This document shows positions 1-57,654 of a DNA stretch of 57,654 nt, one piece after another. The stretch is taken from positions 1-57,654 of the forward strand of contig WAKA01000207.1 in the NCBI GenBank assembly GCA_015523565.1. The letters are read 5' to 3'. The translations under genes were made by a program, and so were the position numbers. Origin of the DNA: Candidatus Heimdallarchaeota archaeon. GTDB lineage: Archaea > Asgardarchaeota > Heimdallarchaeia > Heimdallarchaeales > Kariarchaeaceae. The number at the start of each line of letters is the position of its first letter. The stretch's first letter is position 1. The notes under the pieces were generated by a model. The model had not been told where the DNA came from, ran no database searches, and saw only the letters and a program-made list of their open reading frames with translations.

Positions 1-181
1 ATACAAAACACTCTTTTTTCATTCTCATACGGCTGCAGGTTCTGCAGATCTATTTCACAAAATATTTCCGATAAAATATTGATGTAAATTTTAAGTTTTC
101 TATTAGTTAATTCTAGAATTTCCGTTTTTGAAGATTTATGAATTGAAAAATCAAATGAAAAATATTATGCGGGAATGTATG

Positions 182-198
182 ATGACATTAATTGTCAT
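182..198. promoter_or_regulatory. near-palindrome upstream of gnd, possible operator
   Basis: The 17 bases ATGACATTAATTGTCAT form a near-perfect inverted repeat: six-base arms ATGACA and TGTCAT around an AT centre. It lies about 105 bases before the gnd start. Such symmetry is typical of a site for a dimeric regulator, but no regulator is identified and chance is possible. The rest of the first 302 bases holds no convincing gene. Confidence 0.25.
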
Positions 199-302
199 AT
201 GAAGGGAGTTACAACACATAATTGGTTCGTCAAGTTAAATTCATTGGAATAACACAGGAATAATAAAGGTTCCCGAAAAAGGCGAAATGGTGCAGTATCT
301 TC

Positions 303-1664
303 GTGTATGAGCTCGGAATTATCGGTTTAGGGACAATGGGGTTGAACTTGGCATTGAACCTTAATGATCACGGTTACAAGGTTATTGGATATGACTTGGA
401 TCAAGGTAAAGTTGATGTTGCAAGTGGTCAAGGTATTCCATCAACAAATATCATGAAGGAATTTGTTTCAGCCCTTTCCTGTCCACGGAAAATTTTAGTT
501 CTTGTTCCTTCAATATATGTTGACGACGTTTTGGAATCCTTGTCAGATTATCTTTCTGAGTCGGACATTATAATTGATGGGGGGAATTCCTATTGGAAAG
601 ACACCGAAAGACGGGTCATTTGGGCATCAAATCGCGGTTTCCATTTTATTGGAATGGGTATCTCTGGAGGTGCCAAAGGTGCAAGATACGGTCCATCTTT
701 AATGCCTGGTGGTGATCGTGCTGCATGGCCATATGTATCTGAAATGTTTCGGACAATAGCCGCAAAATTTGAAGGTTCTCCTTGCTGTGAATGGATGGGG
801 TCAGGAGGGGCTGGTCATTTTGTCAAAATGGTTCATAATGGCATTGAATATGCGGAAATGGAATTGATCGCAGAAGCTTATCACTTGCTGAGATCAACAA
901 GGACAAATGATGAAATTGCCGCAATCCTGAACAAATGGAATGCTGGGAAATTGGGTTCTTATCTTCTTGAAATCACCGAAAAGATACTTCTGCACAAAAG
1001 ATCTGATGGATCATATATTATTGATGACATATTGGATCAGGCAGGACAAAAAGGTACAGGCAAGTGGACTGTCATTAATGCAATGGATTACGGAACCCCA
1101 CTTAACCTCATTTCCTCTGCTGTGCATCAACGGTTTATCTCTTCACGTAAGAAACTTCGATTGACCCTTTCCCAAACTTTTCAAAAAGAAGGTCGATTTC
1201 CTTCCCTTGATCCCGTCAAAATTGAAAATGCCCTGTTATTTGGAAGGATCTTGGCTTATACCGAAGGTTTTTATCTCATATACACTGCAGGAAAAGAAAA
1301 CGGTTGGGATTTAGATTTATCTTCTATCGCCCGTGTTTGGAGGGCTGGATGCATTATCCGATCAAAATTGCTTGCTGACATCATCTCAGCCCTTTCTTCA
1401 GGGCATTCATTCCTCATTTTGGACAAGGGGATTTCTGAAATGCTGAAATCGACTTTTCCAGCTCTCAAAGATGTTGTTGTGCAATCCATGTCTTCCAACA
1501 TTCCCCTTCCTGCCTTTTCAAATGCATTGATGGAATTTGAGAGCATTATTTCTGATTGGTTGCCAGCTAACATTATCCAAGCTCAAAGGGATTATTTTGG
1601 ATCCCACGGTTTTCACATGGTTGGGGATCCAAATACCAAAATTCATTGGAATTGGGATGATTGA
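303..1664 (+). CDS. gnd: 6-phosphogluconate dehydrogenase, decarboxylating (long form)
   Basis: Oxidises 6-phosphogluconate to ribulose 5-phosphate and CO2 with NAD(P)+ in the cytosol. The N-terminal Rossmann fold carries GLGTMG at residues 8-13. Further family motifs are DGGNSYWKDTERR near 92, SGGAKGARYGPSLMPGG near 121, and KMVHNGIEY at 175-183, which holds the catalytic Lys175 and Glu182. GTGKWTV and the C-terminal QRDYFGSHGF are also present. At 453 residues it is close to the bacterial/eukaryotic dimeric enzyme (about 470) and longer than the short archaeal type (about 300). The start is GTG; a nearby ATG at 307 is out of frame. With rpiA at 24.8 kb it could supply ribose 5-phosphate. 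No glucose-6-phosphate dehydrogenase is in the window. Confidence 0.93.
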   Translation: MYELGIIGLGTMGLNLALNLNDHGYKVIGYDLDQGKVDVASGQGIPSTNIMKEFVSALSCPRKILVLVPSIYVDDVLESLSDYLSESDIIIDGGNSYWKDTERRVIWASNRGFHFIGMGISGGAKGARYGPSLMPGGDRAAWPYVSEMFRTIAAKFEGSPCCEWMGSGGAGHFVKMVHNGIEYAEMELIAEAYHLLRSTRTNDEIAAILNKWNAGKLGSYLLEITEKILLHKRSDGSYIIDDILDQAGQKGTGKWTVINAMDYGTPLNLISSAVHQRFISSRKKLRLTLSQTFQKEGRFPSLDPVKIENALLFGRILAYTEGFYLIYTAGKENGWDLDLSSIARVWRAGCIIRSKLLADIISALSSGHSFLILDKGISEMLKSTFPALKDVVVQSMSSNIPLPAFSNALMEFESIISDWLPANIIQAQRDYFGSHGFHMVGDPNTKIHWNWDD

Positions 1665-1707
1665 ACTGACAACAAAGATTAAAGATTGTCTTGTTCATTG
1701 TTAATAC

Positions 1708-2535
1708 GTGGAAACAAAAACAGTTGACGGTGTGGAGCTTGTTTTGTCCCAACCAACAGAAATGAACACTAACTGGATTGGACAAGAGACCGTCAAAAAA
1801 CAATTATTGGCCGCGTGGCTGACATTGGATAAAACAGATATTCCATTGACTCCCCGGATTATAGGACCACCTGGTGTAGGCAAGACAACCTTGGCATACT
1901 CGGTTGCCAAAAGCATGAATCAGGAAATTTACTTTTACCAAGCCACAGTTGACACTCGCCCTGAAGATCTAATTGTTTTCCCTGTAATCGGGGATCAGCA
2001 AAAAATCATCTATGTAGCTTCTCCCATTGTGACAGCAATGCTTAAAGGAGGGATTGTGATATTGGATGAAGGCAATCGAATGCCTGAAAAGAGTTGGGCG
2101 TCTTTAGCTCCCTTAATGGATCATCGACGATATGTGGAGAGTCAAATTGCAGGTATTACCATCAAGGCCCATCCCAACTTCCGAATGGTCACAACAATGA
2201 ATACTGATGCAAGCACTTTTGAGCTTCCAGAATATATTTCTTCTCGACTTCAACCCGTTATAGAATTGGATTTCCCAAATGACGAAGAACTGCTACAAAT
2301 CATAAAATACAATGTGCCTTATGCACCTGATGAGGTTATTGCTCAAGTCATCTCCTATATGAGGGAAGGACGCGCGGCAGGTAACTATTTCAGCATACGT
2401 GCGGGCATTCAAATTGTCCAATATTCGTTGAGACTTGAAAAGATAACAAATGCCCCCCGTTTCAATTGCATTGCGCAGGCAACTGAACAGATTGCTGGAG
2501 AGGAAAACAAGTTTAATCAATTTGGAAATTTTTAG
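1708..2535 (+). CDS. MoxR-type AAA+ ATPase
   Basis: A 275-residue AAA+ ATPase of the MoxR/RavA class, which usually acts as a chaperone that remodels or loads cofactors into partner proteins. Walker A is GPPGVGKTT at 53-61 and Walker B is GIVILDE at 115-121. An arginine-containing SSRL segment and a C-terminal helical lid follow. The start is GTG. MoxR proteins usually neighbour a von Willebrand A-domain gene, but none lies nearby, so the client is unknown. The last 23 bases overlap the 3' end of the convergent RIO kinase gene. Confidence 0.85.
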   Translation: METKTVDGVELVLSQPTEMNTNWIGQETVKKQLLAAWLTLDKTDIPLTPRIIGPPGVGKTTLAYSVAKSMNQEIYFYQATVDTRPEDLIVFPVIGDQQKIIYVASPIVTAMLKGGIVILDEGNRMPEKSWASLAPLMDHRRYVESQIAGITIKAHPNFRMVTTMNTDASTFELPEYISSRLQPVIELDFPNDEELLQIIKYNVPYAPDEVIAQVISYMREGRAAGNYFSIRAGIQIVQYSLRLEKITNAPRFNCIAQATEQIAGEENKFNQFGNF

Positions 2536-3361
2536 CCAATAGGATTCTTCCTTCGTCAATGCTATGGCCTGTAATCCATTTCAACAATCTCTTTTCATCG
2601 AATGTATCTATCCCTGCGTCAGCAAAAAACTCATTCATGTTGACAACATCCCTTATCAAAAACAAATCTGCATTTGGGTGGGATATCAAGACAGACTGTG
2701 AAACATCTATAATGAAATACTTTTGGTCTTCTTCCCTTAGCAATATATTGAATGGGCTCAAATCTCCATGAACCAATTTTGCTTCTTGATACATTATTTG
2801 TATGCCTTTCATCACTTCTTTGTAAAGTCTTGCATATGATGTTATCTCTGCCTCTACCAGCTTTGGCAAAGCATGTTCTCCATTTCCTAAAAATTCCATT
2901 AATAGGACATTTCTTTCAACATCAATGGGTTTTGGTACAGGAATGCCAACTTCATCCATTTTCTTCAAGTTCTTGAATTCTTTTTTTGCCCATTCCTTTA
3001 TGAATCCAACTCTTGATTTTCTATACGATTGAAAACGATGGTCTCCCTCAACATAGATTTTCATTTTTTTAAAGGCTGGGGAATTGATCCTGTATATTTT
3101 GCATGCAATTGGTGGGTTCCCTGGACAATAATAGACATTTGCCTCCTTTCCTGTTGATATGGCTCCCTCAATTTGTTTGAACTTTCCTTGTTGAATGAAT
3201 TTGAAAAGTATTTCCTGTGTTTTCTTGTCAAAAACAGTTTCCATTGTCGAAAAAATTTCTGGATCGACTTTGCGTTTCAGATCCTCTTCAATGTCTTTTT
3301 CAAGTTTTGAGATGGCGTTATCCTCATGTTCCCAAGTCTCTCTATTTCTTTTTTTTCCCAT
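2513..3361 (-). CDS. rio1: RIO1-type atypical protein kinase/ATPase
   Basis: RIO1 proteins act in late maturation of the small ribosomal subunit in archaea and eukaryotes. The nucleotide loop STGKEANVYY lies at 69-78, with the ATP lysine in ACKIY near 88. The catalytic loop HGDLSPFN is at 198-205 (Asp200, Asn205), and the metal-binding IIDVSQSV is at 217-224. The STGKEANVY form and the HPNA...RDVVN tail separate RIO1 from RIO2. The gene is last in a leftward run that includes NMD3, another ribosome-assembly factor. The 3' end overlaps the MoxR gene by 23 bases. Confidence 0.93.
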   Translation of the reverse strand: MGKKRNRETWEHEDNAISKLEKDIEEDLKRKVDPEIFSTMETVFDKKTQEILFKFIQQGKFKQIEGAISTGKEANVYYCPGNPPIACKIYRINSPAFKKMKIYVEGDHRFQSYRKSRVGFIKEWAKKEFKNLKKMDEVGIPVPKPIDVERNVLLMEFLGNGEHALPKLVEAEITSYARLYKEVMKGIQIMYQEAKLVHGDLSPFNILLREEDQKYFIIDVSQSVLISHPNADLFLIRDVVNMNEFFADAGIDTFDEKRLLKWITGHSIDEGRILLAKNFQID

Positions 3362-3399
3362 CGGCTTTTCTCCCCCCTCCTAGAATTTAAAGTTTCCAA

Positions 3400-3669
3400 T
3401 TAGAGAAGCCTGATTGTTTCCCTTTCTGTTGCTTTTTCTTCATCCAAAACTTTAAAGATAGAAAGAACAAAGCCGATAAAGGCTCCTATCGTAACTACAT
3501 TGCTCATTAATGCGTAAAGTTGCATGCTTGTATATGACGCCGGTATCAAAACGATTAGGACAAGGATTGCATAAATTGCCGCGGTGTATCCTATCACCCT
3601 TATTGTTGGACTTACTGCCCTTTGCCAACTGGCAAAATCTAAAAGGGCATTACTTGTGGACTTTCCCAT
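3400..3669 (-). CDS. small two-span membrane protein, unknown function
   Basis: An 89-residue protein with two hydrophobic segments, about residues 24-45 and 52-70, and a charged C-terminus (DEEKATERET). No recognised family motif was seen. It lies 13 bases downstream of NMD3 and 38 bases upstream of RIO1 on the same strand, so it is probably co-transcribed with them. The ORF is accepted because it fills the gap exactly and has a clear two-span topology. Confidence 0.6.
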   Translation of the reverse strand: MGKSTSNALLDFASWQRAVSPTIRVIGYTAAIYAILVLIVLIPASYTSMQLYALMSNVVTIGAFIGFVLSIFKVLDEEKATERETIRLL

Positions 3670-3682
3670 AAGTCGGATATGC

Positions 3683-4789
3683 TCACTTGATATTTCTTTG
3701 TTTTGTCCTTGTCAAGAAAAGTTTATCTTCCCATTCTAAAAATACCACTGTCTCTCCAATAGGTAACGACTTCGGGAATGTTTTAGCATCTATTTCAAAT
3801 GCATGGTAATCAGATAAGTCCATCAGTTCATAGGAATCAGTGGTTCTGTCATGGGAGACTACCAAATATTCTATTAGTCTTGGACTTGGGTCTGCAATCT
3901 TGAGGTTTTCCCAATCTCGAATTAGTGTGTATGTGCTTGTTGAAAAATTATAGGCTTCCACTCCTTGGTTGTCGATTCCCATTACCTCCATGAGATCTCC
4001 TCCATGGATAATGTAATCTCCACGGACGACACCTGGTATTCTGTAAAGATATGTTACCGCGTATTTTCTAATTCCATCCTTATCTTCTCCGACCAATTTG
4101 AAATTTTTCTTGCTTTTCCCTGCCCATTTTTTCTTCAGTTCTGAAAGGATATTTTCAGCAAGCATTCTTGATGCAAGTTTAAGATCCAGACCATATTTTG
4201 TTTCCATGACGCTGACAACGAATGACATGGGGTTGTTTGGTTGTGACCTTTGCACAATTTCTGTAACCATTCGCTCAAATTCGTTCATTTCCTTCATTGT
4301 CATTTGCCTGTTTGCAGTTCTCAATTGGAATGTGACACTCCCTCCTGTTTTTTTCACTGCACATGCCTTGCATATTCCCCAAAGAAACTGGATTTCCACT
4401 TCATGATGTTCCTCATGTATGGGAAACATTTCAATTCGGGGGTCGTATGCAATAATTTCTGCAATCATGTTGGGCTTTCCGTCTTCCCATCTAGGTTTTG
4501 AAAGCAAAATTGTTTCAATTTCGACATCTGGGTCGAAGTCCACCCATCTATACAAATTGTCCAATACGGCTTGGAGTGCCTGATCTGAATTGTTTGAGTT
4601 TGTCCATCCTGAAGGCAATTTCACAGCACCGCATTCGGTACAGATGTCCAATTCGATTTGTCTCTGCTTAAGTTTAATGCTTTGGTGTTCTTTCCAATAG
4701 CAAACGTTACAAAGGGCTTCATGCAGTGGAACGTTTGTTTTTCCGCAGATTGCACAGAATGAACCTTTCATTGATCTATTTTGTATCAT
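3683..4789 (-). CDS. nmd3: NMD3 family ribosome assembly protein
   Basis: Archaeal homologue of eukaryotic NMD3, the adaptor for 60S subunit export and maturation; in archaea a role in large-subunit biogenesis is inferred. The N-terminal zinc-binding part has cysteine pairs at 12/15, 27/30 and 50/53 (FCAICGK, LCNVCYW, ICTECGA). The rest has the alternating beta-rich look of the OB/SH3-like NMD3 body. At 368 residues it has the usual archaeal length, lacking the eukaryotic C-terminal export signals. The start is ATG; a second ATG lies six codons in. It sits in the leftward run with RIO1. Confidence 0.9.
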   Translation of the reverse strand: MIQNRSMKGSFCAICGKTNVPLHEALCNVCYWKEHQSIKLKQRQIELDICTECGAVKLPSGWTNSNNSDQALQAVLDNLYRWVDFDPDVEIETILLSKPRWEDGKPNMIAEIIAYDPRIEMFPIHEEHHEVEIQFLWGICKACAVKKTGGSVTFQLRTANRQMTMKEMNEFERMVTEIVQRSQPNNPMSFVVSVMETKYGLDLKLASRMLAENILSELKKKWAGKSKKNFKLVGEDKDGIRKYAVTYLYRIPGVVRGDYIIHGGDLMEVMGIDNQGVEAYNFSTSTYTLIRDWENLKIADPSPRLIEYLVVSHDRTTDSYELMDLSDYHAFEIDAKTFPKSLPIGETVVFLEWEDKLFLTRTKQRNIK

Positions 4790-4802
4790 GATACACTCTC
4801 AT

Positions 4803-5567
4803 TTAACGGTTTACAAAGGTGATTTTTTTTGGAATGCCAAAATATGCGACAATTCCACTAACAATTACTGAAATTCCTGCCATCACCCATTCAAATGCAG
4901 TTCCTGTGTTTGTCACATCTCCTACCTGCAATTCAAAGAATATCTTTCCCCCAATGTCTCTGTTAATGAACACATCAGCAGAATGTGGTGGCTGATTATC
5001 CCAAAAAGCAACCATTACTTGATATTTTTGGTTTGGTTTCAATGAAATGTCATAGCCCTTTTCATCTCCTGAATTTAATGGTTTTGAAAATTCTACAATG
5101 ATCGATCCATTTTCCTGTCCGATGGTTCCCTTAACATCATCTCTCCCTCCATTTTCTGTATCCTCATACACTTTGAATGAATGGGTGTAAAAATCAACCG
5201 CCTTGTTCTCAAAATAATTGACCAAAACCATGTCATCTGGAGATTCAACAGATCCATGGATTGCATTGTCTCCATTCCTGTCAAATTCAATGCCAAAATA
5301 GTCATGTGGTACGCTTGGATCCAGTTGTATCTCATCATTCGGGCCATTATGTGGAATAATTGCCAAAAAATATGCGGCTTGTGCTGTATAAATTGTTGAT
5401 AGTGTCATGGTCACTCCGTTTGTCAATAATATGTTAAGTGACTCACTTCCATCCCATTCCCCTTGGTCAAGTTTTCCATCCAAGGTTGGCAAAGCTATTG
5501 CTTCACTTGATCTAACAGGAAGGGTAAAAGTGGCGACAAGAATAAATGCCACAAGTATTTTCTTCAT
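4803..5567 (-). CDS. secreted, membrane-anchored DOMON-like (ethylbenzene dehydrogenase gamma-like) protein
   Basis: The chosen ATG start gives a clear signal peptide (MKKILVAFILVATFTLPV). The longer reading frame to 5621 would overlap uvrB and bury that signal. The body has the LDGKLDQGEWDGS opening and the DYFGIEFDRNGDN region typical of haem-binding DOMON/ethylbenzene dehydrogenase gamma-like domains. One hydrophobic anchor precedes a short basic tail (FGIPKKITFVNR). It is expected outside the cell, tethered to the membrane. Whether haem is bound cannot be decided by eye. It is co-oriented between uvrB and nmd3, which gives no functional hint. Confidence 0.65.
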   Translation of the reverse strand: MKKILVAFILVATFTLPVRSSEAIALPTLDGKLDQGEWDGSESLNILLTNGVTMTLSTIYTAQAAYFLAIIPHNGPNDEIQLDPSVPHDYFGIEFDRNGDNAIHGSVESPDDMVLVNYFENKAVDFYTHSFKVYEDTENGGRDDVKGTIGQENGSIIVEFSKPLNSGDEKGYDISLKPNQKYQVMVAFWDNQPPHSADVFINRDIGGKIFFELQVGDVTNTGTAFEWVMAGISVIVSGIVAYFGIPKKITFVNR

Positions 5568-5610
5568 TGTATTTTGGAAATATGGGATATTAATATGACA
5601 TTTCATTGTG

Positions 5611-7587
5611 TTATATTTCAACAGTCAACATTCTTTTCAATTCCTTGATTTTATCCCTCAATTGTGCGGCAATCTCAAATTCCAATTTTTCTGCGGCTTG
5701 ATTCATCTTGATGGTAAGCTCCTCTATCAGGACATTTACATCCTCCATTCTCATCTCATCTTTTGAGGGAATCTCAATCTCCACCTTCTTCAGTTCTTCA
5801 ATATCATCAAGGACACTTTTCAATCCTTTTACAACTGTCTTTGGCGTGATATTATGTTCCTTGTTATACCTGATTTGTATTCTTCTTCTTCTGTTTACCT
5901 CGTCAATGGCTTGTCTCATGTTATCTGTAATTCTATCTGCGTATAGGATGACTTTTCCCTCAACATTTCTAGCCGCTCTTCCCATCGTTTGTATCAAGCT
6001 TCTTCGTGAGCGGAGAAATCCTTCCTTATCTGCATCCAAAATCGCTACAAGTGTTACCTCTGGCAAATCCAATCCTTCCCTCAACAAATTGATTCCAACT
6101 ACCACATCCACTTCTCCTTTCCTAAGGTCTTGCAATATCTGTACGCGATCAAGGGAATCGATGTCGCTATGGAGGTAGGTTGCTCGAATTCCCATATCCA
6201 AGAGGTAATCTGCCAATTGTTCTGCCATTCGTTTTGTTAGGGTTGTAACCAAGGTTCTCTGCCCTTTTTTGACCCGTTTTTGTATTTCCATGATGACATC
6301 GTCAATCTGGTTTTCTGTTTTTCTGACATCAATTTCAGGTTCTGTCAATCCTGTAGGTCGAATTACCTGTTCAACAACCAACTGTGATTTTTCAAGTTCA
6401 TAGTCTCCTGGTGTTGCACTCATGAAAAGTGTATATGGCATCCGTTTCTCAAACTCTTCAAATCTTAATGGTCTGTTGTCATATGCTGTTGGTAATCTGT
6501 AGCCATAATTGATCAAATTCTTCTTTCTACTGAAATCGCCTCCATACATTCCCCTGATTTGTGGAATGGTGACATGACTTTCATCAATGATCAGAAGATA
6601 ATCTTTCGGAAAATGATCCAATAATGTAAATGGGGGATCTCCTGGACTTCTTCCTTCAAAATGCAAAGAATAGTTTTCAATTCCTGAACAATATCCAAAC
6701 TCTTCCAACTGTTCCAAATCATAATTGGTTCGTTGAAGGAGTCTTTGAGCCTCTGCAATTTTGCCCATAGAGAGCAGTTCTTCATACCTCATGTTCAGTT
6801 CTTCTCGGATGGATCTGATTGCCCTTTCCAATGCTTGCTGTTGTGTTAAGTACTGGGCACCAGGATATATTCTCACCTCTTCAAGCTGTTCCAGTTTCCT
6901 ACCCGTTTTTGGATCCTTCAGAAGGATTCTTTCAACTTCATCTCCAAAAAATTCAATTTGTATGGTCTCGTCTTGGTATATCGGAAACAATTCAACAATA
7001 TCCCCTTTGGCTCTAAAGGTTTTTGGCTTTAGTTCATATTCATTTCTTCTATATTGCAATTCAACAAGTTTTCTCAAAAGGTCATCCCTGTTTAATTCCA
7101 TTCCCACAGAGACATCAAATGCCATGTTTCTGTATACTTCTGGAAGCCCAACTCCATATATTGCAGAAACTGTTGCCACTACGATCACATCATCTCTTTC
7201 TGCCAACGACCTTGTGGTTGAGTTTCTTAGTTTCTCAATTTGTTCATTGATGCTGAAATCCTTGCTAATGTACAAGTCTTTCGTTGGAATGTATGCCTCT
7301 GGCTGGTAATAATCATAAAAGCTTACAAAATATTCCACCTTTGCTTCAGGAAAAAATTCCCGATATTCTGCATAAAGTTGTGCCGCAAGTGTCTTATTAT
7401 GTGCAATGACCAATGTGGGCATTCCTAATCTTTCAATTATATGTGATGATACAAATGTTTTCCCACTTCCTGTGACTCCCATTAATGTTTGGAATTTATT
7501 GCCATCCATGAACCCTTTGGACAACTTTTCTATTGCAGTGATTTGATCCCCCATTGGTTCGAAAGGTGCATGAACTTTCAATGGCAT
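5611..7587 (-). CDS. uvrB: UvrABC excinuclease subunit UvrB
   Basis: UvrB is the helicase-like damage-verification subunit of bacterial nucleotide excision repair, loaded by UvrA and then partnered by the UvrC nuclease. Walker A is GVTGSGKT at 37-44. The DNA-clamping beta-hairpin region YYQPEAYIPTKDLYISKD begins near 93. Helicase motifs DESH, MSATPGDYE and GRAARN are present. A C-terminal UVR domain that contacts UvrA/UvrC ends the protein. At 658 residues it is full length. UvrABC in archaea is of bacterial origin. uvrA and uvrC are not in the window. Confidence 0.97.
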   Translation of the reverse strand: MPLKVHAPFEPMGDQITAIEKLSKGFMDGNKFQTLMGVTGSGKTFVSSHIIERLGMPTLVIAHNKTLAAQLYAEYREFFPEAKVEYFVSFYDYYQPEAYIPTKDLYISKDFSINEQIEKLRNSTTRSLAERDDVIVVATVSAIYGVGLPEVYRNMAFDVSVGMELNRDDLLRKLVELQYRRNEYELKPKTFRAKGDIVELFPIYQDETIQIEFFGDEVERILLKDPKTGRKLEQLEEVRIYPGAQYLTQQQALERAIRSIREELNMRYEELLSMGKIAEAQRLLQRTNYDLEQLEEFGYCSGIENYSLHFEGRSPGDPPFTLLDHFPKDYLLIIDESHVTIPQIRGMYGGDFSRKKNLINYGYRLPTAYDNRPLRFEEFEKRMPYTLFMSATPGDYELEKSQLVVEQVIRPTGLTEPEIDVRKTENQIDDVIMEIQKRVKKGQRTLVTTLTKRMAEQLADYLLDMGIRATYLHSDIDSLDRVQILQDLRKGEVDVVVGINLLREGLDLPEVTLVAILDADKEGFLRSRRSLIQTMGRAARNVEGKVILYADRITDNMRQAIDEVNRRRRIQIRYNKEHNITPKTVVKGLKSVLDDIEELKKVEIEIPSKDEMRMEDVNVLIEELTIKMNQAAEKLEFEIAAQLRDKIKELKRMLTVEI

Positions 7588-7646
7588 TTATTATTCCTCA
7601 TCTTTTGTAAACTTTAATTATTTTATGGAAGGAGACTTTTTTCAAT

Positions 7647-8777
7647 CTAAATAGTGGGAAAGGTTCTCAAAAGTGAGGCAAGAAACAATATGGCTGTTGC
7701 AACCATGATGATTTTTCTTTTTCTTGCGTCCCTGATCAGCATTTGAAGTAATCTTTCTCCGTCTGTAAATGGTATTGGGAGCATATTATATGCCGCAAGC
7801 ATTAGATTTACATTAATCATCCAATGGATAAATAAAATCAGATAAAACGGGGTTGATGGTGAAAAAAATGGGATTTTTGGTTTATAGTTATAATATACCG
7901 TTGCGCCTATTGATGAACCATTGGTAAAAATAGGGTCACGTTTTGTGATGATATCGTATTCCCCACGGTTGGTATACAGCTTTATCCTTGAACCTGCTTC
8001 AATCGTATGCAAGAAATTGATCAAATCGTAATGATTCACGATTTGTGTCTCTTGAACAATAAATAATCCATTATAGAGTCCTGCTGAAAGAATTACTGTG
8101 CCTTTGGTCATTTTGGCATTATTTGCTGGTCCGAATGGGTCAATTGAAATGACCAATGCACCATTTTCCTTTTCAAAAGTTGTTTGCATCAATGCATCTG
8201 CATTTATTGCAATTGGTGTCAATAGTCCAATTAACAACAAATTTCCAATTACCCCTGCAAAAATTATGGTTCTCGCAACTTTTTTCTTTTTAAGAGGGTT
8301 TTCTTGTTTGGGGAATTGAGTGAATGCGACAAGAACTATTCCAACAATTCCAATTCCAAAACTTTCAATGTTCTCCCCTGCCGCAACTGCAACAATTGCA
8401 TGAAATAATTCATGAATTAGCAATGCAATAAACAAGGCAATAAGAAAAATAACAAGGTTGTCAATAGTCAAGGCTGTAATAACCATTGTTGAAAACATAG
8501 GGGCCTTGACAAATAAATTTACAATTAATGTCATAGGTACCGCCAAGAAAAATGCAAATCCAAAAATATCAATTGGTTTTTTAATTCTCTTAAAGATTGG
8601 CTCAAATTTTATCCCTATGTTATATGCAAAATCTGTCATCCATCCCCCTTTTATCAATAAAAGCAATGGTGAGATAAATATGCCAAAACGGCTCGTGTCT
8701 ACTAAATTGGCCAAAATGATTGTCAATGTCCAAAAAATAAGGCTTCCAACAAGAATTGTTAATGGTGTCAATGCCAC
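7647..8777 (-). CDS. site-2 protease family (M50) intramembrane metalloprotease
   Basis: A polytopic membrane zinc protease that cuts substrates within or next to the membrane. The zinc-binding HELFH is at 122-126 in a hydrophobic helix, and the third-ligand motif appears as FTDGERL near 337-343 (LDG in many relatives). A PDZ-like segment between them (about 200-290) is expected to gate substrate access. Start is GTG. It is flanked by uvrB and a gene for a highly charged membrane protein read in the same direction; the latter could be a substrate or partner, but that is only inference. Confidence 0.85.
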   Translation of the reverse strand: MALTPLTILVGSLIFWTLTIILANLVDTSRFGIFISPLLLLIKGGWMTDFAYNIGIKFEPIFKRIKKPIDIFGFAFFLAVPMTLIVNLFVKAPMFSTMVITALTIDNLVIFLIALFIALLIHELFHAIVAVAAGENIESFGIGIVGIVLVAFTQFPKQENPLKKKKVARTIIFAGVIGNLLLIGLLTPIAINADALMQTTFEKENGALVISIDPFGPANNAKMTKGTVILSAGLYNGLFIVQETQIVNHYDLINFLHTIEAGSRIKLYTNRGEYDIITKRDPIFTNGSSIGATVYYNYKPKIPFFSPSTPFYLILFIHWMINVNLMLAAYNMLPIPFTDGERLLQMLIRDARKRKIIMVATAILFLASLLRTFPTI

Positions 8778-8832
8778 ATCCTTTCTTTTTCCCGCACATA
8801 TATGAATTTAAGGGTTCTGAGGAATCTGTTTT

Positions 8833-10131
8833 CTACAATTTTCTGCTATCCAAAAATGCAAAAAATAGCAAAATTGCCAATACCAGCAGATTTGTGGCTA
8901 AAAGAGAATAAATTCCTAAATGGAAAAAATTGCTGGCAAAGGCATCCAATTCTTCGTACCAAAGTAATACAAAGGACGAGCCATTCTTAATAAAAATGAT
9001 TTGTGTAATTGACAATAATGTCCCTATTACTCCATAAAAGAATGCTAAAATGATGAAAATCTGTTTCAAGATCCCGATCTTGAGATTTTTGGGATCGGGT
9101 GCTGAAATCATTTGATCCAACTCTTGAACTATTCTTTCATCTGTTTTGCTGTCTACCTCTTCTTTTTCAACTGTTGTTTCCTTTTGTGTTTCTTGCACTT
9201 GTGCAGAATCATGTCGCTCTAATACCGTTCCTTTATTTATTTCTTCCATATCTTCTACTTTTGCAAGGGTTTGTTGTTTCTCTGATAGTTTTCCAGCATC
9301 AGTTTTTTCTTCTTCCTTGTCTACCTTTTTCACTTCCAATATTCTCTCTTCTTCTGACGTTTCTTTCTCTGATTTTGTTTCTTTTTCCTCTGTCTGTTTT
9401 TTATCCTGGATTTCTTCTATGGGTAATTCCTTCTCTTTTTCTTTTGTCTGGTCTTCAACTTCCGATTTGTGTTCTCCCTTCTGAATACTTTCACTTTCAT
9501 CTTTCTCAACAGCTATCTTTGTGCTTGCTTCATTTAATTGGATTGTACCTTGTTTCTCAATATTTTTGTCATGAGTTTTCTCTTCTGTTTCCTCTTCGAA
9601 ATCCTTCTTTTCATCATGTTCAGTCAGTTCTTCAACCAAATCTTGATCTTTTTCTATAATCCCCTGATTTTCAATCTGTTCTGGAGTATCCCCTTCAATT
9701 GATTCCGTGGTGTCTTTACTACCTTCTTCTCTTGTTTTCTTCTTTTCCTTTTCATCTTTATCTAGTTTTCCTGTTTGAGGTTGTTCTTTACTTTCTTCTG
9801 TTTTATCAAATGCTTGGTCTTCTTGTTTTTGCACTCCTTCTAGTTCTTGTGCTTTCTGTTCTCTATCTTTCGCATTAATCTTTTCAACGGGTTTTTTCTC
9901 ATGATTTGTATTCAGGTGTTTTGATTGTATTTCTAATTCTTCCTGCTTATTTAATTCTGGTTTCTTATCACTCGTTTCACCATCTTTAATTTTTGTTAAC
10001 TCTTTTGTTTCTTCCCCAGTTTTTTCTTCTGTCATTTGTTCTACTTTTTCAAGAACTTCTTTTCCATCAAATTGTTCGTCCTTTTTTTCTGTTTTCTCTG
10101 AATTTCTGTCCTTATGGGGTTCTTCATCCAT
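8833..10131 (-). CDS. long E/K-rich low-complexity protein with C-terminal membrane spans
   Basis: About 340 residues of Glu/Lys/Gln/Thr-rich sequence, almost free of hydrophobics and probably disordered or partly coiled, followed by two C-terminal hydrophobic helices around residues 350-380 and 400-427. No family recognised. The start was set to ATG rather than the TTG one codon earlier; a TATA-like element about 26 bases upstream fits. It is the first gene of the leftward run that continues with the site-2 protease. The mirror-image reading frames on the other strand are artefacts of its composition. Confidence 0.7.
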   Translation of the reverse strand: MDEEPHKDRNSEKTEKKDEQFDGKEVLEKVEQMTEEKTGEETKELTKIKDGETSDKKPELNKQEELEIQSKHLNTNHEKKPVEKINAKDREQKAQELEGVQKQEDQAFDKTEESKEQPQTGKLDKDEKEKKKTREEGSKDTTESIEGDTPEQIENQGIIEKDQDLVEELTEHDEKKDFEEETEEKTHDKNIEKQGTIQLNEASTKIAVEKDESESIQKGEHKSEVEDQTKEKEKELPIEEIQDKKQTEEKETKSEKETSEEERILEVKKVDKEEEKTDAGKLSEKQQTLAKVEDMEEINKGTVLERHDSAQVQETQKETTVEKEEVDSKTDERIVQELDQMISAPDPKNLKIGILKQIFIILAFFYGVIGTLLSITQIIFIKNGSSFVLLWYEELDAFASNFFHLGIYSLLATNLLVLAILLFFAFLDSRKL

Positions 10132-10241
10132 CAAACATCTATCTCTGTTTTACAAAATAAAGGTTACCCGTTGAAATAATTGCATCTGGTCAAATTACAA
10201 TAGCAATAGATACATAAACACGCAAGGTATGGTAAACTTGC

Positions 10242-10991
10242 ATGAATCGCATTGATTCACTTCTCAATCGTCTCAATGACCCAAATGAGGATCCATGGAA
10301 AAGGGCAGAGGCTGCACTTGAATTGGGTGATTGGGGGGATGAAACTGTTATCCCGCATTTAATCAGAAATCTTAAGGAAGCTGAACATGATTTCATCAGA
10401 AGAGACTGTGCTGAGGCTCTTGGTCTCCTTGAAATATGCAATGACGAAGTGGTTGACGCTTTAATTTATGCCATAAAGAATGACCCATTCCGTTACACTC
10501 GCAATGAGGCTGCTGAATCCCTTGGTAAGCTGGAAGCGAAAAAAGCAGTTCCCGACCTGCTGGAAATGCTCAGTACCGAGCCTTGGGATTTTGGGAGGGC
10601 GAGTGCGGCATTGGCATTGGCAGAGATTGGTGATCGATCTGCTGTTCCCCATATTATTAATCAAATTAAAAAAGAAACTGAATTTTTTGCACGAAGAGAT
10701 ATGCTAATTGCCCTTAAGAAATTCAAGGATAAGCGTGCAATTCCCCTTGCTGTTGAGCTATTGCAAAATGACCCAAATTGGGAGGTTCGAAAACAAGCCG
10801 CCGACAATCTTGGTTGGATTGCCACTCCTGAAGGTCTTGAAGCACTTGTATTTGCCTTGAAAAGGGATCCCCATATTCTAGTCCGCCAAGAGTGCGAAAA
10901 AGCCCTGATCCGAATTGCAGGTGATCACCGCATTCCTTGGACAACAGCAGAAGACCTATTGAATAAAAAAGATCAAATCAAATTTGATTAA
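10242..10991 (+). CDS. HEAT-repeat (PBS lyase-like) protein
   Basis: A 249-residue protein made almost wholly of about seven helical HEAT-like repeats of 31 residues, with recurring motifs such as RAEAALELGDWGD, RRDCAEALGLL and RNEAAESLGKLEAKKAVP. Such repeats form a curved scaffold for protein binding. Relatives include phycobilin lyases and deoxyhypusine hydroxylase, but the paired His-Glu metal sites of the latter were not seen. The function is therefore a general interaction role. The stop overlaps the convergent TerB-like gene by four bases. Confidence 0.85.
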   Translation: MNRIDSLLNRLNDPNEDPWKRAEAALELGDWGDETVIPHLIRNLKEAEHDFIRRDCAEALGLLEICNDEVVDALIYAIKNDPFRYTRNEAAESLGKLEAKKAVPDLLEMLSTEPWDFGRASAALALAEIGDRSAVPHIINQIKKETEFFARRDMLIALKKFKDKRAIPLAVELLQNDPNWEVRKQAADNLGWIATPEGLEALVFALKRDPHILVRQECEKALIRIAGDHRIPWTTAEDLLNKKDQIKFD

Positions 10992-11296
10992 CCTCTCAAC
11001 TTCCTTGCCAATATTTCCAGAAGTTTAATCTCATCGTCTGAAACCCCTTCCGATTCTTCTGCAAGATCCCATGACGACTGTATCAACTGTTCTTTTAATC
11101 CATTCAGCAACTCTCTTTCTTCATCTGAAATGATGCCATCTTCGAGTGCCTCTGCCAATGCTTCATCATATAACATTAAATTAACTTGTGCCTGTATCAA
11201 AAGTTCCTCTTCCTCTTCAGTAATTTTCCCGTCTGCCTTTGCAATCTTTGTCAATTGTTCAATTATCCCAGAAAATACTTCATCATCTGTAGCCAT
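10988..11296 (-). CDS. small acidic TerB-like helical protein
   Basis: A 102-residue, strongly acidic, all-helical protein. The segment AKADGKITEEEEELL and a second copy-like segment DGIISDEERELL resemble the DG-x-I-x-x-x-E metal-binding turns of TerB and calcium-binding EF-hand-like folds. TerB domains are linked to stress responses at membranes, but the family call here is tentative. It converges on the HEAT-repeat gene. Confidence 0.55.
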   Translation of the reverse strand: MATDDEVFSGIIEQLTKIAKADGKITEEEEELLIQAQVNLMLYDEALAEALEDGIISDEERELLNGLKEQLIQSSWDLAEESEGVSDDEIKLLEILARKLRG

Positions 11297-11427
11297 ACCC
11301 TCAAATGATATCCTCTACTTAAAAAACATTCCCGTTTTAAAATCACAGGACATCCGATAATTCCTGAAAATTCCAGTAACCAAAAGAAAATCCTGAAAAT
11401 AGCTGGAGTCAAAGGAATAATAACACA

Positions 11428-11438
11428 TTTTAAATTTT
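11428..11438 (+). promoter_or_regulatory. TATA-like promoter element of the GAPDH gene
   Basis: TTTTAAATTTT is centred 26 bases before the ATG at 11459, the spacing expected if transcription starts at the start codon (leaderless mRNA). Confidence 0.5.
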
Positions 11439-11458
11439 GTAAATAATTTCGTTGACTT

Positions 11459-12526
11459 ATGACAGATTCTGGTTTTACCGTTCTTGTAAATGGTACTGGT
11501 ACCATTGGGGAACCTCTTATCTCACTTCTGTTAGGAACAAAAGATAAACTGGGGATTGATGAGGTAATTTTCTATAAGCACACTCCTCGCTTGACTGATA
11601 GGCCAATGCTTACAGATCTAATCCGTCGGGGTGCCAAACTTTGTGTTGAAGATTCTAAAATGTCTGAATTTCAAGACATGGGTCTCGACCCTTCCTACTC
11701 TTTTTCTGATGCATTGAATATGGCCGATGTTGTTGCAGATGCTACAAAAGAAGGGGTTGGGATGAAAAATAAGCAACAGTACTATTCCAAAGTTGAAGAT
11801 AAGGTCAAAGGGTTCCTTGCTCAAGGTTCTGAATCTGATTTTGGCACAATTTATGCAAGTGGCATCAATGATGAGATTTTCATGAATGGTGCTCCAAAAT
11901 ATGTGCAGATTGCCTCTTGCAATACCCATGCCGCCGCCGCCACTGTCAAGCACTTTGGTTTTGCCCCTGGGAATTCAGTAAAAAGAATTAACCTGACTTT
12001 AATTCGGAGGGCAAGTGATGTCTCCCAAGAGAAAAGTGTGCCTGCCCCAACCGTAACTGACTATAAATATGGCCGATTTGGCACACATCATGCAAAGGAT
12101 GTATATCGCCTCTTTGAAACATTGGGTCAGGAGTTAGATATTTTCAGTAGTGCAATGAAGGTCAATACCCAATATATGCATAGCATTTCAGGTCATTTTG
12201 AAATGGAAAAGCCAATTTCTGAGGAACAAATCTTTGAGATATTGGATCGTGTGCCCCAACTTGCCTCAACTGAAAAAACAAGCGTCAATCGTGTTTTCTC
12301 ATTTGGTCGTGACCATGGATACTATGGAAGAATTTTGAATCAAGTTGTTATTGTCAAACCTTCCGTCAAAACCATTGACAACCATCTTTATTTTTGGGCA
12401 TTTGTTCCACAAGATGGCAACTCTATCCTTAGTTCTGTCCAAGCTGTTCTTTACTATCTATATGAACCAAACGAGGCTCACGAATTAATGCATGTGTTTG
12501 ACCGTTGGATCTTCAATGAAGTATAG
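11459..12526 (+). CDS. gap: type II (archaeal) glyceraldehyde-3-phosphate dehydrogenase
   Basis: Archaeal GAPDH interconverts glyceraldehyde 3-phosphate and 1,3-bisphosphoglycerate with NAD(P). The N-terminal NGTGTIG at 11-17 is the dinucleotide loop. The catalytic cysteine is Cys154 in ASCNTHAAA, matching the SCNT motif. The acid/base histidine lies in THHAKDV at 209-214. The C-terminal IDNHLYFWAF segment fits the family. Several motifs deviate from the archaeal consensus (RRASDV in place of RRGADP), so it may be a divergent paralogue. The coiled-coil gene starts seven bases downstream. Confidence 0.75.
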   Translation: MTDSGFTVLVNGTGTIGEPLISLLLGTKDKLGIDEVIFYKHTPRLTDRPMLTDLIRRGAKLCVEDSKMSEFQDMGLDPSYSFSDALNMADVVADATKEGVGMKNKQQYYSKVEDKVKGFLAQGSESDFGTIYASGINDEIFMNGAPKYVQIASCNTHAAAATVKHFGFAPGNSVKRINLTLIRRASDVSQEKSVPAPTVTDYKYGRFGTHHAKDVYRLFETLGQELDIFSSAMKVNTQYMHSISGHFEMEKPISEEQIFEILDRVPQLASTEKTSVNRVFSFGRDHGYYGRILNQVVIVKPSVKTIDNHLYFWAFVPQDGNSILSSVQAVLYYLYEPNEAHELMHVFDRWIFNEV

Positions 12527-12532
12527 TTTCCC

Positions 12533-13435
12533 ATGACAATTGTCCTTATCATTTGGATAATGCTTATTATCTTCCATGTATTCATATGGTTAATGGCAAC
12601 TTCTTCAAAAGTCGATAATGCGGCGCTTTTGGAGTTCATAAACGAGAAGTTCTCAATTGTGACGCAAAGGCTTGACGAACTTGACAAAAAAGTCAATGGG
12701 GTCACGAAAGTTATTGATCAAGACCTAAAACTTTCCTATTTAAACTCTGTTGCAAGGTTTTTGGAACGGGATGTAACTGAATCAGTTAATTCCATGAGCT
12801 GTAGTTATCAACCCGATACTGAAATTCATTGCAAGTCATGGGTTGTCTCAAATATCAAGGGATATCTTGACAACCTTTCAATGGGCAATCTTGCCGGCGC
12901 TTATATTCAACTTCGACAATTCCTTGCCCAAGTAAAGCGCAATGCATTGGATGTTGAACGAAACATCCACTGCAGAAGTGAATGGATGCACTTGTTGGAA
13001 ACCCTTGAGAACCATTCTGATTTCATCCAAGAGATTTCCACACTATTCGTACCACAAAAATTCATGACAAACTTGGAAGATTCCTCCTTTGATCCTGAAT
13101 TTATCAGTTCTGAATTTATTGTCCCCCTTTCGCATCCACTTCGTATCAAAATCATCTACTTGCTGACACAATCCAGCAAACGTTTTACTTCCCTTAAAGA
13201 TGAACTGGGGATTAAAAACACTGGATTGCTTGTTCACCACTTGAAACCTTTGACTGACACTGATTTTGTCACTCAAAATTACAAAAAGGAATACTTATTG
13301 ACCGATAAGGGTCATTTGGTTGCCCGATTTTTAACTCAAATTGATAAAAGCCTAAGACCTGAAAATTCAATTTCTATCCAGAATGTAAATATTGACAATA
13401 TTAATTGGAAAAAACTTACCGTTATCAATGACTAA
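12533..13435 (+). CDS. membrane-anchored coiled-coil protein with C-terminal winged helix
   Basis: From the first ATG the protein begins with a 20-residue hydrophobic helix, then a coiled coil with heptads (LDELDKKVNGVTKVIDQDL), a helical middle, and a C-terminal ArsR-like winged helix around 210-285 (SHPLRIKIIYLLTQSS...TGLLVHHLKPL). A DNA-binding domain tied to a membrane helix is unusual; a start at the ATG at 12593 would make the protein soluble. The short gap after the GAPDH gene suggests co-transcription. The target is unknown. Confidence 0.7.
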   Translation: MTIVLIIWIMLIIFHVFIWLMATSSKVDNAALLEFINEKFSIVTQRLDELDKKVNGVTKVIDQDLKLSYLNSVARFLERDVTESVNSMSCSYQPDTEIHCKSWVVSNIKGYLDNLSMGNLAGAYIQLRQFLAQVKRNALDVERNIHCRSEWMHLLETLENHSDFIQEISTLFVPQKFMTNLEDSSFDPEFISSEFIVPLSHPLRIKIIYLLTQSSKRFTSLKDELGIKNTGLLVHHLKPLTDTDFVTQNYKKEYLLTDKGHLVARFLTQIDKSLRPENSISIQNVNIDNINWKKLTVIND

Positions 13436-13459
13436 TCCATCACCATAGTGACCGTTTCA

Positions 13460-13468
13460 TTTTTTAAG
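13460..13468 (+). promoter_or_regulatory. TATA-like promoter element of the HMG-CoA reductase gene
   Basis: TTTTTTAAG is centred 24 bases before the ATG at 13488. This favours that ATG over the in-frame TTG at 13479. Confidence 0.45.
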
Positions 13469-13487
13469 GGTATGTGGATTGTCACAT

Positions 13488-14756
13488 ATGGAATTTTCTT
13501 CTCGTATTCAAGGGTTTCATAAACTATCCCAGTCTGAAAAGATCGATAAAATCAAGGAACTCTGCAATTTGACTGATGCTGATGTTGAAGTTTTACTCGT
13601 TAAGAACCCTGCATTGGATCTGTTTGACAGAATGATTGAAAACAACATTGGGGTTATGCAGGTTCCCATTGGTATTGCAACAAATTTCCGAATAGATGGA
13701 AAAGACCGGCTTGTGACAATGGCTGTTGAAGAGGCAAGTGTTGTGGCCGCCGCTTCCAATGCCGCAAAAATCGCACGCCCCCATGGTGGTTTCTTCACTT
13801 CAACCACTGGATCTTATATGATTGGTCAAATACAAGTGTTGGATGTTATGACTCCTGAATTTGCATCGCAAGAAATTTTGGCAAAAAAAGAAGAGATCCT
13901 CAAGTTGGCTAATGAACAAGATCCAATCTTGGTCAAATATGGCGGCGGTGCAATTGATTTGGAAACACGAATCATTGGTTCTGCTATTGGAGACATGTTG
14001 GTTGTTCACTTAATTGTGAACACATTGGACGCGATGGGTGCAAATGCAGTTAATACAATGGCTGAGGCAGTGGCTCCCAAAATTGAGGAAATTACTGGTG
14101 GAACTGTTCGATTAAGAATCCTTAGCAATCTTGCCGATAGGCGTATTGTCCGTGCCCGTGCTGTTTTTGACAAGGAATTGCTGGGTGGGGATGATGTCGT
14201 TGAAGGAATTATTGAGGCATGGGCATTTGCAGATGCAGATCCATATCGTGCTGCAACACACAACAAGGGGATTATGAACGCAATTTCTGCGATAACCCTT
14301 GCCACAGCAAATGATTGGCGAGCCATTGAGGCTGGTGCTCATGCATATGCCGCTAGGAATGGATACTATGGATCTTTGACTACTTATGAAATTACGGAAG
14401 AAGGTCATCTTGCAGGGACAATTGAATTGCCTTTGGCTTTGGGAACAGTAGGGGGTGCAACGAAAATCCATCCTACAGCCCAAGTCAACTTAAAAATAAT
14501 GGGTGTGACTGGTGCTCAAGATCTCGCATCAATTGTTGCATCAGTCGGATTGGCACAAAACCTTGCCGCACTTCGTGCTTTGGCTACTGAAGGAATCCAA
14601 CGCGGTCATATGAAATTGCATGCCAGAAATCTTGCCGCCCAAGCAGGAGCTAAAGGTGACGAGATTGACAAGGTTTCAAGGAAGATGATTGAAGAAGGCA
14701 AAATCCGTATGGATCGTGCAATCGAAATCCTTGAAGAACTTAGGAAAAGCACTTAA
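13488..14756 (+). CDS. mvaA: class II hydroxymethylglutaryl-CoA reductase
   Basis: Reduces HMG-CoA to mevalonate, the committed step of archaeal isoprenoid lipid synthesis (or runs in reverse in mevalonate users). The sequence matches class II: SSRIQGFHKLS at the N-terminus, VPIGIATNF, EEASVVAAASNAAK with the catalytic Glu, HNKGIMNAI with the catalytic Lys, NDWRAIEAGAHAYA with the catalytic Asp, and HMKLHARNLA with the C-terminal His. Most archaea use class I; class II occurs in Archaeoglobus and Thermoplasmatales. An earlier TTG start (13479) is possible but the TATA-like element fits the ATG. Confidence 0.93.
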   Translation: MEFSSRIQGFHKLSQSEKIDKIKELCNLTDADVEVLLVKNPALDLFDRMIENNIGVMQVPIGIATNFRIDGKDRLVTMAVEEASVVAAASNAAKIARPHGGFFTSTTGSYMIGQIQVLDVMTPEFASQEILAKKEEILKLANEQDPILVKYGGGAIDLETRIIGSAIGDMLVVHLIVNTLDAMGANAVNTMAEAVAPKIEEITGGTVRLRILSNLADRRIVRARAVFDKELLGGDDVVEGIIEAWAFADADPYRAATHNKGIMNAISAITLATANDWRAIEAGAHAYAARNGYYGSLTTYEITEEGHLAGTIELPLALGTVGGATKIHPTAQVNLKIMGVTGAQDLASIVASVGLAQNLAALRALATEGIQRGHMKLHARNLAAQAGAKGDEIDKVSRKMIEEGKIRMDRAIEILEELRKST

Positions 14757-14767
14757 CCAGAATTCAG

Positions 14768-15361
14768 TTAACTAGTTATCATCCTTCCTGATATGAAATA
14801 ACGTTTTGAAGATCCTGCCCGATTATTTACGTATTTTATGAACTTTGCAACGCCATATCTCCTGTGAACAACTGTAAATTGTCCATATTTAATTGGCAAT
14901 TTAAAATACTTGTCAGGAGGTACATAATATGAGATATATCCTCCAAACTGTTCCTGCCATTGTTTTGTGAAATCCAAATAGAATTCAAAAACATTGTCGC
15001 TACGAATGTCGTCATGGATGAGGGTGTAATTTTTCCACCCAATTTGAATAACATGCGACTGTATGTCTACAATATGTTCTCCGATCATTTCTCCAATCAA
15101 GTCTCGTAACTCCAATGAATTAAGAAATCTTTGAATTCTGATAGGTGTCTTTGCCTTAAAAATTGAGTATTTACAGGGATTCCGTTCTCTTACAAATTCT
15201 TGGACTTTTATCTCTTCAAAAAATTGGTTCAAAATTTCTCCTCTAAGGAAATTTTCCATAGAAATTGTTTGTAGCTCTTTTTCATTCAAGAATCCTTGTT
15301 TTATACTTGCTATCGCCTTTTCATCAAAATACACTGGATTGATCATTTCATCAATTTTCAT
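14768..15361 (-). CDS. stand-alone C-terminal domain of an OGFOD1/Tpa1-type hydroxylase
   Basis: This 197-residue protein matches the second, non-catalytic double-stranded beta-helix domain of eukaryotic OGFOD1/Tpa1/Ofd1. It opens with EMINPVYFDEKA, like the INPTYL stretch that starts this domain in human OGFOD1. It contains YTLIHDD, WQEQFGGYISYY and AKFIKYVNNR, matching YTLIHD, EYGGFTSY and LKFVKHINHR. In eukaryotes this domain is fused behind the catalytic domain; here it is separate. The ATG lies inside the last codons of the upstream catalytic gene (11-base overlap), so the two are translationally coupled. An extreme C-terminal part of the eukaryotic domain is missing. Confidence 0.8.
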   Translation of the reverse strand: MKIDEMINPVYFDEKAIASIKQGFLNEKELQTISMENFLRGEILNQFFEEIKVQEFVRERNPCKYSIFKAKTPIRIQRFLNSLELRDLIGEMIGEHIVDIQSHVIQIGWKNYTLIHDDIRSDNVFEFYLDFTKQWQEQFGGYISYYVPPDKYFKLPIKYGQFTVVHRRYGVAKFIKYVNNRAGSSKRYFISGRMITS

Positions 15362-15932
15362 AAAACCACCCTGTTATAGTCGCTCTATACGCTTCACCAA
15401 TTACTTCATCTACCTCATGAAATGAGTTTGGCAACACTTGGAAAAAGACAAATTTGTTGAATTTTGGTCTAATGCTCTTTACAACCTTCGTGGGTCTTCC
15501 ATCTATTGATTCATACAAATTTAAGGATCCCCCCTCTCCCTTTTCAAGATCTGACAGATAGATTATGAATGCCACTTTCCTGCCTGGCAAATTGTCATCA
15601 TGGCATAACAGATAATCTGTATCTGAATACAAATTTACGGTGGCATCAATTTTTTCTCGGCTGAGATTCAGACCTGTTACCTTTTCAATCCATGTGATAA
15701 ATGCTTCTGAGGCAAGGAATTTTTTAAATTCCCGCAATTTTTCTGAAGGAAGCGTTTCAAGGTCATCTGTCTGTAAAAATTGAAACAAATCTGAATCTTT
15801 CTTTTCAAACTCCATTTCTTGTATTTCTTCAATAATTGCAATCAGGAAATCTTCATCAAAAAACTGATCCAGTTCAAGATGTGGAAAAGGTAGACTATTC
15901 GTAAAAGTCTCCTTAAGTTCAGTTAACTTCAT
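15351..15932 (-). CDS. 2-oxoglutarate/Fe(II) prolyl hydroxylase, OGFOD1/Tpa1 catalytic domain
   Basis: Catalytic domain of the family that in eukaryotes hydroxylates a conserved proline of ribosomal protein uS12 and affects translation termination. PFPHLELDQFFDEDF near the start resembles the Tpa1 N-terminus. The iron ligands are His111 and Asp113 (CHDDNLPGR) and His172 (NSFHEV), and the 2-oxoglutarate arginine is Arg183 (YRATITGWF). The reading frame extends to a TTG at 16049, but this ATG has an AATTAATTTT element about 23 bases upstream and starts just before the conserved part; ATGs near 15985 are alternatives. The second OGFOD1 domain is the next, overlapping gene. Confidence 0.82.
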   Translation of the reverse strand: MKLTELKETFTNSLPFPHLELDQFFDEDFLIAIIEEIQEMEFEKKDSDLFQFLQTDDLETLPSEKLREFKKFLASEAFITWIEKVTGLNLSREKIDATVNLYSDTDYLLCHDDNLPGRKVAFIIYLSDLEKGEGGSLNLYESIDGRPTKVVKSIRPKFNKFVFFQVLPNSFHEVDEVIGEAYRATITGWFYEN

Positions 15933-16052
15933 CGGTTGGACGAAGTGTGAATTAATTTTCCCCTCAAACACCGAAAAATCCATCATATGATCAAAATATC
16001 GTGAAAATAAAATTTTATTGATTTGATCGACAAATCCTCTATGAAACAATAA

Positions 16053-16064
16053 CTTAAATTAAAG
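16053..16064 (+). promoter_or_regulatory. TATA-like promoter element of leuC-type gene
   Basis: CTTAAATTAAAG is centred about 25 bases before the GTG at 16083. A GGAG four bases before the GTG is too close to act as a normal ribosome-binding site. Confidence 0.45.
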
Positions 16065-16082
16065 TTTTCCAAAAAAGGAGTT

Positions 16083-17360
16083 GTGAGTGGTCAAACCATT
16101 GCAGAAAAGATTTTGTCTGCACATTCGATCGATCGGGAAACTGTATATGCAGGAGATAGGGTGGATGTAAGGCCTGCGTCCATTCTGACAAATGAAATGT
16201 TACCCATGGTTGCAATCCCTAAATTTTTGAGCACAGGTGCTAAACGTGTAAACCAACATTTTGCCGAAAACACTTTGGCAATTCTGGATCATGGTGGCTT
16301 TGGTACAACTGATAAGATGATTAATTTGCATCTTGTCGCAAAGCATTTTGCAAAACAATTCAACATTGACCTTGCGCCAGCAGGTGCAGGCATTTCTCAT
16401 GTTGTTTTCCATGAACGTGGAATGGTGCAAAGTGGTGACCTTGTTTTGGGAAGTGATAGTCATACTGTCAGTCACGGTGCTTTCAATGCTTTTGCCAAAG
16501 GAATTGGGGGCTCGGATCTCGTAGAACTTATGGTCAAGGGAACAACTTGGTTGGATGTGCCTGAAACCATTTCAATTCATGTATCCAATAAACTTAGAGA
16601 AGGTGTATATAGTAAAGACCTTCTTCTTACCATGCTAGGCGAGAAATCTACGGAATGGGGTACTGATCGATGTTTTGAGTATTCTGGAGATGGTATTCTT
16701 GATCTTTCGATTGAAGCACGATTGACTATGAGCAATATGGCTGTAGAAATGGGAGGTGTGGCTGGAATTATGCCATATGATGAGAAATTGAAAAAATACT
16801 TGGACACGGTTCCTGTCCGTCGCCCTCCCAGACCAACTCTTCCTGATGATGATGCCTCATATCATGAAAAATATGAAATCGATGCTTCACAAGTAGTTCC
16901 TGTGGTTGCATGTCCCCATTCCCCAGACAACGTAAAACCCGTCGAAGAGGTGGGCGAGGTAGAATTGGATCAAGTCTTTATTGGTTCTTGTACCAACGCA
17001 AGGATTGAAGACCTTGAGGTGGTTGCCAAGATTTTGAAGGGGAAAAAAGTCAGTGTTGAAACTTTAATCATTCCAGGATCTGCATCTGTAGGACTTGAAG
17101 CTGTAAAACGCGGTTATGTTGAAATCTTCATGGAGGCTGGCGCCACTTGGGCTTATTCCACTTGTGGTGCTTGTTATGGAGGAACCTTGGGGAGAGTTGG
17201 TCCTGGAATGACTGCGATTAGCACCACTAATCGAAATTTCATTGGTCGAATGGGTGGGGACAAGACAAGCAAAACATATCTTGCATCGCCGGCAACCGCA
17301 GCAGCATCTGCAATCGCTGGAAAAATCGTGACTGCTGGATATGGAGGTGCAAAACAATGA
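16083..17360 (+). CDS. leuC: 3-isopropylmalate dehydratase/homoaconitase large subunit
   Basis: Large subunit of a 4Fe-4S hydro-lyase of the aconitase superfamily, isomerising isopropylmalate (leucine synthesis) or a related 2-hydroxy diacid. Motifs include LGSDSHTVSHG, IGSCTNARIEDL with the first cluster cysteine, and STCGACYGGTLG with the other two. At 425 residues it has the length of the archaeal two-subunit type. Start is GTG. Its stop overlaps the ATG of the small-subunit gene (ATGA, four bases), indicating translational coupling. No leuA or leuB is nearby, so the substrate remains open. Confidence 0.9.
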   Translation: MSGQTIAEKILSAHSIDRETVYAGDRVDVRPASILTNEMLPMVAIPKFLSTGAKRVNQHFAENTLAILDHGGFGTTDKMINLHLVAKHFAKQFNIDLAPAGAGISHVVFHERGMVQSGDLVLGSDSHTVSHGAFNAFAKGIGGSDLVELMVKGTTWLDVPETISIHVSNKLREGVYSKDLLLTMLGEKSTEWGTDRCFEYSGDGILDLSIEARLTMSNMAVEMGGVAGIMPYDEKLKKYLDTVPVRRPPRPTLPDDDASYHEKYEIDASQVVPVVACPHSPDNVKPVEEVGEVELDQVFIGSCTNARIEDLEVVAKILKGKKVSVETLIIPGSASVGLEAVKRGYVEIFMEAGATWAYSTCGACYGGTLGRVGPGMTAISTTNRNFIGRMGGDKTSKTYLASPATAAASAIAGKIVTAGYGGAKQ

Positions 17361-17890
17361 GTGTTGATTTGAGTTCGATAAAAGGAAAGGTCATGAAATT
17401 CGGAGATGGTATGAATACCGATATAATTATTCCTTCTCAGTATTTGGAGGATTCAGACCCCAATATTTATTGTAAGCATGTAATGGCCGCAGTGAGACCT
17501 ACGTGCTATCATGAAATTCAAGAATGGGGCGACACGATATTTGTGGGCGGGAAAGATTTTGGCTCTGGATCCTCACGGGAGCAGGCTCCTGATGCGATAA
17601 AATATGCTGGTGTTAAAGCTGTGATTGCAGAATCCTTTGCCTCAATTTTTTTCAGGAATTGTGTCAATGTTGGACTTCCCTTACTAGAAGTACCTGAGAT
17701 TACAAAACATGTCAATGAAGGTGATGTGCTTACTGTTAACTTAGAAACCGCTACTGTCACCAACTTAACAACCAATAGGAGCTTTTCTGGAAAACGAATT
17801 GAACCATTTCTCTTAAATAAGCTACGTAAAGGTGGTCTGATTCCTGAACTGCGTGAATATGTGATCCAACACGGATTAGATAAGCCTTGA
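17357..17890 (+). CDS. leuD: 3-isopropylmalate dehydratase/homoaconitase small subunit
   Basis: Swivel-domain small subunit of the preceding enzyme. [15 protein letters not shown] near residues 14-28 and [14 protein letters not shown] near 65-78 are diagnostic. The substrate-specificity loop after the conserved Tyr-Leu reads YLED; the homoaconitase type typically has YLRT, so neither class is clearly indicated. At 177 residues it is a typical length. It overlaps leuC by four bases and is followed by T-rich DNA. Confidence 0.88.
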
Positions 17891-17930
17891 ACTCTTTTGG
17901 AAAAATGCAATTTAGTTAAACGAAATTTCA

Positions 17931-17952
17931 CTTTTTTTAGATTTCTTTTTTC
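17931..17952 (+). terminator. T-rich terminator after leuCD
   Basis: Two T-runs (CTTTTTTTAG and CTTTTTTC) lie 41-62 bases after the leuD stop with no strong hairpin, as in archaeal intrinsic termination. Confidence 0.45.
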
Positions 17953-17990
17953 ACTTTACAAGGAGGATGAACGAAATTCTCCCGACAATT

Positions 17991-18001
17991 TTTAAAATAT
18001 A
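17991..18001 (+). promoter_or_regulatory. TATA-like promoter element
   Basis: TTTAAAATATA is centred 26 bases before the ATG at 18022, predicting a leaderless transcript for the coiled-coil gene. Confidence 0.55.
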
Positions 18002-18021
18002 GATGGTATAATTAAATTGCA

Positions 18022-18858
18022 ATGTCAGAAGAAGTACCACAACCAGACTCAAATGTCCCAAGCACTGACGAACTCAAGCAAAAGATAACCGAGCTTGAAG
18101 AAAAGCTACAAAATACAGAAGGAACGATTGCTGAAAAGGATGCCAAAATCAAAGAGCTTGAGGCAAAAGTTTCTGAATTGGAATCTGCAAGCTCTTCATC
18201 CGAAGAAAAGGACAAGGAAATTGCAGAACTCAAAAACAAGGTTAGTGAACTTGAAGCTAAATTAAAAGAAACTGAAAATGAATTGGCTGAAAAGGACAAT
18301 AAGATAAAAGACCTCGAATCCAAACTTTCTGAAGCGGATGAAATCAGAAATAAAATCATGGAAATGGAAAACGAAATCAAGGAAAAAACCTCGACACTTT
18401 CTGAACTAGAAAGAAAAGCCCAAGCGGCAGAAACCAAATCTCAAGAACTTGAGAAGAAAGCAAATGAGGCAGAAGCACGTTTCTCCGAATTCAAAGAGAA
18501 AGTAAATGAAGCAGAATCCATGGTTGCCAAAATGAAACAACAAGTGGATGAACTTCAAACCTCCCTGAAAGAAAAAGATGCAAGGATTTCTGAACTTGAG
18601 GGGCAACTCCAACAAGCAAAAGCAAGTGAGGGGTCTGTTCAAGAACTCAAGATTCTCCGTGTTTTGGCAAAAACATCAAATGTCTATGACATTTGGAATG
18701 TCTTGAATGATCAGAAACGCATTTCCCTCAGGAAATTGGCTCTACAATCTGGACGAAACCTCAATGCCATCCAAGAAATGGTTGATGCATTAGAGAGGTC
18801 AGGACTTGTCAAATACGAAGATGCTGATGAAGGAAAAATGGTTGTTATTGCCGAATAA
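18022..18858 (+). CDS. coiled-coil protein with C-terminal winged helix
   Basis: Residues 10-205 form an almost unbroken coiled coil of heptads (KITELEEKLQNTEGTIAEKD and similar). Residues 212-278 look like a winged helix: LRVLAKTSNVYDIWNVLNDQ, then a recognition-helix-like NLNAIQEMVDALERSGLVKY. The architecture resembles the proteins at 48110-49573 and 12533-13435. It could be a DNA-bridging or scaffold protein; no family name is offered. The 3' end overlaps the convergent pantoate kinase gene by 14 bases. Confidence 0.75.
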   Translation: MSEEVPQPDSNVPSTDELKQKITELEEKLQNTEGTIAEKDAKIKELEAKVSELESASSSSEEKDKEIAELKNKVSELEAKLKETENELAEKDNKIKDLESKLSEADEIRNKIMEMENEIKEKTSTLSELERKAQAAETKSQELEKKANEAEARFSEFKEKVNEAESMVAKMKQQVDELQTSLKEKDARISELEGQLQQAKASEGSVQELKILRVLAKTSNVYDIWNVLNDQKRISLRKLALQSGRNLNAIQEMVDALERSGLVKYEDADEGKMVVIAE

Positions 18859-19738
18859 TTGATGCAGGTCTTTTACTCGGATTTGTGAAAAAGATTTTGT
18901 ATCCTTTTTCTTTTACCCATTGTTCGAGCTTTTCTTTATTTTCAGGTACCACTATCAATGTTTCTCCAATCATGGCCATGGTTGCTGATTTCTCTCCAAT
19001 CCGATTTAACTCATCTATTAACGATAATATTCTTTCTGTCGCCAGTCCACAATTGAGCATGAATTTTTTCCCATTTGCAATAATCTCTCTTGCATTTATG
19101 CTTTTCTTGTTTTTTAACTTTTCAACAATCTCCATCCCTGCCGCTGTAACCTTTTGCATCTGTTTTTCTGAAACCAACACGTCTGATGTGGAGAGTGGTG
19201 CAATTGGAATGATTGCAATTTCTTGGTTGTCATAAAATGGCTTGACCTTACCTATGCCTGGTGCACCCTGTTTGATACGCAACTCAATTCCTTGTACTGA
19301 TTGCCCCAAAACTGACCCTAGCCCTGTCTGACATTTTGCATCTGCAATATGGGCTACTTGTAACATCGCTGTATATGATAATTGCAAATCAAACAATTCA
19401 TTGGTCGCCATTATTGTCCCGATTGCTCCCGCTCCACTTGTGGAAAGTCCATGACCGATTGGAATTTCAGAAAAATGCATGATCTTTAATGGATCATCTG
19501 GAAGCTCATGCGCTGTTTTTAATTCTTCAAGTGCCTTCAATGATACTTTTCCATCAATTTCTTTTCCATTAAAGAATACACTGGTTTTATCTGATCGTTT
19601 TACAATGGTTTCCATTCCCAATTCAAAATTGATGCCACCGCCTATACTTCCCATCTCAAGCCAGTCCTCTTTTTTCTCGGGCACCGCAAAAAATAGCGTT
19701 GCGTGTATTGGTGCCCAAGCTTTTGCTTTTTCTTTCAT
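18845..19738 (-). CDS. pantoate kinase (GHMP superfamily)
   Basis: In archaea pantoate is phosphorylated to 4-phosphopantoate before condensation with beta-alanine, the reverse of the bacterial order. This protein has the GHMP-kinase layout: an N-terminal PIHATLFFAVP and GSIGGGINFELG, the phosphate loop IPIGHGLSTSGAGAIG, and a C-terminal glycine-poor lobe. The length near 298 residues is typical. Start set to ATG; a GTG lies one codon upstream. The partner enzyme, phosphopantothenate synthetase, is in this window at 54883-55665. Confidence 0.85.
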   Translation of the reverse strand: MKEKAKAWAPIHATLFFAVPEKKEDWLEMGSIGGGINFELGMETIVKRSDKTSVFFNGKEIDGKVSLKALEELKTAHELPDDPLKIMHFSEIPIGHGLSTSGAGAIGTIMATNELFDLQLSYTAMLQVAHIADAKCQTGLGSVLGQSVQGIELRIKQGAPGIGKVKPFYDNQEIAIIPIAPLSTSDVLVSEKQMQKVTAAGMEIVEKLKNKKSINAREIIANGKKFMLNCGLATERILSLIDELNRIGEKSATMAMIGETLIVVPENKEKLEQWVKEKGYKIFFTNPSKRPASIIRQ

Positions 19739-19787
19739 CACTTGTTTGATATTTTTCTTCTGTTTAAGATTTATTTATGAGACAAGC

Positions 19788-20615
19788 TTATTTTACAACC
19801 TTAAAATTCAGCGTACCCACATTTTCCACTCCACAGCTAACGTAGTCTCCAATGTTTAAGGTTGCTTTTGGTTCCATATAATATCCGACACCCGAAGGTG
19901 TCCCTGTCAAGACTACGTCTCCAGGATATAATGTTATTGCCTCTGTAATAAATGCAAGAAGTTCTCCAATGGGATAAATCATTTGCGATGTATTGGCCCT
20001 TTGCCTCTCTTCACCATTGACTTTCAGCCATATCTCCAAATCCTGTAGATTATTCAATTCATCAATAGTGACGATGTATGGTCCAATTGGGAGACTGCCA
20101 TCAAATGCCTTTCCCCTTGTCCATTGTTTTTCTGATTTTTGGACATCCCGCATTGTCAAATCATTTGCAACAGTGACACCAAACAAATAATTTTCAAAAT
20201 CTTCTTTGACGTTTGTCATCTTTTTCCCAATTATAACTGCTAATTCGACTTCATAGTCCAAATATTTGCCATGTCTAGGAAACTTTACTCCTGAATTATG
20301 TCCTATCATGTTTGAAGGGTATTTTGAGAAAAGCAATGGTTTTTCTTCTGGCTTTTTCCCCTGTTCTGTAATATGTTCCATATAATTCCTTCCCACACAG
20401 ACAATCTTTCCTGGACGGTAAATCGGTGGAAGCCATTTTACGTCCTTTAGGTCTGTTTTTTCTGAAACTTGTACCTTCTCAAAAAAGTCCTGATCTCCCA
20501 AAAATCTTTCGTACCCCTCATCATTCCTAATTTTCCCTTCAATGAAATGAAAGGATTTGCCGTTGTTCAATACATATTTTTCCTTTCCGTTTATCTCAAC
20601 TCTACCTATCTTCAT
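19788..20615 (-). CDS. fumarylacetoacetate hydrolase (FAH) family protein
   Basis: FAH-family enzymes are metal-dependent hydrolases, decarboxylases or isomerases of 2-oxo acids. CVGRNYMEH, the Mg2+-binding region LDYEVELAVIIGK with acidic ligands, VANDLTMRDVQ, KAFDGSLPIGP and the C-terminal GDVVLTGTPSGVG are all present. The N-terminal ~70 residues form the small domain often found in this family. The substrate cannot be predicted. It is co-oriented with and upstream of pantoate kinase (49-base gap). Confidence 0.9.
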   Translation of the reverse strand: MKIGRVEINGKEKYVLNNGKSFHFIEGKIRNDEGYERFLGDQDFFEKVQVSEKTDLKDVKWLPPIYRPGKIVCVGRNYMEHITEQGKKPEEKPLLFSKYPSNMIGHNSGVKFPRHGKYLDYEVELAVIIGKKMTNVKEDFENYLFGVTVANDLTMRDVQKSEKQWTRGKAFDGSLPIGPYIVTIDELNNLQDLEIWLKVNGEERQRANTSQMIYPIGELLAFITEAITLYPGDVVLTGTPSGVGYYMEPKATLNIGDYVSCGVENVGTLNFKVVK

Positions 20616-20657
20616 TGATTTATGACCAATTTTGCCTTAAAATAATTTTAGAAACAA

Positions 20658-22880
20658 CTAAAACAATAAACTCAATATGAATAAATTGTAGGCGATGTGA
20701 ATTGCAATTGGAAAATAAACTGATCCTGTTTTCTCCCTTAATGTTGAGAAAATCAAACCAGCAATGAATGCATTAACTAAAGAAACAATGGACAGCGGGT
20801 GTAGCATTGCAAATAACACACTTGAACCCACTATTGCCATCAATCTACTGGATTTTTCTTTCAAAAATCGAAATAGAAATTCCCTGAAGAACAATTCTTC
20901 AGATATTGTTGAAATCAAAACAAAAAGGACTGCAAAGCTTATCGGAAATTTTTGAATATCTGGAAAATTCAGTGTTTGGATATACGGTGCAAGTGCAATA
21001 AGCAAGATTGAAGCTGTCACTATTTGCAATAAAAGAGCCAAACCAGCGTATACAATATTTCTTTTTGATATTCTTCCCCTTTCAATTCCTTTTTGGCGAA
21101 AATAGAAAAATGGTATGATCAATGTTGTAAAGGTGGTAATAAGAAATTGTCCCGTGTTGTCGTTTGTAAGAAAGAAATATATGCTACTAAACGATGGCAA
21201 GACGATCCATCCTGCAATGGTAATGATGAACGCTAAAAAAAAGGTTCTGATTTTTTCAGATAATGGTCCCGAAAGTGTTTCTAAATCCATTTCTTCCAAA
21301 GAAATCATGCCAATGACCAAAAAAATCCCCCCAAAAATCAGAATGATAACCAGAAACCTTACAATATCCAAATTAATTTCAGTATTCCTGACTATTGATG
21401 TCACAGGAACAACAGCAATGGAAAAACTCAACCCATAAAAAATAATAAGATTAATGAAATTTGTTAGGTCTTCTTCATTATCTGAGGGATTGATCAAAAA
21501 AATCCCCATTACACATGCAGTCAATGATATTATTACAACAGCAAGTATTACACTTATTTTTGCAAGATCCAGAATTGGTGCATATTCCATGAATGCTAAA
21601 ATAATGAGTATTGTCGCAAAAATCGGGACCTCTAAGGTAACCAATTGAAGAAACTTTGCAATCACAAATTTTCTTGGTCCATTTGGTGCCGATTTAATTA
21701 CCTCTAAGAATGATTTTTGTTGTACTGTGAAATTTGCGGCTTCTATGAAGACAATTGTTGAACCCGATACAATCAACGTAAATAGCAGTATTCCATTTTC
21801 AATGTCTCCGTTAAATTGTTGGGACTGTCTAAATAATCCCTCCTTTGAAAATGCAAAAAGCATGAAAATCGTCACTGCGATTCCCATTGTCAATCTTGAC
21901 AAATTTTCAATGTCTCGTAATGACGAATACAAAAGATTCCGAAAAACAATCCTGATGGATTGATCGGGAATGATTTGTATTACTTTTTCAAAAATTTTTT
22001 TGGGTCTGCTTTTATTGACGGTTGTTACCGTTGTAGAAGAGATATCCTCCCAATCATAAAGCCTTGATGCAAATATCCCCCCAAAAAATATCAGTCCTGA
22101 AATCATTGTAATCAAGAGAATGGATGCATAAGTTATGTTTAGTCCAATTTCAATACCATAAATACCATATACAATTAATGTGCTGGCAAGTATGAATGGC
22201 AGGTAAGCAAAAATCCCTAAATCCGCTCCTTTATCTGCAAGATCAAGAAGCATTCGCAGGAAAGGCAATGCAGTCATCATGACAAGGGATATCATAAGTG
22301 TGACAAATGCTCTAGCAACTTCTGTTTTTCTTTTTGCAACAAATCGAAAGAGAATTGGGGTAAGTAACGTTCCCGCAATTAATCCCAATAATATCAAAAG
22401 AAACAGCCCCAAAAAAATAAAAAATGTGGATTTCCATACTGGTTGATTTGAAATGCCTGTAAATGGGAGTAAAGAAAATGTTCCAACAAGGATATAGAAT
22501 GGTAGAAAGAATACTAAATTTGCCAAAGAATTTCCCACCAATATTTCCAATGGCTTTATTGGACTTGCCATGGCAACTTCTCTGCGTGATTGTGCGCTTC
22601 CATCATAAACTGACCTCCCCAATGGACTCACAAATGGTCCTATGAATGTGAAAAATGAGAACATACTGATTATTGCAAAAAAATCCCCAATTGGTGGCGC
22701 CGTTTGTTCTCCGATTAATTCATTCCTATTCAGATAATTGATTACAATTCTTATAAAGAAAGAGAAGAATAAAACTCCTGAAATAAAAGATATGGGTATC
22801 CATTTCCTTATTGATCTAAAACGTGCAGTGGTTGTAAAATATTCTGCCTTGAAAACAGCTAGCCATCTTTTTGTCCTCAA
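20658..22880 (-). CDS. ABC-2 type permease fused to a CPBP (CAAX-type) intramembrane protease
   Basis: The first ~560 residues form a polytopic ABC exporter permease with an N-terminal cytosolic start, several helices, a large loop, and a second permease-like helix set. The C-terminal ~180 residues are a CPBP/Abi protease domain: EELFFREFLFR (Glu661, Glu662, Arg666), FAMLH (His694) and HIAYN (His728, Asn732) are the expected catalytic motifs. This resembles NatB-like permease-protease fusions, implicated in sodium or peptide export. The stop-proximal and start regions are intact. Its ATG overlaps the ATPase gene by four bases, so the two make one transporter. Confidence 0.85.
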   Translation of the reverse strand: MRTKRWLAVFKAEYFTTTARFRSIRKWIPISFISGVLFFSFFIRIVINYLNRNELIGEQTAPPIGDFFAIISMFSFFTFIGPFVSPLGRSVYDGSAQSRREVAMASPIKPLEILVGNSLANLVFFLPFYILVGTFSLLPFTGISNQPVWKSTFFIFLGLFLLILLGLIAGTLLTPILFRFVAKRKTEVARAFVTLMISLVMMTALPFLRMLLDLADKGADLGIFAYLPFILASTLIVYGIYGIEIGLNITYASILLITMISGLIFFGGIFASRLYDWEDISSTTVTTVNKSRPKKIFEKVIQIIPDQSIRIVFRNLLYSSLRDIENLSRLTMGIAVTIFMLFAFSKEGLFRQSQQFNGDIENGILLFTLIVSGSTIVFIEAANFTVQQKSFLEVIKSAPNGPRKFVIAKFLQLVTLEVPIFATILIILAFMEYAPILDLAKISVILAVVIISLTACVMGIFLINPSDNEEDLTNFINLIIFYGLSFSIAVVPVTSIVRNTEINLDIVRFLVIILIFGGIFLVIGMISLEEMDLETLSGPLSEKIRTFFLAFIITIAGWIVLPSFSSIYFFLTNDNTGQFLITTFTTLIIPFFYFRQKGIERGRISKRNIVYAGLALLLQIVTASILLIALAPYIQTLNFPDIQKFPISFAVLFVLISTISEELFFREFLFRFLKEKSSRLMAIVGSSVLFAMLHPLSIVSLVNAFIAGLIFSTLREKTGSVYFPIAIHIAYNLFILSLLF

Positions 22881-23608
22881 TTTCTCTCCTCCAAAAAAAA
22901 GCTTAGATAGGCTTTCTCCATACTCTCTTCAGTTCCTAAAAACTCACTGACTGTTCCCGTGAACAATATTCTTCCCTCTGAAATTATTGAAATGGTGTCA
23001 CATAACTCAAAAACATTCTCCAGAAGATGTGTGGCAATAATAATGACCTTCTCTTCCTGTTTGTATTGCTTGATGATTTCTTTGACTTTAATTTGTGCAA
23101 CAACATCCAAGTTTGCCATTGGTTCATCTAAGAGCAAAACTTTAGGGTCATGAATGAGTGATGCAATTAATGCGACTTTTTGTTTTTGACCTTTAGACAG
23201 GGTTTCAATTAATCTTCCCTGGAATTTTTCCATGCCTAATTCTTTTGAGAGAAATCGCAATTTTCTTTCTATAGTGATTGGATTAACTTCATACAAGGCA
23301 CCAATAAACTCAATATATTCCTGAACACTCAGTTTTTCATAAAGGGCTGTCTCTTCAGGTAATAGTCCTGTAATTTTTTTCACCTCATTTCGTTCCTCGA
23401 TTAAATCATGTCCATAAATTCTTCCAAACCCTGTTGACGGTCTCATAACCCCTGAAATGAGTCTAAGCAATGTGGACTTTCCAGCCCCGTTTGGACCAAT
23501 CAATCCTACAATGTGACCACTAGGAAGTTCCAAGGTTACATCTCTTAGTGCATATGTGTCCCCAAACTTTTTTGATATGCCCTTAAATACAATGGCTTGA
23601 TCCTGCAA
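22877..23608 (-). CDS. ABC transporter ATP-binding protein
   Basis: Cytosolic ATPase of the exporter whose permease gene overlaps its stop. Walker A is GPNGAGKST at 38-46, the signature is LSKGQ at 137-141, Walker B VLLLDEP at 157-163, and the switch histidine is in IIATH. The sequence resembles the NatA/CcmA-like DRA exporter group. It is preceded by the long divergent intergenic region shared with the GTPase gene. Confidence 0.92.
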   Translation of the reverse strand: MQDQAIVFKGISKKFGDTYALRDVTLELPSGHIVGLIGPNGAGKSTLLRLISGVMRPSTGFGRIYGHDLIEERNEVKKITGLLPEETALYEKLSVQEYIEFIGALYEVNPITIERKLRFLSKELGMEKFQGRLIETLSKGQKQKVALIASLIHDPKVLLLDEPMANLDVVAQIKVKEIIKQYKQEEKVIIIATHLLENVFELCDTISIISEGRILFTGTVSEFLGTEESMEKAYLSFFLEERN

Positions 23609-23777
23609 TTGTCATTATATTATTTTCTTAGCTTTATAATTGTTCCTTCTGTTTTTCTACTATCTCCCTATAATTAATTAAAGCTCTCTTGCCTTGTTTT
23701 TATCTGCATGTCTCTGTTTTCCATATGTGTATTGTTGTGGGAAAAATATATTTTCGCACTTGTTCCTTTATTACAAC

Positions 23778-23795
23778 CCTTTTAATTTACACTAC
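23778..23795 (+). promoter_or_regulatory. conserved intergenic element, copy A
   Basis: CCCTTTTAATTTACACTAC contains AATTTACACTAC (23784-23795), which recurs at 37689-37700 and, inverted, at 45556-45567. Over 22 bases this copy and the one at 37679-37700 agree at 20. The TTTTAATTTA core could be a TATA box. Confidence 0.35.
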
Positions 23796-23810
23796 TTTCG
23801 CCACATTTTC

Positions 23811-23895
23811 ATACAAATAGTGTGCATTTATACACTGCCGCTGAAACCGCAGAATTTTCATGATTGGGGTGTTCTAACTGGCGTTGCACTCGTAA
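23811..23895 (+). ncRNA. possible small RNA in a 397-base intergenic region
   Basis: The gap 23609-24005 has no convincing protein gene. Within it, 23831-23892 is about 50% G+C while its flanks are far lower, a pattern typical of structured RNAs in AT-rich genomes. GTGCA near 23822 can pair with TGCAC near 23885, and CTGC with GCAG inside. A TATA-like core lies about 25 bases before the island and an AT-rich ATTTATTATTTT follows it. No known RNA family is recognised and no C/D boxes are complete. Confidence 0.25.
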
Positions 23896-24014
23896 AATAT
23901 TTATTATTTTAAGGGATAAATATCTATTGAATTCTAAATACTTATATTGAAGGAATCCCTATAAAATCTTAGATTAGAGGCAATTTTACGCCGATAAGGA
24001 AAGGTTTGGGGCTT

Positions 24015-24776
24015 ATGTTGAATCAAATATTTAAACGGGATGCTGAAGGAATCCCTACAATCAAGCTTGTTATTTTCGGACCTTCTTTGGCTGGAAAGAC
24101 TTCTTTGCTATCCATATATTCCATTTTAAAGAAGGTTGAATCTCCTGAGCAGGTCTATTCTGATCTAAAAAAGATAGAAGATCCCAGCGGAAGGACTGCT
24201 TTGTTTGATCAATCGGTATTTGAACTACCAAAGGGTCAAGGAACTGCACTGCCATTGATGAGATATGCACTTTATTCTGTTGCAGGACAGGATCGATACA
24301 AAGAGACCCGGAAAGTTGTCCTAAGGGGAACAGACGGATTGATGATCATGCTTGACCCTTCAATTGAACAATATGATTCCAATAAGGCGTCATTGGAGGA
24401 ATTAATGGAGTTATTGGGTGATCAATTAAAAAACAACGAACTTCCATGGATACTGGTTGTCAATAAAATGGATCTTCCACAAGAACAGCGAACCAGCACG
24501 GAAGATATCATGAAACTTATGATTGAGGTTGGTCTTGTGGAAAATATTGGGGAAGCATATCAAAAGCTTCATGAAATGTCCTGCCTTCAAGCAAGAGACG
24601 ATTTGCTTGCTATGCCCAAACGTGCAGATTGGAAAGAGCTATTGGACACCAGTGGAAGACTAAGGAGGGATGCAAGACCCGAATCTGTTATAAGGGCCGC
24701 TGCTCCTATTGAAAACCTTACTAGACTTGTAATCGAGCATAAAATCCGGAAAATTAAAGAACAAGTCAAGAAATGA
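24015..24776 (+). CDS. MglA/Ras-like small GTPase
   Basis: G1 loop GPSLAGKTS, G3 replaced by SVAGQDRY (where Ras has DxxGQ), and G4 NKMD are clear; YKETRKVVLRGTDGLMIM follows the MglA pattern of TRKLVLRG. MglA-type GTPases control polarity in bacteria, and related GTPases are numerous in Asgard archaea. About 90 residues of helical, basic C-terminus follow the G domain and have no family motif. The ATG was chosen; an in-frame TTG lies three codons upstream. The 3' end overlaps rpiA by 11 bases. No activator (roadblock or longin protein) is adjacent. Confidence 0.82.
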   Translation: MLNQIFKRDAEGIPTIKLVIFGPSLAGKTSLLSIYSILKKVESPEQVYSDLKKIEDPSGRTALFDQSVFELPKGQGTALPLMRYALYSVAGQDRYKETRKVVLRGTDGLMIMLDPSIEQYDSNKASLEELMELLGDQLKNNELPWILVVNKMDLPQEQRTSTEDIMKLMIEVGLVENIGEAYQKLHEMSCLQARDDLLAMPKRADWKELLDTSGRLRRDARPESVIRAAAPIENLTRLVIEHKIRKIKEQVKK

Positions 24777-25425
24777 CTTTTGTTCCTGTCTCTGTAATTA
24801 ATTTTATAGGTTTGCTTCCAAGCTTGAAAATTCCTGTCTCTACAATTCCTGGTATTTGGCGGCAATTTTTCTCAAATTGTTCAAAATTTATGCTCGTATT
24901 GTCATACTTAATGTCAAATATCCAATTCCCATTGTCTGTAGTGAACGGGATGCCTGACCTTGTCATCCTTAGGGAAATGTCTTCGATACCCTTTTGATCT
25001 AATAATATGTCTCTTACAATTAAATATGAAAATGGGATGATTTCAATCGGCAAAGGAAAATTGAGCTGATCCACTAGCTTTTTATCTTCTGATACAATGA
25101 TGACTTGCTTTGCAGCATTCCATAATATTTTTTCACGTGTCAACGCACCCCCTCCCCCTTTAATTGCAATATGTTTTGTTAGGGATATTTGATCCGCCCC
25201 ATCAATATATACTTCAATATTTCTAGGGAATGGGTTTTCTTTAATTCCTCTTTTGATAAATTCTAGACTGGTCATTGACGATGCTGAAAAAAACTCTGCC
25301 TTTTTTTCTTTTTCCAATAACAAAATAACTTGGGCAATGGTCGTGCCACTTCCAATGCCTATGTTTCCAAATTTGTTGATTTCATCCTGTACTTTCCTTG
25401 CAATTTCTTTCTTTGGATTCTTCAC
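24766..25425 (-). CDS. rpiA: ribose-5-phosphate isomerase A
   Basis: Interconverts ribose 5-phosphate and ribulose 5-phosphate. GIGSGTT at 23-29 binds phosphate, DGADQ at 75-79 corresponds to the DGADE motif with a Gln in the last place, and KGGGGALTREK at 89-99 holds the catalytic Lys and Glu. PGIVETGIF near the C-terminus fits. At 219 residues it is full length. It would use the ribulose 5-phosphate made by gnd at the window's left end. Confidence 0.95.
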   Translation of the reverse strand: MKNPKKEIARKVQDEINKFGNIGIGSGTTIAQVILLLEKEKKAEFFSASSMTSLEFIKRGIKENPFPRNIEVYIDGADQISLTKHIAIKGGGGALTREKILWNAAKQVIIVSEDKKLVDQLNFPLPIEIIPFSYLIVRDILLDQKGIEDISLRMTRSGIPFTTDNGNWIFDIKYDNTSINFEQFEKNCRQIPGIVETGIFKLGSKPIKLITETGTKVIS

Positions 25426-25458
25426 ATCTCAAATTATTTCTTTCGAATATATTAGTTA

Positions 25459-26499
25459 TTATTGCTCTTCTTCTTCATTAATATACTTCTTTAACCTTGC
25501 CAACTCTTTTAACATGTCCATCCTTAATGCTGCAATGCTTGTTGTTTTTGCAAATTTGGAATCATCTGCATGTGCCTTTTGAATACTGGGCTGTGTTGCA
25601 CTTGGCATTGCAGGGGGTTGTGGCGTTGGAATGGATGCCTTTGTTGGTGGTTGTGGAGCTGGGATGGATGATCGTGCTGGTGGCTGTGGCGTTGGAGTGG
25701 ATGACTGTGTCGGTGGTTGTGGAGCTGGGATGGATGATCGTGCTGGTGGCTGTGGAGCTGGGATGGATGATCGTGCTGGTGGCTGTGGAGCTGGGATGGA
25801 TGACTGTGCCGGTGGCTGTGGAGCTGGGATGGATGATCGTGCCGGTGGCTGTGGAGCTGGGATGGATGATCGTGCCGGTGGCTGTGGAGCTGGGATGGAT
25901 GATCGTGCTGGTGGTTGTGGGGCTGGAATGGATGACCGTGCTGATGGTTGTGGGGCTGGTGCAGATTGTTGTACTGGTGTACTTTTTGAAGTTTCAAAGA
26001 TTTCCTTAACTGTTTTTGTTCTTCTTGGTACAAATGGGTCTTGTTCCAATCTTGATTGCAAGTCTGCTTCAAGATCCGAGAAATCTTCTTCTTCTACTTT
26101 TTCTTCTAGCAAAATGATTCCTGGTTTACTGGCTAATTCTTCCAATGATTGCTGAAGAAGTAAGATGTCTCCTTGGATTAATTTCTTTGCTTTAACAAAT
26201 CCACTGGTTGAAATCAAATTTTCTTCTCTTGCTTCTTCAATAAATTCAAGCATGTCTTCTAATGCCTCTTTTTCGGCTTGATATGCAATTGCTCTGTCTT
26301 GGTCAATTGTTAAAGATGTTGCAATGCTAAATGCAGAACTTGGTTTTCCGCTTGTCTGTGTTCGTCTTCCTTTGCTAACGAAAAATTTGGAGAATACAAT
26401 TGCCAACACTACCGCAAAAATTCCAAAAATGATAAAAGCCTTCATTCCAACACTAACGCCTTCAGGTGGAAGTGCATTTAATTGATCGTCTGGAAACAT
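25459..26499 (-). CDS. single-span membrane protein with proline-rich tandem repeats
   Basis: A short N-terminus precedes one hydrophobic helix at about 19-41 (MKAFIIFGIFAVVLAIVFSK), followed by basic residues, so the rest is probably cytosolic. Next come helical acidic segments (about 70-165), then roughly eleven 11-residue repeats of the type PAPQPPARSSI (about 180-300), and a final charged helix (AALRMDMLKELARLKKYI). No family recognised. The repeat unit is 33 bp at DNA level. The neighbour 100 bases upstream on the same strand is the ESCRT-II-like gene, so a membrane-adaptor role is conceivable but unproven. Confidence 0.75.
   Translation of the reverse strand: MFPDDQLNALPPEGVSVGMKAFIIFGIFAVVLAIVFSKFFVSKGRRTQTSGKPSSAFSIATSLTIDQDRAIAYQAEKEALEDMLEFIEEAREENLISTSGFVKAKKLIQGDILLLQQSLEELASKPGIILLEEKVEEEDFSDLEADLQSRLEQDPFVPRRTKTVKEIFETSKSTPVQQSAPAPQPSARSSIPAPQPPARSSIPAPQPPARSSIPAPQPPARSSIPAPQPPAQSSIPAPQPPARSSIPAPQPPARSSIPAPQPPTQSSTPTPQPPARSSIPAPQPPTKASIPTPQPPAMPSATQPSIQKAHADDSKFAKTTSIAALRMDMLKELARLKKYINEEEEQ
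25615..25965 (-). repeat. 33-bp tandem repeat array inside a coding region
   Basis: About eleven copies of a 33-bp unit (plus-strand consensus includes GGAGCTGGGATGGATGATCG) in phase with the proline-rich protein gene. Because units are multiples of three, copy-number changes keep the frame. Several copies are identical or differ by one base, suggesting recent expansion. Confidence 0.9.
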
Positions 26500-26598
26500 G
26501 GTTTCACCTTTTCTTTAAATTAGTTGTGATTTTAACGTTATTAAGTATTCCTAACTTACATAAGCTGGTTTCTCGAATTATTTTCACAGATTATAAAT

Positions 26599-27273
26599 TC
26601 ATAGACCTGGAAAATATATGTTTTCCTCATCTACTATGATTAAACCTAAGTTTTCCAGTTGTTCTATTGTTTTTTCAACACGTTCTTTATTCCATCCTGT
26701 TACCAATTGTATTTTTTCCACATTTAACATTTCAAATCCTTTTGCAATCCTCAATAGTTCGTTGGAATCCTCATTTAGTTCAACAGGGATAAATTGGACT
26801 ATCTTCTTTTCCTTGTCAATAAACCCTGGGATCAACTTGTTCTTCTCAAGAATCTCTATAGCTTCTGGAATATCTTTTTCGCGTAGTTTCCAATTGCTTC
26901 TTGTTTTTGAAAAGTGATCCTGTAATTTCTCAATGCTTATAATTCCTCCTGTTTCATTCTTTAGTTCTTCAGTTCCTATCAACAATAGTTCTCGAGAAAG
27001 GATTTGAAGGAATTCCCCTCTTTTAAATCTAGGGGATGTTATCTTTCCTGATGTTCCTACAAATGCAGATAAACCCGCTTTTTCTCGTAATTTAGTCACC
27101 CTTTCTTTTATTTTTCGTGACCTAAACACAGATTGACTTTTGTCATCTTCAATTTTTTGCACACCATTTTTCAGAATTGCTGTTTTCTTTTCTTTCGCAT
27201 CTTTCTCAATGTTCAAAAGGCTCTGCGCAAAGTTTTCCATCGCCTTTTTTTTGTCGTCATTTGAATCTTCCAT
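26599..27273 (-). CDS. ESCRT-II EAP30-family (Vps22/Vps36-like) protein
   Basis: The 224-residue protein follows the EAP30 order: an N-terminal helical region, then two tandem winged helices. GGIISIEKLQDHFSK matches GGLITLEELH of human SNF8/Vps22; IPVELNEDSNELLRIA matches VPAELNMDHTVVLQLA; TGWNKERVEKTIEQLENLGL matches KWETERARQVLEHLLKEGL; the protein ends IYFPGL, like YWLPAL. ESCRT-II links ubiquitin-bearing cargo to ESCRT-III membrane remodelling in eukaryotes, and EAP30 homologues are a hallmark of Asgard archaea. Start set to ATG; a TTG lies three codons upstream. No ESCRT-III, Vps25 or Vps4 gene is in the window. Confidence 0.8.
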   Translation of the reverse strand: MEDSNDDKKKAMENFAQSLLNIEKDAKEKKTAILKNGVQKIEDDKSQSVFRSRKIKERVTKLREKAGLSAFVGTSGKITSPRFKRGEFLQILSRELLLIGTEELKNETGGIISIEKLQDHFSKTRSNWKLREKDIPEAIEILEKNKLIPGFIDKEKKIVQFIPVELNEDSNELLRIAKGFEMLNVEKIQLVTGWNKERVEKTIEQLENLGLIIVDEENIYFPGL

Positions 27274-27336
27274 CTTTCTCAATTTCTTTGTAGGGAAACT
27301 CCTTAAAAAACCATTCTAGATTTCCATATCTTTTTT

Positions 27337-27978
27337 TCAAAGATTTTTTAAAGCCTCTTCAACCAATCTTGTAAATTCTTCCGTATAAATGTCTTCGATA
27401 GGTTTTGTATTCGGTTTTGGAAGATCTGTCTTAAGTTTTTGAATGGTTTTCCCACTTGAATCTTTGACCATGATGTCCAAATTCCTGAATTCTGTCTTTT
27501 CCAATTCTTCAAGAGCCTCCTCAATCAACTTTGTAAATTCATCATCCTCTGAATGAATCGTTTCTGGTTCTTTTTCCTCGGTAATAAATTTCCCCAAACC
27601 TCCTTTGGCAAGGTCGTGAAGTGAAGCCTCTTCAAGGTCTGGGTGTTTCTGGTGTGACATCACTTCATGCAATGATATTATTGGCTCTTCATCAATTGTC
27701 TCTGCAAGAATGGGTTCTTTTGTGACAAATTTTTGTAATAACCTCCCCTGTTCAACAATAAGTCCTTTGAGGTTTTCAATTTCTTCAATAAGTAGTTTCA
27801 TCTGCTTTGATTGTTCAATCAAAATGCTTTCTTGAGCTGGTTTTTGCTTTGCCTCCCTATGTAGATCCAAAATATATTGCTTCATTGTTTTTCCTTGCGA
27901 TATTGCCTCGTTCTTGATTTCTTTATGCAAATTCTCCGATACGTAAAAACTTATTTGTTTATTGTCTTTTCTTGGCAT
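27337..27978 (-). CDS. ribbon-helix-helix and coiled-coil protein
   Basis: Residues 8-35 (ISFYVSENLHKEIKNEAISQ) fit a ribbon-helix-helix DNA-binding fold, and residues 45-90 form a coiled coil. The rest looks disordered except for two near-identical helical motifs, EFTKLIEEALEEL near 161 and EFTRLVEEALKNL at the very C-terminus. ATG chosen over GTG three codons upstream. Inverted-repeat half-sites lie just upstream of the start. It precedes the ESCRT-II-like gene on the same strand with a 63-base gap, so the two may be co-transcribed. Confidence 0.7.
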   Translation of the reverse strand: MPRKDNKQISFYVSENLHKEIKNEAISQGKTMKQYILDLHREAKQKPAQESILIEQSKQMKLLIEEIENLKGLIVEQGRLLQKFVTKEPILAETIDEEPIISLHEVMSHQKHPDLEEASLHDLAKGGLGKFITEEKEPETIHSEDDEFTKLIEEALEELEKTEFRNLDIMVKDSSGKTIQKLKTDLPKPNTKPIEDIYTEEFTRLVEEALKNL

Positions 27979-27993
27979 TCTTTTCACCTATGG

Positions 27994-28057
27994 TGAGTAC
28001 CCATCGGTATACTCTTTTGATTATCGCATATAAATATGTATGGATATATGGTACTCA
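27994..28057. promoter_or_regulatory. repeated half-sites upstream of the ribbon-helix-helix gene
   Basis: TGAGTACC (27994-28001) and its exact reverse complement GGTACTCA (28050-28057) flank a TATA-like region, and GTATACTC (28007-28014) is a third half-site. The position in front of a ribbon-helix-helix gene suggests autoregulation. Confidence 0.4.
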
Positions 28058-28148
28058 TTCTCCCCAATGAATATTCATTTTATTTTTTTATTTCATTGCA
28101 ATCTATCTCGTACAAAAGGTTTTTCTTTTTATTTTCCAACTCAATTTC

Positions 28149-28961
28149 ATGATTGGTCACAATGCCAAAGATTCTGAGAATGTAGAAAGCAGGGAAGGCA
28201 TTCAATACCATTTGAAAGTGAAGCCTGGAGACCTTGCGGATACTGTTCTTTTGCCTGGTGATCCCCATCGTGTAAAACGTATTGCTGAAATGTGGGATTC
28301 ATCAACAAAGGTTGCCGAATATAGGCAATTTGTATCATATACTGGGAAATATAGAAATACTCCTATTTCCTCTACTAGCTCTGGAATTGGTCCATCTGCT
28401 TGTGAAATTGCTCTTGCAGAACTGAAAAATGTCAATGTCAAGACAGTAATTCGGGTGGGGTCGTGTGGTGCATTGCAAGAAGACATTGAATTGGGTAGTG
28501 TTGTCATCTCCGAAGGTGCTGTAAGGCTAGAAGACACCAGTGATCATTATGTCATGAAGGAATACCCTGCAGTTGCCTCTCGAATGGTTACCAGTGCCCT
28601 TATCCAAGCTGCAGAAGAACTCAACATTCCCTACCATGTAGGGATTACAGCTACTTCCTCTTCATTCTATTGTGGACAAGGTCGTCCTGGCTGGCAAGAA
28701 TATTTACCTTCTCACAGAAAACATTTGGTGGATGATCTGGCAAAGGCAGGTGTTTTGAATTTTGAAATGGAAGCAAGTCTTCTTTTCGTAATGGGTCGAA
28801 TTTATAATATGGAGATTGGTGCAGTAAGTGCTGTATATGCAAATCGCCCTCGTAAAGAATTCGCAGTAAAGGGTGAAGAAAATGCTATTCGTGTTGCAAA
28901 CGAGGCTTCTCGGATAATTTTCGAGGAATATTCACAACGAACATCAAAATATTGGTACTAA
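28149..28961 (+). CDS. nucleoside phosphorylase (uridine/purine type)
   Basis: NP-I family phosphorylase that splits nucleosides with phosphate into a base and ribose 1-phosphate. LPGDPHRVKRIAE carries the phosphate-binding GDPxR motif, RVGSCGALQEDIELG binds the ribose, and NFEMEAS contains the glutamate that contacts ribose. The pattern, together with QGRPGW and MEASLLFVMG, is closest to uridine phosphorylases. At 270 residues it is full length. It is transcribed away from the ribbon-helix-helix gene, sharing its upstream region. Confidence 0.92.
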   Translation: MIGHNAKDSENVESREGIQYHLKVKPGDLADTVLLPGDPHRVKRIAEMWDSSTKVAEYRQFVSYTGKYRNTPISSTSSGIGPSACEIALAELKNVNVKTVIRVGSCGALQEDIELGSVVISEGAVRLEDTSDHYVMKEYPAVASRMVTSALIQAAEELNIPYHVGITATSSSFYCGQGRPGWQEYLPSHRKHLVDDLAKAGVLNFEMEASLLFVMGRIYNMEIGAVSAVYANRPRKEFAVKGEENAIRVANEASRIIFEEYSQRTSKYWY

Positions 28962-29037
28962 ACAACAAATGTCAAAATTTTCGAAGAAGCTTACTGTAAT
29001 TGGTGAAACGTTTTAGCTGTAATGTGTGGCAGTTGTA

Positions 29038-30000
29038 TCAATTTTCATTTTGTACTTTTTTGGAGAGTCTATTATATATCTGTCTAATTGTGTTTTTATC
29101 AGAAATTTCAATCAGTGTATCCCATGCTTTATCTATCCCAATTTGTTCTGTCATGATCTTGAATGCCTCCTTCTCCCCCACTTGGTTTGCCATGATCTTG
29201 AATGCCTCCTTCTCCCCCACTTGGTTTGCCATGATCTTGAATGCCTCCTTCTCCCCCACTTGGTTTGCCATGATCTTGAATGCCTCCTTCTTCCCAATTA
29301 ACTTTGTAAGGATTTGAAATGCTTTATCTTTCCCTAAGTCTTCTGCAATGAGGCGATAATTTTTTTCTAGAATCGTAGTCATGTCAAATCCCTTCTGTTC
29401 AGCAATTGGTTTAAGAATATCATAACTATAATGCGTCATGACAGATAAAAAAGTTTCTTCAAATGGAAATTCTATTTTCTCCATCAGGTCAAAAACCGCT
29501 TTAATCTTTCTTGATGAATTGCTGAAGATGAGCAATCCCAAATTTCTAGTGGTGGCTTCTAAACGATTAATTGAAATAAGATAAAGCAATCTGTTGTCAA
29601 AAGTGATCGTGAAAATACCTGTGTCCAGTATTTCATATTTTACATCATTAAGGAAATTTCGAGGATAGGTGGTTGTGAGAAAGACTTCTGCTGTTCTCAT
29701 TGAAATTGGGGGATCAAATTTATAAAAAAAAAGATAACGGTATGCAATTAATTTTGGCAAGTCTGAAAACTTCAATCTATCTCTATGGCTTTTAAATTCA
29801 ATGATTAAGCGTTCTGCATGTGAATGTTGAAGGATGACATAAAATGGGTGAAGATATTTGAAATTGCGTTGTGCGGAAAATTCTGCAACTACATCAATTT
29901 CAAAAGGTAATTTTCCCACTTTGATGGAACCCCTTAATTTCCATCCAAATGTAGAAACTAATTCCCTAAAAAGATTCTTGAACGAAGCATCAATAGCCAC
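29038..30000 (-). CDS. PD-(D/E)XK-like nuclease-fold protein with 13-residue tandem repeats
   Basis: The N-terminal ~130 residues contain FEIDVV and, 30 residues later, LIIEFKSH, which fits the D...ExK core of PD-(D/E)XK nucleases of the Rpn/transposase-like group. Residues 130-225 are helical. The C-terminal third has three near-perfect copies plus one partial copy of the 13-residue unit KEAFKIMANQVGE, likely amphipathic helices. No transposon ends are seen nearby. Start is GTG. Function is unknown. Confidence 0.65.
   Translation of the reverse strand: MAIDASFKNLFRELVSTFGWKLRGSIKVGKLPFEIDVVAEFSAQRNFKYLHPFYVILQHSHAERLIIEFKSHRDRLKFSDLPKLIAYRYLFFYKFDPPISMRTAEVFLTTTYPRNFLNDVKYEILDTGIFTITFDNRLLYLISINRLEATTRNLGLLIFSNSSRKIKAVFDLMEKIEFPFEETFLSVMTHYSYDILKPIAEQKGFDMTTILEKNYRLIAEDLGKDKAFQILTKLIGKKEAFKIMANQVGEKEAFKIMANQVGEKEAFKIMANQVGEKEAFKIMTEQIGIDKAWDTLIEISDKNTIRQIYNRLSKKVQNEN
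29152..29290 (-). repeat. 39-bp in-frame tandem repeats
   Basis: Units at 29152-29190, 29191-29229 and 29230-29268 are identical or nearly so, followed by a partial fourth. They encode the 13-residue repeats of the nuclease-fold protein. Near-identity at DNA level points to recent duplication. Confidence 0.92.
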
Positions 30001-30196
30001 AAAGAAAAATAGATTTTGTTTATTAAAAATGCTTTTTTTCGGATATTTGTATTGATTATTGTTTAATCGAGATTTCCAAGAATAAGCTATGTTGCAAATT
30101 TCTTATATGGTATTCAAAAGTTATTAATGTGGTATTTAGGAAATATTGGTGATAAATTGGAAAAAAATAATCAAAACCATTCTTTCTGATGCCTCT

Positions 30197-30206
30197 GATT
30201 TAAGTT
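30197..30206 (+). promoter_or_regulatory. TATA-like promoter element of the DUF885 gene
   Basis: GATTTAAGTT is centred 28 bases before the ATG at 30230. The gap 30001-30229 shows nothing else. Confidence 0.4.
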
Positions 30207-30229
30207 CTAAAAGAAAACAGTAACACATC

Positions 30230-31888
30230 ATGAACAATCAATTTGAATTGCTTAAACAAGAATTTCTTCGCGCTTATGCATTCTACCATCCTAATTTTGC
30301 TTTTAGTTCTGGATGGCGTGAGTATGCAGGTATTGTTCCTGATTATTCCAAAGAAATGCTTGCTGCTCATCGACAATTTTTAACAACTTTTATTGATAAA
30401 GCAAGAAAGATAGACGAAACTACTCTAGATGAAGTGGGGAAAATTGATCTTTGGGTGATGATTAATCATATTGAATCCCTTCTTTTTGATCAAGACATAT
30501 TGGATGTCTATCGATTGAATCCCATGGTCTATACAGGGTCCGCATTTATTTTTGATTACCTCTTGAAGCAATATGCGCCATTGGAGCAACGAGTCAAAGA
30601 AATGAGTCTCCATCTAAACCAATTGCCTAGATTTTATCAAACTGCAATTGAAAATTTGGATTTTGATAATTTGGCTAAAGAACACATAACAATGACTGTA
30701 TCGATGCTAAAAGGAATGCTTGAATTCTTTAATAATATTGGAAATGAAATAAGGGAACTATCAAAGGATCAAGGCATTGTAACTGAAGAAACAATTCAAA
30801 TGGCAGAAAATAGTGCCAAGAAAGCGCAAATCGCAATTGGGGTTTTTTTGAATAAACTTGAAAATGCTAAGGCTCAAGGCTCATTTAGGATGGGTAAGGA
30901 AAAATTCCAAAAAATGTTGTGGGCTCATGAACGTGTAAATGCCCCTATTGAGGAAATATTAGATGCTGGGCTAGCTAATCTAGAACGAAACTTACGAGAG
31001 TTAAAGAAAAGTGCAGAATTGATTGACCCCAATAAAACCCCTCAACAAATTCTTGAAATGATAAAGAAGTTGCATCCATCAAAGGAAACCCTGATTGAAG
31101 AAACCCAAAAAATGCTTGAAGGTATCCAACAATTCATTATTGACTCTGATTTTGTCAGTGTCCCTTCCATGATCATGCCAAAAGTTATTCCTACCCCAAA
31201 ACCATTCAGGGAATGGGCATTTGCGGCAATGGATACTCCAGGTGCCTTAGAGACAAGGGCAACTGATAGTTATTATTATATCACTCCCCCTGATGAAAAT
31301 TGGTCCCTAGAGGAACAGGAATCTTGGCTTACTGTCTTCAATTATAAACAGTTGCTAGATATTTGTGTGCATGAAGCATTTCCTGGTCATTATTTGCACC
31401 ATCTACATAATCAAAGATCAAAATCATTAATGGCAAAGCTTTTTGGTGCATATCATTTTTGGGAAGGATACGCACTATATGTTGAGGAAGCAATGTGGCA
31501 CCATGGTTTTCAAAAGGATGACCATGAATATCGCATGGCCCAACTTCTAGAAACCCTAATCCGCAATGTGCGGCTAATTTGTTCGATAAAATATCATACA
31601 TCTGAAAATTTTACAGTGCAAGATGGTACCAAAATGATGATGGAAAAAGCGTTTATGGAAGAAAAGCCTGCACAAAGTGAAGCTTTTCGAGGAACATATG
31701 ACCCTGGCTATTTGAATTATGCACTTGGAAAATTAATGATTGAAAAACTTCGAGAAGATTATAAAAACGAAAAAGGAGAGGACTTTTCTCTCCGACAATT
31801 TCATGACGAGTTACTGTCTTATGGAGCTCCTCCGATTCCTCTACTAAGAAAAATTATGCTAAATGAAGATAATGGCAAAATACTTTGA
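30230..31888 (+). CDS. DUF885 family, putative zinc metallopeptidase
   Basis: A 552-residue all-helical protein. VHEAFPGHYLHHLHNQ is the family's HExxPGHxxH zinc motif, and EGYALYVEEAMW downstream supplies the glutamate expected of gluzincin-type peptidases. DUF885 proteins are found across bacteria and archaea; few have known substrates. No signal peptide, so cytosolic. It converges on secY with a 13-base gap. Confidence 0.88.
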   Translation: MNNQFELLKQEFLRAYAFYHPNFAFSSGWREYAGIVPDYSKEMLAAHRQFLTTFIDKARKIDETTLDEVGKIDLWVMINHIESLLFDQDILDVYRLNPMVYTGSAFIFDYLLKQYAPLEQRVKEMSLHLNQLPRFYQTAIENLDFDNLAKEHITMTVSMLKGMLEFFNNIGNEIRELSKDQGIVTEETIQMAENSAKKAQIAIGVFLNKLENAKAQGSFRMGKEKFQKMLWAHERVNAPIEEILDAGLANLERNLRELKKSAELIDPNKTPQQILEMIKKLHPSKETLIEETQKMLEGIQQFIIDSDFVSVPSMIMPKVIPTPKPFREWAFAAMDTPGALETRATDSYYYITPPDENWSLEEQESWLTVFNYKQLLDICVHEAFPGHYLHHLHNQRSKSLMAKLFGAYHFWEGYALYVEEAMWHHGFQKDDHEYRMAQLLETLIRNVRLICSIKYHTSENFTVQDGTKMMMEKAFMEEKPAQSEAFRGTYDPGYLNYALGKLMIEKLREDYKNEKGEDFSLRQFHDELLSYGAPPIPLLRKIMLNEDNGKIL

Positions 31889-31892
31889 AACG

Positions 31893-31899
31893 TTTTTTT
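31893..31899 (+). terminator. T-run between convergent DUF885 and secY genes
   Basis: CGTTTTTTTG immediately follows the DUF885 stop and is the only candidate terminator in the 13-base gap. Confidence 0.35.
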
Positions 31900-31901
31900 G
31901 T

Positions 31902-33494
31902 TTATAATCCCAAGAGGTTTGCCAAATTTGGATTGATTTCTGAAATCTTTTCCTTTGCAATAATTTCATAGTATTGTCGAATAATACCTGTTGTCAATAA
32001 AATTCCTGTCCCTGTGCCTACCGCTCCAAGGAAATCTGCAATAGCTGCTAACAAACCAATGAAAACTCCTCCTAAAAATGCGGCATAGGGTATGTAATTA
32101 TTTAGGTATTTTTCAATGCTTTTTGGGTTTCTTCTAAATCCTGGTATTTGCATGTCTGCTCCAATCAGCTGCTCTGCAACATTGCGCGCTGACATTCCCG
32201 CTGTTTCAACCCAAACCATTGCAAATGCGGTTGAAAGTACTACCATTAGAATTAAATATCCTATTGCTTGAAACGGGTTTTCAATTACATCTAATATTCC
32301 TCTTGGTGGGGTGGTCAGAGCCGCAAGACCTCCTGTTGGTACTTGTTGTTGTTGTCCCCCTCCTGCATCTGTTGTACCCCATGTGCCTAAAAACCTCGCT
32401 AGTGTTCCCATTGGTGAATTTTCTGCCCCATACTTGTTGTTCATCAGCCTGCTGACGAGATAAATGTTTGCAAATAAGGCAGAAACAAGAATGACTGGAA
32501 TGTTGCTAACATAAAGAAACTTGATTGGATATCTAGCAGGCATTTTGTATTCTGCATGTTGCACTGGGATTTCTATTTTCATAGTTTCAAAATAAATGAC
32601 AACCCCAAATACCAATATTGTGGCAAAAACATTGAACATATCTGGGGAATTTGGAATGTCTGGATGCCATAAACCTCTGAATACATTTCCTCGTATCAGT
32701 GCTTGGAAAAAGAAAATCAATGCACCTTGCCTATATTGACAGGCTGCGCGATCAGTATCCAAGGTAGGGCAAGTTGTGTCTGTCACGTCGTTTAAGCTTA
32801 ACATCCCCCTGACAACTTGAAAACTAACTGATGCTGCAATAAACAATGAAATCCCAGACCCAAGACCGTACCCTTTTTGGACAAGTTCATCCATTAACAT
32901 TATTGCTAAACCTGCTAAGGTCAATTGTATGACTATGATGGTTTGTATTCCAAGATCCTTTTTCACAGCATCTCCATAGGCTCCTCCCGATATGTAGGCT
33001 ATTGCCTCAAAAACAGTCATCAGAATGGCCATAATTTTTTGGGAAACTGTATATAAGGCTCTTTCTTCAGAATCTTGGAAATCGACATTTATTATACGAG
33101 AACCCACCAATAACTGCAGGATCATTCCTGCTGTGACGATCGGACCAATCCCCAATTCTGCCAAAGTTCCCCTTTGAGAAGCCAATATTGTTCTCAATGC
33201 AAAAAACGGGTCTTCTTGCTGAGACAGATCTCCCGGTCCATATACAGGTACCGAGAGCATTATTAGATAGAGAAGCAATGCCATCAATGTATACATTACC
33301 TTGCGATTGAAAGATGGTTGCTTTTCAGGTTTCTTTACCTCAATTGTAATTGGTAGAAATAACTTAAACATATTCAAGAATCTACTTGCTATTTTCGTCA
33401 CATCCTTTGTGTGGTTCTCATGGTTCGCTTTTGAACCTAATCGTCCTTTTTCATTTACATTAAAATTCTTATCGTTAGATGTTTCATTGGACAA
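31902..33494 (-). CDS. secY: preprotein translocase SecY/Sec61-alpha
   Basis: Channel subunit of the Sec translocon with ten transmembrane segments. YLIMLSVPVYGPGD, IGPIVTAGMILQLLVGS, GYGLGSGISLFIA and AGMSARNVAEQLIG are archaeal/eukaryotic SecY motifs. The loop between helices 7 and 8 is long and Gly/Gln-rich (about 390-415). The N-terminus has about 40 extra hydrophilic residues before the usual MFKLFLPITIEV. Start is TTG with a TAATAAATAG element about 28 bases upstream, supporting the long form; an ATG at 33368 would remove the extension. Sec61-beta is also in the window. Confidence 0.95.
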   Translation of the reverse strand: MSNETSNDKNFNVNEKGRLGSKANHENHTKDVTKIASRFLNMFKLFLPITIEVKKPEKQPSFNRKVMYTLMALLLYLIMLSVPVYGPGDLSQQEDPFFALRTILASQRGTLAELGIGPIVTAGMILQLLVGSRIINVDFQDSEERALYTVSQKIMAILMTVFEAIAYISGGAYGDAVKKDLGIQTIIVIQLTLAGLAIMLMDELVQKGYGLGSGISLFIAASVSFQVVRGMLSLNDVTDTTCPTLDTDRAACQYRQGALIFFFQALIRGNVFRGLWHPDIPNSPDMFNVFATILVFGVVIYFETMKIEIPVQHAEYKMPARYPIKFLYVSNIPVILVSALFANIYLVSRLMNNKYGAENSPMGTLARFLGTWGTTDAGGGQQQQVPTGGLAALTTPPRGILDVIENPFQAIGYLILMVVLSTAFAMVWVETAGMSARNVAEQLIGADMQIPGFRRNPKSIEKYLNNYIPYAAFLGGVFIGLLAAIADFLGAVGTGTGILLTTGIIRQYYEIIAKEKISEINPNLANLLGL

Positions 33495-33540
33495 GTTTTT
33501 TTCTTTTTTAATTACCCTATTTATTAGTTTACCCTCACAA

Positions 33541-33550
33541 TTTTTTTAAG
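33541..33550 (+). promoter_or_regulatory. TATA-like promoter element
   Basis: TTTTTTTAAG is centred 25 bases before the ATG at 33571. It also lies in the divergent spacer with secY. Confidence 0.45.
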
Positions 33551-33570
33551 TCTCTTCTCATGTCATTTGT

Positions 33571-33954
33571 ATGGAAAATCCAAGTGAATATTTGATAAAA
33601 TTATCTGTGGGCTCTGATTTCTCATGTAAAATCTCCTTGCGAAGGTCTTATATCCCGTTTACCTCGAAACGAATTGTTGATGCCCTTCCAATTAGGGGGC
33701 GGGCGATCAAAAGAAGTGGAAAACTAATGTTAACAACTTCAATTATTGGAAAGGGGGAAAACCTGAAAAATGAATTCCAACCATTTGACATCTCTATCCA
33801 TAACAGCACTGGAACAATCACATTATTTCTTGAGAAGACAAAACTTTCCCACCAGGAAACTTATGTCTCTTCGGTTCCACAATCTGATCATGATCGATTG
33901 GTATCCACCATAGAAAATGAAGGACTTGTGATAGATATGGTTCTTGAATGGTAA
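33571..33954 (+). CDS. small cyclophilin-like-fold protein
   Basis: A 127-residue beta-rich protein. The stretch IVDALPIRGRAIKRSGKLML resembles the ALPI-x-G-x-A hallmark of the small cyclophilin-like domain family exemplified by TM1367. Those proteins have the cyclophilin barrel but usually lack isomerase residues. The match is partial, so the family is tentative. It is transcribed divergently from secY. Confidence 0.55.
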   Translation: MENPSEYLIKLSVGSDFSCKISLRRSYIPFTSKRIVDALPIRGRAIKRSGKLMLTTSIIGKGENLKNEFQPFDISIHNSTGTITLFLEKTKLSHQETYVSSVPQSDHDRLVSTIENEGLVIDMVLEW

Positions 33955-34019
33955 AATCACTGGACGAAGTTTATCAGATGACCACAAAAGAAATAGATTA
34001 GTTTGGTCAACAATTGACA

Positions 34020-34880
34020 ATGAATCATGATTTTCTTCCATTGTTTGTCTATGAAAACTATCAATCCATTTTTCATGAGCTTTCCAATTCCTTGAGTGGC
34101 TTTTCCCATAATGAATTTTCCTTTGGGTTTGAATTGAAAAGACACGATTTTCCACTCCCTGAAGGAAACTTCATTTTTCTCAACCCAAATTTTTCCTCAT
34201 CGGAACTCGAGCAACACATCAAATCCATCAAGTCACTGCCATTGGGTATATACATCCCTGAAAATCACAAGGAAATTGATTTCTTAGACCGTTTTAATTA
34301 TAAAAAAAGTTCACAAACCCTTTCTGTTTATTATAAACAATCGTCACTCACTGAAAACCAATTAAACAAAATAATGGAGTCTTCTCTGATTACAAGGAAT
34401 TTTTCGTTTGAACAAAGAGGGAAAGTCAATTCGGTTTATGAAAAAATGGATATCCTCCCTGGTCTTCTATTTGCTCAAAAACCGCCAAATGTGGCTGAAA
34501 AGGAAAAAACCATTCTTCCTATCTCCCAATTGTACCAACAAATCGAACGAATTCCTCGGGCTTTTCTTCATCTATTCAATGGAAAGTTTTGGATACTTGA
34601 GGATCATTTCGAAAATTTTCTTGCTTCTGCTATTACCATCGCAAATGAAATTGATTTTCATGACGAGAAAAGCAATAGTATATTTTATCTTGTAAGTCCA
34701 AAAGATGTAGAATCAAAATTGCAACAACAAATACTATTGACGAATATTGAGGTGCAACTTAAATCAGATCATTTATTTGTTTATAATATTGCTTATGACC
34801 TCCAAGATACAATTTTCTCTGAAATTGGTTATAAAAAGATCATAAGCTTCATTTTGTTTACTAACGATTCAGAGCATTAA
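34020..34880 (+). CDS. unknown protein, possibly acetyltransferase-like
   Basis: A 287-residue soluble protein with no clear family motif. The two halves end in similar segments (LDRFNYKKSSQTLSVYYK and SEIGYKKIISFILF), a pattern seen at the C-terminal strands of GNAT acetyltransferases, so a tandem GNAT-like fold is possible but the acetyl-CoA loop is not visible. The ATG was chosen; an in-frame TTG lies two codons upstream. NAD synthase follows 30 bases later on the same strand. Confidence 0.55.
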   Translation: MNHDFLPLFVYENYQSIFHELSNSLSGFSHNEFSFGFELKRHDFPLPEGNFIFLNPNFSSSELEQHIKSIKSLPLGIYIPENHKEIDFLDRFNYKKSSQTLSVYYKQSSLTENQLNKIMESSLITRNFSFEQRGKVNSVYEKMDILPGLLFAQKPPNVAEKEKTILPISQLYQQIERIPRAFLHLFNGKFWILEDHFENFLASAITIANEIDFHDEKSNSIFYLVSPKDVESKLQQQILLTNIEVQLKSDHLFVYNIAYDLQDTIFSEIGYKKIISFILFTNDSEH

Positions 34881-34910
34881 AGAACTGATGATTTGCATTT
34901 TCATTAGGAA

Positions 34911-36857
34911 ATGGTTGCACTTGATTTTATCAGGGTTGCCTTATGCACCCCCTCAACAAAAATCGCAAATGTCTACGCAAACTTGGAAACACATAAGATG
35001 CTTATTGACCAAATATCCCAAACTGGGGCAAGCATTGTCGTTTTTCCAGAACTCTCATTAACTGGGTATTCTTGCAATGATTTGTTCCATAATTCTGGAC
35101 TTTTGCTTAATGTAGAAAAGGCGATATTGGATCTAGAGTCTTACTCTTCAAAATACCCTGATCTTTTAATTGTGGTTGGAGCTCCTATTCCAGTCAATGG
35201 TCAGCTTTTCAACTGTGCTGTAGTTATCAATAATGGTCATATTGCAGGTATTGTTTCAAAGACGTATCCTCCAAACTATAATGAATTCAAGGAGGATATC
35301 TATTTCCAAGATGCACTTGTGAATCCTTTAGACATTTCAATTGGCTCTAATCATAATGTCAAATTATCTAACTCCCTTATTTTTCATGACATTTCCAATG
35401 ATGTCTCTATTGGTATTGAAATTTGTGAAGATTTATGGGCACCATGGCCTCCTTCAATTCCTGCTGCAATTTCTGGGGCAGAAATCATTCTTAACTTGTC
35501 GGCCAGCAATGAATTAATCGGAAAAAGTGCTCATAGAGATGAACTGATAAGGATTATGTCTGATAAGATACATGCTGGTTATTGTTTTGTATCTGCCAAC
35601 TCTAGTGAATCAACTGCTGAAGTAGTCTTTGGAGGACACACATTGATATATGAGTTAGGTGAAAAAATTGCTGAAAAACCCATTTTTTCCTCATCTCCCT
35701 TTATTATTGCAGACCTTGACGTTGGACGCATTAAATCTGCAAGATTAAGAAACACAACTTGGAAAAAAGCAATTCGAAGAACCACCACTAAAAATATGAC
35801 TGTTCCAATCAGAATTTCAATGCATAATGAAGCACCACTTCTTCGTCCAATGCATAAATTTCCTTTCCTTCCATACAACGCAAACGCGAAAACCATCTTT
35901 GATCTCTTGTCTGGCTCTTGCAGTTCAATTGTGAAAAATCGTCTCCAAGAAACTTTTCTTATTCAAGCCGTTGGTCTTGCAAAAAGGGCTGAACGAGCAA
36001 AGGCCAAATCATTTGTCATTGGACTTAGTGGTGGCGTTGATTCCACTTATGCCTTTCTTGTTTCACAAAAGGCTCTTGAAATGTCCAATGTGGAAAAAAT
36101 AACTGCCATAACAATGCCTGGGCCTGGAACCTCCCCACAAACTTTGGCTCTTGTTAATGAACTTGGAAAGAGTTTTGATATCCCGATTCGAAAAATCCCA
36201 ATTGATGAATTGATTAAAAAAGAAACATCATTGTTGAAACATAATGGTGAAATTGATCTTGCATACGAGAATATGCAGGCCCGGCTCAGGACTGAAATAG
36301 CTTTCAATATCGCAAATATGGAAAATGGCATTGTTGTGGGGACTGGTGATCTTTCTGAAATTGCTTTGGGTTGGATGACATATAATGGTGATCACATGAG
36401 TTCCTATGCTGTTAATTCATCAATCCCGAAAACAATGGTGCAACTTTTGATCAAATGGTACGCAGAAACAAAAGCATCAACACTCCAAAAATCAGTCCTG
36501 CTGAAAATTCTTGAAATTCCCATCTCTCCAGAACTTAGACCTTCCGAAAATGGAGAAATCGCCCAAAAAACAGAAGAACTAATTGGTCCATATGAGCTCC
36601 ATGATTTTTTCCTTTATCATTTTGTGGTGAATTTCTTCTCTCCGCAAAAAATCAAATTTCTTGCCCAACAAACCTTTGCAGACAAATATTCTAATGACGA
36701 AATTGCAAAATGGTTGAATGTATTCTTGAAGAGATTTTTCTCCAATCAATTCAAAAGGTCAGCAATGCCAGAGGGGCCTAAAGTGACTGCTGTCTCTCTT
36801 TCACCTCGAAGCCAATGGAGAGTCAATGGTGATGTAACTTCTCCTAAGTTTACATAA
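34911..36857 (+). CDS. nadE: glutamine-dependent NAD+ synthase
   Basis: Makes NAD+ from deamido-NAD+, ATP and glutamine. The N-terminal nitrilase-type glutaminase has its triad in FPELSLTGY (Glu), SKTYPPNYNEF (Lys) and IEICEDLW (Cys). The C-terminal synthetase has the ATP pyrophosphatase loop GLSGGVDST around 371-379 and GTGDLSEIALGW. At 648 residues it is the fused two-domain form. The 3' end overlaps the DUF424 gene by eight bases. Confidence 0.96.
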   Translation: MVALDFIRVALCTPSTKIANVYANLETHKMLIDQISQTGASIVVFPELSLTGYSCNDLFHNSGLLLNVEKAILDLESYSSKYPDLLIVVGAPIPVNGQLFNCAVVINNGHIAGIVSKTYPPNYNEFKEDIYFQDALVNPLDISIGSNHNVKLSNSLIFHDISNDVSIGIEICEDLWAPWPPSIPAAISGAEIILNLSASNELIGKSAHRDELIRIMSDKIHAGYCFVSANSSESTAEVVFGGHTLIYELGEKIAEKPIFSSSPFIIADLDVGRIKSARLRNTTWKKAIRRTTTKNMTVPIRISMHNEAPLLRPMHKFPFLPYNANAKTIFDLLSGSCSSIVKNRLQETFLIQAVGLAKRAERAKAKSFVIGLSGGVDSTYAFLVSQKALEMSNVEKITAITMPGPGTSPQTLALVNELGKSFDIPIRKIPIDELIKKETSLLKHNGEIDLAYENMQARLRTEIAFNIANMENGIVVGTGDLSEIALGWMTYNGDHMSSYAVNSSIPKTMVQLLIKWYAETKASTLQKSVLLKILEIPISPELRPSENGEIAQKTEELIGPYELHDFFLYHFVVNFFSPQKIKFLAQQTFADKYSNDEIAKWLNVFLKRFFSNQFKRSAMPEGPKVTAVSLSPRSQWRVNGDVTSPKFT

Positions 36858-37155
36858 TCATCGCATGTCCAATCATTTTCCCGTTATGTTCCAACCAAAG
36901 GAATACGTCTGGATGAACCAATTTGTTTTCAATCATCAGTTTGGCAATTTTTTCCCCAAAAACATTCAATTGCGTGAATGATTTCAGTTCCTGTAAAACC
37001 TCGTCAGCTTCATATTCAATTTTTCCATAAAATGATTCTCTGATATGGAGCTTCGCCCCATTGAATATGATTGTCTCACCCAAAATTTCCTTGTCACAAA
37101 CCGCAATAAGCTTTTGTCCTTCTATCTTATGGATTTTTAGGTAAAACATTTGCAT
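36850..37155 (-). CDS. DUF424 family protein
   Basis: A 101-residue archaeal protein of the DUF424 family. VCDKEILGETI, LHIRESFYG and NVFGEKIAKLMIE follow the family pattern, and the end WLEHNGKMIGHAMIM fits. Function is unknown, but DUF424 genes often sit near translation genes, here eight bases downstream of aIF2-beta on the same strand. Confidence 0.82.
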   Translation of the reverse strand: MQMFYLKIHKIEGQKLIAVCDKEILGETIIFNGAKLHIRESFYGKIEYEADEVLQELKSFTQLNVFGEKIAKLMIENKLVHPDVFLWLEHNGKMIGHAMIM

Positions 37156-37163
37156 CCCTGCAA

Positions 37164-37595
37164 CTATTTTAGGCTTTTAACAGCGGCTGTTGCACCACAT
37201 GCTTCACACCGCATCATCATAATCCTGTCTTGGATTTCCAATTTGGTGTCGGGTTTTCCACAAGTTCCACAAAGGACATACATTTCGATATATCGATTGA
37301 ATGCCTTTTGGATAAGTGATCTTGGATGTTTCCCCTGTAGAATTGCTCTATTTCCCTCAATATTTGCAGAAGTACCCAGCTCATTGGAAAAGAACTTCAA
37401 AAGATGTTGTTCTTTTCTATTAATGGCCGTTGCTAGTGCCTTAAAACCATTGATGAATGTTCTGTTCCCTTCAATCTCTGAATTGACTGTTGGAATCTCA
37501 AACCTTGTGTCATCATCTGCAACAATTTGAGGGAGTTTCCCTCTAGCCCGTTTCAAGGCTTCCTCATAGTCATATTTTTGCCAATATTCACTCAC
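37164..37595 (-). CDS. eif2b: translation initiation factor aIF2 subunit beta
   Basis: Beta subunit of the heterotrimeric aIF2 that delivers initiator tRNA to the small ribosomal subunit. YDYEEALKRARGKLP is the gamma-binding helix region, NRTFINGFKALATAINR and HLLKFFSNELGTSANIEG form the middle domain, and the C-terminal zinc ribbon has CGTC and CEAC. At 143 residues it has the normal archaeal length. Start is GTG. Confidence 0.95.
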   Translation of the reverse strand: MSEYWQKYDYEEALKRARGKLPQIVADDDTRFEIPTVNSEIEGNRTFINGFKALATAINRKEQHLLKFFSNELGTSANIEGNRAILQGKHPRSLIQKAFNRYIEMYVLCGTCGKPDTKLEIQDRIMMMRCEACGATAAVKSLK

Positions 37596-37678
37596 AAGGG
37601 AATATTCGTTCCTTTTGTTTTAACTATTTCGTAAGTAGACTATTCTTGATTTGCTTTTCTGCCCCTTCTTGGTTTAAT

Positions 37679-37700
37679 CCACCCCTTTAATTTACACTAC
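37679..37700 (+). promoter_or_regulatory. conserved intergenic element, copy B
   Basis: Contains AATTTACACTAC at 37689-37700 preceded by CCACCCCTTT. It matches copy A (23774-23795) at 20 of 22 positions. It lies between aIF2-beta and CDC48. A small inverted repeat ATGAAA-TTAGG-TTTCAT follows at 37716-37732. Confidence 0.35.
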
Positions 37701-37773
37701 CTTTTTTGTTTTTTAATGAAATTAGGTTTCATCTCCCTGAAAATGCAATGAAAATTATTCCTTTCTAAGCTAG

Positions 37774-40038
<2,265 letters not shown>

Positions 40039-40158
40039 CAAATCACAAAAATTACTAAACAATAATGCATTAATTTACAATCCTATAGCGTAATATTCAG
40101 ATTATTTAATAAGGTAAATGGACGGAATACTATTAAGCACAATTTTGAGGCTGTATTT

Positions 40159-40932
40159 ATGGTAATGTCACCAGAACCCAAAATGCAAGAAAGAAAAAGA
40201 AAACGCCCACGTGCAATCAAGTGGGAAACTGAATTGCTTGAAATTATTGAGGAAACACCTGACGTGAAAACTTTCAGGTTTGAAAAACCTGAAGGATGGA
40301 CTTTCATCCCTGGTCAGTTTGTTATGGTATTTTTCCCAGAGGTGTTTGGTAAAGCCAATCGTGCCTACTCAATAAGTTCTTCGCCAAACTCCCCATATTT
40401 GGATTTAACGATTAAATTGTATGGGGTTTTTACCCACCATATGTGGACTCTCAAGGAAGGTTCTTCTTGGACTCTTCGAGGACCTTATGGGCATTTTGTA
40501 CTTGATATGGAAAGAACAAATGACATCATTCTAATTGGTGCTGGCGTTGGGATTACTCCACTTATGTCCATGCTAAGATGGAGCACTGAAGAGAAAATCG
40601 ACCGTCGGTTCCTTCTTCTTTACTCAAACAAAACTCCAAGGGATATTGTATTCCATGAAGAAATTCAAATGATTGAAAGAATGAATCCTAACGTTACAGT
40701 TGTTCATACTCTTACACGTCTTGAGGACAAACTCAAGGATAGTTGGCCTGGTCTGACGGGTCGAATTAATGCGGAAATGATACGTGAACAGGTTGAAAGG
40801 TGGCAGAAACCTGGCTCTGAAATTGCAACCGTTTATGGATGCGGTCCTGCATCAATGTTGACAACTATGGAGGAAGTAATGATTTCCCTTGGATGGCCAA
40901 AAGAAGAAATCCATTACGAGAAATTCTGGTAA
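40159..40932 (+). CDS. FAD/NAD(P)-binding ferredoxin-reductase-family protein
   Basis: Flavoprotein of the ferredoxin-NADP+ reductase superfamily. RAYSISSSP is the FAD-binding RxYS motif, LRGPYGHF follows, and LIGAGVGITPLMSML with YGCGP binds NAD(P)H. There is no attached 2Fe-2S domain, so it should pass electrons to or from a separate partner such as a ferredoxin or an oxygenase or hydrogenase subunit, none of which is adjacent. It is 257 residues long. The stop abuts the convergent ParA-like gene. Confidence 0.9.
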   Translation: MVMSPEPKMQERKRKRPRAIKWETELLEIIEETPDVKTFRFEKPEGWTFIPGQFVMVFFPEVFGKANRAYSISSSPNSPYLDLTIKLYGVFTHHMWTLKEGSSWTLRGPYGHFVLDMERTNDIILIGAGVGITPLMSMLRWSTEEKIDRRFLLLYSNKTPRDIVFHEEIQMIERMNPNVTVVHTLTRLEDKLKDSWPGLTGRINAEMIREQVERWQKPGSEIATVYGCGPASMLTTMEEVMISLGWPKEEIHYEKFW

Positions 40933-41685
40933 TCAAACAAGACTCCTAAATATTTTGTTCAACTTGAGCATAACACTATTGCCTTTTGGCAAAATAATTT
41001 CTTGAATTGCAGATCTGTATGCCACTTCATCATCGTAATCCAATTTCCAAATATTTGATATGCCATTATGCCTTATTTTCAATTTCTGAATCCATTCATT
41101 AAGAAGCGTTGTCATTTTAGGATGGCTGGGGACTTGATTGAATACAATATTGAATTTTACATTTGTGCTACTTATCGCTTTTTTATAAAAATTTTCAATT
41201 AAAAACTCAATTCCCCGAAAAGATTGAAAATCAGGTCTAACAACATCCAACAATCCATTGGCTACTGTCAATATTGCCAAGGTGAAAAAATTTACACCTG
41301 GCCCCAAATCAAAAATTACAATATCATAGTCTAGATGCTTTAAATCCTCGAAAAGGTTATCTCTCATTGTTATGAACCAACTCCTCTTGGAGGAATGAAT
41401 CTTGTCTTTCGGAACAAATTTCGGGTTTGCATAAATAAGATGCACATTTTCATCATGCAAAGTGACACGATCAATGGTTTCTGTTAACTTGTTTGTCCCA
41501 TTCAAATAATCATTGAAATAACATGAGACATTCCTAGAAGAAAACAAATGTGAAAAACTAGGCATCTTAAAATCCGCTTCAATCAACAGAACTTTTTTTT
41601 CCTCTGCTAAGCTTCTCGCTCCATTGAGGCTTATTGTTGTCTTCCCACTTCCCCCCTTGTATGAATGGACAAGCAGTATGTTCAC
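40933..41685 (-). CDS. ParA/MinD-type P-loop ATPase
   Basis: Deviant Walker A ATPase: HSYKGGSGKTT at about residues 7-17 from the chosen start carries the signature lysine of the ParA/MinD/SIMIBI group, with LLIEADFKMPS (A') and IVIFDLGPGVN (Walker B). Such proteins partition DNA or position complexes. The GTG start fits the conserved N-terminus; the longer frame would run through the divergent promoter into the neighbouring gene. The neighbour, 66 bases away, encodes a ribbon-helix-helix protein, giving a SegAB/ParAB-like arrangement. Confidence 0.85.
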   Translation of the reverse strand: MNILLVHSYKGGSGKTTISLNGARSLAEEKKVLLIEADFKMPSFSHLFSSRNVSCYFNDYLNGTNKLTETIDRVTLHDENVHLIYANPKFVPKDKIHSSKRSWFITMRDNLFEDLKHLDYDIVIFDLGPGVNFFTLAILTVANGLLDVVRPDFQSFRGIEFLIENFYKKAISSTNVKFNIVFNQVPSHPKMTTLLNEWIQKLKIRHNGISNIWKLDYDDEVAYRSAIQEIILPKGNSVMLKLNKIFRSLV

Positions 41686-41705
41686 AATTGACTCTCTTTT
41701 CTCTG

Positions 41706-41721
41706 GTTTATAAAGATAAAC
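41706..41721. promoter_or_regulatory. 16-bp inverted repeat between the ParA-like and ribbon-helix-helix genes
   Basis: GTTTATAAAGATAAAC is a perfect six-base inverted repeat (GTTTAT and ATAAAC) around AAAG. It occupies the 66-base divergent spacer and overlaps likely TATA elements for both genes, so a protein bound there could repress both. It is a candidate operator or partition site. Confidence 0.5.
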
Positions 41722-41751
41722 TAAAAAAGTCACGAAAAATAATTCTCTTGA

Positions 41752-42279
41752 ATGGGTAAAAGACAAAGCATTCGTGTAGAGCTTGAAGGTGAAATTTTGA
41801 AAACTTTTCTCGAGCTAAAGGAAATCCACAATTTCAAAACAAATACTGAATGCATTAGATGGTGTATTTCTGAGGCCTCAAATGAATCCGCGATTGACCT
41901 GACCAAAGAACAAATGAACCTAATACAGACGTTGATTAAGAAACCCCAAATCAGAAAGAAATTTTTAGTTTTCAACCGCAGGGAGTTTATCAAAAAATCT
42001 TTGGATCATTATATTGAATTTATTGAGAAAAATATGCCAAGCATTCAAGATTGGGATGTCCGAAATTCTTTACCTGAAGAAGAGCTTGACATAGCTTTGG
42101 CGGTAATTAAGTGTCAAGCGAACAATCCAATTGACATGGTAACCCTCGATGAGGTTATTTCTGAACTAAATACAAAAAACACATACCATGTCCGAAAAAT
42201 CCTCGAAAAATTCATTGATGAGGGAATTCTGGATGTCATTGAGCATAAAGGAAAAACATATTATCATGCAAGGAAATAA
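41752..42279 (+). CDS. ribbon-helix-helix/winged-helix DNA-binding protein
   Basis: Residues 3-45 (RQSIRVELEGEILKTFLELKEI) resemble a ribbon-helix-helix domain, the middle is helical, and residues 110-175 fit a winged helix (VTLDEVISELNTKNTYHVRKILEKFIDEGILDVI, ending in a wing strand KTYYHARK). No family name is recognised. It is transcribed away from the ParA-like gene across a 16-bp inverted repeat, which suggests it binds that site as the DNA-binding partner. Assignment as a SegB/ParB analogue is inference. Confidence 0.7.
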   Translation: MGKRQSIRVELEGEILKTFLELKEIHNFKTNTECIRWCISEASNESAIDLTKEQMNLIQTLIKKPQIRKKFLVFNRREFIKKSLDHYIEFIEKNMPSIQDWDVRNSLPEEELDIALAVIKCQANNPIDMVTLDEVISELNTKNTYHVRKILEKFIDEGILDVIEHKGKTYYHARK

Positions 42280-42307
42280 AGTAATGATTATCAATATTTA
42301 AAAAAAT

Positions 42308-43507
42308 ATGATGTGTCCTGAAATTATGGATATCCCTGATGACCTAAGGGGAAAAATTGAATGGGTAGAACCCAGTCCTCCATCACATGGTCTATCTTAT
42401 GATGAAATAAAAAACTCTCTTATCCCCTTTTTAAAAAAATTGCCAAAAGACCCAATTTTGATAGTGATCAACGACGCACACCGATCAACTCCATCCCATG
42501 TCATCTTAAAAATTATTTTGGAAAACAATGTCAATATTGGGCTGATCGCAATTGCAACAGGAAGCCATTCACAACCAAATAAGGACGAAATAGAGACAAT
42601 TTTCCAAGACATTGACATTTCATCTCTTCCAATTCATTATCATAATGGCTCTCTTCCCATTTCTGAATACCTGAACCTTGGTAAAACAAAAAGAGGTACT
42701 AAAGTTTTCATCAACCCTATTGTTAATGAATTTCAAACCATTTTAACAATCAACTCTGTTGAACCCCACTATTTCGCGGGATTTACTGGTGGTATCAAAT
42801 CTGTTGTTCCAGGGTTGGCAAGTGTCAAAACAATTGAAAAAAACCATGCTTGGGCATTGTCTAATGATTCGGGACCCACATTGACAAATGGGAACCCTGT
42901 TTTTGAAGATTTATGGGAATGTGGAAGTAAAATTCAATCTTCAATCCTTGGAATTCAACTGGTTAATATTGGGTCTAGAATATTCGGTATTTTTTGCGGG
43001 AACCTCAGGGAAGCATTTGAAAAAGCTAAATCACTTTCCTCAAAAATATTTGTAAAATCATTTTCAACACAATTTGACTTGGTTATTTCCCATGTTATTG
43101 GTCCAATTTCTCGTAGTCTTTACCAAGCCCAGAAAGGATTGGAAAACACTCGCCAAGTTCTCAAGAAAGGAGGGACGATTGTCTTGGTCGCTGAATGCAA
43201 GAAAGGAATCGGAAATACTGCTTTTTTTGAAACGCTTAGCAAATATGATAATCCCTCTGATGTGGTTAATTCCATCTCTATTGAAAATTATAGGTTTGGA
43301 GACCATAAAGCCGCTAAATTCGCAAGCCTTGCACTTTACGCCAATTTGAGGATTTGTTCCTCATTGTCAGAAGAAACAATTCATTCTGTCTTTGCAGAAA
43401 AAATTCTTGCAACTGATCTTTCCTCCCTAATTCGAAAATTTGTAGAAGAAGGAAAATCTGTTCTCTATGTACATGATTCTGGCAATGTAGTTGTGACAAT
43501 CAACTAA
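42308..43507 (+). CDS. LarA family nickel-pincer racemase-like enzyme
   Basis: LarA enzymes racemise or epimerise 2-hydroxy acids using a nickel pincer nucleotide attached to lysine. INDAHRSTPSH, ATGSHSQPNKDEIE with the first His, and HYFAGFTGGIKSVVPGLA with the cofactor lysine follow the family; NHAWALS supplies another His. GDHKAAKFASLALYAN is the C-terminal family motif. Substrate need not be lactate. The cofactor-making genes larB, larC and larE are not in the window. Confidence 0.88.
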   Translation: MMCPEIMDIPDDLRGKIEWVEPSPPSHGLSYDEIKNSLIPFLKKLPKDPILIVINDAHRSTPSHVILKIILENNVNIGLIAIATGSHSQPNKDEIETIFQDIDISSLPIHYHNGSLPISEYLNLGKTKRGTKVFINPIVNEFQTILTINSVEPHYFAGFTGGIKSVVPGLASVKTIEKNHAWALSNDSGPTLTNGNPVFEDLWECGSKIQSSILGIQLVNIGSRIFGIFCGNLREAFEKAKSLSSKIFVKSFSTQFDLVISHVIGPISRSLYQAQKGLENTRQVLKKGGTIVLVAECKKGIGNTAFFETLSKYDNPSDVVNSISIENYRFGDHKAAKFASLALYANLRICSSLSEETIHSVFAEKILATDLSSLIRKFVEEGKSVLYVHDSGNVVVTIN

Positions 43508-43560
43508 TTGTGTCGTCACCATATTTTTATGTGATATTTTTACAAGCTAATTGAGGAACA

Positions 43561-44400
43561 TTGGTTAAGATAATTACGGATTCGGCATCAGATATCCCAA
43601 CTGAACTTGTCACTCGATATGATATCACTGTAATTCCCGCATTTGTTTGGTTTGGAGGGGAAAAATACGCTGATGGCATAGACATCGAAAAGCATGAATT
43701 TTATGATCGTCTGGTAAAAAGTGATTTAGTGCCAAGGACAACACACGCAAGTCCAAGAACCTTTTTACATGAGTTCAAGAAACATAGGGAACCTGTTTTG
43801 GCAATTCTGACATCAAAAAAACTTTCTCCTTTTTATTATTCTGCAGAGCTTGCAGTACAAAAATTCTCATTGACCCATGTAACACTTTATGATTCTGAAA
43901 CCGTTTCAATGGGTCTTGGTCAACTTGTTCTTACTGCCGCCAAACTTATAGAAACTGGTCATTCCATTGATGATGTCCTATATGTCTTAGATGAAATGAA
44001 AAAAAAGCAATCCCTATTTGTTTTATTGGATACCTTGAAATACATTGTACGGGGTGGACGAGCCAAACGTTCCCAAGAAGTTCTATCCAACCTTTTGAAT
44101 ATAAAACCAGTCCTTCACATAAAGGACGGGGAACTTCACCCTTTTGATAAGGGATTTGGATACGAAAAAACCAAAGAGAAAGTTCTGAAATCTGTAGAAA
44201 AACTTTACCAAGGTACGCCCAATTTAATTGTCAGCATTCTTTATTCCACAAATCTCTTGGCAGGACAGGAATTCTATTCCGAAATTGTTGAACTCCTTAA
44301 TCCAAAAACCATCTATATGGCGAAAGTTGGTCCCAGTGTTGGCTCTAATGTTGGTCCAAATGCATTAGCTTTGGCAATTGCCCCCGAAGTTAAACCATAA
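43561..44400 (+). CDS. DegV family lipid-binding protein
   Basis: DegV proteins bind long-chain fatty acids; in bacteria (FakB) they present them to a kinase. VKIITDSASDIP at the N-terminus, TTHASPRTFLHEF (TSQPSP-like), LTSKKLSPFYYSAE, YDSETVSMGLGQLV and the RGGRAKRSQEVLSNLLNIKPVL stretch are diagnostic. At 279 residues it has the usual length. Start is TTG with GATATTTTTAC centred about 23 bases upstream. Given ether lipids in archaea, the ligand is uncertain. Confidence 0.92.
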   Translation: MVKIITDSASDIPTELVTRYDITVIPAFVWFGGEKYADGIDIEKHEFYDRLVKSDLVPRTTHASPRTFLHEFKKHREPVLAILTSKKLSPFYYSAELAVQKFSLTHVTLYDSETVSMGLGQLVLTAAKLIETGHSIDDVLYVLDEMKKKQSLFVLLDTLKYIVRGGRAKRSQEVLSNLLNIKPVLHIKDGELHPFDKGFGYEKTKEKVLKSVEKLYQGTPNLIVSILYSTNLLAGQEFYSEIVELLNPKTIYMAKVGPSVGSNVGPNALALAIAPEVKP

Positions 44401-44413
44401 GGGGACAATCAAA

Positions 44414-45472
44414 ATGAAACTCATCCAATTACCTCCTCCAGTTCTTACTTTGATTCCAGAAAATGATGATGACATTTATGTCCTTTACACCTTTATCAAA
44501 ACTGGTGATATAATAAAGGCCAAGACCTCTAGAAAAATCAAAAAAGAAGGCTCTGATGACGCATACAGGGAAACAGCAGTCATTTCAATTGCCGTTGAAA
44601 AAATTGAATACAAAAGTTATGGCGATTTTCTTAGAATTAGGGGTATTATAGTAGATTCTTCAAATCCAGATATATCACTTTCCTCTTATCATACATTGAC
44701 TCTAAAACCTAAATTGCAATTATCAATCAAACGCGATAACTGGGATATGGAAAGCATTGCTGAGCTTAACTCTCCCTCTAACATGGGTGAAACTTCTCTT
44801 CTTCTTCTTGTCATTGACGATGAAGTTGCAACTATTGCCAAATTGGGACGGTTTGCAACACAAGTGATCACTGAGATCCATTCAAATCTTCCAAGGAAAG
44901 CTCATAATACTCAATATTTGTCCCTGAAAAAGGAATATCATCAAAATATCCTTGAAACCTTACTTGACCTTGAAAAAACCTCTTCTTCTGATAAAATAAT
45001 TATTGGTGGTCCTGGTTTTGAAAAAGACGAATTTTTCGATTACTTAAAAACCCATGCTCCACAAATCATCAAGAAAATCCATTTGATACCAATTAAAAAC
45101 CATGGAAGAAATGGACTTCGCGAACTTATTGCCAAAAAAGAACTCAAGTCTTTTACGGTAGTCAATCATGCACAAGAAGAATCCGATTTTTTAACTCAGT
45201 TTCTTACCGAACTATCAAAAGAAAACGGAAAGGCCGTCTATGGCTTGGAATCTATCCAAAAAGCCGCAGAAATCGGTGCCATTGAAAAATTGGGTGTGCT
45301 TGACAAGCTATTACATGGTGACATCTCTCTTAGAAACAAAATTGAGGAAATCCAAAAGCTTGTTAAACGATACTCTGGCTCAACCATCTTAATCAGTAGC
45401 AACCACCCCTATTCCAATGAATTTGAGGCATTTGGTGGAATCGTTGCACTCTTACGCTACCCGCTACCTTAA
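44414..45472 (+). CDS. pelA: Pelota (Dom34) ribosome-rescue factor
   Basis: Archaeal Pelota recognises stalled ribosomes and, with the ABCE1 ATPase, splits them. The N-terminal Sm-like domain (EDDIYVLYTFIKTGDIIKAKTS region), the central eRF1-like domain (LLLVIDDEVATIAKLG; no GGQ motif, as expected for Pelota), and the C-terminal ITILISSNHPYSNEFEAFGGIVALLRYPL match the family. The ATG at 44414 was chosen because the N-terminus MKLIQLPPPVLTLIPE is standard; the longer frame overlaps degV. About 14 bases separate it from degV. Confidence 0.92.
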   Translation: MKLIQLPPPVLTLIPENDDDIYVLYTFIKTGDIIKAKTSRKIKKEGSDDAYRETAVISIAVEKIEYKSYGDFLRIRGIIVDSSNPDISLSSYHTLTLKPKLQLSIKRDNWDMESIAELNSPSNMGETSLLLLVIDDEVATIAKLGRFATQVITEIHSNLPRKAHNTQYLSLKKEYHQNILETLLDLEKTSSSDKIIIGGPGFEKDEFFDYLKTHAPQIIKKIHLIPIKNHGRNGLRELIAKKELKSFTVVNHAQEESDFLTQFLTELSKENGKAVYGLESIQKAAEIGAIEKLGVLDKLLHGDISLRNKIEEIQKLVKRYSGSTILISSNHPYSNEFEAFGGIVALLRYPLP

Positions 45473-45555
45473 ATCCCTTGACTACAGGATTAATATACTT
45501 AGTCTACAAAATATTAATTCATTCCTTCTCTTCAAAAAAATCAAAACCCATCTTT

Positions 45556-45567
45556 GTAGTGTAAATT
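45556..45567 (-). promoter_or_regulatory. conserved intergenic element, copy C (inverted)
   Basis: GTAGTGTAAATT is the reverse complement of AATTTACACTAC. In the same spacer, ATTCTTGACCTGCTTTTCATCC at 45628 resembles ATTCTTGATTTGCTTTTCTGCC near 37642, so copies B and C share a second element. Confidence 0.3.
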
Positions 45568-45698
45568 GCTATACTTTCTCCAACCTTCTACACAATATTT
45601 GCTCAAGGTTTCTTTCTTTATTAGGCGATTCTTGACCTGCTTTTCATCCAAAGCGTTATGGTTATTAGCATGTATGTCTATTTATTTATTGAATCTTC

Positions 45699-46016
45699 AT
45701 GTCCATTTATACACTCCCTTATCCTGCATTGGAGATCCTGAAAATACTTGCCAAACATGGAAGCTTAACTGCCAAAGAAATTCAAGAGCATTTGGGTAAG
45801 GATGTTGAACCAAAAGCAATCAAGTATGCTCTTAGAAGGTTATTGGAAAATAAGGTGATTTATAGGGTTCCAAACTTGTTGGACATGAGATCTGTATATT
45901 ATCGTACCGCTACACGTGAAGAACTTTCAGATCTTGCCAATGATCTGTCACCTGAAATAACAGAACAAATAATTGAGGCAATGGAACAAGGAAATGACAA
46001 TTTTCTTCAAGCTTAA
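45699..46016 (+). CDS. winged-helix DNA-binding protein
   Basis: A 105-residue protein whose first 75 residues form a winged helix: YPALEILKILAKHGSLTAKEIQEHLG, then KAIKYALRRLLENKVIYRVP as recognition helix and wing. The acidic C-terminus (SPEITEQIIEAMEQGND) is helical. It resembles small archaeal transcription regulators or the TFE-alpha/ArsR type; no named family is certain. It converges with AMP phosphorylase (four-base overlap). Confidence 0.75.
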   Translation: MSIYTLPYPALEILKILAKHGSLTAKEIQEHLGKDVEPKAIKYALRRLLENKVIYRVPNLLDMRSVYYRTATREELSDLANDLSPEITEQIIEAMEQGNDNFLQA

Positions 46017-47539
46017 ATTTTCTTTTCTGATTTTACCCTATTGATGATCATTCCCGAAATCTTTACTGCCATATAATTTGTAGCCACTTGGATTGCGGAT
46101 GACAATTTTGCATCAGAGTTTGAATAAATCGTGAAAAGCGGATCTCCTTCTTTTACATATGCTCCTATTCTTGTGTGCAACACTATTCCGCTTTCTTTTG
46201 AACTTGGGGCTCCTGCCGCGGCACATATCAGTTTTGTTCCCCTATTTGAAATTGAACGGACATAACCATCTTGAGATGCGCATATTGTGTATGTGTACTC
46301 TCCGACATTGATATCATTTGATGTGATGTTGGGATCCCCTCCCTGTGCTTCTATGATTTCCTTGAATTTTTTCAAGGCCTTGCCTGATTCTATCAACTCT
46401 CTTGCCACTTCCGACCCGCGGTTAATTGATGCCACTCCTCCCATCTCAAGCAATGTCCCTGCTAATTCCAATGATTTTGTATAGGCTGTATTTTTGACTT
46501 TTCCTTCCAAAATCTCAAGAGCCTCTTTTGCTTCAAGTGCTGGTCCAATATTTGTTCCGATTGGTGTGTCCCCCAAGGTCATCGCAGCTTCAACATTTAT
46601 TCCAACTCTATGACATAATCCAACCAATCTATGCGCAAAATTCATGGCTTCCTCTGTAGTTTGCATTTTTGTATATTTCCCTGTGGGAATGTCAATGACC
46701 AAATTCTTGATTCCCATTGCTATTTTTGTGGAAATTATTGCAGAAAGCATCTGGTCTTGTGGATCTACATCAAGAAACTTTTTGACTTTTGCAACTATTC
46801 CATCCATCGGACTAAGTTTGAGTGGTTCATTGTGAACAATCATGCCCCTTGTTCTTGGTGCAATTTCACTTACTTCATCAGGCGAAAATTCCACTTCTGC
46901 TAGCACTTCCATTGAATCCGCAGTTCCTGAAGGTGATGTAATTGCTCGACTACTGGTTTTTGGGATCAACAATCCTGCTGAGGCAATTGTTGGAACAATT
47001 ACCAATGAGACCTTATTCCCTGGAACCCCTCCAATCGAATGCTTGTCGAATGTTTTTTCTTGAAAATCGAACTGTGTGCCCTGTTCCGCCATGCTTACTG
47101 CAAACGCGGTCATCTCCTCCTCTGAAAACCCCTGAAATTCACTTGTTAAAACAAATTCGCCAATTTCCAAATTTATATAATTTCTTTTTGAAATGTCATT
47201 TACAATTGCATAAACATCATTTTGTGTCCATGCTTTTCCTTTCATTTTTTGCTTCAATAGATCCAAACTTGCAGGTGTTCTCCTGTTAGCCAACAAAACT
47301 TCATCTCCATCCCTTACATTCAACCATTCTGCATCAGGTGCTGAAATTCCCACCACATTGTTTTCCACAATCCCTTCTGTAACTACTGGTGTTGCTGAGA
47401 ATGACTTGCCTGAAACTTCATGTCGAACCATTACAACTGCTGTATGTTTGAATTTAAGTCGAGATGCAGTTTGGTGTGATATCATTACAGTCGGATCTAC
47501 CGATCGAATATCTAAAATCTTAACAGGAAGCTTGATCAC
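46013..47539 (-). CDS. deoA: AMP phosphorylase
   Basis: Archaeal AMP phosphorylase splits AMP (and other NMPs) with phosphate into adenine and ribose 1,5-bisphosphate, feeding the pathway through R15P isomerase and form III RuBisCO. An extra N-terminal domain of about 85 residues precedes the thymidine-phosphorylase-like body. KHSIGGVPGNKVSLVIVP, SSRAITSPSGTADSMEVL and LGDTPIGTNIGPALEA are diagnostic. At about 508 residues it has the normal length. GTG chosen: a GTTTTTATC element lies 26 bases upstream, and the protein then starts with the expected KLPVKILDI; a TTG lies six codons earlier. RuBisCO is not in the window. Confidence 0.95.
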   Translation of the reverse strand: MIKLPVKILDIRSVDPTVMISHQTASRLKFKHTAVVMVRHEVSGKSFSATPVVTEGIVENNVVGISAPDAEWLNVRDGDEVLLANRRTPASLDLLKQKMKGKAWTQNDVYAIVNDISKRNYINLEIGEFVLTSEFQGFSEEEMTAFAVSMAEQGTQFDFQEKTFDKHSIGGVPGNKVSLVIVPTIASAGLLIPKTSSRAITSPSGTADSMEVLAEVEFSPDEVSEIAPRTRGMIVHNEPLKLSPMDGIVAKVKKFLDVDPQDQMLSAIISTKIAMGIKNLVIDIPTGKYTKMQTTEEAMNFAHRLVGLCHRVGINVEAAMTLGDTPIGTNIGPALEAKEALEILEGKVKNTAYTKSLELAGTLLEMGGVASINRGSEVARELIESGKALKKFKEIIEAQGGDPNITSNDINVGEYTYTICASQDGYVRSISNRGTKLICAAAGAPSSKESGIVLHTRIGAYVKEGDPLFTIYSNSDAKLSSAIQVATNYMAVKISGMIINRVKSEKKI

Positions 47540-47620
47540 ATAGTAATAAGAACTCAAAATGATAAAAACGTTTCAATGATACTCCCCCAAAAGGTAAATC
47601 TCTTGGAAGAAACTTTCCAT

Positions 47621-48106
47621 TTACCGTTCTTTTGTAATGTCTATCGTTATATCTGCCACATTCTTCAATGAAATCGAAAACCCCGGATCAAACCCCAGAA
47701 TTGCTGTTTTTATCCCTTTTTCCTTCAGTTTCATCAGTATTGGCGTACATCTTGCATCTCTGCTTCCAAGAAGGATGATGTTCCCTGTATTTCGTTTTGC
47801 TATTTCCAATACCAATAATCCCATTCTGATATGCACATCCTCTGTTGCTACAATTGGCGTATATCCACTATTTATGACCGCTTGAATCAATGCCTCGCTT
47901 GCATGCCTATTTAGCAAGACATATTTTTCCCCCAAATTTCCAAGTTGTGATGCATATCGGTCTATATCGTCAAGCTTCAGTTGTTTTGATCCAACTTTTC
48001 TCAATAAGTTCGGTCCATCCACAATAATTGACACTGTTTCTTTTCGCCTCAGTAAATTCCTGATGATATTTAATCTTCCTGCTTCACTTGATGAAATGGT
48101 TCTCAC
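47621..48106 (-). CDS. NYN domain protein (LabA/PIN-like ribonuclease fold)
   Basis: A 161-residue PIN-like NYN domain. IIVDGPNLLRK is the first acidic motif, HIRMGLLVLEIA follows, and IILLGSRDARCTPILMKLKEKG is the SGDxDF-like motif with the acidic residues retained in modified form. NYN proteins are often RNases. Start is GTG, three bases after the coiled-coil gene, so the two are co-transcribed. Confidence 0.8.
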   Translation of the reverse strand: MRTISSSEAGRLNIIRNLLRRKETVSIIVDGPNLLRKVGSKQLKLDDIDRYASQLGNLGEKYVLLNRHASEALIQAVINSGYTPIVATEDVHIRMGLLVLEIAKRNTGNIILLGSRDARCTPILMKLKEKGIKTAILGFDPGFSISLKNVADITIDITKER

Positions 48107-48109
48107 TCC

Positions 48110-49573
48110 TTATGTCATTGCCATAAGATACTCTAAAGAAAACGGAGATCGCCTGTCATCAGATGGACTTATGTACATGACATTTCCGTCCCTTCTCACA
48201 TTTACCAATCCATGATCCGCAAGCTCAATGATTGCCCTATGGACGATTTCTCTGGGCAAATTCATGCTTACCATAATGTCCTTCAAACGTATCTCTATCC
48301 CTATGCTTTCAACAATTGCTAATGTTCTATATTTAATGTCATAAACCATGATTCCCTTCAAATACTCAAAGCTATCCGTAAATTCCTTGAGTTTGGATCT
48401 TAGGTCTTCTAACTCTTGTTCCATTGTTTCCTTTTCCTCTTGGGACAATGAAACCTTTCCCTCATATTGTTTAAGTTTATTTTCAGCATCTCTGTAGTCC
48501 ATTTCAATTTTTTCCTTGTTTTTCTTTAATTCCTCGTATGAGGCAAGCAGTGCATTATATCGTTCCTGTAAATCTTTTTCCTCCTGCTCTAAATTCTTGA
48601 TCCGGTTTGAGAGCCCTGATAGCTGGTTTTTTGTCTGTACATTTTCATTCGTTATCTGTTCCAATTTCAGTTGCTTTTCTTCAAGATCCAATTTTAACCT
48701 TCGTATTTCTTCTTTAAGTTCAACTTCCTTTGATTTCATTGAAAAAAGTTCATTCTGTGCATTGTCCAATTTTTGTTGCAGTTGGGTAATAAACTCATTT
48801 GATACACTGCTTTGCCGAGAAAGTAGTTCCCTTTCCCTTTCAGTAAGTTCTCGAATGGTCTGTCTTAAATTCTCCATCTCTTGCAATTTTTCAAGTGCTT
48901 TCCGGTTTTCATTTTGCAGATGGGCAATAATATTGTCTCTCTCTGCCAATGCTGTTTGCATTTCTTCCATATCTCCAGAGGATTCAAGCATCCTGTTCCC
49001 TAATATGTTGACTTGGTCTTCCATCTGCTTCAAGCGAATTGTCAGGTTTTCGATTTCCTCATTTTTTTGTTTGAGTTCTGCTTGCATCGCCGTTAACTCA
49101 TTTTGAAGTCTAATGTTTTCTGATTGAATGTCTGAATAATTTTCTGTTTGACTGATCAACTGCATTTCATAATCTGACAGTCTTGCATCCTTTTCCATTT
49201 GTTCTGCCAATATCTCCTGAAGTTTTTGGAATTCCCTTAATATTTCTTCCTTAACCATCCCTGTATTTACAAATGCAGATTCTATTCCCTCTCTAATATA
49301 ATGCGCAGCAGTTGCCACAATGCGTAAATGAATGCTATTCTTATAGAAATTCAAAAAGAAATCCCTATATCTCCCACTTAAGTCATTAATGTCTGAATAT
49401 GTATACGCGGATTTCCCCATTTGGGTGAATTCTGTCTTAATCTCTTCACTTTTTTCCCGAATTTGCCTTTCAACTTCCATTTTTTCTTTCATCATTTTTG
49501 ATAGGAATTCCAAGACGGATTCTCTAATAACCGAAATATTTGAAATATCTTCAGGGGCAGGTAATGAACTCAT
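48110..49573 (-). CDS. long coiled-coil protein with C-terminal winged helix
   Basis: Residues 120-400 form a nearly continuous coiled coil (for example KQMEDQVNILGNRMLESSG, LEEKQLKLEQITNENVQ). The N-terminal ~115 residues are helical, and residues 405-470 look like a winged helix (YRTLAIVESIGIEIRLKDIM, LPREIVHRAIIELADHGLV, RRDGNVMYISP). The layout matches the proteins at 18022-18858 and 12533-13435. It may be a chromosome-organising or scaffold protein. Upstream lies dCMP deaminase, 54 bases away. Confidence 0.78.
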   Translation of the reverse strand: MSSLPAPEDISNISVIRESVLEFLSKMMKEKMEVERQIREKSEEIKTEFTQMGKSAYTYSDINDLSGRYRDFFLNFYKNSIHLRIVATAAHYIREGIESAFVNTGMVKEEILREFQKLQEILAEQMEKDARLSDYEMQLISQTENYSDIQSENIRLQNELTAMQAELKQKNEEIENLTIRLKQMEDQVNILGNRMLESSGDMEEMQTALAERDNIIAHLQNENRKALEKLQEMENLRQTIRELTERERELLSRQSSVSNEFITQLQQKLDNAQNELFSMKSKEVELKEEIRRLKLDLEEKQLKLEQITNENVQTKNQLSGLSNRIKNLEQEEKDLQERYNALLASYEELKKNKEKIEMDYRDAENKLKQYEGKVSLSQEEKETMEQELEDLRSKLKEFTDSFEYLKGIMVYDIKYRTLAIVESIGIEIRLKDIMVSMNLPREIVHRAIIELADHGLVNVRRDGNVMYISPSDDRRSPFSLEYLMAMT

Positions 49574-49627
49574 CTAATCATAATTTATTTCCTTAGATAA
49601 AGGCTTTTCTCTCTCATTAGAGATAAA

Positions 49628-50059
49628 TTAATCAACTTGATTCAAATCAATGAGCTTTATACCTGTTTCATTTGAAAATTTGATTATCCTCTCATCCCTA
49701 TAGAATTCCAAATAATAGATCTCCTTTATCCCTGCATTTGCAATAAGCTTGAAACAATGAAAGCAAGGGGAGGCAGTAACATATATCGAAGCTCCCTCTA
49801 TTTTTACTCCATGTTTTGCCGCTTGAACAATAGCATTTGCCTCCGCATGCACTGTCCTAATGCAATGCCCATTTTCAATAAGACAGCCAACTTCTGTGCA
49901 ATGTGGTAATCCCCTGATTGATCCATTATACCCTGTACTCAAGATATTTTTGTCTTTGATAATGACCGCCCCCACTTGTTTTCTAGGGCATGTGCTTCGC
50001 GTTGCCACCTGCTTTGCCAATTGACCAAAGTATTGATCCCAGCTTGGTCTCTTATCCAC
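49628..50059 (-). CDS. dCMP deaminase family (zinc-dependent)
   Basis: Zinc-dependent cytidine/deoxycytidylate deaminase. VHAEANAIVQAAKHG is the HAE motif and SPCFHCFKLIANAG the PCxxC motif. The N-terminal PSWDQYFGQLAKQVATRSTCPRKQVGAVI is typical of deoxycytidylate deaminases (ComEB-like), which make dUMP for thymidylate synthesis. At 143 residues it has the expected size. Start is GTG. Confidence 0.93.
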   Translation of the reverse strand: MDKRPSWDQYFGQLAKQVATRSTCPRKQVGAVIIKDKNILSTGYNGSIRGLPHCTEVGCLIENGHCIRTVHAEANAIVQAAKHGVKIEGASIYVTASPCFHCFKLIANAGIKEIYYLEFYRDERIIKFSNETGIKLIDLNQVD

Positions 50060-50149
50060 GACATTACTGGAAAATTTCTCCCCTTCAATCTTTTGTTTCT
50101 TTCAATGACGCATCGCTATGTTTAGAAAGCAATTTGCATATGTCAATAT

Positions 50150-50632
50150 ATGCCTACAAAGGGAATTATCCACACCCCTCGAGGGGACATGAGATTCGAG
50201 CTTTATGATGAAGCAACCCCCAACACTGTGAAAAACTTTGTTAGCCTTATCCAATCTGGTTTTTATGATGATGCTGCATTTCATCGTGTAATCCCCGGTT
50301 TTGTTGCACAAGGTGGTTGTCCTTACAAAAACGGGACTGGCGGTCCTGGATACCGGATCAGATGTGAAGTTGATGCACCAAAACAAAAACATGTTTTAGG
50401 CGCATTGTCTATGGCTCATGCAGGACGTGATACTGGTGGGTCCCAATTTTTTATTGTCCTTGACGAAGAAAATACAAAACACCTTGACAGAAAACACACT
50501 GTTTTCGGCAAACTTTCAGACAATGAAAGCATTCAAGTTGCATTGAAACTTGAACCCATGGATTCATTTTCAATTGAACTAACTTTTGTTGATCCAAACA
50601 CGGAAGCAAGGGAACTGGAAAAACTCCCCTAA
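50150..50632 (+). CDS. cyclophilin-type peptidyl-prolyl isomerase
   Basis: Catalyses proline cis-trans isomerisation during protein folding. [36 protein letters not shown] and [11 protein letters not shown] hold the active-site Arg, Phe, Gln and His positions of the cyclophilin family. At 160 residues it is a single-domain cytosolic form. Divergent from dCMP deaminase. Confidence 0.96.
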
Positions 50633-50650
50633 ATCAACCACAAATAAGTG

Positions 50651-50661
50651 TTTATTAATTT
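50651..50661 (+). promoter_or_regulatory. TATA-like promoter element
   Basis: TTTATTAATTT is centred 25 bases before the ATG at 50681, supporting that start over the TTG one codon earlier. Confidence 0.45.
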
Positions 50662-50680
50662 GTAATGAGAGTAAATATTG

Positions 50681-51283
50681 ATGCAACTAAAAATACTTGA
50701 TATGTTTGCCTGTCCAAGATGTGTTCAAGAAGGAAAATCATCTGACAGAAAATATCTTGTCAAGGGAGATTTCAATGAGATAAAAATATTTGATGGATTC
50801 ATAGAATGTAGTAACAATCACCGTTGGCAAATCCGAGATGAATTGTTGAAGTTTGATGAAATGGCAAGCTCTGAATATCTCTATTCACCATATGATATTG
50901 AATACAAAGAAATATCTCCAATCCCGCCAAATGTCACGGATTTTGATTCATTTCTTGTTATTGTCAAAATGGCAACCAAAAAGGCAATGTCACAAGGGAA
51001 AATCATCGCCGTTTTTGGCTTTCCCATTAATTTTCTGGAATCCCTCGATGCAGTGGATCGACCTTTGATTGTAGTCAATGAAAACGAAGCAATCTTAAGG
51101 AAATCTCAGGAAATCGCAGCTAAAAATGGATTTTTTGATTTCCTAACTGTTGTCAAGGCAAAATCTGTGGTTTTCAATAATCCAGACCGTATCTTCCAAA
51201 TTTCAATACTTGATGAAAATGTATCTTCTGCATTGTCCATTCGGATGACGGATGATGGTTCATTCCAAATTGAAGAAAGTTGA
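50681..51283 (+). CDS. Trm112-like zinc-ribbon protein with a C-terminal Rossmann-like domain
   Basis: The N-terminus (LKILDMFACPRC, later FIECSNNHRWQIRDEL) follows the Trm112 family: Cys-x-x-Cys, then Cys and a His where a Cys is usual, and the I-R-D motif before the end. Trm112 proteins activate several methyltransferases. The remaining ~140 residues alternate strands and helices like a methyltransferase fold but lack a visible GxGxG SAM loop. A fusion of Trm112 with an inactive or diverged domain is therefore possible. Confidence 0.6.
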   Translation: MQLKILDMFACPRCVQEGKSSDRKYLVKGDFNEIKIFDGFIECSNNHRWQIRDELLKFDEMASSEYLYSPYDIEYKEISPIPPNVTDFDSFLVIVKMATKKAMSQGKIIAVFGFPINFLESLDAVDRPLIVVNENEAILRKSQEIAAKNGFFDFLTVVKAKSVVFNNPDRIFQISILDENVSSALSIRMTDDGSFQIEES

Positions 51284-51311
51284 TTGTTTGGATGCAATGA
51301 TTTTTCAATGG

Positions 51312-51323
51312 AATAATTAAAAA
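51312..51323 (+). promoter_or_regulatory. TATA-like promoter element of sec61-beta
   Basis: AATAATTAAAAA is centred about 20 bases before the ATG at 51338. Confidence 0.35.
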
Positions 51324-51337
51324 CGATTTGAAGAACT

Positions 51338-51523
51338 ATGTCGATGAGGCAACAAAAGAAAAAAGACAGCGCCCCCATGCCTTCAACAGGGGCTGGGTTG
51401 ATGAGATATTTTGACGAAGAATTGCCTGGAAGGAAAATCAGTGCAAACGGCACTTTAATTTTTACAGCTGTTCTTATTGCATTTGTAATATTGTTGAATT
51501 CCCCTGCAAATCCTTTTAAATAA
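51338..51523 (+). CDS. preprotein translocase subunit Sec61-beta
   Basis: A 61-residue single-span protein. SAPMPSTGAGLMRYFDEE followed by one hydrophobic helix (TLIFTAVLIAFVILL) is the archaeal Sec61-beta pattern (P-x-S-x-AGL-x-RYF-x-E). It is the small, peripheral translocon subunit that sits with the SecY protein encoded at 31902-33494. It precedes the PEP-carboxylase-like gene by 28 bases. Confidence 0.93.
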   Translation: MSMRQQKKKDSAPMPSTGAGLMRYFDEELPGRKISANGTLIFTAVLIAFVILLNSPANPFK

Positions 51524-51551
51524 AAAGATTTTAGCTTAATTCAAATGCCAA

Positions 51552-54422
51552 GTGCACAAGTTTAAAATTCCGTACACTTATGAAAAATTATTGATTACAG
51601 GAAACGCAGTGAAAATTCCAAATACACCAATATCCATGGAAGAATTACTTCAATTTATGCATGAGATTTTAGAAGAGGTCTTGATAGAACAAGCTGGTCG
51701 AGATTTGTTTCAAAAAGAAGAGGCACTTCGACTTCTCATTTCGCACTTCTTAGCCCAAAATGATTGGAGGTCAATTGCAGACTATGAAAAAGAGTTTGCT
51801 GCATTAAACGAAAATGATCGTCATAAAATCTTGAAATCAATGATCCTTTGGTTTGAATTGGCAAATCTTGTTGAAACTACCTTCCGCAAATCAATCTCTC
51901 TTGAAGAAATCCAACAAAACGACCTGAACCTTCAATCTACCATTAAATATTCCAAAACAAAAATTACAAATGCAATTGACCTTATCGGACTAATGCATAA
52001 ATCTCAATTACAATTAACCTTTAGTCCTCATCCATTGAATAAACGTAAACCTTCAATTCTCAACCTTCTTAAAAACATCTACACAAGGCTGGAGGAATTT
52101 CCATCTTGCAAGCCTTTTCCCTTGATGACTGAAATATTGAGATCCAAAATAAAAAGTGAATTGACCGTACTTTGGGGAACAAATGAGAGCCGTCCAATTC
52201 GATACCATGAGTTTGACAGATTGCGGAATTCCCTATTCTATTTTGAAAATTCAATTGTTGATACAATTTCACTAATTTACAATAAAATTCTTCAGTCAAT
52301 GCAATTTCAACTTAAACAACATAAAGTTGATTATAATCTTCCCATATTCTTTGAATTCAGCTATCTTTTAAGAGCAATCGGATACAAAAAAAACCCTGAC
52401 CTCCCAACCTTAACACTATTAATGCAAAAACGATTAATGCTTAGACGTTATATTGATGACATTAAAAAAATGTTGAAAGACCTTCCAATATCATCTAGAT
52501 ATTTTGAGTTTTCAAATGAACTTGCAAAAAGCCTTGAAGAGGATGAATTCCTTTTCCCTGAATTCACTGCCTTGACTGAGGATTTGAATATAGACGAACC
52601 CATCCGAAGAAAGCTTGATTTTATTCGTCTGAAATTGGAAAACTCTTTGGCACAAGTCAATTCTCACATTGACCGCCTTGGACTTGATCAGACCATGGTT
52701 GGCTATAATCCCTTTTTTGTTTCTGTTCCCAATGGTCCAAGATACAATCGGTCACAGGAATTTCTTGAAGACCTTCAAATTATCTATAGGACTTTGAAAA
52801 AGTCTCGGGGGAAAATAATTGCAAAGACACATTTCCATCCGCTTATGGAAAAAGTTCGGATTTTCGGTTTCCATATGGCTCCCCTTGATATAGTTGTAGA
52901 CGTAAATGATTTGCACAATCTATTCTCCGAACTATTTGAATTGAATGGATTTTCATATCAGGATATGGAAACTTCTGAAAAGGAAAAATTGCTCCTAAAC
53001 GAGCTTTCATCGCTTAGACCTCTGGGGGCTGACCTCTTTTATCAATCAAATTTGCTTTCTTTGAGAGCAAGCCATTCCCTGAACTTTTTCAAAAAATTAA
53101 GAAATTCTCTTGATACAGTATCCCCACGATCAATCCAAAGCATTATTCTCCATAATTACAGCTCTTATGTTGATTATTTGGAAGCAATGTTGATTTGTAA
53201 GGAAGTTGGCATTCTCAAAATGGCGGCTACAAATAAAATCGCAACAATGGCAATTGACATCATTCCGAGTCTGCAGACTGACAAAAATCTTATCAACATC
53301 CCTCATGAAATTGGTCTGCTTGCAAAGCATACCAGCTATTTCCAGCTTCTCCAAAAACGAAAGAAAATCCAGCCCTTGTTTCTTGACTTTTCAACACTTA
53401 TAAAAGATGTCAGCTATTTGAAAACTTATTATTTAATACTTGAACTACACAACTCTCTTTACCACTTAAGCAAAAAAACCAAGATTAAATTCAGGATTGT
53501 TCATGGGCGTGGTAGTCCTCTTGGAAGGGGTGGCATCCCATCAAGTGAGGCTATCGAAAATCTACCTGGCATGATTCATGCTGTTCAAATCCTTGAAGCG
53601 GGAGAAGCAATACCTAGCAAGTATTTTGACAAAACAATTGCTTGGTACAACCTAGAGACTGTTGTTTCTTCTTGGCTCAAAAAACGGATATTGGGTCACA
53701 AACCCTTTGACCGTACTGTCGAAAGTAAGATTGAGAGTCTTCTGTTCCTCTCAGAAAAATGCCAAGAAAAATATAATGAATTATTGGATAATGAAGATTT
53801 CAGACAATTTTTCGTTGATTGCACTCCTGTTGATGAAATTGATATGTTTCTTTTTAATAACCCTGTTTCTTCTATTGAAAAAATCAAAAGAGGTTTACCT
53901 CTTTCTTCTATTGATACCCTATCTTGGAACTTGGCTTGGAACGTCTCCCGTATAAACCTTTCTTCATTCTATGGGGTTGGCACTGCCTTACAAACTTATT
54001 CTGAGACCTACGGTATTGATCTCCTAAAATCACTTTACCAAAATTGGGGATACTTCAAGGTAATCATTGACAATCTCCAAATGTCCCTCTTGAAAACGAA
54101 CATGAGAATCGGACCATATTACGCTTCCCACGGAGATAATAATGCAAAAGCAATCATGCATTTGATCCAAAAAGAATATGATTTGACATGTGCAATGGTT
54201 CTCCAAATTACTGGGCAAAATGAACTCCTTGAAGCCAGCTTCCTAAGAAAAACTGTCTTGAAACGATTGGAGAATCTTGATCCGTTGTCCATTGTTCATG
54301 CGTCTCTTTGGAATGACTGGCGATTGCAAGGAAGATCCAAAGATCGATCAAATAACAACATAATTCTTTGTCTTGAAGAAAGTGTTAATGTAATAACCAC
54401 TGGGCTTAGAAATATAGGTTAG
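51552..54422 (+). CDS. highly divergent phosphoenolpyruvate carboxylase homologue
   Basis: At 956 residues it has the length of bacterial/plant PEP carboxylase, which makes oxaloacetate from PEP and bicarbonate. Family features by eye: FELANLVETTFRK near 101-113, a remnant HPLNKRK at 160-166 in place of HPTE-x-x-RR (His kept), RIFGFHMAPLDI near 436-447, KDV near 618 in place of GYSDS-x-KD (Lys kept), HGRGSPLGRGG near 651-661 (both Arg kept), YGVGTALQ, and C-terminal GLRNIG where the family ends RNTG. The GGDRDGNP motif and, on manual alignment, both Mg2+ ligands are lost, so activity is doubtful. GTG start. It is downstream of sec61-beta. Confidence 0.75.
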   Translation: MHKFKIPYTYEKLLITGNAVKIPNTPISMEELLQFMHEILEEVLIEQAGRDLFQKEEALRLLISHFLAQNDWRSIADYEKEFAALNENDRHKILKSMILWFELANLVETTFRKSISLEEIQQNDLNLQSTIKYSKTKITNAIDLIGLMHKSQLQLTFSPHPLNKRKPSILNLLKNIYTRLEEFPSCKPFPLMTEILRSKIKSELTVLWGTNESRPIRYHEFDRLRNSLFYFENSIVDTISLIYNKILQSMQFQLKQHKVDYNLPIFFEFSYLLRAIGYKKNPDLPTLTLLMQKRLMLRRYIDDIKKMLKDLPISSRYFEFSNELAKSLEEDEFLFPEFTALTEDLNIDEPIRRKLDFIRLKLENSLAQVNSHIDRLGLDQTMVGYNPFFVSVPNGPRYNRSQEFLEDLQIIYRTLKKSRGKIIAKTHFHPLMEKVRIFGFHMAPLDIVVDVNDLHNLFSELFELNGFSYQDMETSEKEKLLLNELSSLRPLGADLFYQSNLLSLRASHSLNFFKKLRNSLDTVSPRSIQSIILHNYSSYVDYLEAMLICKEVGILKMAATNKIATMAIDIIPSLQTDKNLINIPHEIGLLAKHTSYFQLLQKRKKIQPLFLDFSTLIKDVSYLKTYYLILELHNSLYHLSKKTKIKFRIVHGRGSPLGRGGIPSSEAIENLPGMIHAVQILEAGEAIPSKYFDKTIAWYNLETVVSSWLKKRILGHKPFDRTVESKIESLLFLSEKCQEKYNELLDNEDFRQFFVDCTPVDEIDMFLFNNPVSSIEKIKRGLPLSSIDTLSWNLAWNVSRINLSSFYGVGTALQTYSETYGIDLLKSLYQNWGYFKVIIDNLQMSLLKTNMRIGPYYASHGDNNAKAIMHLIQKEYDLTCAMVLQITGQNELLEASFLRKTVLKRLENLDPLSIVHASLWNDWRLQGRSKDRSNNNIILCLEESVNVITTGLRNIG

Positions 54423-54426
54423 ATTC

Positions 54427-54852
54427 ATGTCCGTCAAGATATCCGCATTGGAACAGCCGCAAAAGTTGTTTTTAATCCTTCTTCTTCTTTTTATTTGGTT
54501 CGAGACAATTTCTCTCATAGGAACTGTTGCCATTGCCATCCGTGAAAAATTGCCATTGGACGCCTTTGCATTTTCTTTATTGTTGGTGACCGTTACTGGT
54601 GCAATTGTCTCTTTTTTTGCCATTTTTAACAATAAACCACCATTCCACCTTGCCATAATCCCTGCGGCGATTGCAAACATAATTCTTGCAATATTCAATC
54701 CTGGTGGTATTGATGTCATTAATCTCCTTTTTTCTTTTCTCTTGCTATATCTCGTCTTAAGGTATCCTCTTGAACTTGTCCCCGACACCTATCGCCTTCC
54801 CCAAGTTCCACAGCAAAAAAAGAAAAGCAGAAAAAAAAGACAAAGGCAATAA
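54427..54852 (+). CDS. four-span membrane protein, unknown function
   Basis: A 141-residue protein with hydrophobic segments at about 13-33, 45-67, 75-95 and 98-115 and a strongly basic C-terminus (KKKSRKKRQRQ). No family recognised. It starts five bases after the PEP-carboxylase-like gene, so the two are probably co-transcribed. Confidence 0.65.
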   Translation: MSVKISALEQPQKLFLILLLLFIWFETISLIGTVAIAIREKLPLDAFAFSLLLVTVTGAIVSFFAIFNNKPPFHLAIIPAAIANIILAIFNPGGIDVINLLFSFLLLYLVLRYPLELVPDTYRLPQVPQQKKKSRKKRQRQ

Positions 54853-54860
54853 TTTTTATT
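54851..54860 (+). promoter_or_regulatory. TATA-like promoter element of the phosphopantothenate synthetase gene
   Basis: AATTTTTATT is centred about 27 bases before the ATG at 54883, overlapping the upstream stop codon. Confidence 0.45.
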
Positions 54861-54882
54861 TCACCAAGTAAAGGTGTGAATC

Positions 54883-55665
54883 ATGATTCCTGATAGCCAT
54901 CCCCGTTCGAGATCCCTCAAAACACGACATGCGCTTATTGACGGGGTCAAGAATGACATTGTTGCTGAATCTGGATTAATTGCACATGGCAGGGGCGAAG
55001 CTTTTGATTATCTTTTAGGTGAAAAAACTCATGTTTTTGCTCTGAACGCGATTAAGGCCGCGGCGGCTCTTCTTAAAACCGCAAATCATCCCGTGATCTC
55101 TGTCAACGGAAATACAACCATCTTATGTGGAAAAGAAATGGTTGAGTTTTCCAACGTCAGCGGCATCCCTTTGGAAATCAACTTGTTTTACCGCAGACCT
55201 GAACGATATCGTGCAATTTATTCCTATCTTTCAAATCTAGGGGGAAAGCATATTCTTGGCGCTGATGAAACAAAATTTACAGAATTACCAAATCTTGAAT
55301 CCTTTCGGAGAGTTGTGGATGCAAGGGGAATCTTGATTGCAGATGTTGTTATGGTGCCGTTGGAAGATGGTGACAGGACTGAAGCATTAGTGAAATTGGG
55401 AAAAAAGGTAATTACCGTTGATTTAAATCCTCTTTCAAGAACCGCTTTGGCTTCAGATATAACCATTGTTGATAATATCCAACGGGTTTTCCCCCTGCTC
55501 CAAAAATTTTTCTTTGAAATGGACAATGAAACCGCCCATGAAATCCTTGAAAATTATGACAATTCCTTTATAATCAAAGAAGCACTTGAAACAATTTCAT
55601 CCGCTTGGAAGGTTGACTTAAATGAAAAATTTGAAGAAATCCGTAAACAGAAAGGAATGACGTGA
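54883..55665 (+). CDS. 4-phosphopantoate--beta-alanine ligase (phosphopantothenate synthetase)
   Basis: Archaea-specific enzyme that joins 4-phosphopantoate to beta-alanine in CoA synthesis, acting after the pantoate kinase encoded at 18845-19738. IPDSHPRSRSLKTRHALIDGV, ESGLIAHGRGEAFDYLLGE, NGNTTILCG and VPLEDGDRTEALVKLGKKV are diagnostic of the family formerly called DUF137. At 260 residues it is full length. A T-run follows the stop. Confidence 0.94.
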   Translation: MIPDSHPRSRSLKTRHALIDGVKNDIVAESGLIAHGRGEAFDYLLGEKTHVFALNAIKAAAALLKTANHPVISVNGNTTILCGKEMVEFSNVSGIPLEINLFYRRPERYRAIYSYLSNLGGKHILGADETKFTELPNLESFRRVVDARGILIADVVMVPLEDGDRTEALVKLGKKVITVDLNPLSRTALASDITIVDNIQRVFPLLQKFFFEMDNETAHEILENYDNSFIIKEALETISSAWKVDLNEKFEEIRKQKGMT

Positions 55666-55673
55666 TTTTTTTT
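55666..55673 (+). terminator. T-run after phosphopantothenate synthetase
   Basis: ATTTTTTTTA directly follows the stop codon, consistent with archaeal termination at T-tracts. Confidence 0.45.
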
Positions 55674-55739
55674 ATTAGTCAAGCCTTCCGTCAATGGCAA
55701 TCCAAAAAAGGTTATATAGAAACTTTTCAAGGGATTATT

Positions 55740-55772
55740 ATGGAAATCCGAATCAAGCCCTTTTCATTCTAG
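55740..55772 (+). other. ten-codon leader ORF upstream of the V4R-like gene
   Basis: ATGGAAATCCG... encodes MEIRIKPFSF and ends at TAG. A TATATAG-like element at 55712-55719 lies about 25 bases before it, so it would be the first ORF of a leaderless transcript, with the V4R-like gene starting 22 bases after its stop. Translation is unproven. Confidence 0.2.
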
Positions 55773-55794
55773 TGGCTTGGTAAAGATATGCTAG

Positions 55795-56907
55795 GTGATT
55801 ACTTTGTCATTAAACATTTGGACAAGAACTGGGTCTGAAAAAACTCAAGCAAGCCAAACAATTCGTATTTTGCTTCGCTCTTTGCAATACCTTGCAGAAG
55901 ATGCAGCACAATCCTCAACTTCCAGTCAAAATTTTACGGGGATTATTGTCCCCATTATCCGGAACCTTTTTGTGCCTGCACAAGGTATTTCCATCAATGA
56001 GCAACTCTCCACATTTCTAAGGTCGCTCGGTTGGAAAAATGCGCAGATAAGGACTCTTTCCGCAACCAAGGCTGAAATCGTTCTTGGAAACAACAGGCAT
56101 CTTGAACAACTTGAAACTTCCAAATCTGGATTGGAACTGTTGGTCAAAAGCATAATGAGGGCGATAGGCATCTATCTACTTAACAGGGAAGTTGACGCCC
56201 TTGTCAAGCTTGACTTTACTTCTGGTGTCATTTATACCATTGAACTAAACGCTGTTGAAATTCAACCAAGCATAAAAGAAACAAGGCAAAAAACTATTCC
56301 CTCCTCAACCCGTGTCGCTCCCTCCCCACAGTCCGCTCCTGCATCAACAAAAATTACAGACCTTGAATCACAAGTAGACCCTTCGCAGTTATTTATGCCA
56401 ATTCTTAACCAAAAACTTCCTCTGTCCACCCTTTATGTCCTTTTACAGGATGTCATGAGTGAATTTGCAAACTCTTGGTACAATGAGAATCCATTGGAAA
56501 AAATTGGTACTGATGACCCACGCCTTAATGTCCTGTTTTTGACTCAATTTCTAGTGGAAAAGACAATTAATGCGGGAAGAGCGACAAAAACACTCGGTGA
56601 CCAAATAGGTCGATTTTTCGCCAAGGCATTGGAAGAAACATTTGGGTCTGATCCAAATGGATTGTTGACTCCCGAAATTATAGAGTCTGATACGTTGACA
56701 ATGATAAGAGACATAAAAGCAAGATCACTATGTACCTTACAACCTGGAGACAAATGCACGGATAGCAATCGTGCCATCTGTGACTTTGGAATGGGTATCT
56801 ATGAAGGTGTGCTTTCTTCAATCACTGGTAGGAATTACCAGTTTACGAATTACTTCGCGGCTGGCAAAAGAGATATTTACTGCCTTATGGAATTTCAAAT
56901 TACTTAA
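55795..56907 (+). CDS. V4R-like domain protein, possibly a tandem duplication
   Basis: The C-terminal segment AICDFGMGIYEGVLSSITGRNYQF...DIYCLMEFQI follows the V4R/Bet3-like pattern: a Cys, a helix before the G-R strand, then a final C-x-F strand. The N-terminal half (GIYLLNREVDALVKLDFTSGVIYTIEL) ends in a comparable helix-strand unit, so the protein may contain two related domains around a Ser/Pro-rich linker at about 165-190. V4R domains are structurally related to TRAPP-complex Bet3 proteins. Start is GTG directly after an in-frame stop, with a 10-codon ORF upstream. The nuclease-like gene follows with no gap. Confidence 0.55.
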   Translation: MITLSLNIWTRTGSEKTQASQTIRILLRSLQYLAEDAAQSSTSSQNFTGIIVPIIRNLFVPAQGISINEQLSTFLRSLGWKNAQIRTLSATKAEIVLGNNRHLEQLETSKSGLELLVKSIMRAIGIYLLNREVDALVKLDFTSGVIYTIELNAVEIQPSIKETRQKTIPSSTRVAPSPQSAPASTKITDLESQVDPSQLFMPILNQKLPLSTLYVLLQDVMSEFANSWYNENPLEKIGTDDPRLNVLFLTQFLVEKTINAGRATKTLGDQIGRFFAKALEETFGSDPNGLLTPEIIESDTLTMIRDIKARSLCTLQPGDKCTDSNRAICDFGMGIYEGVLSSITGRNYQFTNYFAAGKRDIYCLMEFQIT

Positions 56908-57600
56908 ATGACTGATCCTACAATTCCTGATTGGTTAAGGGGAATTGAGAACACCCCTATATCTTCCCCTTTGCTTATTGCCTTGAACAAACTCAACGAA
57001 ATTGACTTAAGGACAGATGATTTTGACAAATTTCTTGATTTATTGCCGTCTGCTATCCGAAAAGAATTAGAGGGGATTGATACAATCCAGAAGTTTATTG
57101 AGTTTATTCTGACTGAAGGAATTTCTTTGAAACAAATTGTCAATCATCTCAATTGGAAACATTTCGAGGAATTGACTGCCGCGGTCTTTTCATTCTCAGG
57201 ATATGATACAATCTGCAATTTTTATTTTGTTCCCTTATCTGACAATAAAAGACTTGAATTTGACGTGATTTGTGAAAGTAAAGAGAGCAGGGATGTGTTT
57301 CTTGTTGATTGTAAACGTTACAAAACCCCTTCACAAGCTCCCATCAGAAAAGCGGCTGATATGCAAAAAGAACGAGCCCTGCAATTCCTTCACGCAATCA
57401 GTATGATCCATTCCGATACAAGGCTTAGTTTCCCAAAATGGGATCGTTATGTTCTTATTCCAATCATTGTCACTTGGAGGGATCATTCAATCAAATTTCA
57501 TGATAATGTTCCTATCGTTTCAATTGCCAATTTAATTGACTTTATCGTAAATTTTCCTGAATATCGAGATTTCTGCTATAAAATTGTTCAGGATTGGTGA
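56908..57600 (+). CDS. Mrr-like restriction endonuclease-fold protein
   Basis: HFEELTAAVFSFSGYDT followed by LEFDVICES and VFLVDCKRYKTP is the (Q/E)...D...ExK-like core (here DCK) of Mrr/archaeal Holliday-junction-type PD-(D/E)XK nucleases. The N-terminal 70 residues are helical. At 230 residues it may be a complete single-domain nuclease or a DNA-repair factor; no methylase is adjacent. It starts on the base after the preceding stop, so the two are in one operon. Confidence 0.7.
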   Translation: MTDPTIPDWLRGIENTPISSPLLIALNKLNEIDLRTDDFDKFLDLLPSAIRKELEGIDTIQKFIEFILTEGISLKQIVNHLNWKHFEELTAAVFSFSGYDTICNFYFVPLSDNKRLEFDVICESKESRDVFLVDCKRYKTPSQAPIRKAADMQKERALQFLHAISMIHSDTRLSFPKWDRYVLIPIIVTWRDHSIKFHDNVPIVSIANLIDFIVNFPEYRDFCYKIVQDW

Positions 57601-57612
57601 ACCCTAAAATTC

Positions 57613-57654
57613 ATGATCGTTGATATTTTGCAAGAATTTGTTCCACTTTCTCTT
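57613..57654 (+). CDS. possible next gene, cut by the window edge
   Basis: An ATG followed by 13 open codons (MIVDILQEFVPLSL) runs to the end of the window, 12 bases after the nuclease gene stop. Too short to identify. Confidence 0.25.
   Translation, partial: MIVDILQEFVPLSL

Follow-up and report, generated by a model that had tools for sequence, protein, structure and literature searches.

A predicted split OGFOD1-type prolyl hydroxylase encoded by two genes in Kariarchaeaceae and DPANN archaea, with ribosomal protein uS12 as its probable target

The locus

The window analysed here is a 57,654-nucleotide stretch of DNA (contig WAKA01000207.1 of assembly GCA_015523565.1) from Candidatus Heimdallarchaeota archaeon, a member of the family Kariarchaeaceae. 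Two adjoining genes on its minus strand, termed A and B, together correspond to the prolyl hydroxylase OGFOD1. Gene A (15351..15986) encodes a catalytic 2OG/Fe(II) oxygenase subunit of 211 amino acids, counted from the ATG at 15986, and is the counterpart of the N-terminal domain of OGFOD1. Gene B (14768..15361) encodes a non-catalytic DSBH subunit of 197 amino acids, starting from the ATG at 15359-15361, and is the counterpart of the C-terminal domain. The TGA stop codon of A (15351-15353, minus strand) lies within the start region of B, and the two minus-strand reading frames overlap by exactly 11 bases (15351..15361), as the first-pass annotation of this DNA had described. Relative to A, B is read in frame +1. 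The pair is flanked on one side by a gene for HMG-CoA reductase (13479-14756; PF00368), which is its convergent neighbour both here and in genome G007, and on the other by an aconitase-family gene (16083-17360; PF00330). Elsewhere in the window (8833-10134) lies a gene for a very Glu/Lys-rich protein of 433 residues with hydrophobic, membrane-like segments at its end.

The start of A was originally placed at 15932, which truncates the protein. The ATG at 15986 (or 15983) is preferred because the 18 residues that it adds carry an arm, KINSHFVQP, that lines up with an (I/L)NxxYL arm in the relatives. B begins with the same kind of arm (INPVYFDE), and the break between the two proteins comes after the catalytic fold closes with GWFYEN* and before this arm. 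It had been suggested that the break coincides with the domain linker, and this position indeed matches that of the linker formed by residues 239-269 of human OGFOD1 (PMC4396695).

A is an OGFOD1-type catalytic domain

Protein A matches the Pfam family PF13661 (5e-27), and when compared with PDB sequences by phmmer its best match is human OGFOD1 (1.2e-34), with yeast Tpa1 at 5e-21. A profile built from its relatives matches OGFOD1 at 2.3e-54, while everything beyond OGFOD1 and Tpa1 scores 1.6e-5 or weaker. The AlphaFold2 model of A (pLDDT 93.6) likewise has OGFOD1 and Tpa1 as its top Foldseek matches (from 1.7e-19, TMq 0.86-0.89), with the next PDB families some seven orders of magnitude weaker. 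The best match outside this group, by sequence and by fold, is Streptomyces PolD (PDB 9blq), which is far weaker (1.6e-5 by profile) and is a single DSBH chain. The single-domain prolyl hydroxylases PHD2/EGLN1, PPHD of Pseudomonas and algal P4H have the catalytic DSBH fold in common with A, but match it much more weakly and are without a partner domain. YcfD, MINA53 and NO66 also act on ribosomal proteins as 2OG oxygenases (PMC4396695), but they form a different subfamily, nearer to JmjC and with other target residues, and are absent from the sequence matches of A in the PDB and profile searches.

Active-site residues were tallied over 55 A proteins, following the residue numbering of human OGFOD1 (PMC4396695). 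In the window, the HxD iron-binding motif of A comprises His129 and Asp131 (15594..15602, minus strand), equivalent to human His155 and Asp157; the distal iron ligand is His190 (15417..15419, minus strand), and Arg201 (15384..15386, minus strand) is the residue that binds the C-5 carboxylate of 2OG. All four are present in 55/55 proteins, as is Leu126 (15609..15611, minus strand), the equivalent of human Leu152. This leucine separates prolyl 3-hydroxylases (P3Hs) from P4Hs, which have a tyrosine at the same place (PMC4396695). In human numbering, the invariant positions are H155, D157, H218, R230, L152, R162, W236, L95 and G235; D156 (54 proteins), Q100 (51) and D140 (51) are near-invariant, and L159 (46), K91 (42) and Y169 (42) are kept less strictly. 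The residues of the substrate groove (K91, L95, Q100, D140, D156, L159, R162 and W236) are thus each retained in 42-55 of the 55 proteins, and the groove position Y96 is occupied by Phe in 53 of them.

B is a degenerate copy of the same fold

The first-pass annotation had assigned both proteins to the OGFOD1/Tpa1 family, and for B the assignment hinged on a profile match to the C-terminal domain of OGFOD1. Such a match was found, and Pfam, profile and fold searches bear out the homology of both halves. B matches the Pfam family PF10637 (Ofd1_CTDD) at 2.5e-12, with a score of 47 bits where the cut-off is 27, and its best match among PDB sequences is human OGFOD1 (3.2e-6). The profile of B relatives detects OGFOD1 (2.4e-26), the C-terminal domain (CTD) of Ofd1 (4.6e-8) and Tpa1 (1.2e-6), with no match outside these three up to an E value of 0.1. 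Foldseek searches with the AlphaFold2 model (pLDDT 95.5) again place OGFOD1 first (4.9e-13), with the Ofd1 CTD at 1.6e-12.

The metal site of B has decayed. The first histidine is present in 28/55 B proteins and a histidine at the distal position in none; the distal ligand is replaced, most commonly by lysine, which is the residue found both in the B protein of the window and in the human CTD. A degenerate motif resembling KF[VI]K[YH][VI]N is also common to B and the human CTD. B diverges much faster than A, with about 30% identity within the genus as compared with 50-59%, in parallel with the fast divergence of the CTD between human and yeast.

The archaeal pair therefore resembles human OGFOD1, Tpa1 of S. 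cerevisiae and Ofd1 of S. pombe, the uS12 (RPS23) prolyl hydroxylases, in the order of its two DSBH domains, in the domain boundary and the fold of each half, and in having a first domain with HxD...H, Arg and the P3H leucine and a second domain without a metal site. It differs in being archaeal and in being encoded by two genes with a short overlap, whereas each eukaryotic enzyme is one polypeptide with a linker of 31 to 95 residues.

Two genes rather than one

All of the 56 prokaryotic pairs that were compared consist of two ORFs, and none has an ORF containing both domains, so that the archaeal A/B system represents a split variant and not a standard member of the OGFOD1/Tpa1/Ofd1 subfamily. 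B lies in the +1 frame relative to A in 43 of these pairs, in the +2 frame in ten and in frame in three. The +1 offset is shared by the four other Kariarchaeaceae genomes that carry the genes and is mostly kept across their DPANN relatives, and in the 43 pairs it is accompanied by a short overlap. L072 and L085 are two loci where B, with an ATG of its own, comes after an in-frame stop, while in one DPANN genome (L090) A and B stand about 760 nt apart (1700-2459), with an apparently opposite-strand gene between them, which identifies B as a gene in its own right.

The start of B appears to be served by the coding sequence of A itself. The sequence GGN TGG TTY NATG belongs to both proteins, and the start codon of B usually lies 10 bases past the first base of a conserved glycine codon of A. 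In the window the codons of Gly206-Trp207 read GGGTGG (15366..15371, minus strand), and the ATG of B follows 10 bases after the first G. These codons look like a Shine-Dalgarno (SD)-like site for B. The conserved glycine preceding the tryptophan is encoded by GGG in 29/53 genes as compared with 68/459 other glycine codons (p = 5e-10). The native sequence is also predicted to pair more strongly with the anti-SD sequence than its synonymous recodings do (-9.3 vs -7.7 kcal/mol, p = 5e-7). These p values are indicative, since related genomes were counted as independent and the usual archaeal anti-SD was assumed.

Two other explanations of the break deserve consideration. A sequencing or assembly frameshift within a single fused gene could be entertained because the window derives from a MAG, but the same layout recurs in five independent Kariarchaeal and about 50 DPANN assemblies whose stop codons and overlaps differ, which refutes such an error and upholds the earlier view of A and B as separate genes; its probability is negligible. 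Programmed +1 frameshifting at the overlap, which would yield one fused A-B protein, might seem to be favoured by the 43/56 pairs that retain a +1 offset and overlap briefly. The ATG, however, sits within the codons for the conserved Trp-Phe-His/Tyr-Gly stretch, and the +1 offset is a consequence of that position. Moreover, the offset is not constant: ten pairs have the other offset, and in the three pairs with offset 0 B lies behind a stop codon, in one case 760 nt downstream. The second ORFs have start codons of their own, in addition to the SD-like site. The varied offsets, together with the separated and in-frame-stop cases, exclude frameshifting or readthrough as a general mechanism, and it is very improbable that the proteins are joined in this way. 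The preferred reading is that A and B are translated separately and would be co-expressed as the subunits of one enzyme.

Distribution of the split pair

A search of Asgard genomes for fused and split versions had initially been proposed as a check. That search found A or B in only 5/228 Asgard genomes, all belonging to the Kariarchaeaceae (three species of the genus represented in the window and two of another genus), and the genes are split in 5/5. Given this narrow range, and as these genes nest with DPANN genes, an Asgard framing is misleading. When 84,980 species were scanned for two motifs of A, 18 loci emerged, almost every one of them labelled as DPANN or Kariarchaeal; the genes are split at 18/18, and the overlaps range from about 4 to 47 bases. 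Within the DPANN phylum that contains locus L034, A is present in 46/371 sampled genomes, and the split pair is found in about 50 DPANN genomes overall. B is the next matching ORF after A in nearly all loci; no B was seen at L076, which is at a contig end, or at L102, and L103 retains only a remnant of A. A fused version was found neither in the 228 Asgard genomes nor in the 371 sampled DPANN genomes or the 18 motif-scan loci.

The sole bacterial case is a Buchananbacteria MAG (L042), the one genome with the pair among 287 sampled Patescibacteria. Both of its genes group at high support with those of the DPANN genome G323, so that this pair either was transferred recently or lies on a misbinned contig. 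The uS12 protein of the same genome is of the bacterial type (KKPNSALRK). IMG/VR contained no relatives and INPHARED one weak, partial match; in PLSDB, A had only weak matches, to single-domain 2OG oxygenases, and B had none.

Evolutionary history

The OGFOD1 subfamily has been described as found only in eukaryotes, and Horita et al. (2015; PMC4396695), who so described it, conjectured that the subfamily arose when a single-domain enzyme was duplicated. In the mainly open-access literature searched on archaeal OGFOD1 and Tpa1/Ofd1 and on Asgard or Woesearchaeota prolyl hydroxylases, no title or abstract describes the present system. It is prokaryotic, it has the two duplicated domains in separate genes, and it occurs in one Asgard family and in many DPANN archaea; with it the origin of a modification of the decoding centre becomes testable.

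Phylogenetic trees separate A plus the human N-terminal domain from B plus the human C-terminal domain as two groups at 100/100, and the duplication and division of labour therefore predate the split between the archaeal and eukaryotic forms. The Kariarchaeal pairs form one clade (100/97) that groups with 25 DPANN and DPANN-like pairs (99/91), with human outside. This nesting suggests transfer between the two groups of archaea; its direction, inferred from patchiness only, would have been from DPANN to Kariarchaeaceae. The eukaryotes in these trees are human and yeast only (human alone for B), both on long branches, and a clade of Kariarchaeal and eukaryotic sequences is allowed with A alone (p-AU 0.594) and weakly rejected with A and B combined (p-AU 0.045). 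With the A/B duplication as root, eukaryotes fit inside or outside the archaeal clade, nor do the trees reject the archaea as one clade that excludes the eukaryotes. Direct inheritance of the eukaryotic gene from an Asgard ancestor is not supported by these trees.

The trees do not firmly place human and yeast and accommodate both a fusion and a fission. The two-subunit form may be primitive, having arisen by duplication and loss of the second site in archaea, with a single fusion of the pair in eukaryotes, so that uS12 hydroxylation would be older than eukaryotes; this we put forward tentatively. About equally likely is a derived state, in which a gene that had been fused was divided in an early archaeal host and the pair then spread by transfer. 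One such fission would cover all archaeal cases, given that a single archaeal clade apart from eukaryotes is not rejected, but no fused prokaryotic gene occurs in the sampled genomes, where the two-gene form is the sole prokaryotic form. A fission concerns the origin of the pair and is compatible with a two-subunit mechanism.

Predicted function and substrate

We propose, with a probability of about 0.6, that A and B constitute a translationally coupled two-subunit prolyl 3-hydroxylase of the OGFOD1 type that targets the proline of the KQPNSA loop of uS12. That the two proteins form a working 2OG oxygenase complex is predicted with considerably more assurance. A would supply the full HxD...H iron site, the 2OG-binding arginine and a substrate groove of the P3H type. 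B, a catalytically dead duplicate of the fold of A, would pack on A as the C-terminal domain of OGFOD1 packs on its N-terminal domain, through the minor sheets of both, and would contribute to substrate recognition and stability. B would be made from its own start, and its translation would be linked to that of A by the overlap and by the SD-like GGGTGG in the last conserved codons of A, which would keep the two proteins at similar levels. The predicted reaction is an O2- and 2OG-dependent 3-hydroxylation of the conserved proline, which is Pro62 in human numbering. Such a pair offers a natural two-component system for probing what the dead domain does.

The first-pass annotation had also suggested uS12 prolyl hydroxylation in this archaeon. 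The P3H activity on which that suggestion depends is plausible in view of the active site, the groove and the presence of KQPNSALRK in the uS12 of the same genome, while the hydroxylation itself is a deduction from these features. To our knowledge the target proline of the KQPNSA loop is near-universal in uS12, and the motif is for this reason consistent with the proposed target without discriminating it from others. The iron and 2OG site of A would fit another proline substrate too, and the A/B heterodimer could instead act on another ribosomal protein, a translation factor or a non-ribosomal protein. The evidence for uS12 as substrate is indirect, A and B are patchy although the uS12 proline is present in every genome looked at, and the structural matches of A include PPHD, a bacterial prolyl hydroxylase that acts on EF-Tu, so that this fold also accepts prolines of other proteins. 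Against this, the residues of the OGFOD1 groove, including the P3H-type leucine, are nearly all conserved, and the gap in match strength between OGFOD1/Tpa1 and the next PDB families is wide. A substrate other than uS12 is accordingly judged unlikely, and uS12 probably is the target of A/B.

If uS12 is the target, the distribution of the pair implies that ribosomes of some DPANN archaea would be hydroxylated in an O2-dependent manner. Many members of this group are regarded as anaerobic symbionts. In the second Kariarchaeal genus, sister to that of the window, a gene of the eRF1/Pelota family lies upstream of A on the same strand in both species (L036 2-943; L047 3058-4128), a neighbour fitting a role of A/B in translation, and a PP-loop gene (PF01171, tRNA-thiolation-like) lies downstream of the pair. 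The gene neighbourhood is not conserved across the family, and DPANN loci do not share this translation-flavoured context. Directly downstream of B in one locus (L036 2543-3718) is a gene for a protein without a Pfam match. At another locus (L031 3738-4940) a Peptidase_M50 gene (site-2-protease-like; PF02163, 7.8e-24) lies 12 bases upstream of A. Ofd1 of fission yeast regulates the SREBP Sre1, which makes this neighbourhood curious, but it may be coincidence.
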